From assembly GCA_001692895.1 (NCBI GenBank), contig KV748269.1:310001-374000 (forward strand): a stretch of DNA of 64,000 nt. Direction: 5' to 3'. Position numbers and translations under genes: made by a program. Of this stretch, positions 1 through 64,000 are shown in pieces. Under the pieces are notes generated by a model. It did not search any database. It was not told where the DNA came from and saw only the letters and a program-made list of their open reading frames with translations. Source of the stretch: Cenococcum geophilum 1.58. Taxonomy: Eukaryota > Ascomycota > Dothideomycetes > Gloniales > Gloniaceae. Each line of letters starts with the position of its first letter. Position 1 is the stretch's first letter.

Positions 1-3000
1 ATATTAAATATTAAAGATAATAGATCTATTTATAATATAAATGGAAGGCTATAGGAGCAAGGCCTAATAGAATGCTATAAGTGTAGCAACTACGTATAAA
101 TGAAAGGTAGAGAAGGTCTGCCTAGTTAATTTATTAGCACTAGATAGAACGGTTATAGGAGGAATAATGGAGTAGTAAGAAGTGGCCTTGCGTTAGCAAA
201 AGGCGTCCATTTAAGAGTTGCCCCTTAGTCTATATAATTATTTCCTTAAGCCGCGGTATACTAAGCTGGCCTGCGGTATACGGCTAAAGCTAAAATAATT
301 AGAGCGCGTAATTGTAGGGGACCTCTAGCTAAGAGAACGAGAAATCTTTAAGGCTATGTTGTTTAACTAAGAAGAGGCTCTAGTATGGGAGTTCTTTAAG
401 ATGGGTTATGTTAGTAGAGACGTAACTCTACTATTAAAGATTAAGATTGTACTATATAAAGTATAGTAAGTACCAAACTTCCCTATACTAAGAGCCCTAT
501 AAGGGGAAGTAATAAATATGTTATAAGAATAACTAGCTTAAGGGACTTTAGAATATTGCGAAAGCCTATATAGGAATCCATAGTTTCTTATAAGTAAAAA
601 GGAATATAAGAAGTACCGGCTAATTAACGCGGCGATAAATATTAACTAAGTGACTATTAGGGACGTAAATCTGCCGCTATATGCTAATGAGTTTTCTAAA
701 GAGTTTATAGGGTGTAAAGTTATATCTCTAGTAGACTTCTTCTTTAGATATAACTAATTGGAGCTAGATATAGAAAGTAGGAACCTAATGGCCTTTACAA
801 CACCTCTGGGACTTTTATAATAAATAACGGTACCTATAGGAGGAACGAATTCGGTAGCCTAGTTTGTAAGGATAATTACTAAGATTTTAGAGTGATATAT
901 CTTACACTATGCCTTGCCGTTTCTAGATAATATTATAGTAAAAGGACTATAGATAATATATAATGGAGAAGAGAGCCTTCTAGGCGTGCGTAGATATATT
1001 CTAGAATATATTATATAGCTAGACGGAGTACTTATAGATTTGGAATAAGCTAGGTGTATAATTTTAGGCGCAAAGTCTTATTTCTATAAGGACGAGATTA
1101 TAGTAGTTGGTTACTGCTGTAATAGAAAGGGGCGATATTTGGAAGAGTTAAAAGTTATAAAGATTATTTACTGGAGAGACTGTAAAGACGTTATATCTGC
1201 CTGAGCCTTTATAGGAGTTGTTGTGTATTACTAAATATGGGTAGAAGACTTTGTAATAAAGGCAGAGCTAATCTTCCAACTGCTATAAGTAAATGTTCTG
1301 TTTATATAGGGTATAGAGCAGATAACTGCTATAAAGACTCTAAAGTATGCAATTACTACCGCACCCGTGTTGGTTTAACTAGATTATAGTAAGGGGGCTA
1401 GGCTAATTGTTCTCGCCGTTGACGGATATAAGAATGGGTGGGGATATAGTCTTATGCAACTGGACGTGTAAGGTTATTGCTACCTATATTAATATAAGAG
1501 CGGCATCTAGTCTTAAGTAAAGTAGAAGTATAATTTAGGAAAGCTTAAATATCGGGCATTACTATATGCATTAAAGAAGTGTTAAGTATACCTATACGGC
1601 GTCCGCTTTACGGTTGAGATGGATATAAATACCTTAGTCGTGTAACTAAATTATACTGCTACCGATTTACCAGGAGCCTTAATAACACGATGGCTAGTAT
1701 AGATTTAGTTGTAGGACTTTAATATTAGGCATATTCTAGGGAAGAAGAATAGCCTAGCTAATGGACTATTACGATGACTACTAGATGGCGAACGACCTAA
1801 TAAGCTAACTAAAGATATTAAAGAGTTTATTAACTGTAAACTAAGTGCTTTAGAATATATGGCTAGCCTAGTTAAAATAGAGGTGGATCTGCTATTAGAA
1901 GACTTATATTTTAGGGAGTTTTAGAAGATTATAAAATAGCTGGTGACCTTATAACGTCTAGAAGAAATAAATACTAAAGAATTTAAAAAGTTTAAATAAT
2001 ATGCGCTAAAATTCCTAGTGCGCAATTGACAGCTCTTTTGCTAATAATTGAAAAATATATTAATATAAAGGGTAGTTAATAACGAGGACGCTTAGTAAGA
2101 GATTATTAAAAGCCTTTATAATTAAAGCGGATATTATAAATAAGAAGGAACGTATTAGAGGATCTTAAATTAATATTAGTAGCTAGAGCTATAGGATTAG
2201 ATATTATAGTATATTAAGTTATATCTGTAATGCTAGGAGCAATAGCCGGAATAGGAAGAAGAAGTAATATACCTAATATAGGAGTCTACCTTGTGGTAAC
2301 GAGTAGTAGTAGATATTATGTTTATACCTCTAAGCCGTCTCGGATTCCGGTACCTGGCTATTGCTTAAGAATATATATTTAGATAAGTAGAAGCTTAGGC
2401 CCTTTAAAATAAGGATATAAAAAGTATAGCGAAGTTCCTCTATAAAGATGTTATCTGCCGATAGGAAGCATTTGGACAGCTCTCTGTAGATAGTAGAGGA
2501 GAGAATGCTAACGTTACCGCTGCGCTCGCAAAGCTCTACAATATTAAGAGGGTTATAGCTTCCGCTTACTACGCTTAGGCGTAAGGCTTTATAGAGTAAG
2601 GCCACAAACCTATAATAGACGCTTTGGCGAAGATAGATGGCTTATAGCTGGATAATCTTTATACCGTTTTATAGGTAGATAGGATAACTGTTAAGCGGCC
2701 TACGGGAATAATACCAGCAAGAGTTATATGCGGATATAAGTATGTCCTTTCTATTAAACTCTATATACCTACTTAGTAGATGCTGCCTTGGCAAATAGTC
2801 TGGACTACTATAGAGCTACTAGCACTTTATATAAAGCAGTTTAACTAAAGAGACGTAGATATAAAAGAGGCTATTGCGTGTATAAGATAACTAAGGGTAG
2901 TAAATAAGGAGTACTTTAATAACACCTACCGCATTTACTAGGACGGATTTAAGGTTAGAGATATAGTTATACTTTATAATACGCAGCTTAAGTAAAACTA

Positions 3001-3377
3001 TTCTAGCAGTCGTAAGTTAGATCTAAAATGGCTGGGCCCGTTCTGCGTATATAAGAGTCACCCTTATAAAGGATGGTACTTAATTAAGGATCTTAACGGC
3101 ACGCCGTTCCGTGATTAAACTTTAGGGAATAGATTAAAGAAGTTCTATTAATAATAGATATCTAAGGTCCGCTAGGAAGACTAGCTTAATTAGTTAAATG
3201 GAACTATGTTATAAAAAATAACAGCAGAGCTAGAACCTAAGGAGGATGCTATATAAAATCCACTAGTATCGCAACGCCATATAGTTTAAGAAGTGCGCGT
3301 TTTAGAAAGATCGTTTAATAGAACTAAGTACGAAATCTTTAACTAGGGGACAGTTAAGTTCTAAGGTAGGGGAGGGG
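1..3377 (+). mobile_element. Ty3/gypsy LTR retrotransposon relic (partial pol, family A)
   Basis: A fossil retrotransposon that enters from the left edge. Conceptual reading on the plus strand shows a reverse transcriptase core around 600-1000 (KYRLINAA, then LPFLD where the YxDD-type box should lie), an RNase H region around 1370-1780, and integrase tail remnants around 2750-3130. A purine-rich tract (GGTAGGGGAGGGG, about 3364-3376) precedes a TG that probably begins the 3' LTR. The copy is heavily RIPped and broken by very many interruptions, so it is old relative to the gene islands. Family placement rests on the RT motif order typical of fungal Ty3/gypsy pol. The left end lies outside the window and the outer LTR end is not identified. 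Confidence 0.75.
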
Positions 3378-3584
3378 ATGTAGATAATAGCCGTGTAATC
3401 CATCTATTTATTTGCCGTATTTCCTAAAGCTCTTTCTATTACGCTTTCTTATTTGCTTTTTTAGTTAGGAATTTAATATATAGTGGCAGTAAGGTAAGAA
3501 TAGAAGAATGTTTGCGTATAACTATCTAGTATTATTTACTGTAAAGATGTTAGTTTTACTTACCGCCTTTACCAAGCTAATAGC
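3378..3584 (+). repeat. Probable 3' LTR start of family A
   Basis: The sequence begins TGTAGATAATAGCC immediately after the polypurine tract of the pol relic, as a 3' LTR should. No second copy lies in the window, so its right boundary cannot be fixed. The given end is only the start of the next recognisable structure, a perfect palindrome. Confidence 0.4.
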
Positions 3585-3611
3585 GATTTTCCATCCTAGG
3601 GATGGAAAATC
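3585..3611. repeat. Perfect 12-base inverted repeat, 3-base spacer
   Basis: GATTTTCCATCC is followed by TAG and its exact reverse complement. The palindrome keeps CpA dinucleotides although its surroundings are RIPped. It could be the fused ends of a small inverted-repeat element or a hairpin; no function is assigned. Confidence 0.6.
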
Positions 3612-6600
3612 ATAATTGGTCTATTTAACGATTAGAGCCGGTAGAACTCTATACCGCTACCTAGATTTAGTAAACTATTTAGATTAGGAAGCCCTATTTA
3701 GAACTTTACCTTTTTACCTTTAATAAACCTTAAACACAGCCGCGATTAGTTAAAGTTATAAATTAAATAGAATTAATAACAGTATATTTATAATATCTTT
3801 ATCTAGTAGACCTCTGGTACTATATAAAGGAGCTAAGTAATAGATTAGTGACGTCCTTACAGAAGTCAGAGGCTTTGCAGTTAATTAGTGTCGGGTAATA
3901 CTCCTCTAAATCTATAATAAGATTTTGCTCTCTTAAGAAAACTACATAGATGCTGCTAGTGTAGTAGTTAATTTCGTTAACTAGGATAATAGGCTATAAG
4001 CGTCTCTAGGAAGGGACGCGTTCTTATTAATCTTTAAGGATATCTCTAACGTTAGTAAGATAGCAAAAGATTAAAGAAATTAGTATAATAAAGCTAGAGA
4101 AACTATCTGAAAGTTCTAGGGATAAGGTGTTCTTAACGGTCTACTTAAATACGCAGTCTCTAACTACTTCCTTTCTACCGCCTAAAAGCTTACCGTCTAC
4201 CCACTTTATAAAGTAACGGCATAAGTTAATAAGGCCCTAATCGATAGGCTCAAATATCTAGGATATAGCATTAAGAATACTACTTAACTGTAGCTGACCG
4301 ATTTTATACTCGCGCCAAAGATGCTAGGAAGGGTAGTATTAGACTAGGTAGTAAATAAGTATAGCTTAGGAAGACACTTAACTAGCTTCCTTATTTTAAA
4401 TAAAGACCTACTGCTAAGAAGTAGGAGACTAACTATTATAGGGCCAGAGGTTACTAATATTGGAATTAGATAAGTAGAAGAGAGCTTAGCTCTTATACTA
4501 CGAATATATTTATAATATACTTCTAATATAATAAATCCCTTAGCCTTTTAGCTATTAACACCTATTTAAGGAGGAGGTATTAGTATTATACTAAGTCCGT
4601 CCTAATAAGGATTACCTATATTAGTTAACTCGCCTTTATTATCTATAAACGAGAGCATTCTTATAGCTGGAACGCCTATTAGCTTACCCTTGCGGCTGCT
4701 AGTATCTTCGTTAAGAAGGAATCTAAGAAGAGGACTAATAATTGCTTACTCGGAAGTAGGATGGCTAGGAGTAGAATTAATGTTTAATAAGAACGTTATT
4801 AAGCCGGGAGATAATAAGGAGTATATTAAGGAGGCTGTAGATACTATGGCAATACTCCGCGTAAAATGAGGGTGTAACTACAAGGATAATATGCCCGCTT
4901 ATTTTAAGGCGTCCCTAAACTAAACTACTAAAATTAAACTAACTAAGATTATAAAGCTCTTGCGTAGTTAGTATAGGGTAGCTAGTTCTAATCTAGAGAT
5001 ATATAAGGTCTACTGGATGCATATATAAGCTATAGGAGGATGTATAGGTTTAGCGATAAAGGGTTTAAACTACGCCGTACTATGTTATAGACTCCGTTTA
5101 ATATATTACGCTTATAACTACCTCAGCACTATAAAGACCGATCCTACCACGTACTCTTAGTTTAGAAAGGCTTATTAACCTCTAGTTCTATCTAATTCCT
5201 TAGGACCGTATAAGTTTATTTATAACTTAACGCTAAGGTTTTTATATAATAGAGAGGCTTTACTTAATTAGATAATGTTACTAAAAGACTAAGAAGTATA
5301 GCAGTAAGAAGGATCTGTAATTTTAAACGTGTTTAGATAGTGGTGGGATTCTAGTATCTTGGCGATAATTAATAAGGAAATGCGTATATACCGCCACTAT
5401 TAGCGTCTAATTAATAGGCGGCTAAATTACGGTTGGCTAAGAATAATAGTTTATGGTCTCTACCAACAGCTAATAAGATAAGATCCTTAGTATTATCGTC
5501 TCTATTGCGCCCTTAGACCTAATAGCTAGTGGCAACTCATCTCCTACCCTTATTATGCGAAATTTTGCAGTTAAAGGAGACTCTACAGCTTTTTGCTATA
5601 TTAACGTTAATATTCCCTCGCTCCTTAAAAGTGGATGCGGTGCCGATATAATCTAAGGAAGTGTTTCTCTGGATAATAAGACTAAAAATAACTACACGAT
5701 TATCCTACCTGGTATATATTACTACCTAGAATTATAGTAGGAGGATCTTAAGGCGCGAGGATTAACTAAGGGTAACGGATTTATTTATAAGATCTCTAAC
5801 TAAGACTAGACTATTAAAGACGTAGAAAAGTATGTAACTAACTAGGTAGCTTAGCTATGTAAAAAAAAGAGATATACGTATAACTATACCTTACCTTCCT
5901 TATAGAGCGAAAGGACCTTTAACTAGAACCTGGCGAATAATACTGCTATAGTTTATTACTATTTAGGACGATTATAATAACCTTAAGGTTACTAAAAGAG
6001 GTACTTAGGTAGAGTTGGTAGATACGGACTAAGACTTAAAAGCGCCGCCCCGTACGCCGTCTGGATATGCTAACCTCTACGGCGTAATTTTATATCGCTT
6101 CCCTGTAGCAGTTAAGCTTATAGCTGCCAGCGCTCTATCTAATACCCTTCTTAGTAAACAATAATAGGATTCTTTAGCGGTAGTTTAAGATTATAACCTT
6201 CTTCTTAGTGGCAACGGGAACGAAGTTGGGAAATAGATGCATTCCTACCGTTTTAGGGCCATTAAGAATTATAAAGATACGTTTAAGCTAATGCGTGCGA
6301 CTAAGATGGAACACTTTAATAGCCGCTCTTACTTCTATTGCATTAATAATAGAATTAATCCTTTAGCTATTACGGTAGATCTAAGTAGAGTGCCCCTAGT
6401 TGTTATAAAAGGATAAAGTTATACGGAGTTGCCTAAAAAATTATGGGATAGAACTAAGTAAATAAAAGGGCGCGAAAGAGCTATGTTATCTAAGAGCCGC
6501 CAGTCTAAAGTCTTTTTTGCTACTTAGCTAAGTAGATAAGAACGGTCTTATTTAACTAGAACGGAGTCTCCTTATTTGCTATCTTGGGTTTATAGTAAGG

Positions 6601-6690
6601 GTAAGGAACGCATGCAATTACCTACCGCGCCTTTATTTTAAAGATAAGAAGTTTTAAAGTTTTAGAAGTCGTTAGGGGATAACGACTTAG
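3612..6690. repeat. Unassigned RIP-degraded repeat tract
   Basis: About 3.1 kb of TpA-rich DNA without a host gene. It ends on the plus strand in a purine tract (GGTAGGGGAGG) directly before an LTR-like TG, so at least its right part is probably the internal region of a plus-strand LTR element. I read all frames and found no motif I can name with confidence. It is a fossil with many breaks. Confidence 0.45.
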
Positions 6691-6702
6691 GTAGGGGAGG
6701 TA

Positions 6703-6982
6703 TGTAGTGGTGTGATTTGGCCCCTAGATTTAATATCTAGATTGGGCATAGCTTTAGGAGAGCCTAGGCCTTATATAAGTTATATAGATTGGTCTAGAGC
6801 CCTTAAAGTCTTTAATAACTTAGATAGGTATAACGGACATATAATATACTCTTTTCTTTTTTTCTTACTGCCTGTTTTACTAACTAATTACAACTGACTA
6901 ATTAACTAACTGACCGACTAACAGATAGACAGATAGCACTGTGACTTTCCTATCTTAGAGAGGTTGTACCCTCCTATAGTAG
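6703..6982 (+). repeat. LTR of a second retroelement family (family B)
   Basis: Starts TGTAGTGGTGTGA right after a polypurine tract and ends near CCTCCTATAGTAG. A related copy lies in inverse orientation at 19221-19470; the two share the outer ends and the tract around GTTGTACCCTCCTATA. This defines it as a repeat end rather than unique DNA. The middle part differs between the copies. Confidence 0.6.
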
Positions 6983-9900
6983 GCCCTTTTAACTTACGCT
7001 TTTTCTTCTTCTCTCTATCTAACGTTAGGTTATAATATGCCTATATAAGATATATGTATAGGGGGTATACGGTATCTAAGTAGTTCTAAATAAATTGCTT
7101 ATAGAAGTTAGTAAAGCTAAGGAAGACCTAAATGTCCCTATAGGACTTAGGCTTAGGCTATTCCTTAATAGCTTTTATATGGTTAGGGTCTATTATAATA
7201 CCCCTAGGGGTAATAATAAAGCCTAGAAACTTAACGTTCTTAGTATAAAAGATATATTTTAATAGTTTGGCGTATAGGCCCCAAGCGCGAAGCTGTCGCA
7301 GTACCTACTTAATATACTTAATATACTTATCCTTATTATTTAAGTAGATAAGAATATTATCTAGGTAAACTACGTAGATAGTATCTACTAGGGTTTCTAG
7401 AGCTTTATAAATATAGCTCTAAAAAGTTATAGGGGCGTTAGTAAGACTAAAGGGCATTACTAGATACTTAAAGTAACCGTAGCGTGTCTTAAATATAGTC
7501 TTTTATTCGTCTCCCTTTTTAATATAAATTCTATAGTACGTATTATAAAGATCTAGCTTTATAAATATCTTCGCATAGCTAAGCCTATTAAAGAGTTCGC
7601 CGACTAGTAGTAGGGGGTACCGATTTTTAATCGTAATCTTGTTTAGGCGTCTATAGTTAACGTATAGCCGTATTATACCGTCTGCTTTTAGTATAAAGAT
7701 AATAGGCGCTCTAGTAGGTGACTTGCTGGGCCTAATCTAGCCCTTTTTAAGAGCACTATTTAGGTACTCTTATAAGATTTATAACTCTTTCTGTAAGAGG
7801 TTATAGAGGGGCATTTATGGTAGCGTCTTACCTTCTTCTAAGTCGATTATATGGTTGTACTTAGAGTTTTACGGTAGTATACTTGCTAGCTTATTAGAGA
7901 AGACATTAATTTCCTCCTTATATATATCTAGTAGGCAAAGAGCTATAAAGGTTAACGCGATTATTACGTGGTAGTGTGCTTTTAGGAGCTAGTAGAGAGA
8001 AGAGTGCGGCTAATATACATTTTGTAGGTATACTCGTACTAAGAGTGTATATAGCTCTGCTATAGTATACTTAATAGTTTTAGAGTTTTAATCACCTCCC
8101 CTTTATATATAGGTGATCTACGCTAGCACTAGAGGGTCTTTATAGGTACTCGCTACTAGTAACGGTAGGTCCTCTACTATATTTATAACTGGTATCTCTA
8201 CATCTAGAGGGTCTATATAGGTACTCGCTGCTAGTAATAATAGGTCCTCTATTATATTTATAACCGGTATAAAAAAGAAGTCTTTTAGCTATAGCGAATA
8301 GACTATTTCGCTAGCCTTAATGTCTGCTAGGAGAGTGTTAAGGGTAACTATTTAGAGGCGTCTAGGGTTTAAAGTACCCTAGATAAACTATCTAAAATAA
8401 AAGCTAATTAATAGATCTGCTTCCGCGAGCTAATCCTATCTAAAATCTATATTATAACTATTAAATAAGCCGCCCTAAAAGTTCTACGGGCTAATAGTGT
8501 AAGAGGTACCCTAGGAGTTGCTAGTAGTAACTATTAGATTATAAGCATCCTAAATTATTATTTGATTGCTATTAAGGAAATATATAATAGGCTTATGTAA
8601 ATATAACGCGTAGTATATAGGTAGGTTAAACCTATAGATGATATCTTAATTAATAAGGTTAATTTAGTACTTATTATTATATAAAGTACGTAGGCGGACT
8701 TCGCCCTAGGGCATATCTATCGCGATATATACTATAATGCGTTTCTTCTCTCCCTCTATATTAGGCCCTAGTTGTAATTAAGAGAGATACGCTACTAGGG
8801 CTTTAGGTTTTCTAAAGCCTAAGCTAACTTTTTTTAGCCTGCTTCTAGTGTTCCTTATAGTGGCTACCTATAGTCCTTTAACTCGCCTACGTAGCACTAG
8901 CGTCTAGAGGGTCCCTTAAGCTATCCGGCTTTTAGGTGGTCTCCCTAGGAGTTTACTTAGAAAAGCGTTGCCCTTTTTAGGTTTTATTCCCTAAGCCTAA
9001 GTCTATAAAGCCTATACTGCGACCACGCTTTATACGCGATAATTTGCTACTACTACTTACGTAATCTTCCGTAAGCTTTATAGTATTAAGTAATTGCTCT
9101 ATATAGCGGATTTTGTTAAAGAGGTCTTTAGCGGTTTTTACCCATTAGGCGAAGTTCTAGTAAAAGAGCTCTACTTATAGGTGGGCTGGGAGATATAAGA
9201 ACTAAAAGTCTACCTATTATTTAGGATTAATAAAAGGGGTATATAAAAAGAGGTCCTCTAAGCTATGTATATAGGCTAGGAAGACGTTAAACCTCTAGTT
9301 CTCCTTTATAACAGCCGTATAGTATATTATAGCGTTATTAAAGCGTCTTACTATAGGGTTCCTAATCTGGTCTTAGACTATAGTCTTAAATTCGTCCTAT
9401 AGTAAAGGACCCTTATCCTTAGTGCCTAACCGGCGATAAACTAGTTAGGTAATTGTTTTCTCTTTTATAAGACCTTTAATAGCCTAGCGCATGCGTTGCT
9501 TATAGTTGTAGTTAGCGTTATTAACCTTAAATTAGTTTTTAACTGCGGCAATCCACCAGTTAAAATACTATTAAGTAATACCGCCAATATTAGGTGGTGA
9601 CTTCTTAACTAGGGCGTTAAGATTTGTTTAGCGTATATATTCGCTATATAACTTATACTCTTTACTAAAGAGGTAAGAGGAGGGCTTTATTAAATTAATA
9701 ATGCTCCGTAAGTTAGCTATTTTCTTAGCTAGCTTATCTAGCTCCTTTATATTAGCGGTATTAGGTAGGACGCTAGTAATCTTACTAAGCTTTTGTTAAG
9801 CCTAGGTATATAAGTTAAACTAGTCTTTAGCATTTATAGATGTCTAATTATTTTAAGATTTAGAAAATGGTTTAAATGCTACTGGTATACTTCTAGCGGT

Positions 9901-10268
9901 TTCGTCTATACTAGATCCTAAGGCGTTCTGCAGTTATATCGCTAGCGTATTACCGTTAGGTATAGGCGTCGGTTTTCTTTTTAGAGGTATTATAGAAAAA
10001 TTAAACCGGCTATCCTCCTAAGGGGATTGGTAAGGATTTAAATATAAGGTAAGAATATAGATAGGGAGTCCAATAATAGAACAATGGGTATATTGTATAG
10101 ACAGAGACGAATCCTTAAGGGAAAAAGGAGGAGTCTATGTGTAAGGTAGGAAGGGTTTTCCCTAGGCATATATAGAGCACGTACCTTACAGGCGAGTTAC
10201 CCCTAGGTTGCCTTAAGGTCGCCTATACCTTACACCTATATAACTATCTACTTAGGTTTTACCTAATA
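6983..10268 (-). mobile_element. Ty3/gypsy element, partial copy (family C)
   Basis: A minus-strand fossil colinear with about 14456-17745 of the fuller copy to its right, over nearly the same length (about 3.3 kb). Recognisable parts are one LTR at its right end (10043-10268), gag-like DNA, a protease-like stretch and a reverse transcriptase region around 7400-7720. It holds only the 5' portion of the family and abuts the family B LTR on its left. It is RIPped, broken in many places and clearly not functional. Confidence 0.8.
10043..10268 (-). repeat. LTR of the partial family C copy
   Basis: Aligns end to end with the two 225-base LTRs at 10964-11188 and 17521-17745. On the minus strand it begins TATTAGGTAAAACC (an original TG...CA pair altered by RIP) and ends CCTTATA. 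It is the 5' LTR of the partial copy. Confidence 0.85.
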
Positions 10269-10963
10269 CCAGATAACTAGAAAATAAATACTAAAACAAT
10301 TTAATTAATTAATTAATTAATTTGGACTAAAGCCAATATTAATATAGGAACAATTAATTTTAATTCTAAAGCACTAGTTAAGCCTATATTGGCACCAATT
10401 TTAATATCTTAACGTCACTATATATAACGTTTTAACGTCACTAGAGTTACCAAATAACTACATTAAGATTACCCCTATAATAACAGCAGCGTCTAAAGCA
10501 CATTAATATAATTAAACAGCTTTAAAGATTTACCTTTATATCTACCTTAACTATAGATTAAAAGGATTTACCGTAAGTATAGATTAATTAACTGCTTTAA
10601 ATATAGATTAAAATACTATACCTAGATTAAACAATTTAGTAGAGCCTTTTATAAAGGATGCTAAACATCTACCTTAACTATAGATTAAAAAGATCTACCG
10701 TAAGTATAGATTAATTAACCACCTTAAATATAGATTAAATTACTATACCTAAATTAATTAATTTAGTAGAGCCTCCTATAAAGGATACTAAATAGTTACT
10801 AATTCTATATAGGACTATATCACTAACTCCTAATAGAATAGTACCTCTAGATCTACTAGCGTTAAATATTTTAAGGACTTTAAGACGATATTTTAAATAT
10901 AATTAAAGCAATTCCTAACTAGCCTATATTAGCACTAGTTATAATAACCGTAATATTACTAAG
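10269..10963. repeat. AT-rich spacer with a 127-base tandem duplication
   Basis: No gene seen. It contains a TTAA run near 10302-10320 and two adjacent copies of a roughly 127-base unit (starting 10541 and 10668) built round TCTACCTTAACTATAGATTAAA and ending near AAAGGATACTAAA. A short stretch near 10420-10450 (TAACGTCACTAGAGT) resembles the sequence just right of the family C element (17750-17790). The tract is RIPped. Confidence 0.6.
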
Positions 10964-11188
10964 TATAAGGTAAGGATGTAGATAGGGAGTTTAATAATAG
11001 AATAATAGGTGTATTATATAGACAGAGACAAATCCTTAAGGGAAAAGGAGGAGTCTGTATGCGAGGTAGGAAGGGTTTTCCCTAAGTATATATAGAGCAC
11101 GTACCTTACGGGCGAGTTACCCCTAGGTTGCCCTAGGGTCGCCTATACCTTACAGCTATATAACTATCTACTTAGGTTTTACCTAATA
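10964..11188 (-). repeat. 3' LTR of the full-span family C element
   Basis: 225 bases matching 17521-17745 without length change. The polypurine tract lies immediately to its right, which identifies it as the 3' LTR of a minus-strand element. Confidence 0.9.
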
Positions 11189-14100
11189 ATGCCCCCCCCC
11201 CTTTAAAAAGGGTTGTCCCCAATTCTTTATATATTTAAGCCTTAATAAAACCCCATAAAAAACCTTAGTAAGGAAAAAATTTAAAAGGGAAAAAGTATTT
11301 TAATTTTGTGTATAGAGAGATGGGTAGTATATATACGCGGCGCGAAGATATTAAGGAACTTTAACTGGCGGTTAAAGTTATCTAATTAGTTAGATTTGCC
11401 TTACTAAAACTCCCCCACATTTAGCCGAGCTAGTAGTAATTTTATATACCCGGTATAGAAAATCCTAATTAGTCCGTTTAATAGGTAGAGCTAGTAGAGC
11501 TTAATACTATTACTTAAATTTGGTAGACTAGAAATATTCTAAAGCTTACTTATATAGGTAGGTTACTAGTACCTTATAAATAGGTTATAGGTTATTCGCA
11601 TACAGCTAGATTTGTAAACAGTAAGGCTATATACCTATTAAATCCATTACTAACCCTATTTTAGCCTTACGCTATACTAGCGTAGCGCCGTATATACAGC
11701 CAAATTAGAATAGTAAGGCTATATACTTATTAAACCCGCTACTAACCTATACTTTAGCCTTATACGTTATCTATATAGTATATATATAGAATAGTATATA
11801 AGTTATCAGTATAGGTTACTACCAGTAAGTTACTAATAGGTTATAAACCCTAGTTAAATAGACCCCAGTTATAAACGGGCCTATTCTCTAATATATAAAC
11901 AATCTACTTGGCTAGTATAGAGTAACGGACTAGGTTTAGGAAGGGTGCTTTTTAAATTAAGGCTGTAGTTCTTATAGCAATCATTACTTATTCTTTAATC
12001 CCTTAGAACGTCCTCTGCTTCGCTTTAATATAGGTTATATTTTAATAGCGGCGCTTACTTTTCGCCTACGCTTTAGCTATAAGGCTAGGGTATCCTACTT
12101 ACGGTACTTATCTAGCAGTTATTAACAATTCTTAAGTTCTATATCGTATTTCTATTTATTATACTTATTTAGCTATCCTAGCTATTTAATAAGATACTAT
12201 AGTTATCTAGCACAATCCTAGTAAGCAACAATTGCTTTTACTTACTAGCTGCCTTCCTTAAGCTCTTTTACTACTAGGGGTTAAAACCTAGGGCGTAACC
12301 TATAAGGCTCTAGTAAGGAGATATAGAAGACTAGGTGGAGCTATACTATAGTAGGTAGAAGCTCTAGCTTATATACTTACTACCCTATACGCTCTAGAAT
12401 CTAAAACGGTCCTATAAACTTATAGTTAAGCTTTTTATAAGAACATTTCATGCGGATGTTCTTAGAGGAGAGTAGGACTTATTTACTAACGGCGAAGTAC
12501 TTAGCTAGGTAGTAACGATTATAGTATTTTACCTAAAGCTTTTAGGCGTACATTATTAACGCCGCCGCTGCCTTATATATAAGGCGTAGGCGTTATAAAT
12601 ACATCTCTACGAGTTAGATATTTATTAACTTAGACCCCTCCCCACCTTACTAGGCGTCTTAGACGCTATCTAAAACTCTATCTAGGATGTTTAATAGCTA
12701 GTTATAGGTAAGCTTAATAGAGAAACGCTTTATTATAATATAGACCTTAGAGTTATAGGTAAAGGCTACTTCTTTAAATAGGGAGGCCTAATTAGACTAT
12801 TCCTAGTTTGTAAATATATATAAGTATATCTTAAGCTCCTAGTTCTAACGCTTTATCTAGCTATCTATTTACAGGTAGAATATAGTACTAAGTTTACGTT
12901 AAACGCGGAGATAGTAGCATATAGTACTTTAGTCTCGCTTATAAATATACTACCCTTATTAGAGATAATATTATCTAGAGGCCCTATTTACGTAAAGACT
13001 CTAAATAAAAGTTCTACAAGTTATATAGCATTAATTATCTTACGCACTAAATAGTAGTATACTAGCTTTATAAAACGGTCTATAAGGATAAGAACGGAGT
13101 TATACTCTACGCTATTAGGAGTTTTAGACTCTAGGAAATCCGTAATAAAGTTAAGTAAATAATACCGCTAGGCTTAGGTGGGGGCCTAGAGAGGCTATAG
13201 CTTACTATAGGGTTTATAGCAGCGCGATTTAGAGCATTAGTAGGCATTATAATTATCTAGGTATTTATAGAGGTCCTAAGTAAGGCCGTTTTAAGTATAC
13301 TTCTACGCGATTACCTTAAGGGTATAGTTAAAACTATAGTGACCGCCTATAGGATTATTATAATTCCGCTTAAGGATCTCCTATTATAGTAGTATATAAT
13401 TTAGCACCTAGACCTTATTATTTTGCCTTAAGAGTCCTTAATTATTAAAGGTATAGTCCTTATTACCGGCAGGAACTTATTTTTAGGTTAACTAATTATA
13501 TATAAAGCGTATAAAGGCGTCCCTTTTTTATACTCTATAAATAAAATTAACTAGTAACTTAGGGGGGTGTTTTATAAACGCCGTTTTGGCTAAAGCAGCT
13601 ACTACTACCTCTTGCTGTGGCACAAGACTTTATGTAAAGTTGGTGCTAGCAAAGTAATATATAATACGTAGGTAACTTACTAGATTATTATAGGGGACTA
13701 TAGCCTAGGCTAAGGGGTCTTCCCTAGGGTTAAGCACTATTAGGTTAATTAAAGTAGTCTTAAAGAGAATAGTAGGACGCTCTAGTCCGCCGGCGCTAAG
13801 TTTATAAGGGTTGCTTGTATACTATATATATACTACTTACTAGTTTAATATAATAGTACTAGGTCCGCCTACAAGGCCTATAACTTATAACTTTTACTAT
13901 AATATAAGCAGTATAGCATTAAAGATTATCCTCTTATTGCTATCTTTAAAGCCTTTAGTATAATTTAGGCGCCAAGATAGTATATTAATAGGATTTACTT
14001 TACCTAGCTTATATTTAATTTTAAAATTAAACTTAGCTAGTTTCTTAGCGTACTAGGCCTAGTAAGTAAATAAGCTCTTAGTAGTTATAAAGTACTTAAG

Positions 14101-17100
14101 ATTATTATAATCATAGAGTACGCGCGTTATATACGCGGCGTATTTAAGGTAATAGCGCCACATCTTAAAGCATTACACTATAGCGAGTAGTTCTTTATTA
14201 TACGTATTATACTATACTTCTAAGCTAGTAAGCTTCTAACTATAATAAGTAATTAGGTGCCAGTGGAGTTAATTTCTTTACTTTAAAGGCTGCAGAAGTA
14301 TACCGCTATAGGTATAATTAAAAGCGTTAGTAATTACTATTAGGAGTAAATTAGGGTTAAAGTGGTAAAGTAAAGGAGCCTATATAAATGTAGCGTATAG
14401 CTTACGGAACGCATCTTACGCGTTATTAGGCTAGGACTAAGGTTAATACTATTTAGTAGGCCCTTTTAACTTACGCCTTTTCTTTTTCTCCCTATTTAAT
14501 GTTGGGGTGTAATATACCCATATAAGATATACGTATAGGGAGTATATAGTATCTAAGTAGTTTTAGATAAACTGCCTATAAAAGTTAGCAAAGCTAAAGA
14601 AGACCTAAATATCTCTATAGGACTTAGGCTTAGGCCATTCCTTAATAGCTTTTACGCGGTTAAGGTCCATTATAATACCCCTAGGGGTAATAATAAAGCC
14701 TAGGAACTTAATATTCTTAGTATAAAAGATATATTTTAATAGTTTAGCGTATAGGCCCTAAGCATAGAGCTATCGCAGTACCTACTTAACGTGCTTAACA
14801 TACTTATCCTTATTATTTAAGTAGATAAGAATATTATCTAGGTAAACTACGTAAATAGTATCTACTAGGGTTCTTAGAGCTTTATAAATATAGCTTTAAA
14901 AGGTTATAGGGGCGTTAGTAAGACTAAAGGGCATTATTAGGTACTTAAAGTAACTATAGCGTATTTTAAATACGGTCTTTTATTTGTCTCCCTTTTTAAT
15001 ATAAATCCTATAGTACGTATTATAAAGATTTAACTTTATAAATATCTTTATATAGCTAAGCCTATTAAAGAGTTCGCTAACTAGCGGTAGGGGATACCAA
15101 TTCTTAATTGTAATCTTATTTAGGCGTCTATAGTTAATATATAGCCGTATTATACTATCTACTTTCAGTATAAAGAGGATGGGCGCTCTAGTAGGCAACT
15201 TACTAGGCCTAATTTAGCCCTTTTTAAGAGCACTATCTAGGTACTCTTATAAAATCCATAACCCTTTTTATAAGAGGTTATAGAGGGGCATTTACGGTAG
15301 TGTTTTACCTTCTTCTAAGTCAATCGCATAGTTGTACTTAGAGTTCTACGGTAGTATACTTACTAGCTTATTAAAGAAGACATTAATTTCCTCCTTATAT
15401 ATATTTAGTAGGCTAGGGGCCACGGAGGTTAAAGTAACTATTACGTAGTAGTATGCTTCTAGGAGCTAGTAGAGAGAAGGGTACAGCCGATATACGTTTC
15501 GTAGGTATACTTATACTAAGAGTATATATAGCTCTACTATAGTATACTTAATAGTTTTAGGGTTTTAATCACCTCCCCCTTATATATAAGTAATCTGCGC
15601 CAGCACCGGAGGGTCTTTATAAGTACTTACTGCTAGTAACAGCAGGTCCTCTACTATATTTATAACTAGTATCTTTATATTTAGAGGGTCTGCATAGGTA
15701 CTCGCTGCTAGTAATAACAGGTCCTTTATTATATTTATAACCGGTATAAAAAAGGAGTCTTCTAGCTATAATAAATAGACTATTTTACCAGCCTTAATAT
15801 CTACTAGAAGAGCGTTAAGGGTAACTATCTAAAGGCGTCTAGGGTTTAAAGTACCCTAGATAAACTATTTAGAACAGAAGCTAATTAATAGATCTACTTC
15901 CACGAGCTAATCCTATCTAAGAACTATATTATAACTATTAAANAAGCCGCTCTAAAAGGTCTGCGGGCTAATAGTGCAAGGGGTACCCTAGGAGTCGCTA
16001 ATAGTAACCATTAGATTATAGGCATCCTAAATTATTATTTAGTTGCTATTAAGGAAACGTATAATACGTTTACGTAAATATAGCGCGTAAAGTATAGGTA
16101 GGTTAAACCTATAGACAACATCTTAATTAATAAGGTTAATTTAGCACTTATTATTGTATAAAGTATATAGGCAGACTTCGCCCTAGGGCGTATCTATCGC
16201 AACGTATACTATAATACGTTTCTTCTCTCCCTCTATATTAGGCCCTAGTTATAGTTAAAAGAGATACGCTACTAGGGCTTTAGGTTTTCCAAAGGCCGAG
16301 CTAACTTCTCTCTATTAGCCTACTTCCAGTATTCCTTATAGTGGCCGCCTACGGTACTTTAACTTACGTACGTAGTACTAGCATCTAGGGGGTCCCCTAA
16401 GCTATCCAGCTTTTAGGTAATCTCCCTAAAAGTTTACTTAAAGCGTTACTCTTTTTAGGTTCTGTTCCCTAAACCTAACTTTATAGAGCCTATACTACAA
16501 CCACGCTTTATACGCGATAATTTACTACTACTACTTACGCGATCTTCCGCAAGCTTTATAGTATTAAGTAATTACTCTATACAGCGGATTTCGTTAAAGA
16601 GGTCTTTAGCGGTTCTTACCTATTAGGCGAAGTTCTGGCGGAAGAGCTCTACTTATAGGTAGGCTAGAAGATATAAAAACCAAAAGTCTACCTATTATTT
16701 AGAATTAATAAAAGGGGTATAAGAGAAGAGGTCCTCTAAGCTACGTATATAGGCTAGAAAGACGTTAAACCTCTAGCTCTCCTTTATAATAGCTATATAG
16801 TATATTAAAGCGTTATTAAAGCGTCTTACTATAGGGTTCCTAATCTGGTCTTAGACCATAGTCTTAAACTCGTCCTATAGTAAAAAACCCTTATCTTTAG
16901 TGCCTAACCGGCAATAAACTAGTTAGGTAATTATCTTTTCTTTTATAAGACCTTTAATGGCCTAGTATATACATTGCTTATAGTTATAGTCAGCGTTATT
17001 AACCTTAAATTGGCTCTTAACTGCGGCAATCCACCAGTTGAAATACTGTTAAGTAGTACCGCTAATATTAGGTAGTAACTTCTTAACTAGGGCATTAAGA

Positions 17101-17520
17101 TTTAATCGGCGTATATATTCGCCACGTAACTTATACTCTTTACTAAAGAGGTAATAAAAGGGCTTTATTAAATTAATAATGCTCTATAAGTTAGCTATTT
17201 TCTTAGCTAGCTTATCTAGCTCCTTTATATTAGTGGTATTAGGTAGGACGCTAGTAACCTTACTAAGCTCCTATTAAGCCTAGGTATATAAGTTAAACTA
17301 GTTTTTAGCGTTTATAGATATCTAATCGTTTTAAGATTTAAAAAATGGCTTAGATACTACTAGTATACTTCTAGCGGTTTCGTCTATACTAAATCCTAAG
17401 GTATTTTATAGTTACATTACTAGCGTATTATCGTTAAGTATAGACGTTAGTTTTCTTTTTAGAGGTATTATAGAAAAATTAAACCAGCTATCCTCCTAAG
17501 GGGATTGGTAAGGATTTAAA

Positions 17521-17745
17521 TATAAGGTAAAGATGTAGATAGGGAGTCCAATAATAGAACAATAGGTGTATTATATAGACAGAGACGAATCCTTAAGGGA
17601 AAAGGAGGAGTTTGTGTATGAGGTAGGAAGGGTTTTCCTTATATATGTATAGAGCACGTGCCTCACAGGCGAGTCACCCCTAGGTTACCCCAGGGTCGCC
17701 CATACCTTACGGCTATATAACTATCTACTTATATTTTACCTAACA
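17521..17745 (-). repeat. 5' LTR of the full-span family C element
   Basis: 225 bases, minus-strand start TGTTAGGTAAAATA, with a TATA-like TCTATATAATACACC inside. It is followed on its right by CTAAA, the partner of CTAAG at the other end. Confidence 0.9.
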
Positions 17746-17750
17746 CTAAA

Positions 17751-19220
17751 TATAACGTCTATAACGTCACTAGAGTATTAATATCAACCTATTAGCGAAT
17801 TAAATTAAGCTTTATCACTCCTAATTTATATCTAAATTTCCTATTTTTAGTACAGTTTCTACCTTTATCTTACTTTCTATAGCTTTAACTATACCGCTAA
17901 ATCTAGGGGGGTATATAACCGACTACTAGTACTATGCTAAGATATAATACTATAGCCTAGAAGGCTCCAAGATAAAATTAGCCCTACCCTTATATATCTC
18001 GGATATAGTTAAAGATTAAGTTAGACCCTACTCTATAGGACTCTACTTTTATATATTTATATTACTTAATTTCCATAGATTTATAATTAAGTTGCTTATT
18101 TAATTCCCACACTGTAAAAGCTTATAGTTAAGGATACTTAGATAATCTAGTTGGTTAATTATACGCTAAATAATAAGAAACCAATAAGAATCTTTTACTT
18201 AGCTATAGTAAATAAAGCATTTCCCCTAATATCTCTATTACGCGCCAAAACCTATACTAAAGCTTACTATTTTATTACCTATATAAAATACACCGTATAT
18301 TACATTTTACGCATTAGCTAAGTAGTAGAGCTTCTTTATCCGCTTCCTCCTCTACTTCCTTATTTAATTTATAATCTATACATTATTTAACTCTAGCACC
18401 ACGTAGGGTTTATAAATTAACTACTTCCTCCCCCCTTTTAATTAACGATAATACTAAATCGGGTAATTAAGATTCCGTATTATAAGAGCCTCCTCTAGTA
18501 AATTAGAACTATAGCTATATCTTTCTTATTAATTAGGATAATTTCTACCTAATAATATATGGCAAGCTTACTAGTAAATATAGATACCAGGTTATTAATA
18601 AGCGGTTACTATTAAGTAAAGCTCCTATATTACTAATATAGAAGTATAGAATAGACCTTTTTTAGAATAGTTCTTTAGGTAAAAAGAGGCTCTAGCTATA
18701 TAAGCTTTACCATCTAGCTTAAAAACTAGGTGCTTTACTTATAATTAACAGCAATAATTATATTAATAGCTATTTAAAGTTAAAGCATAACCTTATTATT
18801 AACCCTAAAAGTTATAGTAGTAGAATATAACTACTAAGTATAGAAGCTTCTACTTCCGCTAGTAGTTATAAATACCAGCTATTCTAGGCAGCTGGCTATA
18901 TTTAAGCCTATATTAATTAGATAATTCTATAAGATATTACCTTCTATTAAGCTATAAGTCCTTATACGCGCGCTCTACTAACCTTTAACTATTCTTAGAT
19001 TTAGGACTATTTTATAAAGGCGCTAATATTACTAAGCAATTAAATTAAAACCGCATTTAAATAGTAACGCGTTAATATTAAAGACCTCCTCCTTACTATA
19101 CTTAGTAAAATTAATCTTACCTATAATATCTAGACATCTATAAATGGAATGTTACTGCTTAATATAGTGGCCTATTTTATTAATAAAGGTAGAAAGCTTT
19201 AATTAGTACTTTTAGGCCTT
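17751..19220 (-). repeat. Unassigned RIP-degraded repeat, possibly LTR-element interior
   Basis: No host gene. On the minus strand near 19120-19215 a conceptual reading gives a short zinc-knuckle-like string (TFINKIGHYIKQ), directly downstream of the inverted family B LTR. This may therefore be that family's internal region. The assignment is weak and the copy is a fossil. Confidence 0.35.
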
Positions 19221-19470
19221 CTATTATAGGAGGGTACAACCTCTCTAAGATAGGAAAATTACAGTACCGTTTATCTATTAGTTGGTCGGTTAGTTAGTTA
19301 TAATTAGTTAGTAAAATAGTTAGTAAGAAAGAAAGAAAGAAAAGAGTGTATTTTTAGTAACTAGTAAGGTTATAATATCTATAATAGAGAGAGGAAGAAA
19401 GGAAGCTGAAGGCTCTATAAATATAAGAAAATGCTAAGATAGTAGGCGACGTCCAATCTACACCACCACA
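19221..19470 (-). repeat. Inverse copy of the family B LTR
   Basis: Reverse complement begins TGTGGTGGTGTAGATTGG and ends GTTGTACCCTCCTATA, matching the ends of 6703-6982. It carries a GAAA-repeat run (19328-19342). No polypurine tract sits on its outer side, so it is either a 5' LTR or a solo copy. Confidence 0.55.
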
Positions 19471-19499
19471 CTATAACTGCAAGAATTATACTCTACTAA

Positions 19500-21510
19500 A
19501 AATATAGCAACGGCCCTAGCGTTAGTAATTTAAAAGTATTAATTTAATTATAAGCTTGGCTCCTTAATGGCCGATAACGCTAGTAATAATAATAAGCTCT
19601 ACAACTACCTTTTATAAAGCCTATTAGTGGCTAAAAAGGAACAGCTTTAGTGCGTTAGCCATACTATTAACCTTATTATTAAGGCTTTAATATATGGCAA
19701 AGGCGTAAGCAAGCTTAAACGCTTAATAATTAGCGCAAGCAAGCACGTTAAATTTAATCTTATGCGGTAGAGAGGCCCCGTAGGTAAGGTTTATAATATT
19801 ATTAAATATATTATATAATTAATAAGACGCTATAAAGACTTTACTAAGAACTAGGCTAAGGCCTATATTAAGGACGAGCTCTTTAATTAAGTAGAGCTTC
19901 TACTTATTAAGGACAGAGGCGTTTAGTGGAATTTAACCTACTTTATACTCTACCGTGCCTACCTTCTTTATAAAGCAATTAATAAATATCTACTAGCTTA
20001 GAGGAAGCCCGCTAATAATAGCTACAACCTATTATAGGACGCGCTTACTAATAAAGATTAATAGTAACGTACCCGACCACTATGTGGCGAATACCACCAT
20101 GTGGCGAACCTACAATATCGCGGCGGTGTTAAGGGAATTGGTTTGGCCCTGCTTGTAGGCCTGGAGAGCTAGAATTAATCTGCCCTCTCCGTGTAATGCT
20201 TCTTGTTGTTGTGGTGTGGCCATTTCAATAGTAGTTGCAGACGCGTCGTGTTTTTGGTGGTGTTCGCCACATGGTGGTGTTCGCCACTTGGTGGTCGGGT
20301 ACGTTAAGTAGAGCAGCTTATTAAGATTCTAAAGCCTTTTATATTAGCCACTAAGCGTATAAAAGGCGACGCTAATAGTTCTAGTATTAAAGGCTTATAT
20401 AGCCCTCTATAGGAGTTAATTACTAATATAAAGCTACTTTATTAAATTCTCTAGTAAACTTAGTAGAGCCTTAAAAACAAATACAATTCCTTTCTTAAAT
20501 TAGGCGTTAATATAGCTATTTAAAAGATTAATAAATATTTTAATAAAATAAAGGCCGAGAGCCCTTACTATTTTACTACAGTAATCCTTTATTTACCTCT
20601 TAAACGCGCCTACTTTCGCAATAAGTGGAAATGGTAGCCCCTATAATAGAAGTACGCTAAGCAGTATATAGAGACTTTATTTAATAACTATATTAATAAG
20701 CAAGTAGATAAGGAAGATAAGGAACTAGCTAAACCACAATATAGGAAAGTTCCTTATAAATCCAATAATAATTTAGCTGATAAATATATATAGTCCTTAG
20801 TTATAGATAAAAGCCTTACTTTCTTAAAGCGCAATTAAAAGCGTATTAAGCTCGCTAGTAAAGCTTAACCGCTACTATAATATAGGCCTTAAGCTTATTA
20901 AGATTCGCTCTAATAATAGTAATAAGCGGAGTAATGTTGTTTCTAATTCTCTTAACTAGTAACTTAAAATTAGTTAAATCCTTTATTTAATACTTACTAA
21001 GATTACCCTTAATCTATTCTCTATACTAGTAATAAGCTCTATATATAAATAAGCCTTTAGCTAAGCTAAAAGGATTATTACTAATAAGTATAATTAACTA
21101 TTAGCCAATATAATTAAAGCAGATTAATATTAAAAATAGTAGTTAATTAAAGGCCTTTTATTAAGCAGTTTAATTAACTATATTAACTCTAATAAAGGTT
21201 TAACTATACCTTAGTTAATAAGCTTAGATATTAATCTTATTAGCTATAAGCTAACTATAGAGGTAGAAAAGCTAGCTTAGTAAGATATATTTAATAGAGC
21301 TTTATATTTAATTAAATCTAATATAGAAATAGAGCCTCCGGAGCCCTTACTAATGCCTTCTTTCTAACCTTACCACTAATATTACTACTAAATGTTTTAC
21401 CTTTTTAACCCTCTATAGGTATACAGGACGAGTTTAGCTATATTTAAATACTATATTAGGTAAATTAGGGCTAGATTTAATTAGGCAACGTTAATATTTG
21501 TATATAGAGA
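19500..21510 (+). mobile_element. hAT-superfamily DNA transposon relic
   Basis: A plus-strand transposase remnant. Conceptual reading gives CVSHTINLIIKALIYGK at about 19660, RGPVGKVYNIIKYII at about 19770, WNLTYFILYRAYLLYKAI at about 19930, LIKILKPFILATKRIKG at about 20312 and YYFTTVILYLPLKRAYFRNKWKW at about 20570. This order matches the central and C-terminal part of fungal hAT transposases (CxxH-type region, the W(N)STY motif and the LKPF(Y)xATK motif). Numerous stops of the RIP type interrupt it. The BED zinc finger and N-terminal catalytic part are not recognised, so the left end is uncertain. It is interrupted by a small MITE at 20067-20304, and it lies just upstream of a host pseudogene. 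Confidence 0.8.
20067..20304. mobile_element. 238-base MITE, TA target duplication, 43-base inverted ends
   Basis: Terminal inverted repeats of 43 bases (40 identical) begin ACGTACCCGACCAC and contain the motif GTGGCGAA twice per arm. TA lies on each side (20065-20066 and 20305-20306), as in Tc1/mariner/pogo-type elements. It carries no coding region. Its CpA dinucleotides are intact, unlike the hAT relic around it, so it inserted after that element was RIPped. It is probably a non-autonomous derivative of a Fot1/pogo-like transposon, judged from TA and TIR form only. Confidence 0.9.
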
Positions 21511-21544
21511 AGTGCTGCCAAAAATCCGCAATGAAACACCATAA

Positions 21545-21716
21545 AGTCTATATCACTTTCCTAATTGGGACAGCTAGCTGACAGCGTGACAGTCAGCGTA
21601 CCCTACCTTGCAGTCAGTGGTCAGCGAGCGGTCCAATTGACGCAGTCAGTCAGCTATAAAAGCTGAAGCTCGCAGCTAGCTGACTGTTGGACACACTGTC
21701 TATACGCTCTTCTCTC
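21545..21716. other. Repeat-rich leader with TATA-like box
   Basis: GC-balanced DNA at the edge of the repeat nest with several CAGTCAGC-type motifs and two copies of CAGCTAGCTGAC (about 21572 and 21673). A CTATAAAAG box lies at about 21654. It stands where the first exon of the following pseudogene should be, so it may be the end of an inserted element or a rearranged promoter. Confidence 0.35.
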
Positions 21717-23034
21717 TGCCTCATCATCTCCTTCATTCGCAGAACAGAATACCAGGTCTTTGGACGAAGCCTTTCTGGATTTGAATTGGATGGCGACAAT
21801 TCGCGTAGTGGATGTGGATTACCTCATGGGTTGCGAAAGCAGATCGATGTCATAGAAAGGGGGCTGGGGAAGCTTGTGATAACAGAGACCGCGACCAGCG
21901 ACCAGCCTCCACGCGTGATTCTTGTTGGACACTCGGTAGGAGCGTACATCTTGCTAGAGATCCTTCGCTAACATCGGGAGAATCCAAAATACGACGCTGC
22001 GGATGGTATTAGGATTGTAGGCGGAATTTGTCTGTTTCCTACGGTTACGCACATAGCGAAGAGCAAAAACGGGAGGAAGTTTAGTGTAGGTCATACCCCC
22101 TCATTTTAATGTTTTATTAGCCGATAGAGGCCCACGGGAAATTGTAGTGCAAACTGCATTATAGATGATCGGTAGAACAAGAATTCATAACTGCACTATT
22201 GGAGGATCTTAACTGCTTTTCAGAATAGCCGTATCCTTCATCTCTATCTGCAGTTATAAAATAGTAACATGCTTAAATCATCCCCAGTCACCATTTTATT
22301 GGATGGTTGTCTGGGACTAGTCAAGAGAGTTTTCTCAACTGTGATATTAGATTAATTTGATTGACGATAATACTCAGTTACTTCTCCGTTTCCCCTCTTC
22401 AGCCGCAGTCCTCGCTTTCCTCGCACGATTTCTCACATCATGGATACCGAGTGGTCTATTGAAAGCTGTGCTCCGCGCATTCATGGGTTTCCCTACCGAC
22501 GCAGCTGTGACGACTACTGCTTTTATCAAAAACCGATGGGGGGTTGCACAAGCACTGTACAGTTTGACATGCTGCTGTAGAATAAAGTTGTTTTTAACCT
22601 CTCTTTAGACAGATGACCCGGGATGAAATGGTAGCGATTAGGAGCGATGTATGGGATACGGAAATATGGGGCGCAGCACATCAATCGCCGTCGCCCCACC
22701 CAAGGCCAAAGTTGCGTTTCCTCTTTAGCCAGAACGATCATTGGGTTGCAGACGAGACGAGGGATGATTTGATTCGTGCGAGGACTTTTGGAGATGATCA
22801 CGATGGGAGCGGTGGGAGCGGCATTCAGAGAACAGAGCACTGGAAGCCGAGAATGGAAGTTGGTGAAGAAGGTTGGCCACCTAGATTTTGTATCAGTAAG
22901 CTTATCTTCCTCTAATTTCAAAATTACGTTGGTAAGTAGGATGCTAACTTTATTCAGAGTAGTGTTCCAATTGCCGAGAGGGTTAAAATTTATGTTGAGG
23001 ATATTGTGAATAGCGACATGGATAGAAACTTATA
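21717..23034 (+). pseudogene. Lipid-droplet-associated hydrolase (LDAH)-like pseudogene
   Basis: Encodes remains of an alpha/beta hydrolase of the LDAH family, which acts at lipid droplets. Seen are FGRSLSGFELDGD, the nucleophile elbow GHSVGAY (serine intact, about 21931), GICLFPTVTHIAKS (about 22023-22064), FPSSAAVLAFLARF, MTRDEM and HWVADETRDD. Likely introns are 22086-22377 and 22557-22608, the latter giving a clean AL-QMTRDEM join. A TAA at 21969-21971 sits where an arginine-glutamine pair would be expected; CAA to TAA is a CpA to TpA change, the RIP signature. The N-terminal exon is missing and the last exon (VPIAERVKIYVEDIV) joins out of frame with any GT-AG intron I can place. It lies convergent with DCP1. 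I judge it a decayed gene, not a working one. Confidence 0.75.
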
Positions 23035-23262
23035 GACTTCTGGATCTCAATGTAGCGTTCAGAAGCTCATCCTAGTGATGACAAGAAGTTCTCTCACGTC
23101 TAAAAAGGCGGAGCCCAGAAGCATAAAAATATTCATATGCTGACTAGAATGCCTGGGTATCTTGATGCTTTATAAATACACGAAGAATATGTGCATGAAT
23201 ACCAGTTTGCATCCACGTCTTACTGTTACATATTAGATAGCACCTTAGAATCTGGTGCTTTA
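23035..23262. other. Short convergent intergenic region
   Basis: Separates the 3' ends of the LDAH-like pseudogene (plus) and DCP1 (minus). AT-leaning, with no repeat or RNA gene seen. Confidence 0.5.
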
Positions 23263-24168
23263 TCAACTAACCCGATACCCTTGTTTCGCCTTCCAGAAGA
23301 GTTGCCCAATAGCATCCGAATCGTCCCCACTTTGTGCATTCATTGGTTGGGGAGGTGGCTTTTGGGGATGCTTTGCAGGAGTGAATCGAGTCGTAGCTCT
23401 GAAGAAGTCTGTATCGAGCGTTGTTGTGAATTGTGCTGACTTTAATGATGAGCTGTGGTGATTGTGTAGACTCCAACCGGCATCTTGCGTCCTCTGCTGG
23501 CCGAACAATTCTCGTAGTGACAACTGCCGACCCATAGGCACGCTCTCCTCCTCAGCTTGGGCATCCTCAGCAATCTGCTGTGCGCCATTACTACTGTCTC
23601 TTAACTCCTGTTCCAATAGTTTCCTACTCATCTCGGCTTGTATCGCACAGTCCTGGATAATTTGTGCGTTGATCGTCCTGGTGTTCGCCGTTGAGGATGG
23701 GGGCGGTTCCGAGAAAATCCACAACCCATATATCTGCGGCGTTCCATCTTCTGCTCCGACTTGCAAAATCACATACTCCTCAGTGTTCTCAACATCATCC
23801 CCACTTAATAGTTCAGTTGTGAAGCTGTCCAGCCCGCGTCGATTGAGGATGGTCACAGCGTACCGATCGGCGCCGATACTACTCTGAGTAAGTTGGCAGA
23901 CAAAGAGTGTCCCTTCGATGCCACATTTTTCCCAAGCTTGAGCGGCAGGAGAAAAGAGGTAGACAACAGCATATGGTGCGATGGACAAAATGGATCTAAC
24001 GGATGGGTTGTGACGTTGGATAACGGAGAGATTGAGCTCAGTATTCGATCGTGGTGGAGGAGGAAGGATATCAAGGTTTGGCGCGTCAGTTTCATAGTCT
24101 GACGGTTGAGGTAGGGGTTGGGCCTGGTGTGCTCGTGCCTTGGCCTTCCGGGAAGCCATTATAGTCAT
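23263..24168 (-). CDS. DCP1: mRNA-decapping enzyme subunit 1 (Dcp1)
   Basis: A 301-residue protein in one exon. Dcp1 activates the Dcp2 catalytic subunit that removes the 5' cap of mRNA in cytoplasmic P-bodies. The EVH1 fold spans about residues 45-185: LNLSVIQRHNPSVRSIL, then APYAVVYLF, the tryptophan segment AWEKCGIEGTLFVCQL, a variable loop, and YGLWIFS. A low-complexity tail follows with SLRELFGQQR, which resembles the short regulatory motif found after EVH1 in fungal Dcp1, and a proline-rich end. The length fits filamentous-fungal Dcp1. A second in-frame ATG three codons in (24159, MASRKAKA) could be the true start. It is divergently transcribed from the 5-phosphatase gene, sharing a 271-base promoter interval. 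Confidence 0.88.
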   Translation of the reverse strand: MTIMASRKAKARAHQAQPLPQPSDYETDAPNLDILPPPPRSNTELNLSVIQRHNPSVRSILSIAPYAVVYLFSPAAQAWEKCGIEGTLFVCQLTQSSIGADRYAVTILNRRGLDSFTTELLSGDDVENTEEYVILQVGAEDGTPQIYGLWIFSEPPPSSTANTRTINAQIIQDCAIQAEMSRKLLEQELRDSSNGAQQIAEDAQAEEESVPMGRQLSLRELFGQQRTQDAGWSLHNHHSSSLKSAQFTTTLDTDFFRATTRFTPAKHPQKPPPQPMNAQSGDDSDAIGQLFWKAKQGYRVS

Positions 24169-24439
24169 ATATGGTGGTGGCGGCCGGGATTTGGGGAGGG
24201 GTTCTGGTGTTGATGTTTAGGTCAGCGCGGGCTGCTCAGCCCTGCGAAACGCCGAAGATCTTGAGAGTATGGTCTGTGCTGCATGTATCGTCATTCCAGC
24301 CAGCCGGCATTTCATTACCAGTTCCAAATTCGTCTCCAGTCCGTCATTTACGATAATGTCTGCCTATATTTCTTCTGTATAGTCTGATGCCGTCTCTGGC
24401 GCTTATGTTACCTTCTCAACTACAGTTCTTAATATCATC
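24169..24439. promoter_or_regulatory. Divergent promoter between DCP1 and the 5-phosphatase gene
   Basis: 271 bases between two start codons facing apart. GC-balanced, with no clear TATA box and no repeat. It must hold the promoters and 5' leaders of both genes; individual sites are not identified. Confidence 0.6.
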
Positions 24440-27400
24440 ATGCCCTCGTCGAATGGTGGCAATGGGTCTGTCGATTTGCTGGACTCGAAAATCCCTGGTG
24501 CTTTTCCTGGCGCTCCCAGCTCTGCCATATCAACCCGCCAAACTCTTTCGCAGGCAGTTTATGCGAGAAGATCTGAGTATACTAGGCCACGAAAGATTCG
24601 TATCAAAGTTGGCACTTGGAATGTCGCCGCGCTTAAGGGGACGGAGAAGGATATTGGAGGTTGGTTCGTGGAAGGCAAGGGAATCGAGGAAGCTATGACT
24701 GGCTTGACACTTAGTAGTACAGGGAAGAATGACCCGAGCGAACGAGAGAGCATAGAAGACCAAGAAGCTAGAAAGTCCAAGAAGGAATCTACAATTCCAA
24801 AAAACGACTCTGGTTCGGTGCCCGGTGGAGAAGATATTGGAATCTATGCTTTAGGGCTGCAGGAGATTGTGGATATTAACTCTCCAGCAGAAGCTCTTCG
24901 ACCATATACAGACCCATCACCATCAAACCGATTCAAAGCTGCCATTCAGGAGGCACTACCCCCAGGATATGAATTGATAGCCGAGCAGCAGTTGATCGGA
25001 TTACTTCTCCTAGTCTACATCTCTCCAAGATTTGTCTCCGAAATCGAGTCTATTAGCACTACAAGCGTAGGCACTGGTGTGATGGGGGTCATGGGCAACA
25101 AAGGAGCAGTCACTGCGCGTTTAGTACTAGGAGAGACAACCCGACTTGTCTTTATCAACTCTCACCTGGCCGCGGGAGCCGACAAAGCTGCTTTAGACAG
25201 GAGAAATTGGGATGCCTCTCAAATTACCAATCGCACCAAATTCGATCCTATCGTTGATTCGATGGGAACTTCTCAAGCTAGTGGTGAAGCTTTAGGTCAA
25301 GAAGATTTTGCATTCTGGTTCGGCGACCTCAATTACAGGCTTGAGGGAATGTCTGGTGATGATGTGCGGCACCTTTTAATGTTACACACTCGAGGGGAGT
25401 ACGGAACTGCTGGGCAACCTGTGTCGAGCTCTGAGAAAGGCGGCTCTGAAGAGTTCCAAAATTCCTCGGCCCCTCGAAGTTGTTCCTCGGCTTCCTCTGC
25501 TACAGACAAATCTTCCAACTACCATTCACAGCACTCAACAGTGACTAAAGATACCTCCATAGATTCGATACCTATGCTAGCACATTTGGACCCTACATCA
25601 CTGCATACGACATTATCATCTTTACTGTCTCATGATGAACTCTATCAGCAACAGAAAACAAGGAAAGCGTTTCACGATGGATGGAGAGAAGGACCTCTGG
25701 AATTTTTGCCGACCTACAAATATGATATCGGTAGTGTTGGGGCCTTTGACTCAAGTGAGAAGAAGAGGTGTCCAAGCTGGTGCGATCGAATTCTGTATAG
25801 AACCCGTAGGGACAAGCTTGCCTACGATACAAAGGTTATAGAAGAGGAGGCAGCAAAGAAGAAAGATGAAGAAATGAAAGCTCGAGGGATGGAGGAAGCT
25901 GGTGCGGACGAAGACGTACTGTTCGATTACAACCCAGAAACGGATGGGGACGACTACGACGAATATTTAGACTCGGAACCCGAAATTATAGTTACCAAAG
26001 AAGGGTTTCAGGACGAAATTTTTCTTGAGTATTATACGGCTCACCAACGAGTTATATCCTCAGATCATAAACCACTCGACGCAGTTTTTGTTCTCAAGTA
26101 TGATGCCGTAGTTCCCGATTTGAAAGCTCGTGTTCACCAAGAGGTAGTTCGGGAACTTGATCGGGCAGAAAACGAAGGCAGACCGACAATCACATTGATT
26201 GTGGACCATTCGATTGGCACCAATGGTAGTGAATCCGTGGACAGCGATGTAGCCAATTTGGAGGGAGTCGATTTCGGAGATGTCAGGTTCGCAACATCGA
26301 AACGCCGTAGCGTCACCATAGCAAATACAGGTAGGGTTCAAGCGACAATCGGTTTTGTTGACAGGCCGGCCGCAAAAAGGCAGCCGGGACCGACACCACC
26401 ATGGCTTTCGATTATATTTGACAGAGAACCGGACGTGAGTATTGGGGCTTTCAATGGGCATAAACAGTACACAATTGAGCCCGGTGAAGTATGTAACGCC
26501 GAGCTAAAGCTCCTTGTCGACGCCATCGACATAGTCCGTGACCTTAATAATGACGCGACCGGACTCGAGGATATACTTGTCCTCCGGGTCGAAAACGGAC
26601 GAGACCACTTCCTACCAGTACGTGGCCGTTGGTTACAATCTTCCTTCGGCCGCTCTATCGACAAACTCATCAGAATTCCGGAAGGAGGAATTCGAAGACT
26701 TCAGCGGCAGAAGCCGACTGGGGATGACCAAGGGGTAATGTGGTCAGCTCCGAGGGAACTGTTCCGGCTGACGGAATCCGTAGAAGACCTAGTCGAGAGG
26801 ACTCTCGCGGAATGGGATATGACCAGCTCAGGTAATGACAGACCTCCGTGGAAGAACAATGCTGGCTGGCCGTTTGCAGAAGGAAGCTGGTACATAACTA
26901 GCAGCGCTACTAGAGATGCTCTACGACCGATGATTTACGAGGCTCTCGATTGTGATCAACCCTTTGAATCAGCATTTGACGTCAAGACTGTGCCAATGCA
27001 AAGGCTCGAAACACTGGCTGGAACGCTAATAGTATTCCTCCGAAGCCTGGAGGATGGAATTATAACGGGGGGGTTGTGGGAGAAATTGGAGAGCGGTATG
27101 GTTGCCCGAGAGAGGGCAAAGCGGCAGTTATCGCTTGAAGATGAACGCACATGGGTCCTTGAGATTCTATCTTCGGCTCCTAACCATAACATCTCCTTCA
27201 TTCTTCTCACATCTATGCTCTCGCGTATCGCGGTTGAAATTGCCAACTCTACCAAGCCATCCAGGACTCCTCGGTCAAGTGTTGAACTCCCTACATCGCC
27301 AAAGGTTTCCGTGCGTAGGAAGACGCTGAGCCAAATTCCGGAGGTGGCCAGGATGCAGCTAATTAATAAGAATTTTGCGGCTATATTCTCAGAGGAAATG

Positions 27401-27517
27401 ATCAAGGTGCCTGAACTGGAGAAAGGGAAAGAAAAGGAGAAGAGATTGAGAGAAGAAAGGATGATGAGGGTGATTGAAATATTTCTTAGCGATGGAGGTT
27501 CAGGTCCTGGCGGTTAA
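24440..27517 (+). CDS. OCRL/INPP5B-like inositol polyphosphate 5-phosphatase
   Basis: A single open frame of 1025 residues with no intron required. It should dephosphorylate the 5-position of phosphoinositides such as PI(4,5)P2 on endomembranes. The catalytic domain begins near residue 54 (GTWNVAALKG) and runs through LGLQEIVDIN, VMGNKGAVTARL, NSHLAAG, FGDLNYRLEGM (about 294), PTYKYD, the signature PSWCDRILYR (about 445) and SDHKPLDAVF (about 540). A serine-rich insert of about 100 residues splits FGDLNYRL from PTYKYD. Residues about 600-690 look like an ASH domain (LEGVDFGDVRFA...VTIANTG, PPWLSI) and about 750-990 like a degenerate RhoGAP domain, as in OCRL and INPP5B. I see no arginine finger. 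An acidic linker (about 475-515) separates phosphatase elements. The start at 24440 is the first ATG of the frame. Confidence 0.9.
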   Translation: MPSSNGGNGSVDLLDSKIPGAFPGAPSSAISTRQTLSQAVYARRSEYTRPRKIRIKVGTWNVAALKGTEKDIGGWFVEGKGIEEAMTGLTLSSTGKNDPSERESIEDQEARKSKKESTIPKNDSGSVPGGEDIGIYALGLQEIVDINSPAEALRPYTDPSPSNRFKAAIQEALPPGYELIAEQQLIGLLLLVYISPRFVSEIESISTTSVGTGVMGVMGNKGAVTARLVLGETTRLVFINSHLAAGADKAALDRRNWDASQITNRTKFDPIVDSMGTSQASGEALGQEDFAFWFGDLNYRLEGMSGDDVRHLLMLHTRGEYGTAGQPVSSSEKGGSEEFQNSSAPRSCSSASSATDKSSNYHSQHSTVTKDTSIDSIPMLAHLDPTSLHTTLSSLLSHDELYQQQKTRKAFHDGWREGPLEFLPTYKYDIGSVGAFDSSEKKRCPSWCDRILYRTRRDKLAYDTKVIEEEAAKKKDEEMKARGMEEAGADEDVLFDYNPETDGDDYDEYLDSEPEIIVTKEGFQDEIFLEYYTAHQRVISSDHKPLDAVFVLKYDAVVPDLKARVHQEVVRELDRAENEGRPTITLIVDHSIGTNGSESVDSDVANLEGVDFGDVRFATSKRRSVTIANTGRVQATIGFVDRPAAKRQPGPTPPWLSIIFDREPDVSIGAFNGHKQYTIEPGEVCNAELKLLVDAIDIVRDLNNDATGLEDILVLRVENGRDHFLPVRGRWLQSSFGRSIDKLIRIPEGGIRRLQRQKPTGDDQGVMWSAPRELFRLTESVEDLVERTLAEWDMTSSGNDRPPWKNNAGWPFAEGSWYITSSATRDALRPMIYEALDCDQPFESAFDVKTVPMQRLETLAGTLIVFLRSLEDGIITGGLWEKLESGMVARERAKRQLSLEDERTWVLEILSSAPNHNISFILLTSMLSRIAVEIANSTKPSRTPRSSVELPTSPKVSVRRKTLSQIPEVARMQLINKNFAAIFSEEMIKVPELEKGKEKEKRLREERMMRVIEIFLSDGGSGPGG

Positions 27518-28085
27518 ACACTTAGACATGGTTGAAGCCTCTGCAAATATTCATATACAAAGATACCCCGTTAACTATGTCAACTTTAAGCTTGAACATT
27601 ACCAGATGTCTGCAGTATCAACATAACAAATTCTAGGTGAATCGATGTTGCGCCGATCACGGAACATGATTTACTACGGTCACTTCGGAAAAAGACGATG
27701 TTAGAAACCATGATCAACAACAGAAATTTACCGAATCCTCACCTGTTTAAACCCTTTTTCTGTACTCGCACATGCCACGCTATAGGTAAACCTACTTAGT
27801 TAATTAAACAGAAGTCGATTATATAAGCTCTAGTTAACCTCGGCAACAACGATTTCTATATAGAAGTTAAGATTAGCGTTCCTTGACCTACTCTTTAATA
27901 CTAGAGGGTAAGTTTGAAGAGATATAGTTAGATTAATCCACCGATGAAGGCGAGTAGTAGCCCGCTACTACTTATGGATAATGCTCTAGATATATAACGT
28001 TAGTAGTAGTATCCCAAGGTTCGGCTATACATATTTAGGTAAGGGAGGGGGAAAAAGACCTGCCAAGCTTTTCCGCGCAATTATT
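27518..28085. other. 3' flank of the 5-phosphatase gene grading into RIPped DNA
   Basis: The first 260 bases look like ordinary 3' flank. From about 27780 the DNA becomes TpA-rich like the repeats. No gene or RNA is recognised. Confidence 0.5.
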
Positions 28086-28147
28086 AATTAGTCGAAACGA
28101 ATGAGAATCCTTGGCATGTAGATTCCCGAATTTTGCGCCCAAACTTA
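28086..28147 (+). repeat. Inverted dispersed repeat, left copy
   Basis: About 62 bases around CGAAACGAATGAGAATCC and TTGGCATG, ending TTTTGCGCCCAAACTTAAG. They match the reverse complement of 37862-37935 near the GARS promoter. The two copies bracket a 9.7-kb block that contains a LINE and a piggyBac element. Confidence 0.75.
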
Positions 28148-28564
28148 AGTGTAAAACCGTAAGATACCCAGCCCATTTCCACGTTAAACGCGCCTTATTA
28201 TTGATATAACGTCTATTATTAGTTAGTAATTAAAGCCAACGTTATTCTACTATTTATCCTATTTTAACGCGTTTCCTAATATTATTGTGCCCTATTTTAA
28301 CCCTACTTGTCGCGCAGATATAGACCGTCTACGTGGCCTATATATCTTGCCCCCCATATAGCCTTAATATTCTACCCCTTACGACCTAGTAACTAGCTTC
28401 GCGTTCTTATTACGAATATATAATTATCTAGCTACGGCGCGCCTAGGAGGCCCAATAAAGCTCTAGTGGCAGAGTTGTATACTAAGACTCCCTACCTAAC
28501 GCACGGCCCCTACCTAACGCACGATTTTTCTACCCTACTATCTCTCTATAACATAACAACCCAA
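28148..28564. repeat. RIPped tract with a short inverted repeat matching 37530-37562
   Basis: No gene. Near 28487-28515 the sequence reads GACTCCCTACCTAACGCACG, with part of it repeated at once (CCTACCTAACGCACG, 28509-28524). The reverse complement of 37530-37562 reads GACTCCCTACCTAACGCATG. This is a second, inner inverted pair in the same arrangement as the outer one. Confidence 0.6.
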
Positions 28565-28794
28565 TAAGCTATTAGACTGAAAATTTAATATACTATAGAT
28601 ATAATATATAAGAAGCTTTCTATATATTTTTTAAATAGAAAATATTAATATATAGCACAATTTTTCTATATAAAAATTTTAGGCAGTTATAATAAAAACT
28701 AAAATAACTATTTAGATTTTTAAATATTTATAAGTTCTATAACCTCTAACACTTATATATACACTTAAAACTATTTAATATATACTTATTGTAA
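28565..28794. other. Extremely AT-rich block, left part
   Basis: Almost only A and T, with ATATATACTTATTGTAA (28778-28794) at its right edge. The same 17 bases recur at 34344-34360, so this block was contiguous with 34361-35190 before the LINE inserted. Confidence 0.7.
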
Positions 28795-31700
28795 AAATAG
28801 TTAACAACTAGGAGCTCTTACTGCACCCGGCCCAAAAAGACTAAAACCAACCAAAAGAACCCTAAAAAACACCTAGAGAATCCCCCTGGGATATATACAT
28901 CGCAGGGGAGGCACACGTCAAACGACGGTGGTTTGCACTCGCGCGCGTCCACTAAAACTACGCCTAGTAATAGCCCTCTATAACAAAAATAGGCAAATAC
29001 CACACTATAAAGCGGAAAGACCTCTATTAAGAAGGCATCTAATAAAATATAAAGCCTATTAGACGCGTCTAGTATCTATAGTTATAGGGAAGTAACTATT
29101 AGCTATAACAAACTAATATAGCTAGTAAAATGGCTCCGCTAGTTTAGTAAACCTTAAGCGCCCCTTTAGTAAACCCTTAATTAAATCCTTTAACGGCTAA
29201 GTAAAATTAAAAATAAATAAAACCCCTTTTTACCGGCGAACTATACCTAGGCCGCTGTAGCTATATATCTATAGTATAGGGAACCTACCCCCCTAAAGAT
29301 AATATCTGGGTATATAATTATAATATAACTAAATATAGAAAAAGTAGAGGAGCTTAGGAGATAATTAGAAATAGAAGTCCTTATAAAGATTTATAAAGAG
29401 GTCTATAACGTTATTATAGTCTAATACCTTAGGAGCGGAGATATTAAAGTTACCTTAAGGGACTAATAGGTAAAGAAACGAGCCGTTAGGGTAGGGAATA
29501 GGCTAGGAGAACGTATTGGCATAAAAGTGCTCCGTAAAGATTACCCAGTTAAAGTCCTAGTAGTTCCCTTAAGCCTTAGGGTAGAAAAGGGACGCTAGGT
29601 AAATAATACAGTAACTATATATAAGATAGTAAAATAAACGGAACGCTTTATACTAGGACTTAAGATTACTTAAATCTAATAGCTTTAATAGGAAAATATA
29701 AACTAAGTATATAAAAAAATAAATAAAAGAATATAAGGGTCGCTAGAGACTTACTAGGGAAACACTAGTTAAATATATGGCTTCCTTATTATTAGCACAC
29801 ATATACTAAAAATGCAAAAACTCCTTATTTAAAAAGGTATTATTATAAATGGCCTTATATATAACGTAAGGCTCTATAACTATAGACTCCGCCTAAAATA
29901 ATGCTATTATTACGTATAATAGGGGCATACCTAATCTATATACGTAGTATAGATATGCTGCGGCCACTATATAGGCCCCTATAATATAAAACACTACTTA
30001 AATTAAGACTAAATAAAATGCGTAAACTGCTACCGAAGTATATATAAGGCGTAGAAAAGAGAAGACTATATTAAATATAGGAGACGGAAGGTAAGGGCTT
30101 AACAGCTATAGGAATAACTATACGCTAGGTTATATAAATAGAAACAATAGGCGATAAGCTAGGGGGGCGTAAGTGCCTTTCTAGCGTTTCCTACCTTTAA
30201 TACTAGGGGGCTAGGCTAGCTATCCTAAGCCTTAACGGGCCAGAAGCGACGCCGCGTAATATTATTAGACTATATAGGGATATAAGGGTTATAGGGGACA
30301 TAAGGGAGAGGATTCCCTATAGGAAGACCCTTATAGATAGCTATAGTAAGCTTAAAACTGGGATAATTAAGAATTAGACTTAACGCGGCAAATATAATAT
30401 TTATAGCTAACTCTTAAAGGGCATATAGCCAACTAGTAAGAATAGGGGAAGAACTAAAGATAATAATAGATTTAGATATAAAAGCGCTAGTAGGAATATA
30501 AGATATAGGAATAGAAAGCTTTATATAAAATAAGTAGTAACTAGGGTGCAGATATAAGAGATAGAAGTTTTAAATATTTTAAAAAAAGTAGAAATAGAAG
30601 AAGTAAGGAATAATAGAAAGGTAAAAGACCCTTACTGGGGGTCCGCCACCTATCTATTATATAGTATAACTATAGCAACACAAACCACTACTTTATAAGG
30701 CCCTTACTAGACAGTTTAGACCTAGAGAAATACTATATCCTTACTATATAAGAGCCGTACTATAATACCTACATATAATTAATATACTGCCCCTAAGGAT
30801 TTTAGCTCCTATATAAACCAAAAGCAGCCATACGCGTATACTTTATAATCAGTAAGACTATTAGCCTATCCTTATAGTTATAGCAGGCAGTTAATCTAAA
30901 TATTATAGTTATAACAATCTAGATATATAGAGGACCGGTATAAATTATTAATATATATAACCCTAGGGTTAAAGGGGTCCTATAAATAAAGAATATTATA
31001 TTAGTAATAAGCTTACTTAAAACCAAAGGTATAGAGTTTATTCTATTAGGAGACATAAACCTCTACTACTCGCGGTAGGGGGGTATTTATATTACTACTA
31101 AACAATAGGTAGAGTACCTACTAAAAGCTATAGACACCTAGGGCCTTAAGCTAGCTACCCCCCCTAGAGCAATTATATGGTAATAAGGATCCGCTAAAAG
31201 TATAATTAACCTTACATTTATAGACGAAGGCCTATACTAGAGACTTAAAAGGTATAACCCTAACGAAAAATAGGCACTTACCTTAATCTAGATCCCCATC
31301 TAAATACAGCTAGATTTAAATATTAAGGCATAACTAAATAGTAAAAAATACGTAATAAGGATATTTAAGGTAGACAGTTTCCTTAATACAGTTAAATAAT
31401 AACTCTAAGATCTAAAAGAAATCCACCTAATACTAAATAAGCGAGGCTTACTAGCTACCCCTAAGGAAATTAACTAAAGACTAGAAAGGATTTAGGTAGC
31501 AATTAAAAATAGGCTAAAAGAGCACTACCTAGTCTTAAGACCGGGCCCCTATATATAATATATATAGTCCGCATAATACGTAGTTCTTATAGCTAGCCAA
31601 TAACAAGTAAGAAGGAAATACTTAAGTAGCTATAACCCTAAAGATAAAAGACAATATAAAGATATAAGAAACCAGTTAAAGAATACCCTAAAAAAAGAAG

Positions 31701-34343
31701 TAAGAAATAACTAGAGATAATTTATAAGTAAGTATACCTTTAACCTAAGCCTCCCCTATAATAAGGGCCTATAGGCTATAGCAAAATAGGTAAAGAAAAA
31801 GGTAGGGCAACTAGTAGAAGACCTATACTTATTACCCCTATAAAGAGTAGGGGAATTATAGGCTACTAATAATAACGATAAGAAGGCAAAGATTCTTATA
31901 AAAAGGTTCTTCCCCTAACTAGCTTTAGTAGACCTTAGTAATATTACGGGTAAAGCACCAGTGACTTGCCTACGGATTAATAGCGATATAATAATAGAGG
32001 AAATGGCTAGAACTATTAGCCGCCTTTTAAATAATATAGTACTAGGTCCAGATAGGATTCTAAATAAGGCCTTAAAGATCTATAGACCACTTATAGCACC
32101 CTAGCTTATAGATATAGTTAGAGTATACTTTACTATAGGCTACTACCTATAACTTAAAAGATCTATAACAACGGTTATTTTATAAAAAATAAATAAAGTA
32201 GATTACTTAATCCTAGGAAGCTACCGCCCTATTGCCTTAAAAAACACCCTTAGTAAGATCTTAGAAAAGGTAATAGCGGACTATATAGTAGACATGGCTA
32301 AGGAATACGCCCTACTACTACAGAACTAAATAGGGGCAAGAAAGAACCGCTTAACACTATTAGCACTTACGCTACTCGCTACCACTATTAAATCTGCATG
32401 GGCGATGTAAAGGGACTTTATAGTATTAATACTTAGCCTAGATATTAGTGGCGCCTATAATAACATACCCCATAAGCATCTCCTATATATCCTTAGGGCA
32501 AAAGGCTTCTTAGAATANATTATATAATTTATCTAAGGGTTTATAGGTTAGAAAGAAATATTACTAGTCTTTAGCGGATACTAAAGCCCCCCTATCGTAG
32601 TTGCAATAGGAATACTATAAGAATTACCCCTCTCGCCTATACTCTTCCTTTTCTTTATAAGCAACCTACTTAACTCCTTTAAAAAAAAGGGCGACCTAGG
32701 GGATAGGCTTTATTAATAATATAAACCTAATTATATACGGGCTATTAGCCGCAGAGAATTGCAGAATACTAAAGAAAGCTTATAATACCTATATAGAATA
32801 AGCAAGACAATATAGAGTCTAATTCTTACTAAAGAAATACTAGCTAATCCATTTTATAAGAAAACACAACTAATCTATAGATCTCTAGTATATAATCCGC
32901 ATTTAAGGCTTTAGGGGTTAACTAGTTTAGGGCCTAAGGGTATTAGGAGTATAGGTAGATAGTAAGCTTTAGTAGAGCATATATACGGCGTAAGCGGCCT
33001 ATAAGGGCTAAGTATAGTACATCGTATTATCTAGGATCGTTAATTTTATATAGGGCCTATGCTTCTAGAGGTTACGCCTACTATATATAGCAGTTATCTG
33101 GCTAACTATAACATATAGGTCCAGTATTTAGGCCATTAAAGAATCTGAGAAAGGCCCCCCTAAGTCGCTCCTTAAACCACTCTAAAAGGTCTAAATAGCC
33201 TACCTTTAGAGTATAATAGGCAGATATAAGCGAACGGCCACAGCACTGCTTAAGAAGGAAGCCAATATTCCCCCCCTATAACTATATATTAAAGCCACTG
33301 CAATATAAAGGGCCTAAAATAAACGTAACTCTAATATTATAAAGTATATTAAGGCACGCCTAAATAAACTATAGAGGGACCCTAGGGCGCCCTATAGGAG
33401 AATAAACTAATAACCCTAAAGTAGGGAAGATATATTAGAGAAACAGGTAAAAAAAAGCAGAAGAAAAATAGTACTGCTTTAGGGCCTAGGCCTATATAAA
33501 GGAGGAAGGGAGATGCGTAAGAGGCTAGTAAAGATAATAGTAAGAGAGAGAAAGGAGCTAAAGCAGAGCATAAAAGAACGCTAGGAAACCATCTACTATA
33601 ATGTAATACTGGTTAGACTAACGCTAAAGAGATATATAGGAGTTAAAGGTATAGAGGCTGACTAAGGCAAGAGGAACCTAAGCCATAGTATAGTTAACAC
33701 TATAGGGGGTAAATACTTTAGGGCTCTAAGAAGGCCTAATAAAGGCAGAAAATATAATAGCGACACTCTTAAAAACAGAAATAATAGGACTAAAAGACTA
33801 GCTCTACCAAGTAGGTATTCTAGTAGGTAGCCTAAGATATAAATATGGCTAGCTAAGACAGACACTAAAGCACGTAATACTATTATACCCCTTATATACT
33901 AACTAAGAAGTAATACTCTTAGTAGCTGGTATAGAGAACTATAATATACTACTCTTAATACAAAAAGGCCTTAAGGCGGTTACCTAGTGGCTTATTAGCT
34001 AAAATATACTAAACTAGTTCCGGGTTATAAGGGAAATAGTAATAAAGGGTAGGGGGGCGAGTAATAGGCGCCCCCTAATAATACTATAGTAGTAGAGTAA
34101 AGTTTGCAATACTAGCGCGTCCGTAAGCTTGTTACGGCAGCAGTAGTTCCTAAGGAGGTTAAAAAGTAAGGTAGTAGGAGCACTATAGGTAACTCGTAGG
34201 CGCCTTATAGGCGAGTCCTAAAAGGCAAGGAGATGGATTATAGGGTTTTCTTAAATAGAGTTTTCTCCCTATATGTACATAAGGAGTAGTCCGCGTAGGC
34301 CTAATAGGGATCTAAATCGGACGTTAAGCAATGAATTATTATT
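28795..34343 (+). mobile_element. LINE, Tad1-like non-LTR retrotransposon (copy 1)
   Basis: About 5.55 kb, plus strand, bounded by the 17-base target duplication ATATATACTTATTGTAA (28778-28794 and 34344-34360). The element proper starts near AGGAGCTCTT (28809), and the 3' end reads CAATGAATTATTATT. A GC-balanced leader of about 180 bases is followed by an ORF1 region (about 29200-30600) and ORF2: endonuclease (ILLGDINLYYSR, about 31038), reverse transcriptase (GSYRPIALKNTLSKILEKVIADY, about 32217; LSLDISGAYNNIPHKHLL, about 32434) and a C-terminal RNase H-like part (about 33600-34000). RT plus RNase H in a fungal LINE points to the Tad1 clade. The body is heavily RIPped with many stops and is dead. 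One N lies at 32518. Confidence 0.88.
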
Positions 34344-34360
34344 ATATATACTTATTGTAA

Positions 34361-35199
34361 GTAAATTAATTATAGTTTTTTAAAGTATTTTTTTAAGATT
34401 TTATCCTTATATAGTAAAAGATTTTATACCTATTAATAACTAAAACGTATATATAACTAATTTACATATAATAAAATACTATATTATATTATAGAGATAA
34501 TTTTTTAAGTTAAAAAGTGGGATATTAAAAATACTCCTATTTATTAAGCTTAATAATATATATAAATAGTATATAATCATATATTATATATAGTATTTTA
34601 TTATTTAATATAAGCTCTTATAATAAATTATTTAAGAAAAATACTTAAAATATAATTATATAATAAAAACCCCTATAATATAGCTATAAATTTTTATTTT
34701 TTCTTACATATATAGTATTATGTAAGTATTAGTAACTATAAATAATAATTTTTTAGTTTATTTACTTAATAGTAATATTTTAGTTTACTAATTTCTTATT
34801 TTTAGGGTTTTTTTTAAATTCTAATATATTATATGCATACTAAACAAAATTAAAGCTTTTTACACTTAAATCTTAATAATATATATAAAATAAGTATATA
34901 TAGGCTTTTTAATATATATTTTATCTAGCTATATTAAAATATAAGAATTTTTTAAAAATTAAAAAATTTGGTAATTCTTTAAGCTAATTAATTTATTATG
35001 ATAGCATTTTTTAATTTAAAAAAACCTTTTTATTATATTTTATAGGCCTTTGTAAGCCTTTATATATTAATATTATAAGATTATATATAGTAGTAGTTTA
35101 GTCATATTTAAAAGTTTTAAAAGTTACTATAAATTTTAAAATTAAATATTTTAAAAACCACGGGATATTTTTTTTAAATTTTTTTTTATTCTTAACTAC
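34361..35199. other. Extremely AT-rich block, right part
   Basis: About 840 bases that are roughly 85 percent A+T by eye, with poly-T and TATA runs and no open frame. It continues the block left of the LINE and ends at the piggyBac inverted repeat. It differs from the RIPped repeats in having very few G or C bases at all. Confidence 0.6.
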
Positions 35200-37457
35200 C
35201 TATCCCTTGCAACGTTGGTGTCCTACTGCAGGTGGCCCGTGCGGGAACACCAGAATCAGAGCTACGCAGAAGCTTCGCAGATAATATAGGTTAACTCAAT
35301 CATCAATTAATCAACCACAATGCCTTCCAATCGTGCCTTTCTTGATCCTGATATTGTCCAACCTACCAAATACATCGTTCCTCCAACTCGTGTAGCAAAA
35401 GAACTACCCCCGGAGCCTTGGCAGCTGCCTAAATTCGAACCCTTTGTTATTGACGATTACAACGCCCATGGCGAGCCAATCCTCCCCCTAAATACCAATA
35501 CAAGTGATCCAATGGCGCTATTCAATCTATTTTACACAGATGAGATAATGGACAAGCTTGTGGAGTGGACAAACGCGTATGCGGACGAACAGCAGAGCCT
35601 TGAGGATGAGGACGAGCTACAAACGCGTCGTGGATGGCTCCCAACATCCAGAAAGGAACTATACGCATACTTTGGTGTGCTAATTCATATAGGCATTACT
35701 ATTGAATCAGCCATCGAGGATTACTGGGGCGATTTAGAAGAGGATGGCTGCAGTCATATGGTGAAAAAATACATCTCGAAAGACCGCTTCCAGCAGCTTG
35801 ATCGTTACATTAGAGCTACCAAACCCCAGCCCCAAGACGACAATTCATCCAAATCAACCTTTAATCGTGTTAACGACCTTTCAGAGCACCTACGAGTCCT
35901 CTGCCGTAAGCTCTACAATCCTGGAGCTCACCTTGCTGTTAATGAGACAATTCAACGCTTTATGGGAAGGGCTAGTGAGATAGTCAATATTCCATCAAAA
36001 CCAACACCTGAAGGCTTCAAAATATGGGTTCTAGCTAATGAGGGCTATGTATTAGATTGGATCTATCACGCTAAAGGCAATAAAGGTCCTGTTGACCTAG
36101 ACTCCCACTTTACAGAGGTAGAAGGATTTAGCAATACACAAGCCGTCGTCCTTGATTTCCTCACACAGAAGCACGAGATTACTCAGCAGCGACTCTACCC
36201 TCCAGGAAAGCACATCGTGTGGCTCGATAACCTCTTTACCAGCGTTAAACTATTTCGAAGACTTCGTGAGCTTGGGGTTGGAGCGGCTGGAACAGTTAGA
36301 ACGGCGAAGACACAGAATAAGGAGCAAGGGCAGGATTCTGTGGATATATTGAAGGATTCCAAGGGCCGAAAAAGGAAGGAACCTCCAGAGCAAATTGATG
36401 TTAAGCTCTCAAAACTTAAGCTCGTGCATTCAGCCCAAATTCCATGGGGGACGCTCTACGGATCTACTTCAAAAGATCACCAGGTGATGGAGTTTGCTTA
36501 GAAGGACGCGAATGTAGTCCTTTTTATGAGTACTGTGCACGACGGTAAGCTCTATAAATTATTCTATATTGTAGACAGCCTCAACACCATGCTAAAACCG
36601 TGCTGACGTCATATATCGCCAGGTCAATCCTACATTGTAACTCAACGACGACGACCTGCAAAAACGGCCACAGGAGCCGCCCAAACCCGCAAGATCTTTA
36701 GCAATAACGTCCGCAAAGAGTTACCTATCCCTGACTTTATAGACGAGTATAATTGCTATATGTGTGGAGTGGATATTGCAGATCAGCTGCGGAGCTATTA
36801 TAACACACAGAGAGCGCACAGGAAGACTTGGAAGCCTCTATTCCACTTCCTACTCGATACCGTTGTTGGCAATTGCTATCTGCTATCATCTTATAGGCCA
36901 GTAGATCGATATTACTGCCGTGAGAAGTCGCATAAGCAATTTAGGAAGGACCTACGCAAAGCTCTCTTCCAGAACTCCACACGGGCTCGAAAACACCCCT
37001 CTCACGCCACACCTTCTAGGCCGTCAATTAACAAGATAATATGGGAACCTGTAGTGGAACATAAGCTTATCAAGCTTGGCGAACGGCAGCAGAATTGCTC
37101 TGGCTGTATTGAAGCTAGAAAGACGACTACAGAGCCTCATATGGCAAGAAGGAAGCCTTTGGCAGATCTCTCTATTAACACCACTCGGAAAGAGAGGACT
37201 AGTAAGGACTGGAAGCATCGCCAACGCGTGCCAAGAACTCAATTTGGGTGCAGTGTATGTAGAATTCCGTTCTGTAGGAAGGGCGATTGCTGGAGCGCCC
37301 ATATCAAACGAATTTCCACCAAAGATTGAGTGTAGATATCAAAATATATATATTTATTGAGCTTCATATTTCTCATCACGGCTCTAAGATTCTAACGATC
37401 TAATTGGCTGGAGCTTATCGATAAGAATAGGACACGAATCAACGTTGCAAGGGATAG
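35200..37457 (+). mobile_element. piggyBac-type DNA transposon
   Basis: A 2258-base element with perfect 18-base terminal inverted repeats CTATCCCTTGCAACGTTG (35200-35217, and its reverse complement at 37440-37457). A second block, GTGTCCTA, follows in both arms with a 4-base offset. The interior is a single transposase frame. A TTAA stands at 35192-35195, four bases outside the left arm, but no partner TTAA is seen on the right, so the usual piggyBac target duplication is not preserved. GC content is much higher than in the neighbouring repeats, which suggests a younger or low-copy insertion. Confidence 0.85.
35320..37329 (+). pseudogene. piggyBac transposase, inactivated
   Basis: One reading frame of 669 codons from ATG 35320 to the stop at 37327-37329, interrupted by just two in-frame stops: TAG at 36499-36501 (where homologues have tryptophan, FAWKD) and TGA at 36604-36606. 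Conserved parts are the N-terminal DDE core with LAVNETIQRFMGR (about 205), HIVWLDNLFTS (aspartate at about 303), the CGVDIADQLRSYY block (aspartate at 485) and a C-terminal cysteine-rich zinc-binding region (CSGC, CSVC, CRKGDC). The first catalytic position, aspartate in piggyBac transposases (VDEA), is asparagine here (codon AAT at 35941). The stops and this change are all explicable by single transitions. Both catalysis and translation should fail. Confidence 0.85.
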
Positions 37458-38040
37458 AATATCTATACACGATATAAATTTTATTAGTTTTTATTAATGT
37501 TTAGCCTACTAAATAGATTTAGTAGGGTGGGGGCCATGCGTTAGGTAGGGAGTCTCGGTATAGGTGGGCTACGCGGCCGATTTAGAAATTATATAAAGAA
37601 TATATAATATATAGATTAGTTAAATTAGGCTAAACGTTGAGCCTCTCTATAGTCGTATGCACGAGATTCGTACCTAATATGCGTGAAATCTACGTGCAAC
37701 ATATTAAAAACCACTACATTTTACATATGAAGTCTACAGATAAGACTATATATTTTGCATTTAAATTCTGCTCTATATACACCAAAAAACCTCCTAATAT
37801 GAACGCAAAATTTGATCTAATGCATTAATTTTAGATGCATATTGTAGAGCGTAAAGACCGTAGGGACCTAAGTTCAGGCGCAAAAATTGAGGATCCTGCA
37901 TGCCAAGGATTCTCATTCGTTTCGTAAACGACTAATACGCTAAATTTCGAAATTTTAGCCCTACGGAAATGCCCGGCTAAACCTTTCCTCAGCAACGCGG
38001 TGCACTTTGGGTCTCTTGACACTCCCATGAAATATCAATC
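37458..38040. other. Intergenic tract with inner and outer inverted-repeat copies and GARS promoter
   Basis: Holds the right copy of the inner repeat (about 37530-37562) and of the outer repeat (37862-37935), both inverted relative to 28.1-28.5 kb. A short perfect hairpin, CCTACTAAAT with ATTTAGTAGG, lies at about 37505-37527. The last 100 bases are GC-balanced and presumably carry the GARS promoter. A 63-codon frame at 37637-37828 shows no recognisable feature. Confidence 0.55.
37862..37935 (-). repeat. Inverted dispersed repeat, right copy
   Basis: The reverse complement contains CGAAACGAATGAGAATCC followed by TTGGCATG and ends TTTTTGCGCCTGAACTTAG. It matches 28086-28147 except for a few substitutions and a 5-base difference. 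Confidence 0.75.
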
Positions 38041-39463
38041 ATGTCAACAGAAAAGCTGCGGATACTCCTTGTGGGCAATGGCGGTCGAGAACATGCCATT
38101 GTCTGGAAATTGAATCAATCTCCCCGCATCGAGCACATCTATGTCGTTCCAGGAAACGGAGGAACAGCCGGGCTTTCCAATGTCACGAACATTGAAACAG
38201 TTAAGCCAGACGATTTTCCGGCCCTTGCAAAATTCGCCCAAGAAAAGAATGTCAACCTGCTTGTTCCAGGTCCGGAAGCACCTCTCGTGGCAGGCATCAT
38301 CGATTACTTCAAGCAGAACATCAAGGGAATGCGGTGCTTTGGTCCTTCGCAAGCAGCAGCACGCATGGAAGGCTCGAAGGCATTTTCTAAGGACTTCATG
38401 GAAAGAAATAATATACCGACAGCTGCATACCGCAATTTTAGCAATTTCGATGAGGCGCGGACTTATCTTAATTCGGTAGATCACGATGTGGTCATCAAAG
38501 CGAGCGGGTTAGCTGCGGGCAAAGGTGTCATCATTCCAAGTACGAAGCAGGAAGCGCAAACCGCACTAAAAGAAATCATGCTTGATAAGGAATTTGGTGC
38601 TGCAGGGGACGAGGTTGTTATTGAAGAATTCCTTCAGGGCGATGAGCTCAGTATCTTAAGCTTCAGTGACGGCACAGCAGTCCAGTCTCTTCCGCCTGCA
38701 CAGGATCACAAAAGGATACTTGATGGAGACCAAGGACCGAATACGGGAGGTATGGGGACGTACGCACCCACACGGATTGCGCCGCAGTCCGTTATTGATG
38801 AAATACATAAGACGATTCTGCAGCCAACCGTTGATAGCATGAAGAAAGAAGGTATGCACCTGCTTAATCACCTCAGTATGCTTATGCTGATTTATTTGAG
38901 GCTTCCCATTTAATGGCGTCCTCTTCACTGGGTTGATGATGACGAAGTCTGGGCCAAAAGTGCTCGAATACAATGTCCGATTTGGCGACCCGGAGACACA
39001 AAGTCTATTACCTCTCATAAATGCCGACCTTGCGGAAATTATGCTTGCATGTGCTGATGGCCAGCTAAGTGACGTGAGACTTGATGTCCTACCTAAATCT
39101 GCTGTGACAGTGGTTGTTGCGGCTAGTGGATACCCAGGATCATATGCGAAAGGCACTATTATAAAGCTTGATCCTGTGCCAAGTGGTGAGTGTCTTAATA
39201 TTGTGTGGTCTAGTAATTTCGCTTGCTGATAATTTTATCAAGACGTTGTTCTTTTTCACGCTGGCACCACACTCGTTGATGGTGTATTAAAAACATCCGG
39301 AGGTAGAGTTATTGCATCCACTGCCATAGCGAATACGTTAGAAGAAGCTGTGAGCAGAGCTTATTCTGGAGTCAATGCGATCCATTTCGAGGGAATGCAA
39401 TTCCGCAAAGACATTGCTGGACGAGCTTTTGCCGACCTGAATCAGACTGTCTTGCCACCCTGA
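38041..39463 (+). CDS. Phosphoribosylamine-glycine ligase (GARS), stand-alone form
   Basis: CDS join 38041-38851, 38901-39185, 39243-39463 gives 1317 bases, exactly 438 codons plus stop. Both introns (49 and 57 bases) are GT-AG with CTGAT-like branch sites. GARS joins glycine to 5-phosphoribosylamine using ATP, the second step of purine synthesis, in the cytosol. Seen are the N-terminal LLVGNGGREHAI, ATP-grasp elements VVIKASGLAAGKGVI and GPNTGGMGTYAPT, and the metal-binding EYNVRFGDPETQ. Length matches bacterial PurD (about 430). In fungi this domain is normally the N-terminal half of a GARS-AIRS fusion of about 800 residues; here the frame stops after DIAGRAFADLNQTVLPP, with no AIRS motif in the next kilobase. 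It is either a truncated duplicate or a genuine single-domain gene. The frame is clean, with no RIP-type stops. Confidence 0.88.
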
Positions 39464-40332
39464 CTCAATTACCTACCCCTTCAACTCAGTCGCCTACCCC
39501 CTTGACTCGGTCACCCACCCCTTGTTTCTATTGCCACCTCCCTCTCCCTTTTTCTTTCCTATTACCTACACCTTCCTCATGTATATATAAGGCCCTAGAG
39601 CCACATTCAATAGACAGAGTCCTCATTATTTAATATTCCGATCGACAGCTTTGAAATAAATTTTCGCCAGAATAAAGGTCATCAAACCTGGCCAATATCA
39701 CTATTTACAACATGGCGTTCAGGACTCAAGTTATTTTGATGGCGTACCGAAAACGGGTGGCTGTTATAGTGACGAACCTCTTCTGAGCGAGAGGTAGAGG
39801 GAAGCATTTTAGGCATTTGAGGGTACATTATAGTTTTGATCCTACTTCTTTTCTTTTCGCACCATGTTCCTGTCCTCGCTCATCATCCCACGGGAGTCGG
39901 GCGTTTCGATGCTCTGGTCTGACAGGAACATTGACTTTGTGATGTTCCACAGTACAGGTATCCCTTCCAATGGTAAAATGGGTCCTACCGTTATCAATAA
40001 GAGCTGGCTAATAGAATCAATGAGATCAAGACTCCGTGGTCGTAAGAGCTGTTAATTTCCATATACAATTGCCATATACACTCAATATTTGGAGTTAAGT
40101 TGCTCTAAATAAGGAAGTCAATACTCATCTTTTCTCCAGAACGGTATATGGCAAACAGAGCAGCCAAATAGATTTCTTGGAGCTATACGTCGCCTCTTCT
40201 GACTTTTACTACTGCGAGCTTTACGAGTCGTATTTGGTGAGCGCTCTGAGTCAGTGGGGCAAAGTCTATATCATTGGAAGTACGATTAGAAGGCATGGTT
40301 GATTGATGTATATTATTTGAATCATGTAGGTA
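39464..40332. other. Intergenic region with C-rich triplicated motif and TATA box
   Basis: Starts inside three degenerate tandem copies of about 21 bases (ACTCAATTACCTACCCC, ACTCAGTCGCCTACCCCC, ACTCGGTCACCCACCCC; 39462-39525). CATGTATATATAAGG follows at about 39578. This layout resembles a promoter or an LTR U3, and 39461-39711 starts with TG and ends with CA, but no second copy or target duplication supports an LTR. A 63-codon frame at 39864-40055 matches nothing I recognise. Confidence 0.4.
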
Positions 40333-40541
40333 ATATGTTCCGCTTCATACCGGTACACGCCCCGTTCCGGATTATTTCCATCTCATTCCGGAACAAGTCG
40401 TCCTTAAAGAGGAACAATTCGTTCTACTATTACTATTAATTCCGGGTCTCTATATATCTATAAAAGTTTACTAGCAGATTCTTCCTAAGTTAAAAATATA
40501 TACCACGCTTCTAAATCAGTAGTTACTAACCTATTAGCGTA
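40333..40541. repeat. Possible LTR-like or promoter-like fragment
   Basis: Begins TGTTCCGCTTC, contains CCGTTCCGGATTATTTCC and CATTCCGGAACAAGTC repeats and a CTATATATCTATAAAAG box. It lacks a second copy in the window, so the call is tentative. Confidence 0.25.
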
Positions 40542-40543
40542 TA

Positions 40544-40756
40544 CGGAGGTGCGTTGCAAAAGTCTTCGCCGCCCCTTATTAGGCGGTCTTATGGCGGTGG
40601 CTGCCTCAAGGTTGGTAGGGCAATGGGTTAGAAGCCGCCCAATGGCGCCTAAGGTCCCCCAGAACTGTCTTAGAATGCGCCCAATTTTCGGCTATATGCG
40701 GGCTCTTTAGGCTCGACCTAGGCAGGGCTGGCAAAGACTTTTGCAACGCACCTCCG
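40544..40756. mobile_element. 213-base MITE, TA target duplication
   Basis: Terminal inverted repeats start CGGAGGTGCGTTGCAAAAGT on the left, with the exact reverse complement on the right (at least 23 identical bases). TA flanks each side (40542-40543, 40757-40758). No coding region. CpA is retained while its surroundings are RIPped, so it is younger than they are. Its TIR sequence is unrelated to that of the MITE at 20067, so two MITE families are present. Confidence 0.88.
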
Positions 40757-40859
40757 TATCTCCGTAAGATAGGGTTTAAACCGCTTTAGTACCTAACCCG
40801 TTAAAAATAGTTCCACGTACGCTACTTAATTAATTAGTTCCGCTAGCTTAGATCCTTTA

Positions 40860-41298
40860 TACCTAATTCTAGCTTTATCTATATAAAAAATCTCTTTAGC
40901 TTATATTTTTCTTCTATAACCCTTTTAATTAATAGCATCTTAATCTTCTCTCTCTTTATATCCTATAGCTACTTAATTAATACTAGTTAGTTATTATCTA
41001 TTTAAGCTATAAAGTCTTTAAGTTATACTATTATAACTACCTATAGGTTATTATCCTGTATACCAATATCTCCTCCTAATCCTAAGGTAGTTACTACCGT
41101 ATATAGCGTTATAGTTACTATTTTAGGTAGTATCTTATTAAATATTGTTCTACTATAACCTTAGTAGTAAATATATAACAAAGCCTTATAGCAGGTACTA
41201 CGGTAGACTTATTAATAGGCTAGGTATATAGTTAAATATAATAATAAGATCTAACTATAGAATAGGTGCCTAATAGTTAACTCTAATTATATTCTAAG
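40860..41298 (-). mobile_element. Partial LTR-element copy of family F, left piece
   Basis: 41030-41173 resembles 51010-51156, the start of the family F interior. 41174-41298 resembles the outer part of the family F LTR (TATAAC...CCTTATAGCAGGTACTACGGTAG onwards). The copy is split by the insertion at 41299-43447 and resumes at 43462. It is a broken fossil. Confidence 0.6.
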
Positions 41299-43447
41299 CC
41301 CGCGAAGCCCTACTACACGCGTCCACGTCGCTGCGGGTGAAAAAAATCATCAGGAAATCGTTCCTTATGATGGCTAAGTGCAGAGGCGATGGTAGGGAGC
41401 CGTCGCAGCGCATGCAGCGCGCTGTCGTTGCGGTTCTGTGGTATTGAGCCCGCGACGCGTACGAAGCATCGTACAAAGTATCGCCCTCAACAACACCAGG
41501 AGCCTCACTGCCTCCACTTAAGGCTCCTACTCTACTACCTAGGGAGGCCTATTAAGGGAAACTAGGATACGAAAACCACCTAATATACGACTACCTGGCT
41601 CGTAGCCAGGCCCGAAACTGGCCTTATTATCTAGCTAGTTAACATAGACGCATCTTAGGCGTATAACAGTACACCCTTAGGCTTATACTAGCTCTGAGAT
41701 TATTAAGGAACGCGGCAAGGGCGTAGGGAACCTCTTTTTATAAGAACTTGTTAAGGTTAACGCGTCGTAGGCACCTTGTATAAAACCTATTAAGGCCCCT
41801 CTACAAGGATCTATTTAGTATAGCGACAGTAACAGCGATAGCAACGCGATAGCAACGCGATAGTGACGCGATGGCGACTAGACGGCGACTAGACGGCTTA
41901 ACGGGGCGAAAACACAGGCCAGGTTTAAACAGCCCTATAGCGTTAAAAGGCGACTTATAGGAGGGTCTTAATAGGCGTAGTATACGTAACGTAATGTATA
42001 TATATTGGGGAGGTTGTAGGGGAAACATAGGCTAGTTAAATAAGGACTTAATAGTTAGAGATATAGGCCAGCTTATAGGAAGGGGGGATATAAGCTTAGT
42101 TAGGAGAAGAGGGGGGAGTAGGTTACCTAGTACGGGACCTAGCTTCTTTATAGCCCCCTTCTATAAGATACAATTGGCCTATTATAAGGAGACTTTTATA
42201 GGCAATATAAAACGGGAATTGAAACCTCCTATAGGGCGTAGTATATAATAGCTACTACTAGCTCTAAGAACCTTACCCCTTAACTAAGCTCTAACCCTTA
42301 GTATATCTAGTAGGTAGGCAAGATTATATCTTAGCTAATGAGACTATTACGCGGCTTAAGAAAACGGATATATGTGTTAGTATATTAATAAACGGAACTG
42401 TTTAATAAGATAGTACGCTAATAAGACATACTTAAGGAGTAAATAAAAGTTACTTAGGTAGGAGAGGTTTTTAGTTAGGCCTTAACTATAGAAGGTATAT
42501 AACTGTAGGTATATTACAGCTACTAAAAAACTAGGGTAGAGGCCTAAATAAGTAGGTATATTAAACTCTATTATATTATTAGCTAATATATAACTACCTA
42601 CTATAAAATTGGCCTCTATACCTCTATACGGTAAAACCTAGAAACCTGGTAGTACTATTAGTGTTTTATTAGGATTGTGTTAATAAACTATTAAAGTAAA
42701 CGCAGAGATATATATACGGTAGCGCATCGCGGGCGCCACGACGTAATAGCAATAGGAAAATATTTTTTACTAGGAGGGTAAGCCCTAACAAAGACCTAAG
42801 AACATAGCTACTATATCTTAACATACGTTTAAGCTGTTAAACTACGGTAACCTACCTCTAGTAACCCCTTTCCTCCTATACACGTAATTAAACTACATAT
42901 AACTTATAGGCGGAAGGCCTATAATAAGCCTTTTATTCCCTACCCTACCTAATAACCAAGACTTACCTATACGGCATTTCGTCTTCCTTTATATCTTTAG
43001 CTAGGGATATATATAGAGGACCTAAGTTAGGGCCTTAGGACAAAACACCTAGTTCTATATTTAGTTTAAATTTATTCTACTATTTCTTTAAGGTGAAAAT
43101 TATACTATAAGTAAAGGGACCGTAGGCGACGTATATATATATATATATATATAATAGGAAAAACGGGCATATAAAACCTTATAGCAATCTATAATTAAGT
43201 AAAAGTATAGTATAAACGGTAGATAGGGCAAGATAGGTAATTAGGTACTCCTCTATAGGAGTTTTAGAGCGGCAACCTAATAGTATTTTTCCTCCCGTTA
43301 ATATAGTATAGGTATTACCTAGGGGGGTGCATACTATATTACCTCTTACGTCTCTCTTAAAGATTTTTTTATATCTAACTTTAATGGAATCTATTTGCAT
43401 AGACCTAGATAGAGACTATATTAGATATTAATAGAATAATTATATAT
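41299..43447 (+). mobile_element. 2.15-kb insertion with 14-base target duplication, non-LTR-like
   Basis: Bounded on both sides by AATTATATTCTAAG (41285-41298 and 43448-43461), which occurs only once in intact copies of the surrounding LTR. A long variable target duplication is typical of LINE or SINE insertion. The first 220 bases are GC-balanced and un-RIPped; the rest is TpA-rich. A tandem tract (GCGATAGCAACGCGATAGCA, about 41835-41880) and a (TA)n run (43133-43151) lie inside. No RT motif is recognised, so it may be a truncated or non-autonomous element. Confidence 0.6.
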
Positions 43448-43461
43448 AATTATATTCTAAG

Positions 43462-43540
43462 ATTTACTATAAAGAAAGAACTATCTAAGGTAGGGACTGT
43501 AGTCCTTTAAATATATAACCTAACTCCTAAGAGATTCGTT
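43462..43540 (-). repeat. Family F LTR, second piece of the split copy
   Basis: Continues the LTR interrupted at 41298 (ACTATAAAGAAAGAACTATC, resembling ACTATAAGGAAGAAACTATC in the other LTRs). Similarity fades after about 43535. Confidence 0.6.
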
Positions 43541-43809
43541 TAGTACGTTAGTATACTTAGTACATTAATTATATAAGCCCTATAATTTATTATATAACTT
43601 AGCTACCTTTTATCTTATAGTTTAACTAGTTTTAGCGCCTCTCGCGCCTTCACTACTAGTCTATTTATATTCTCCTTAAGTAGTTATACTACTACTATTA
43701 TAAGGTCTATAATAACTATAGACCTATACTAATAAGATTATATATTGCTAGTTTCCAAAAAGCAAAACAGCCTTAAAAACGCCTAGCTATAATATTTACT
43801 AACGCTATA
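43541..43809. other. RIPped flank before the family F element
   Basis: AT-rich DNA without recognisable coding content. It was contiguous with 54314 onwards before family F inserted. Confidence 0.5.
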
Positions 43810-43814
43810 TAAAC

Positions 43815-44237
43815 TATAACGGAACCTTATAACAAGTACTACGGTAGGCTTATTATTAGGCTAGGTGTATAGGTAATGCAAATTAAAGTTAACAACGTAA
43901 TAATAACTGGTAGAGTGGTTGCCTAATAGATTAACTTTAATTATATTCTAAGAATTACTATAAGGAAGAAACTATCTAGGTAGGGATTAAGGGTCCTTAA
44001 ATATATAACCGTACTCCTATAAAATCCTCCTTATATATAATATACGTGTTATATATATTATATATACGTTCCCTTTATATACTGCGTATACTATATATAA
44101 CGTTATATAACCTTAATTACTATTCCTCGTTATATAGCTCTATTAGCTCTATCCTAGACCGTGCTTAAATTAACTAACTAGCTTCCTCCGATTCTTCTCT
44201 AAGTAGTTATAATATTATACTTAAAGCGTTTATAATA
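43815..44237 (-). repeat. 3' LTR of family F
   Basis: 423 bases, from TATAACGGAACC to GTTTATAATA. It matches the right LTR in the same order on both sides of the latter's insert. Confidence 0.85.
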
Positions 44238-46162
44238 CTATCTCCCTCCTCTTTATCTTTATCCTTAAAGATCCTAAATATCTCTAAGTTGTTTACTAGA
44301 GGTATAATATCCATTTAATTAATTTGGTTAATATTGTTACTTATTATACCTAAGGCAATTTCTTCTTTATAAGCGTAACGTCGTGCTTATACTATTGCTA
44401 CAATATTATCTCTTAGTAAGATTATACCGTTTCCATGTTCTCGTTATTTAAAAGAGGGGTTAGTTTATATTATATTAGTAAATCCATCCTTATAATAACT
44501 ATCCTCTTATTTAAAGTGCACTAAAGTAAATGTTTGTTTATCTTATAACGTTCGCTCTATCTCTAATACTAAGTATACGCAATCTATTACTCGTAATAGT
44601 TGTCTAGTTCTCTAATTAATTTGCCTTAGGGTTTTATATTTAATCTATTACTATATAGCTGGATAGTAAACTGTCTTAGGCTCTTACTAAGTTAGAATAT
44701 TCTTATAATATAGAGCAGAAGGCTCTTAAAGCCTATATCGCGGCGTCTACTTAATTACTCTATCTTAAGAAGGTTTATAAAAAGGTTTATTTTAAGGAGT
44801 AGAAACTTATAAAATAGGGTCTATAGGAACTTAGTAATAAAAGAATAGATTTTCCTTTAACTAAGAAGGAAACAGATTTAAGTAGTTTGGCAACTACTCT
44901 TCTTAGGTCCCCCTTAGGTGACTTATTCTTTAGCGATCCTTCTTTATTAATACTACCTAACCTAATTTCTTCTAATACTCCTATACCTTTCCTATAGCGT
45001 TCTTTAGATTCTCTAGTAGCTCCTAGGTAGTTTTATTATAGCCTATCTACCTTACCTTATACTATATTTTATTATTAACGTCCTTATAGCTAATAATCTT
45101 TAAAACTTACTATTTACCTTCTTCTTATTCTCTATATATGTCTGCTTTATAAACCGGTGGCTTAATATTCCTATATACTAGCTCTAATATCGCAATATAC
45201 TATATAGGGTAGATCTTTATTTTAGCTAGTAGGTCTAATTTAAATATAACCGGTAAAATCCTTTAAATAATTTTAAAAGATTTTAGTCTAACGTGGTCCA
45301 ACTTCTTACTTAGTTATTAACTCTTAAAATTTTTATATAGTAGCTATACTTTATCTCCCTCCTTAAAATCTAGTCCCTTAGATCTCTTAGTATTATAGTA
45401 CCTTTTTATTTTCTATTATACTATTTTTACTATTTCTATAAGGTATATATAAAGATTTATTAACGTCTTTATTCTTTCCTTAGCTATACTACTTATTTTT
45501 TTTACTACTATAGTAATAACGATATTCTTAGCTTATATCCATAATTTACCTTAAATAGTAATATGCCTATCCCTTCTTATAATATTGTATTATACGCGAA
45601 TTATATAACTAGTAATAATAATACCTAATTATTCTATGTGTAATTAATATAGTGTCTTAGATACTATTCTAGTGTTTAATTTAATCTTTTTATTTAACTG
45701 TCTATCTGCGGATAATTATAGTAGAAGTTACTACTCTAACTCCTTATTCCGCTAAGAATACTTCCTAAAATACTACTACGAATCTTAAATCCCTATCTAA
45801 TATAATCTTGCTTAGTGCCCTATATCTTATAAATACTTCTTTAATATAGATTCTAGTAATATCTTCTAGTAATATTTCTTCTATATATACTATAAAGTAT
45901 CCCCACTTTATAATCTTGTCCGGTAATAGAATCTCTTAACTTTAGTAACTTAATAATAAAGTCCTATAATATAACCTCTTATAGTCTTTCTAGTATTTTA
46001 ATAGGTTATAGCCCTCCGTATAGCTTATACCTTATTAGTTTATTCCTTTAGCAATCTAGATATTCTTTTAACTTTTTACGCTAAGCCCTAGATTCCATTA
46101 ATAATATACTCCTCTACTAGTATGCTAAAATCGCTAAAGACCGATAAAGAGGAGAAGGAGCT

Positions 46163-48129
46163 CTTGCTGCACCCGGCCCAAAAAGACTAAAACTAACCAA
46201 AAGAACCCTGAAAAACACCTAGAGAATCCCCCTAAGATGCATGCATCGTAGGGGAGGCACACGTTAAACGACGGTGGTTTGCACTCGCGTGCGTCCACTA
46301 AAACCACGCCTAACAATAGCCCTCTATAATAAGAACGGGCAAATACTACACTATAAAGCGGAAAGACCTCTATTAAGAAGGCATCTAATAAAATATAAAG
46401 CCTATTAGACGCGTTTAGTATCCGTAGTTACGGGGGAGTAACTATTAGCTATAATAAACTAATATAGCTAGTAGAATGGCTCCGCCAGTTTAACGAACCT
46501 TAGGCGCCCCTCTAGTAAACCCTTAATTAAATCCTCTAATGGCTAAGTAAAATTAAAATTAAATAAAATCTCTCCTTACCGGCGAACTATACCTAGGCCG
46601 CTATAGCTACGCGTTTATAATATAGGGAACCTACCCCCCTAAAGATAACATCTAGGTATATAATTATAATATAACTAAATATAGAAAAAGCAGAGGGGCT
46701 TAGGGGATAATTAAAAATAGAAGTCCTTACGGAGATTTATAAAGAGGTTTATAACGCTATTATAGTCTAATACCTTAGGAGTGGAGATATTAAAGTTACC
46801 CTAAAAGATTAACAGGTAAAGGAATAAGCTATTAGGGTAGGGGATAGGCTAGGAGAATATATTAGTATAAAAGTGCTCTATAAAGATTACCTAGTTAAAG
46901 TCCTAGTAGTTCCCCTAAGCCTTAGGGTAGAAAAGGGACGCTAGTAGGTAGATAATACAGCAACTATATATAAGATAGTAAAACAAATAGAACGCTTTAT
47001 ACTAGGACTTAAGATCACCTAAATCTAATAGCTTTAATAAGAAAATATAAACTAAATATATAATAAGAATAATAAAAGAATATAAGGGTCGCCAAAGACT
47101 TACTAGGGAAATACCAGTTAAACGCATAGCTCCCTTATTATTAGCACATATATACTAGAAATGTAAAAACTCCTTATTTAAAAAGGTATTATTATAAATA
47201 GCCTTATATATAACGCAAGGCTCTATAACTATAGACTCCGCCTAGAATAATGCTATTACTATATATAATAGGGGTACACCTAATCTACATGCGCAGTATA
47301 GGTATGCTACGGCCACTATATAGGCCCCTATAATATAAGACACTGCTTAAATTAAGACTAAATAAAATGCGTAAACTGCTACCAAAGCATATATAAGGCG
47401 TAGGAGAAAGAAGATTGCATTAAATACAGGAGACGGAAGGTAAGGGCTTAACAGCTACGGGAATAACTGCACGCTAGGTTATATAAATGAAAATAATAGG
47501 TAATAAGCTAGGGGGGCGCAGGTGCCTTTCTAGTGTTTTCTACCTTTAATACTAGGGGGCTAGGCTAGCTATCTTAAGCCTTAACGGGCTAGAAGTAACG
47601 CTGCGCGATATTACTAGACTGTATAGGGATATAAGGGAGAGGATGCCCTGTAGGAAGACCCTTATAGACAGCTATAGCAAGCTTAAGACCGGGATAATTA
47701 AGAATTAGACTTAACGCGGCAAATATAATATTTATAGCCAACTTTTAAAGGGTATATAGCTAACTAGTAAGAATAGGGGAAGAACTAGAGATAATAATAG
47801 ATTTAGATATAGAAGCACTAGTAGAAATATAAAATACGGGAATAAAAAGCTCTATATAAAATAAGTAGTAACTAGGGTATAGATACAAGAGATAGAAGTT
47901 TTAAATATTCTAAAGAAAATGGAAATAGAAGAAGTAAGGAATGATAAAGAGGCGAAGAACCCTCGCTGGGGGTCCGCTACCTATCCATTATATAGTATAA
48001 CTATGGTAATATAAACCACCATCTTATAAGGCCCTTACTAGATAGTTTAGACCTAGAAAAACACTATATCCTTATAATATAAGAGCCGTACTATAATACC
48101 TATATATAATTAATATACTGCCCCTATTC
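46163..48129 (+). mobile_element. LINE, Tad1-like, copy 2 (5' part only)
   Basis: Aligns with 28809-30787 of copy 1 from the AGGAGCTCTT start through the leader, ORF1 region and the first bases of ORF2, then stops abruptly after TAATATACTGCCCC. LINEs are usually truncated at the 5' end by incomplete reverse transcription; this copy lacks the 3' two thirds instead, so a later deletion or recombination is more likely than a short insertion. The body is RIPped, but the first 180 bases retain many CpA dinucleotides. It sits inside family F. Confidence 0.85.
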
Positions 48130-51100
48130 TCTTAACTACTACTAATAAGATATAGTTCCTTATTGCTCCACTATCTATTAATGCTTTAAACTATTAATCT
48201 TACTATTTAGCTTATAGATTTAGGTATTATCCTTAAATTTCTTTAAGGGTCTAAAACTCTACTACTAGTTCCCTTTAGTTCTGTAGGCCTCTACTTTTCC
48301 TAACTATTAGCTGCTTAATCCTGTTTATACTTAGTCCACTTTTAGCCAATACTTAGTTCGCTTTTTATCTTTAATATACTATAGATACGTATTCTCTAGG
48401 TATTCCTACCACTATTATCTATCTAAGTATTCTTCCGTAAGGAATCTTTCTAGCTAAAGTATTAAGTCCCCTAGGCTTTATACTTCTACTAGATACTAAC
48501 TATATATATACTTAGTGTTTTAGTATTTTACCTCGTCTAGTGCCTAATATATCCTTACTAGATACTTCTAGTTCTTATTTTTAGATGCTCTATATATATT
48601 ATATATATTATCCACATATATAATTTATGCCAACGTATAATATACTTAGTGTCTTAGGTTAACTCTTAGCTTATCTTTATCCTTAAGTTTAAACCTTTCT
48701 TATGTTAATTTAAGTGTTATAACTTCGTTTACAGGTACTAAGATTTATCTCTTATTTCTTTAGTTCTCTAATTGCTCCTTTAGATCTTTTAACATCATAA
48801 TTAAGGCTCCTTTAATATAACTTATAGCCTTTTCTATAATTGGGTGGTCTTAGACAATTTTCTTATCTAACTATATATAGAAATCTTTCCACTTATTATT
48901 GTGTCGTTGTTTATACCACTTTTAGTATAACCCTTTAAGTGTATATGGCTTATCCGTAAGGAAGTATCTTTTTATTACTACACTATAATAGCCTTTAGTA
49001 TATTGTTTTTTGAACCTAGTTAGAATCCCTAAATCCTTTTCTTATTCCAGTTTAGTAAGCTACTTAGCTTTTAATATGCCTATCCTAGGCCTATTGGCGA
49101 TTCTTTATATAGGTGCTCTGTCCCTTATATAGCCTAGTACGCTAGATTTCTTATCTAGTTTCTATTCTTACTATAAGGTAATTCTAGCCCTAAATTCCTT
49201 TATAGTTTCTTTCTTTTTGCGTCTTACGAGTAGATCTTTAAAGTCTTCTTACTTCTTAATCTTGTTAATAGTCCTTATTTATATCTTAAAGTCTTAGTTC
49301 TATAGGATTTTTAATCCTAAGCTTACTTCTATCTTAAGCCTTACTCCTACCTTAATCTAACTAGGCTTAGGTATTCTTATCTTATCTTAAAAGTCTTAAA
49401 TCTTACTTATCTCTTCTTAAGAATCTTATATTTATAGAAAGCTCTATCCTAAGCTTATTTATATATCTTTAAACTAAGCTATTACTATACTCTATCGGTT
49501 ACTATCCGTTATAGGTCCTTAAGCTTACCTTATCTTATCTTAAGAGTCTTAGTTATCTCTTATCTCGTCTTAAGAATCTTAAGCCTTTAGCCTTTTACCT
49601 TTATTAAGTGCCAAAGTAGTTCATTATCCTACTTCTCTTATATCTCGCGAAGCAATAGATATTATATCTAGTGGGTTTTTAATCCCTACTAATATTCCCT
49701 ATTCTATAGTAGAATTATCCTTTATCTCTTTTATAATATTTTTAAAGTCTATATACTCCTAGTAAGCTATCTTTATTACCTTATTATTATAGAATATTTT
49801 ACCTATATTAAATTTATTATCCTTAATATCTAATCTGCAAACTAGTTTATTAGTTCCTCTAAACTCTAATAATTTTGGCTCCTATAGCTAATAGCTTACA
49901 CTATACTTAGCATCTTTATAAATTTGGTATACATTATTATAATAAAACGCAAAACTTCTAATTAAATATTCTTTTATTCCTCGCAGTATATTATTATCCC
50001 TCTATATATATATATCTTCTACTAGTCTAGTTCCCTTTATTATATAGTAACTCTAACTATCTTTATAATCCCTTATAAAGTAACCTTATTTTCTATAATT
50101 TATATAAGCTCCATATTTAAACTATTAACTTTACTATAGAGTCCGCCTAAACGTCTTCTACTACTAAGATCCCTAGCTTAGCCTCTACTCCTTAGTCCTA
50201 TAATTACTAAATCCTTAACCTCTAAATTTTTATAGTTTCTTACTCTATCTCTTATAGGCTTCTTTAGTACTACTTAGGTCTATTAACTCTATACTATACT
50301 ATAGTTTCTAATTTAGCTTTAGTTATTATATACTTTACGCCTTATATAACTATAAAACTCTATCCTAGCCCCTCTTAGCCTATTCCCTTTAGTAGATCCA
50401 ATTATTAATCTTAATTATTTAATCTATTAACTCCTATAGGGTGTCCGTATCTTCTATTAGGATAATTATATCCTAAACTTTAGCCTTAAGTCCCTATTTA
50501 TACTGTGCTATAAGCGCCCTATTATTTTATTTAACTTATATAGCTAGCGTCTAGAACTATATTATATACTTAATTACTAAGGTTCTTTACATAATGTCTT
50601 AGAGTTTTTTTTCCGCCATGGTTACTGCCTTTAGGTCTCTAAATATTTATATAAGTTGCTCTATAAATCCTTCCTAGCTTAAGAATATAAACTATACCTT
50701 TCAATTAGTAGTCGTTATTCCGTTTGCCTATATTTTTATAAAGTAGGGCTTAAACCACTTAAGTATCCTTTCTAATAGGAATAGTTCTGCATACGCTATT
50801 TAATCTATAGGTATTAGCAGCTTTGCTCCTTCTTGCGTAACTTTAAAGTATATCTATATAAGAAATCCTTTAAGCTTTAATCTTTCTCCTAAGTACCTTT
50901 TAATTAATAGTAACTTAATCTTTACCGCTTCTATCCTATTAACCCTTTCTTCTAGCACCGTATTATTTATTATTAACTAGTTAACTATTTTTTATAACTA
51001 TCTAACTGTTATAGGTTGCTACAAGTTAGTATCTGCTATACTAGTATCGCTTCCTAACCTTAAGGTAGTTACCGCCGTTAATGGCGTTATGGTAGCTGCT

Positions 51101-51245
51101 TTTAGTAGTATATTATTTAACTTTCTATATTTAATACTGTAACTAGGTAGTAATTATATAACGGAACCTTATAGCAAGTACTATAGTAGGCTTATTATTA
51201 GGCTAGGTGTATAAGTAATGCAAATTAAAGTTAATAATATAATAA

Positions 51246-53974
51246 TTGACCCGAGGTACGAGTGGTCTATTATCTTCGGGTCCTGGATTTCAAACTCCGC
51301 CAAGCTAGCTTCTAATTGGTTAGAAACAAAACTGCGCGCGGTAATTTGTGGCAGAATCCACGTGACGAACTTCAAAACCTTAAGTTCTACCAAAGCTCTA
51401 GAAAAGCTCTGCACTGAGCTCTACTAAAGCCCTGTAAAACCTCTGCACGAAGCTCCGTACAAAGCTCTGTAAAAGCTCTACCAAAAGCTCTACCAAAGGC
51501 TTTGCAGCACCTCTGCCCACCCAGTATACTGGCCACTCAGTGAATGGAGCACACAGTGCGCAGTAGGGTCCAAGAGGGTCTCCCCCTTGAAGCTCTGCTC
51601 GAAGCCCTGCTTAAAGCTTTACTTAAAGCCCTATACGGAGCTCTAAAGCTCTACTAACACGCAGCACTAATATACTAGGAAGGTTCTGCAATCTGCCCAT
51701 ACGGTCAATCGCCGTACAATCGTCTCTACGAACGGCTCTACGAACGGCTCCACGAACGGCTTTACGAATGGCTCTACAAACGTCTACACGATCGCTCGTA
51801 CGAACGTCCATACAACTGCCCATGCGATCGTCTCTACAAACGTCTCTACAATTGATCACCCGTACGAGCGTCTGCACCCTACACGCCTACACGTGGCTCT
51901 ATAGAAGCTCTACACAAAGCTCTGCACAAAGCTCTACACAAAGCTCTACAAAGCTCTACTAAAAGCTCTACTAAAGTCTCTACTAAAGCCTCTGTAAGAG
52001 CTCTGCCCATACAGTAAATAGAGCATATAGTGTGCAGGGGGGTCCAAGGGGGTCTCCCCCTTGAAGCTCTGCTCGAAGCTCTACTCAAAGCTTTACTCAA
52101 AGCCCTATACAGAGCTCCAAAGCTCTACTAACTCGCAGTACTAATATACTAGGAAGGTTCTACAATCGGCCGTATAACCGCCCATATAATTAATCGCCGT
52201 ACAATCGTCTCTACGAACGGCTCTACGAACGGCTCTATAAACGTCTACACGATCGCCCGTACAAACGCCCGTATGAACGCCCATACAAACGATCAATTAA
52301 ACGTCCATATAATCAATCAATCAAGCGTCTATACAATTGCCTATACATCGTCTCTATAAACGTCTCTACAATTGATCGCCCGTACAAACGTCTGTACGCC
52401 TACATATAGCTCTATAGAAGATCTATACAAAGCTTTACACGAAGCTCTACACGAAGCTCTACAAAAGCTCTACCAACCACTTTACCAAAGCCTCTGCAAA
52501 AGCACGCAGTGCGCAGGGGGGGTCCAAGGGGGTCTCCCCCTTGAGCTTAAAGCTCTACTCGAAGCTCTACTCAAAGCTTAATACGGAACCCTAAAGCTCT
52601 ACTAACACGCAGCACTAATATACTAGGAAGGCTCTATAATCGTCTACACGAACGGCTCTACAAACGGCTCTACGAACGTCTACACAATCGCCTGTACGAA
52701 CGCCTATACAATTAATTAATTAATCAAACACCCATACAATCGATTAATCAAACGTCCATACAATTGCCTGTACAATCATCTCTACAAACGTCTCTGCAGT
52801 TAATCGCCCGTGCGAACGCCTGCATGTGGCTCTGCACAAGGCTCTGTACAAAGCTCTACCGAAGCTCTACACGAAGCTCTACCGAAGCTCTACACGAAGC
52901 TCTACCGAAGCTCTGGACAAAGCTCTACCAAAGCTCTGGACTAAGCTCTACCAAAGCTTTACACGAAGCTCTACCGAAGCTCTACACGAAGCTCTACCGA
53001 AGCTCTACCGAAGCTCTGCACAAAGCTCTACCAAAGCTCTGCACAAAGCTCTACCAAAGCTCTGGACAAAGCTCTACCGAAGCTCTACACGACGCTCTAC
53101 CAAAGCTCTGCACGAAGCTCCACCAAAGATCTGCACGAAGCTCTGCAAAAGCTCTACCAAACGCTCTACCAAAGCCTCTGCAAGAGCACGCAGTGCGCAG
53201 GGGGGGTCCAAGGGGGTCTCCCCCTTGAGCTCGAAGCTCTACCCGAAACTCTACTTAAAGCTTAATACGGAGCTCTAAATCTCTACTAACATACAGCACT
53301 GATATACTAGGAAGGCTCTATAATCGTCTACACAAACGGCTCTATAAACGGCTCTACGAACGTCTGCACGATCGCCCGTATAAATGCCCATATAATTAGT
53401 CGATTAATCGATTAATTGCCTATATAAACGCCTATACAAACGTCTCTACGAACGGCTCTACAAATGGCTCTATACACGGCTTTACTTACAGCTCTACAAA
53501 CGTCCATACCATTGATTAATTAATTAATTGCCTACACAAACGCCCGTACGAACGATCAATTAAACGCCCATATAATTGCCTATACAATCGTCTCTACAAA
53601 TATCTCTGCAATTAATCGCCAGAACAAACGGCTGCACGTCTGCACGTAGCTCTGCGCAAGGCTCTGTACAAAGCTCCGCACGAGGCTCTACTAAAGCTCT
53701 GCACGAGGCTCTACCAAAGGTCTATACGAGGCTCTACCAAAGGTCTATACAAGGCTCTATTAAAGCTCTACACAAGGCTCTACCCAAAGCTTACCCCCTA
53801 CTGCAAAGCACGACGGGGGTATAGGATTTACGAAACAAATCTATATCTACTAGTATATATTAATGAGGCTCTATACAATAAGGCTCTAAATTAAAGCTTT
53901 GTATTAATTAATCGGCTTATTAATTATAAAGTCGGGTCAAAATTTTCGTTGGGGGGTACCAACGATCCGCATGT
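51246..53974 (+). mobile_element. Helitron/Helentron-like non-autonomous element carrying a satellite
   Basis: A 2729-base insert located exactly by comparison with the uninterrupted sister LTR. It lies between A and T of AATAATAACT, with no target-site duplication. It begins TTGACCCGA; the exact reverse complement TCGGGTCAA lies at 53932-53940, 34 bases before the right end. Between that arm and the end stands a hairpin, CGTTGG-GGGGTA-CCAACG (53947-53964), whose base is 10 bases from the end. An asymmetric inverted repeat, 3' hairpin, A/T insertion and lack of duplication match Helitron-class geometry; Helentron relatives often carry central tandem arrays. Against this, the ends read TT and ATGT rather than TC and CTRR, and no Rep/helicase is encoded. 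The insert is un-RIPped while its host LTR is RIPped. Confidence 0.5.
51410..53815 (+). repeat. Two-level satellite: 11/12-base motif in about 475-685-base macro-units
   Basis: The inner unit is GAAGCTCTACC or GAAGCTCTACAC (11 or 12 bases, often alternating), densest at 52830-53170. Related GCTCTAC and CGTCTACACGA/CGTACGAACG runs fill the rest. Macro-units are marked by AATATACTAGGAAGG (about 51669, 52143, 52618, 53302) and by the palindrome CAAGGGGGTCTCCCCCTTG (52045, 52525, 53209; a one-base variant at 51571). Spacings of the palindrome are 474, 480 and 684 bases; the last unit is longer because the 11/12-base array expanded there. A degenerate fifth unit ends near 53815. Long stop-free frames (for example 52764-53228 and 52826-53278) overlap in different phases and are by-products of the repeat. 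Confidence 0.85.
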
Positions 53975-54313
53975 TAACTAGTAGAGTAGTTGCCTAATAG
54001 ATTAACTCTAATTATATTCTAAGAATTACTATAAGGAAGAAACTATCTAGGTAGGAATTAAGGGTCCTTAAATACATAACCGTACTTCTATAAAATCCTC
54101 CTTATATATAATATACATATTATACGTATTATACGTACGTTCCCTTCATATACTACGTACACTGCGTATAACGTCATGTGACCTCGGTTACCATTCCTCG
54201 TCACATAGCTCTATCGGCTCTATCCTAGACCGTGCTTAAATTAACCAACTAGCTTCCTCCGACTCTTCTCTAAGTAGTCGTAATATTGTACTTAAAGCGT
54301 CCGTAATATAAAC

Positions 54314-55010
54314 TGGGAAGGTATTTAGTAATAAGGTTAAGAAGTAGTTATAAATTCTAGCGTTTATTAACTACTATAATTGCTTTATAAAAGGCGTTAA
54401 TACTACCAACTAAATAAGATCCTATTATACCTCCTTTAAGCGTTACTAAAAGACCTAGAAACTACTACTTTACTTTCTACTTAATATACTTATTCCTAAT
54501 TGCTTTAAGCTATCTTCCTTCGCTAATTAAGGCTAGCTATAAAGCGTTCATTGAATACCTTATTAACTCCCTCTTCTAAAACTTAATCCGCTTCGCTAAA
54601 ATATATAAACCTTATATTTTTAGAAGCCGAATTAACGGCACCTAGTAGTAGAGCATAGATATAGACTAGGGAGGATAAAAAGTAAGGGGGTTACTTACTT
54701 AGTATACTTTAAGGCAGGAAAACGAGGCATAGTTAAGAGACTATTACGAAGGAAGCCTTTAATAGAGCCTTTTAATAATATAGTGCGAAAATCGCGTATG
54801 CCTAAATAGGTACTAAGAACTTAATTTAGCTATAGGCTCTATAAAATGCTGCTCTATAAAACAGGGCTGTGCTAGGGAAGTCCATATTAAATAGGTTAGC
54901 ACTATAGATTAAATATAGATAGGCCTTTTCTATGTATATTTAAAGCTTTGGGCGAATATTTAATATATAGCAGAAAGCCTCACCGAAGCGATATAATTGG
55001 CTAAGCACGG
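54314..55010. repeat. RIPped flank after family F
   Basis: TpA-rich, no recognised coding motif, no second copy in the window. The change to GC-balanced host DNA occurs near 55000. Confidence 0.5.
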
Positions 55011-55153
55011 GCCACACTTTTGAGCATGCATCCATCTATGCAAGGGATACCCTTATTCCTCAATTCAAACCGACGTCTCTGACCAGATCCCGAATTCCAT
55101 GCCAAGCCATAACCGTACCTACCATAAATATTTCATCCGGAGACACCGATCAC

Positions 55154-57249
55154 CTATACAATAAGATAAAGAGATGTGATCAAACTTGGCCCAACAAACA
55201 GGCCTATCCAAAAAATCAAATTACCGAGAGTGTCTCTTCCCTTAAGCAATTTTGTCCGGCTAAGAGCAGCGAGTGGAATTTGGGATAATTGCATGGCGAA
55301 AAGATAACCACGGACCTTTTTAAAGAGGCAGAACATCAAGACCTCATGTACAACGGCAGAAAGCAAGAATGTGATAAACGTTGCCGACATCTTGGAAAGA
55401 TGGAACGCGGATATGGACGAATGGTACACATGGCGGAGGAGAAAGTTGTGCACGGGACGGTTCCAGTCCCGAGCATACTGGTCCCAGCTCACGCTGTTCC
55501 ACCAGTCGCCATAGAAGCCACGATCGGCGAACCGTGTCACTTCGGCAAGAACGTTTAGGAGACACTCCCAGATCACGTACCACGCGAGCAACTGTTCGAG
55601 AAGCAGCGGGAAGAGCATATCGCTTACGACCCATGGTAAATCGTTCCAGCGCTGCAGCAGTGACATACCGGCCTCTTTCATTCGCAAGGTTTCGGCGACG
55701 ACCGGATAGATGTATGCTTGGCTGATGATAATCATAACCCAGATGATACCAAGGGTAGCACCACCTTTCTCTGCAACGTACCACCAGTTGATACGCTCCT
55801 GACGTGGGTACTCCAGCTCGTAGACCAATGTAGGTAGGCAAGTCCAATCAGCAAAATTAGTTAAAGTGAGATTATTTGGATATTGATTGTTGCTATGGGT
55901 GCATTTGCCCTTTAGCTCGTCGTTGAGGCTGCTAATTTCGGACTTAATAACTCGAGTAAAAGCGAGCACCTGATCTGAATTCAGAGGTTCGCCAGACTCG
56001 ATGGTAGCGGCCATTGACGCAATCTCAGATTCTTCCCTTCGAAAATTGGTGGAAGTCTTAGAGCCCACCGAGCGGCGACGCTCGGAGAGATCACCTGGGG
56101 TGGATTGGTCCAGAGCCGTGGTCTGAAAAAATGGATGAGAACTAGCAACGGCTGAAGTGGGGCTTTGAATTGTATCTATCTCTTCAAGTTGTTTCAATTT
56201 CAGTTCCAGGAGTTTTCTGCGGCGATACACTTGTGATACTAGAATCGGTTGTTAGAGCCTTTTCTTCGGTATACAAGAAGTCGGAGGAACATACGATACC
56301 CGTTATAAAAGGAATGGGAATGCTGTTTCATCCAAAAAACACACGCATGCAGGACTATGAAAACCGTGTGTGTCCATGGCCATTCGCGATAAAAGGTCCA
56401 GCCAATAGCCGCGCAAATAAAGATTGACTCCCACAATGACTGGATGATCCATCCTGATCTATTCCAGCTCAAATAACCTTTCGCGATGAGCTTCTGGAGG
56501 ATAAACCCGAAAGCTGTAGCAAGAGTCATAACACCATCGGTAAGACCCATGACGAGAAGATCGCGATCGACCATCATGTGTAGAATTTGGGCTTCTCCGA
56601 ATACGCTGCCCTGGAGCTTCCAATTTTGTGCAGCAAGCCTCAATAGAAGGAGTGCAATGGCAAGCCAGAAGAGTGTGAAGAAACCATGGAATGGCGACTG
56701 GGAACTGAGGGGGTTCTGTCGATCGAAGGTCGTGAATTGGCGAGTGAATACCAGATCTCGAAAGTGTGTCCTAGACTTCTTCCCCTTTACCTTCGATGAT
56801 TCGCGCTCGACGCTGTGTCGAAGAATCTCCCGGATTTCAGGATCATCAGCTGTAAGCGTATAGCGACCCTTCTTGTCCGTCTTCTCCAATATAACCTGTA
56901 TACTCTTCCTCCGACCATGGTTTTCACTGTGCGACGATCCGGTATGGGACGAGAGGGGGTTGGAAGCTCGCGATTGTATAGGTTTGGAACGTGTTATGCC
57001 CTTTTCTATCCCGCCACTTTCACTGCCTGCCACTGGAGTGTCTGATTCGATCTGTAGCGTGTCGTAATCTTCATCGTCTGAAGCTCTCGCAGACGTATCT
57101 GGTGTCCACTCGTCCCCGTTGCCATCGTTATTTGCAAGTCCATTGAGGGCATATGCCATGGCCGACTTGCCGTTTGTTAAAGACGCGACCCCGTCCGAAA
57201 TTTCGCCATTTTGGTGTGGGCTTTTGCTGGCAAATCGGTTCGCCGACAT
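55154..57249 (-). CDS. ARE2: Sterol O-acyltransferase, ARE1/ARE2 family
   Basis: CDS join 57249-56295 and 56238-55154 (minus) gives 2040 bases, 679 residues. The 56-base intron runs from GTATGT through a CTCTAAC branch site to CTAG, and joins FYNGY to LSQVYRRRKLLE, as in homologues. The enzyme esterifies sterols with fatty acyl-CoA in the endoplasmic reticulum for storage in lipid droplets. It is an MBOAT-family membrane protein: a long polar N-terminus (about 1-170), then FRDLVFTRQFTTFDRQ, multiple hydrophobic segments, ELEYPR, the signature FYGDWWN (about 559-565) and the catalytic histidine in SAVVHEVLM (about 616). Residues expected to be essential are present, so the gene looks functional. 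ARE1 versus ARE2 cannot be told apart here. Confidence 0.92.
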
Positions 57250-59050
57250 TACGGTAGTTATCCCTCACAAAAGGGCCTGAGGAGGTTCGACGGATATAAA
57301 TTAGCTGGGGGTATTATTCACGGCGGATCATGCGAATGAGGAGCTTTATGAACAGAGGATAGTTTTGCGGCGGGGCCAAAAGATGACATTGAGGTAAGCT
57401 CCGGATTCAACAGTATATAAGAGGGCAAAGCCGGCAACGAGATCTGTTCACAAGGTCTCTGAGGCTCCGCGAGCATCCGTATGAGGCTCGTCTTGAAGCT
57501 TGTCCTTCTCGGACTAAGCAATGCGGATGTTTGCGGCGGCGAAGTCATTGGTGATGATGGCAAGGCCTCCATCTTGGCATCGGGTGCGGGGAGGAGGCGG
57601 CAAGGTCGATTCTTTGCACTCACATGGGACTTTTTCGGTCTTGCTTGTAAATGGCCTCTATCTGACTTGGCAAGGCTTCACTGACAAACTGACGGGGCTT
57701 TCCTGGCGAGGCCTCGTCGGCAAAAGCTTCGCGTCTATTTATGGCATCCCAAAGAAGGCATCTAAGGTCTAACTTATGTTGTGGCTATGAGATTCCTTCG
57801 AAGTATGCCCCCCCTTTCCTTCCCGCCCCAACAACGGCTTTGATATCACATCTCTGTCCAACAGTGTCTCATCTGAAGCGCCTTGTGGATTGTTCCGCTT
57901 AGCTGTGCGCGCCAATCTATTACTCGACAGCGAAATTAACTCGAGGCGGTGTTACTTCGTATTACATAAAGAGAACTAGCATTTATGTATGGCACAGCAG
58001 CGCGTTTGCTTCGACATTCTTGTGAATCTCTACCGTCTTACACTTGGTCTTGCGCTTAAACTTAATAATATTAAAAGTTTCTATTACCACCTCCGCAGCT
58101 GGCTGTTCACCGGCAGTATCAACCCTACCAACAGCAAACATCGACTATACAAGACGAACCAATCTATGTGCCTCCTATGGGCAGGTAATGCGCCACACAA
58201 GGGGCTGCAAGTGTTCCAACTAGGGGGTTTCAGCACTCGAGGCCACTGACAGGTTGGATACTCTTTATTCATCTTTGTTGCATTCGGTGGGTAGAAAATC
58301 TGGGAGTGAACATCTGCATATTTGCATTGAAATATACCCAATGGTTCGGCAATTTTCAACTTAGTTAGGTGTTCATGGGGCACAAAGCAGTAGTGCAGGA
58401 GAGATTGGGTAAGAATGAACCTAGGTTATGCCTAGTATGTGGGTAGGTAGGTGGGAGGCAGTAATTCATTACAGCAGACTGAGCGTTTCTTGCATTAGAT
58501 ACCCATGCAATATTAACTGTGTCCGGCATAGAGGGCCCTAGCCATCCAACTGACAGAATCATATTCCAAAAGGTTGCATCGATGACCCCAAAATCAACCT
58601 TTAGGCAATTGGTGTAATTAGCCGAATAGACCGCTCTAATAAAACTACGCGTGGGCAAAAGTCGAGTCTCATCTTGCATCAGAAAAGCTCTCTACAGTAT
58701 CCCCCAAACAAACTGTAGGGATTATACGCAGATAGGACCGAAATACGACGCCAAACTTTAGCCCCGCTTCACCTCAACTTCACGAAAATTTGTGCTTACC
58801 TCAGTTGCCGGACACAAGTCGTTCCTGAAAACCCTTGCGTGATTAGTTGATAGGCTCCCATCCCTCGAATATTACGAGACTCTTACCATTGTTTACATTT
58901 TGGTTGTCAGTTACCACCACATATGACTCGCCAGCCATAACCGCTTTGCTGACTCCCAATCTGGCGCAACCTCAATAACGAGAGCTGCTTCGGGATTTTC
59001 AGGATAGTCGATTTTGTCCGTGTCCTTGACCTGAGAGTGCAGAGGTAGAT
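57250..59050. other. Long intergenic region without a recognised gene
   Basis: 1.8 kb of mostly GC-balanced DNA between the sterol acyltransferase start and the kinase pseudogene. The first several hundred bases should include the ARE promoter and leader. Open frames of 60-104 codons occur on both strands but carry no motif I know. No tRNA or repeat is seen. Confidence 0.5.
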
Positions 59051-60104
59051 TCAAACCTCTAGGGCCGGCAGGGAGGCGGCAGGGGCGGCAGCTCTTATAT
59101 TGATACTCGAGTTGTAGTACAAATCATGTCTTCCAAGTATCGTGACCATTTGGCGTGTTGCAATCCGCATCCTTGGGTTAGGATCGAGCACGAAGAAAGC
59201 GATTTCCGGTAGGGCAACCCCGAAGCGCACAAAGTCATTATATTTCCCTCCTGGAGCGAGGCGTTCAGACCAGTGGCCTCGCAGATGCCATATCCATTGT
59301 AGAATTTTGGAAGGACAGTTGGAGTAGTCGGTAGAGCCACTGAATTGGATCTTCGCGATATTCCTTGAAGCGCTGCAATGATCCAGTAGGGGCAACTAGG
59401 ACAGTGGCTAATTCAAGAATAACACAACCCAAGGAGAAGATATCTGCAGAACTTCCACGTCTCCCCGCACAATCGGTGGCCTCTGGCGCACAGCACATTG
59501 GAGTATAAGGCCTAATGGCTCCATAAGTACCTGTGGTGCCTGAATTGGCCATGTCTTTCGAGATCCTGAAATCGGTGATACAGACCTTGTTGCCATCGGC
59601 CAGTAAGTTCGATGGTTTGATGTCTTTGTGCTTGACTCTCATCTCGTGGATATAATCCATGGCTCGGATTAGGCAGCCTGGATACCGTTGGATCCACTTC
59701 AGATACTATTTCTCGTAGAGGCTTCTACCATGTCACCGACTTCGTGTAAAAAGAGTTCTCAAGTCGGTCGGCGCCACAGGAAGCATTATGATGCCAAACT
59801 GCCGTTGCCATTCATACGCGGCAACGACGTTGACGATATGACAATGGTTCGGCTTCCGAATTACCTACGCTTCGGATCTTATTTTCTCGATCTCATCTTT
59901 ACGTTTTTGACCAGAAAAATGTAATGGAAATAATTTTCGTGCGTAGGTAGAACCTGGCTTTTCTGTGCTTGACGAGGTCTAGGAAACCGGATCCACCCCA
60001 TCCGAATAAATATGTTTGTAAGGGTCGTCCTCCGCCTTATACGCACGATGAAAAGTATCAACAGCCTCCACGGCAAGGATCTCATGCTGGAGCGAGGTAT
60101 TCAT
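59051..60104 (-). pseudogene. Serine/threonine protein kinase pseudogene
   Basis: Reads as a fungal kinase-domain protein in pieces. From a possible start near 60104 it gives ILAVEAVDTFHRAY, then YARKLFPL (the beta3 lysine), HIVNVVAAYEW and FGIIMLPVAPTDLRTL, AMDYIHEMRVKHKDIKPSN (catalytic loop, HRD written HKD), CITDFRISKD, PMCCAPEA, DIFSLGCVILELATVL, KILQWIWHLRGHWS and FVLDPNPRMRIATRQMV. These lie in at least three frames, with stops and frameshifts between the N-lobe pieces and again after WLYRLLQL (about 59355). The DFG glycine is arginine (DFR), a G-to-A type change. It should be inactive. It is not a RIPped repeat, since GC content is normal; ordinary decay with a few RIP-like changes is my reading. 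Confidence 0.78.
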
Positions 60105-60470
60105 TTTAAAAATTCATGAAAAGAACAATAAGGGTCCTAAGATTAGGGGTTTGATGGAAGGCTGAGGCTTTAGATTTCCACGTTCGCCTGCGGCTTTACT
60201 GTGAAACCAATCAGCTCCATCTTGTGCAAAAAAACCCCCCTACATATTAGGAGAGCAGAGATATATGTGATCACCGCTGTATCTAACAATAGAGATGCAC
60301 TCTGATTTCCCGACTTGTCTATATGGGACTGCGTTTGCTTGTCTTGGCGTTCCGGGATGCTTAACATTCAGGGCCGTGATATAGAACTTCACGCGAATCC
60401 CCTTCCGTAGCGGGCCCATTAGAGACCACCCGGCGTCCGATATACGAATCCGACATATATACAAGCCCCA
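60105..60470. other. Intergenic region between kinase relic and MED4
   Basis: 366 bases including the MED4 3' flank. Nothing recognised. Confidence 0.5.
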
Positions 60471-61376
60471 CTATTCGTAGTCATCTGGGTCATACATATC
60501 AAGACCTCCAAAGACAGCGGGTGCTTGCTGCTGCCTTGAACCCGCCGCAAGCATACCCTCACGCCTACGTCTGTCCTCCATCTCCCTATCCTCTCTCTCT
60601 TGCCTTTCGCGCTCTTCTTCTTCGGCAAGCCTTTTGTTCTCAGCCTCCTGCTCGGCCGGCCCTAACACCTTCGTTGGATCCTTTCCTTGCTCGACCATAG
60701 ACTGAATCTGCCCTAGACCTCCGCGACGAATAACATCTTCAGCAGGCCATGGCACAAAAGGCAATCTCTCGGGATGTTCCAGCCAATCCCGTTGCTCTTT
60801 TGTGAGTGTGGACATACCCTTACCCTCAGCCTTATCCTTCGAAGCGTCACCTGTAGCATCCTGGACAGCAGATAGTGTTCCCGCACCGTTGGGCATTCGA
60901 ACAACTCCTGACTCCGCTTGTTCAGTAACAGCGTCTTCTTTTGGAAGAGTTGGGCGGAAAGTCGGTGGTACGGTATATTTGCTGATGTGTTTTGCATATG
61001 CGAGTAATTCGCCGAAGGGCACGTCACGCGATGAAGCGGAAAAGGTTGCAGTGGGCGTTTCTAGAAGTTCTTTCCGTATATCGGCAAGGACCGAGAGTGA
61101 TCCCTTCACCTGGCCTTCGAGAGTCTCTGCAGATTGACGGAGGGAGAGGATGCGTGCATAGTTAGCTTGGTGGGTTGCTACTGCATGCAACTGTTAGAGA
61201 GGCATACGCATGGTGTAAGCGGTCATACACTGCTCCAGTCCTTTACTCAATTCGTCGTCTGCTGCGACAAGATCAACGGCAGCTTGAGGGGAAGGATTGT
61301 AAGAGGTGATGGACTCGATTAAGTTATTCAACGCGGTTTCCACACGCTGAAATTGGGTTTGGAGGATAGCATCCAT
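60471..61376 (-). CDS. MED4: Mediator complex subunit 4
   Basis: CDS join 61376-61229 and 61180-60471 (minus), 858 bases, 285 residues. The 48-base intron has GTATGA, a CTCTAAC branch site and GCAG; it joins SKGLEQ to LATHQANYARIL. The start is the first ATG of the frame (61376), giving MDAILQTQFQRVETALNNL, the usual fungal N-terminus. The frame is open further upstream but only from non-ATG codons. Med4 is a middle-module subunit of Mediator, which links activators to RNA polymerase II. Seen are an N-terminal coiled region (about 1-110), PFGELLAYAKHISKYTVPPTF (about 120-140), the LPFVPWPAEDVIRRGGL box and a highly charged ER-rich tail. It is divergent from NCS-1. Confidence 0.9.
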
Positions 61377-62060
61377 AGCTTCAAGTGGCAAGCTAGAGTG
61401 AGAGTGCAGAATGCGAGGAAGCGTGGAAATCAAATTCTTATGGGAAATACTAGGTAGCGCAGTTTGAACAAAGTTATCATTTGCGTTTGGCTGCCGCACA
61501 AACAAGGCGGCACGTGATGGGAAGTAAGGGAGATGTCTAGTCGTAGGCCTAATTACGCGCAGAGGATGACTTTGTGCCTTGCAAGGCCTGCAGCTTGCGG
61601 CTTTTGGCGCCTGCGTGCGTTGCTGTGGATGGCCCAGCCTATTTTAAAGCCTGTTCCAAAAACAAAAACCAACATTCCCCGCTACCGGTTAGGCATCATG
61701 TTGGCGCTATATTTGTCGCAAACCTAGGGCTCGGGCGAATTATGTCACGATGCCTTGGGTCCTTCACTCTGCGCTTTTGCCCTTCTCCCATTTCAGAACA
61801 TTTATCACACCCCTAGCCCATTAACACTACTGCGATCTTTTTGCTTACTTTGTCCTTGCACATTGACCTCGCTGCGCCCTCCTTCTGAAACCCCACCATA
61901 TCTTGACTCCCCCGCTACACGCTTCTTTATCCTCTCCCGACGATCCGTTGCAATCAAATCCAAAGACACGCGCACACCTATAGTATCGCGGCGAGCACCT
62001 ACACATACCCTGTGGTCGTGCATCTCCATATATTACTGTCGACTGCCGTTCATACGAGTT
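61377..62060. promoter_or_regulatory. Divergent promoter region MED4 / NCS-1
   Basis: 684 bases between two outward-facing starts, rich in pyrimidine tracts on the plus strand (about 61770-61930), as common in filamentous-fungal promoters. No repeat or separate gene seen. Confidence 0.55.
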
Positions 62061-63268
62061 ATGGGGAAATCGTAAGTTTCTCTGTTCTTTCACCTTAATT
62101 TCCTGAACCTGCGCAGGATGTGGCGCACCGGACGACCTTTTCTGCGACCATGCCGAATATATTCACCATATCGTGGCGATGGTGTAGTGAGCAAACGGAA
62201 GCAGTGAATACTATTTGAAAGATCGTGATGACAACCCTGTTGGGTCCTCAACAGGCTACACCCTCGCCTCACCTCACCCAACGTAACAATGCCTCACGGG
62301 CACGAGGATCACGATAGCGAAGGCGGAACTTCGCATCATACTTCTCTCGGTGATAATGAAGTACCACTGCTCTCCCACGACCACCCTCCCCTCCACTTCG
62401 CAAGGCCGCGCCCGCTTCATATACCTCAGCCCGGTGAACTCGGATATGACCACTACTTAGGTCACCGGGAAAGAGCCTTTGAGATGGGAGTGAAGTCAAT
62501 GGAACACGAATTAGCATCCAAGAGCCCTATGGATCATGTGGTGTTAGAAGTTGATCGGCTGATTTTGCAATTTCACAGCCAGAGCAAGCTGTCGCAACAG
62601 GAACTCGCTGATCTCCAGAAGGCGACACACTTTGACAAGAAGGAGTTACAGCAATGGTATAAAGGTACGATACTCTAAAGAACTGTATAAATTGGTTAAA
62701 GACGGCTAAAAGAAAGCGTGGGAATATATAGGCTTCCTAAAAGACTGCCCCTCTGGAATGCTCACGAAAGAAGAATTCCAAAAGATCTACAAGCAATTCT
62801 TCCCTTTCGGCGACCCTTCCTCGTTCGCGGATTACGTATTTAACGTATTCGATGCAGACAAATCTGGCACAATTGACTTTAAAGAGTTCATCTGCGCCCT
62901 TAGCGTCACAAGCCGGGGCAAAATGGAGGACAAATTAGACTGGGCATTCCAGCTGTACGACATTGATGGTGATGGAAAAATTAGCTATGAGGAAATGCTT
63001 GCTATCGTGGAAGCGATATACAAGATGGTTCGCACATCTCTAGATTGATGACCGAGCATTGGTGATTGCTAACTTGGTTGTTTTACAGGTCGGCTCAATG
63101 GTTAAACTCCCCGAAGACGAAGATACGCCCGAGAAACGCGTACGCAAAATATTCCGGATGATGGACAAGGATGAGAATGGTAGCTTGGATATGGCCGAGT
63201 TCAAGGAAGGCTCAAAGCGAGACGAGACAATTGTCTCGGCTCTGTCTCTGTACGATGGGCTTGTCTAG
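62061..63268 (+). CDS. ncs1: Neuronal calcium sensor 1 / frequenin
   Basis: CDS join 62061-62071, 62579-62664, 62732-63027, 63089-63268 gives 573 bases and 190 residues, the exact family length. The first exon is only 11 bases (ATGGGGAAATC), encoding MGK and most of S, so the N-myristoylation glycine is on its own micro-exon. All introns are GT-AG, with branch sites GCTGAT, GGCTAAA and GCTAAC; intron 1 is 507 bases, long for this genome. EF-hands seen are [26 protein letters not shown] and [13 protein letters not shown], with the degenerate first hand before [14 protein letters not shown]. In fungi NCS-1 binds calcium, activates the PI4-kinase Pik1 and affects growth and calcium tolerance. 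An in-frame ATG at 62289 inside intron 1 offers a different N-terminus. Confidence 0.93.
62289..62578 (+). other. Intronic open frame in phase with NCS-1 exon 2
   Basis: From ATG 62289 the frame stays open for 97 codons and runs without a stop into exon 2 ([15 protein letters not shown]...). It would give [13 protein letters not shown]..., a His-rich, Pro-rich leader replacing the myristoylated MGKS. The last 20 bases carry the intron branch and acceptor (GGCTGATTTTGCAATTTCAC), so the region is certainly intron in the canonical transcript. Whether an alternative promoter uses it is unknown. Confidence 0.35.
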
Positions 63269-63861
63269 TAGCGTTGCTCATGATTCTTTGGCTGGTGTTT
63301 CCCGGGTTTGATATCAAATATCACATTGGTTTTCCTTAGCAGGACGGAGGTTGTTTTGGGGCTTTGAATTGCTTAAAGGCGTGAGAGACACATCGTAAGT
63401 GATGTATATATGAGTGAACGGGAGCTAGGAGTGCAAATTCAACTCTCTCCAATTCGTGCGGTTCCGAGAGGCAAGGATTACTTATTAGACGAGTGCTGCA
63501 CCGAAGCCGGGTTGAAGAAGTTGGGCGTGACATAAGCGGCGCCAAGAGAAGCATTCCCGGGTGAGGCGTCCGTCGTAGAAAGCCAGGGACAATTCTATGG
63601 TTGCTACTATATACCCCCAACCAACTGGTTTCAGGCCATAAGCATCCGATCGTTAGTCTTCAGTGGTGCTATCTCCCCCAATCCGCATCTGGCCTTACTT
63701 TCCCAACCCTTCGGCCCTGAAAGGGCGACGTGTATGTTCCTGCGCCTCACTAAACAACTATATCCCCCTTCAGCAGGGCATCCGCCTAACCGTTTTCCAA
63801 CTTCAGTGCCCGGTATCCAAGCTCCACTAATCTAAAACAGTTTCTCTTCAGTACATACAAT
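63269..63861. other. Intergenic region NCS-1 to EMP70-like gene
   Basis: 593 bases, GC-balanced, with the NCS-1 3' flank and, on its right, pyrimidine-rich promoter-like sequence before the next ATG. A 94-codon minus-strand frame (63336-63620) has no recognisable motif. Confidence 0.5.
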
Positions 63862-64000
63862 ATGTGGCTCCCCAATTTACACTCTTCCGGCGCTATCCTG
63901 TCCACCCTCATCCTCCTCGCTCCTCCGTCCTCTGCCTTCTACTTCCCAGGTGTTGCGCCGACTTCATACAAAATCGGGGACAAGGTCCCACTACAGGTCA
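63862..64000 (+). CDS. emp70: EMP70 / transmembrane 9 superfamily protein, 5' end
   Basis: Starts at the ATG at 63862 and continues beyond the window. It encodes a signal peptide (about residues 1-28, with the hydrophobic run AILSTLILLAPPSSAF) followed by FPGVAPTSYKIGDKVPLQV, the hallmark of the mature N-terminus of TM9SF/Emp70 nonaspanins. These are nine-pass proteins of Golgi and endosomal membranes involved in protein sorting and metal homeostasis. The frame is still open at the window edge; a first intron may lie just beyond, since the family usually continues VNxLTP. Confidence 0.85.
   Translation, partial: MWLPNLHSSGAILSTLILLAPPSSAFYFPGVAPTSYKIGDKVPLQV

Follow-up and report, generated by a model that had tools for sequence, protein, structure and literature searches.

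A minisatellite-filled insert in a retrotransposon LTR, probably a non-autonomous Helitron2-type element

One of the two LTRs of a retrotransposon in the 64-kb window, the whole stretch of DNA that was analysed, is interrupted by 2729 bases of repetitive DNA. What this insert is, and how it came to lie in the LTR, are the questions raised by this locus. Judging by the sequence of the single copy examined, the insert is probably (roughly 80%) a rolling-circle transposon, non-autonomous and of the Helitron2 kind (Helitron-like group 2, Helentron-like). The coordinates of its features are collected in Table 1.

Table 1. Positions of the insert, its parts and its host retrotransposon in the window
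Feature	Positions	Strand	Basis or detail
Whole insert, probable non-autonomous Helitron2-type element	51246-53974 (or 51247-53975, one ambiguous T)	+	Gapless joined flanks vs sister LTR
5' asymmetric terminal inverted repeat TTGACCCGA	51246-51254	+	9 nt, 0 bp from edge if insertion is between A and T
TCGGGTC, 5' hairpin partner of 51248-51254	51276-51282	+	7 bp, loop 21 nt
Central block, minisatellite arrays (12 bp and 23/24 bp) grouped into higher-order units	51382-53791	+	TRF rows, unit alignment
Hairpin box, unit 1	51571-51589	+	One mismatch to CAAGGGGGTCTCCCCCTTG
Hairpin box, unit 2	52045-52063	+	Exact CAAGGGGGTCTCCCCCTTG
Hairpin box, unit 3	52525-52543	+	Exact CAAGGGGGTCTCCCCCTTG
Hairpin box, unit 4	53209-53227	+	Exact CAAGGGGGTCTCCCCCTTG
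3' subterminal inverted-repeat copy TCGGGTCAA	53932-53940	+	34 nt from right edge
3' hairpin TCGTTGG/CCAACGA	53946-53965	+	Stem 53946-53952/53959-53965, 7 bp, loop GGGGTA, 9 nt from edge
Host LTR retrotransposon	43815-54308		Target duplication TAAAC, 5 bp
TAAAC, left copy of host target duplication	43810-43814	.
TAAAC, right copy of host target duplication	54309-54313	.
Sister LTR, uninterrupted (empty site)	43815-44237	.	Gapless match to joined flanks
Interrupted LTR, part 1	51157-51245	.	Gapless match to sister LTR
Interrupted LTR, part 2	53975-54308	.	Gapless match to sister LTR

Edges of the insert and the empty site

The edges of the insert were set by comparison with the sister LTR. The TAAAC duplication that brackets the retrotransposon proves the two LTRs to be a pair. 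When the flanks of the insert are joined, they match the sister LTR over 423 positions with 0 gaps, and the 44 differences between the two LTRs are all transitions, with 0 transversions. This gapless collinearity bears out the original prediction that the sister LTR delimits the insert to the base, except for one T that can be assigned to either side. The same DNA can be read as TAATAA^TTGACC...GCATGT^TAAC or as TAATAAT^TGACC...GCATGTT^AAC, where the caret marks the edge; the first of these two equivalent parses corresponds to the predicted insertion between A and T. Since only one of the two LTRs carries the insert, the insertion occurred later than the integration of the retrotransposon. A pyrimidine tract adjoining the left LTR suggests a minus-strand orientation of the retrotransposon. 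Where the two LTRs differ (44 sites), C or G is kept 31 times in the interrupted LTR and 13 times in the sister, showing that the sister is the more decayed. A fragment related to the LTR and its adjacent interior, which does not have the insert, is found at 41027-41298 and ends abruptly at G+C-richer sequence.

The absence of a target duplication, also predicted, holds at this one site, as the sister LTR is collinear across it with no gain and no loss. TAA is found on either side of the insert. However, three consecutive TAA are common to the joined flanks, the sister LTR and the related copy near 41240, and therefore TAA is not a target duplication, barring an independent gain of a unit in the sister. 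This bears on whether the insert could instead be a PIF/Harbinger-type MITE, moved by cut and paste, that made a 3-bp duplication of TAA and has a right end exceeding the left by 34 bp. PIF/Harbinger elements duplicate a 3-bp TWA target, so TAA on both flanks, together with the presence of inverted repeats, is what such a MITE would show. We consider it improbable, since the joined flanks and the sister LTR are equal in length with three TAA each, the third related copy has the same number, and an independent TAA gain in the sister LTR would be needed. Also, the repeats are asymmetric (0 vs 34 nt from the edges) and each is linked to a hairpin.

The empty site, TAATAATAACTGG, has no TT, and so the TT or T-rich target of Helentron and HINE elements is absent at this one site in mutation-decayed DNA. 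The second parse reads TAAT^A, which has the form of the TNAT^A target of FoHeli1/2, but it is one of two parses and such a match arises easily by chance in AT-rich DNA.

Terminal repeats and hairpins

The original prediction placed an inverted repeat at the start of the insert and its partner 34 bases from the other end. Both are there, and the repeat is 9 nt long. No exact match other than these two copies exists in the window; allowing one mismatch at most gives 6 matches, with 5.4 expected. A 3' hairpin had also been predicted and is present, but its stem has 7 bp rather than 6, and it ends 9 nt before the edge rather than 10. It begins 5 nt downstream of the 3' repeat, and this order, repeat and then hairpin, is the one known from Helitron2. 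Earlier unnoticed was a second partner of the 5' repeat, the TCGGGTC listed in Table 1, with which it makes a 5' hairpin. The 5' repeat is able to pair in two ways, either with this adjacent partner or with its distant 3' copy. The 5' hairpin is present in the centroid fold, with an unremarkable folding energy (29 of 200 shuffles at least equal), while the folding energy of the 3' end is unusual (4 of 200).

The frequency of these end features by chance was estimated with thresholds that were chosen post hoc, at or slightly under the observed values. Among 20,000 mononucleotide shuffles of both ends, the 9-nt repeat appeared 15 times, a 5' repeat of at least 7 appeared 135 times and a stem of at least 6 appeared 931 times; the three features never appeared jointly (0/20,000). 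Real controls with the same spacing, taken from the window, had the 9-nt repeat in 214 of 55,813 cases and the three features jointly, with a stem of at least 7, in 6 of 55,813. These 6 are two clusters of three neighbouring, overlapping positions each, and their repeats, TTAATAACG and TTATTTTATA, are AT-rich, unlike the GC-rich letters of the insert's repeat. With random pairs of real sequence, all three features coincided in 4 of 300,000. A count of the consensus motif was too loose to inform, giving 165 matches in the insert and 104 in positions 1-51245.

These controls weigh on another explanation, in which break repair captured satellite or extrachromosomal circular DNA within the LTR and the terminal repeats are due to chance. 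A repetitive, non-coding body and a single known copy would agree with this, and end joining requires no target duplication. It is nevertheless as improbable as the MITE, because the three terminal features are jointly much rarer than chance and are located at edges that the sister LTR sets independently. In addition, the junctions are clean and the arrays stop short of the edges, leaving a TRF-free left margin of about 136 bp and a right one of 183 bp.

The termini were correctly said to differ from the canonical TC...CTRR, as the insert starts with TTGA or TGAC and ends with ATGT or TGTT, depending on the parse. A canonical Helitron1 derivative would have a 3' hairpin near its end and an insertion between A and T, as in one parse, but it is very improbable here, since neither parse has a TC start or a CTRR end and Helitron1 has neither a terminal inverted repeat nor a 5' hairpin (PMC3627910).

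The minisatellite body and its coding content

Between its ends, the insert was predicted to be a giant satellite. This was overstated, as what is observed is a 2.4-kb block of minisatellites, with units of 12 bp and 23/24 bp centred on CTCTAC. The TRF rows, combined by hand into a union, cover 1444 of the 2729 bases (53%). The block is organized into four diverged higher-order units with 72-82% identity, each opened by a hairpin box, and the boxes are spaced 474, 480 and 684 bp apart.

Differences between the units are enriched at C before A (76 of 153 C positions) and at G after T (43 of 71) and are low at C before T (20 of 270) and G after G (5 of 65), in counts that pool six overlapping pairwise comparisons. 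We take this CpA/TpG bias to be the pattern of repeat-induced point mutation (RIP). The G+C content of the insert is 46% compared to 30% for the surrounding retrotransposon and, therefore, the insert is much less decayed. It may have arrived late, or its diverged units may have escaped. A CpA context for repeat-induced point mutation is also given in PMC5148889. GC skew is negative in every 100-base bin across 51346-53845 and positive at the right end, so the plus strand is C-rich. Whole units differ from one another by 14-40 transversions per 427-490 columns, compared to 0 of 423 between the LTRs, although the alignment within the arrays is doubtful. The well-aligned box and next module have 1-3 transversions per 117-123 columns (p 0.01-0.23, six overlapping comparisons). 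These values are no more than suggestive of an array that had diverged earlier than its landing in the LTR.

All insert ORFs of at least 85 aa except 52945-53265 were scanned, five out of six, and none of the five had a Pfam match above the cut-off. Below the cut-off, two ORFs matched seven families each, one matched a single family and two matched none; we read these weak matches as repeat artefacts. Rfam gave one sub-threshold match, mir-266, at 22.1 against a cut-off of 80. No tRNA was found within the window with bacterial settings. No Rep or helicase domain was detected in the 20 ORFs scanned out of 69 of at least 85 aa in the window. Since the scanned ORFs hardly cover the AT-rich blocks, a decayed Rep-helicase could have escaped detection.

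BLAST of the insert against the rest of the 64-kb window (E 1e-3) found no second copy. Pattern scans for relatives gave one match in viral_contigs and 0 in genome_contigs, but both collections are of viral and prokaryotic DNA, and a miss there carries little weight. The one match, L001, was identical in the 17 specified bases and divergent over the 201 bases read and is, therefore, probably due to chance. A literature search with the repeat letters and Helitron returned only one unrelated aphid paper. Among the literature matches listed, none was a fungal Helitron whose body consists of tandem repeats, which is weak evidence of absence.

Elsewhere in the window, AT-rich blocks show RIP-like dinucleotides and there are genes of fungal type, which together suggest that the DNA comes from a filamentous ascomycete. 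An AT-rich block holds a 127-bp unit in two tandem copies (10540-10792). A MITE-like palindromic element of 238 bp lies at 20067-20304, with the ends ACGTACCCGACCA...TGGTCGGGTACGT, TA on either side and 17-bp repeats in both arms; its ACGTA start resembles that of Fot1/pogo elements. At 35311-37329, two ORF pieces make up a transposase of the piggyBac type (Pfam DDE_Tnp_1_7), which does not show the RIP-like bias in dinucleotides seen in the adjacent repeats. The ORF at 38020-38913 has GARS_N and GARS_A domains only, which points to introns or a truncated gene.

Identity, proposed mechanism and comparison with known systems

The Helitron2 reading draws on several lines of evidence. The three terminal features are in the published order and spacing and are jointly rare in the controls, and the empty site is gapless with no target duplication. 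The body is made of repeats without a recognised protein, with central tandem repeats as in HINE/DINE-1 and oyster elements, and one target parse agrees with FoHeli1/2. Counting against this reading are the single copy, the lack of a Rep-helicase among the scanned window ORFs, the unremarkable energy of the 5' hairpin and the distance of the 3' repeat, which at 34 nt is slightly beyond the 20-30 of Helitron2 and inside the 20-40 of FoHeli elements. The original prediction of a Helitron/Helentron-like element stands as a rolling-circle, Helitron2/Helentron-like reading, given the ends, the 5' hairpin, the empty site and the repeat body without recognisable coding. In the strict sense the label Helentron is unproven, given the site without TT.

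If the insert moved as a Helitron2-type element, a Rep-helicase encoded elsewhere in the genome by an autonomous relative would have nicked one strand at the element's end, and the nicked strand would have been displaced by rolling-circle replication. Pairing of the two inverted repeats, along with the 3' hairpin, could have served as the stop signal. The displaced strand would then have been joined into the AT-rich target without duplication, possibly via a circle. The repeat body was probably passive cargo that was copied en bloc, after earlier growth that may have occurred through slippage or unequal exchange.

More tentatively, and with somewhat less than even odds, the insert could represent a fungal Helitron2 family whose body is a higher-order minisatellite. 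Its rolling-circle moves would disperse satellite arrays in a genome with RIP-like mutation, parallel to DINE-1 and the oyster elements, and the box in each unit may pace amplification during strand displacement. If this family exists, satellite-carrying Helentron-like elements, known in animals, would also occur in what is probably a filamentous fungus, and repeat arrays would have a mobile carrier in a genome with C-to-T decay of repeats. Detectors based on TC...CTRR would miss the insert.

The ends of Helitron2 are defined by an asymmetric inverted repeat, a 5' hairpin that incorporates the 5' copy and a 3' hairpin that follows the 3' copy (Bao and Jurka 2013, PMC3627910). The 5' repeat is 0-2 bp from the end, the 3' repeat is about 20-30 nt from the edge and there is a 5' T. 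The insert has the asymmetric repeat at its 5' edge, a 5' hairpin formed from the repeat, a 3' copy followed by a 3' hairpin and a 5' T, and it resembles full-length Helitron-1N1/N2_CRe copies in having no target duplication (PMC3627910). It differs in the more distant 3' repeat and in its target, which is not TTTT^T/C (PMC3627910). Bao and Jurka proposed that a switch in the pairing of the 5' repeat between its neighbour and its distant copy is the stop signal for rolling-circle replication of Helitron2 (PMC3627910).

The Helitrons of fungi are for the most part considered non-canonical and poorly sampled (PMC5148889). The insert shares with FoHeli1-5 and FoHeliNA1/2 a filamentous fungal host (a probable one for the insert), asymmetric repeats (the FoHeli 3' copy lying some 20-40 bp inside the end), hairpins and the lack of a target duplication, and short non-autonomous forms also exist among the FoHeli elements of Fusarium oxysporum (PMC5148889). 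The preferred target of FoHeli1/2 and of Chaetomium elements is TNAT^A, although the legend of Fig. 2 has TNAT^T, and a circular intermediate has been reported for FoHeli1 (PMC5148889). FoHeli3-5 start with TGCCT and end with CTCCTGT (PMC5148889); because they have both, a TG start with a TGT end is not new in fungi. The termini, predicted to be unusual and possibly those of an undescribed family, are thus outside TC...CTRR but less odd than claimed, as Fusarium Helitrons have TG...TGT ends and a TNAT^A target. The repeats themselves are different sequences (TCAGCCGAAGGCTG and TGCCT in FoHeli, TTGACCCGA in the insert), FoHeli3-5 do not have the 3' hairpin of the insert, and the available description of FoHeliNA1/2 contains no tandem-repeat body of the kind found here (PMC5148889).

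Helentrons target TT and have autonomous partners with an endonuclease (PMC4067079, PMC5148889). HINE/DINE-1 elements are, like the insert, non-coding, with subterminal inverted repeats, a 3' palindrome and no target modification, and central tandem repeats are frequent in them, though not universal (PMC4067079). The inverted repeat of DINE-1 has its 5' side nested in the 5' subterminal repeat, as in the 5' hairpin of the insert (PMC4067079). Their target is T-rich or TT, whereas that of the insert has no TT, and the likeness described here concerns layout (PMC4067079). Cg_HINE of the Pacific oyster also has Helentron-type ends around satellite-like arrays, with monomers mostly of 140-180 bp compared to the 12 and 23/24 bp of the insert, whose higher-order units measure about 0.47-0.68 kb (PMC7492417). 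In its layout, the insert looks like a new example of an arrangement previously described in flies, mites and oysters.
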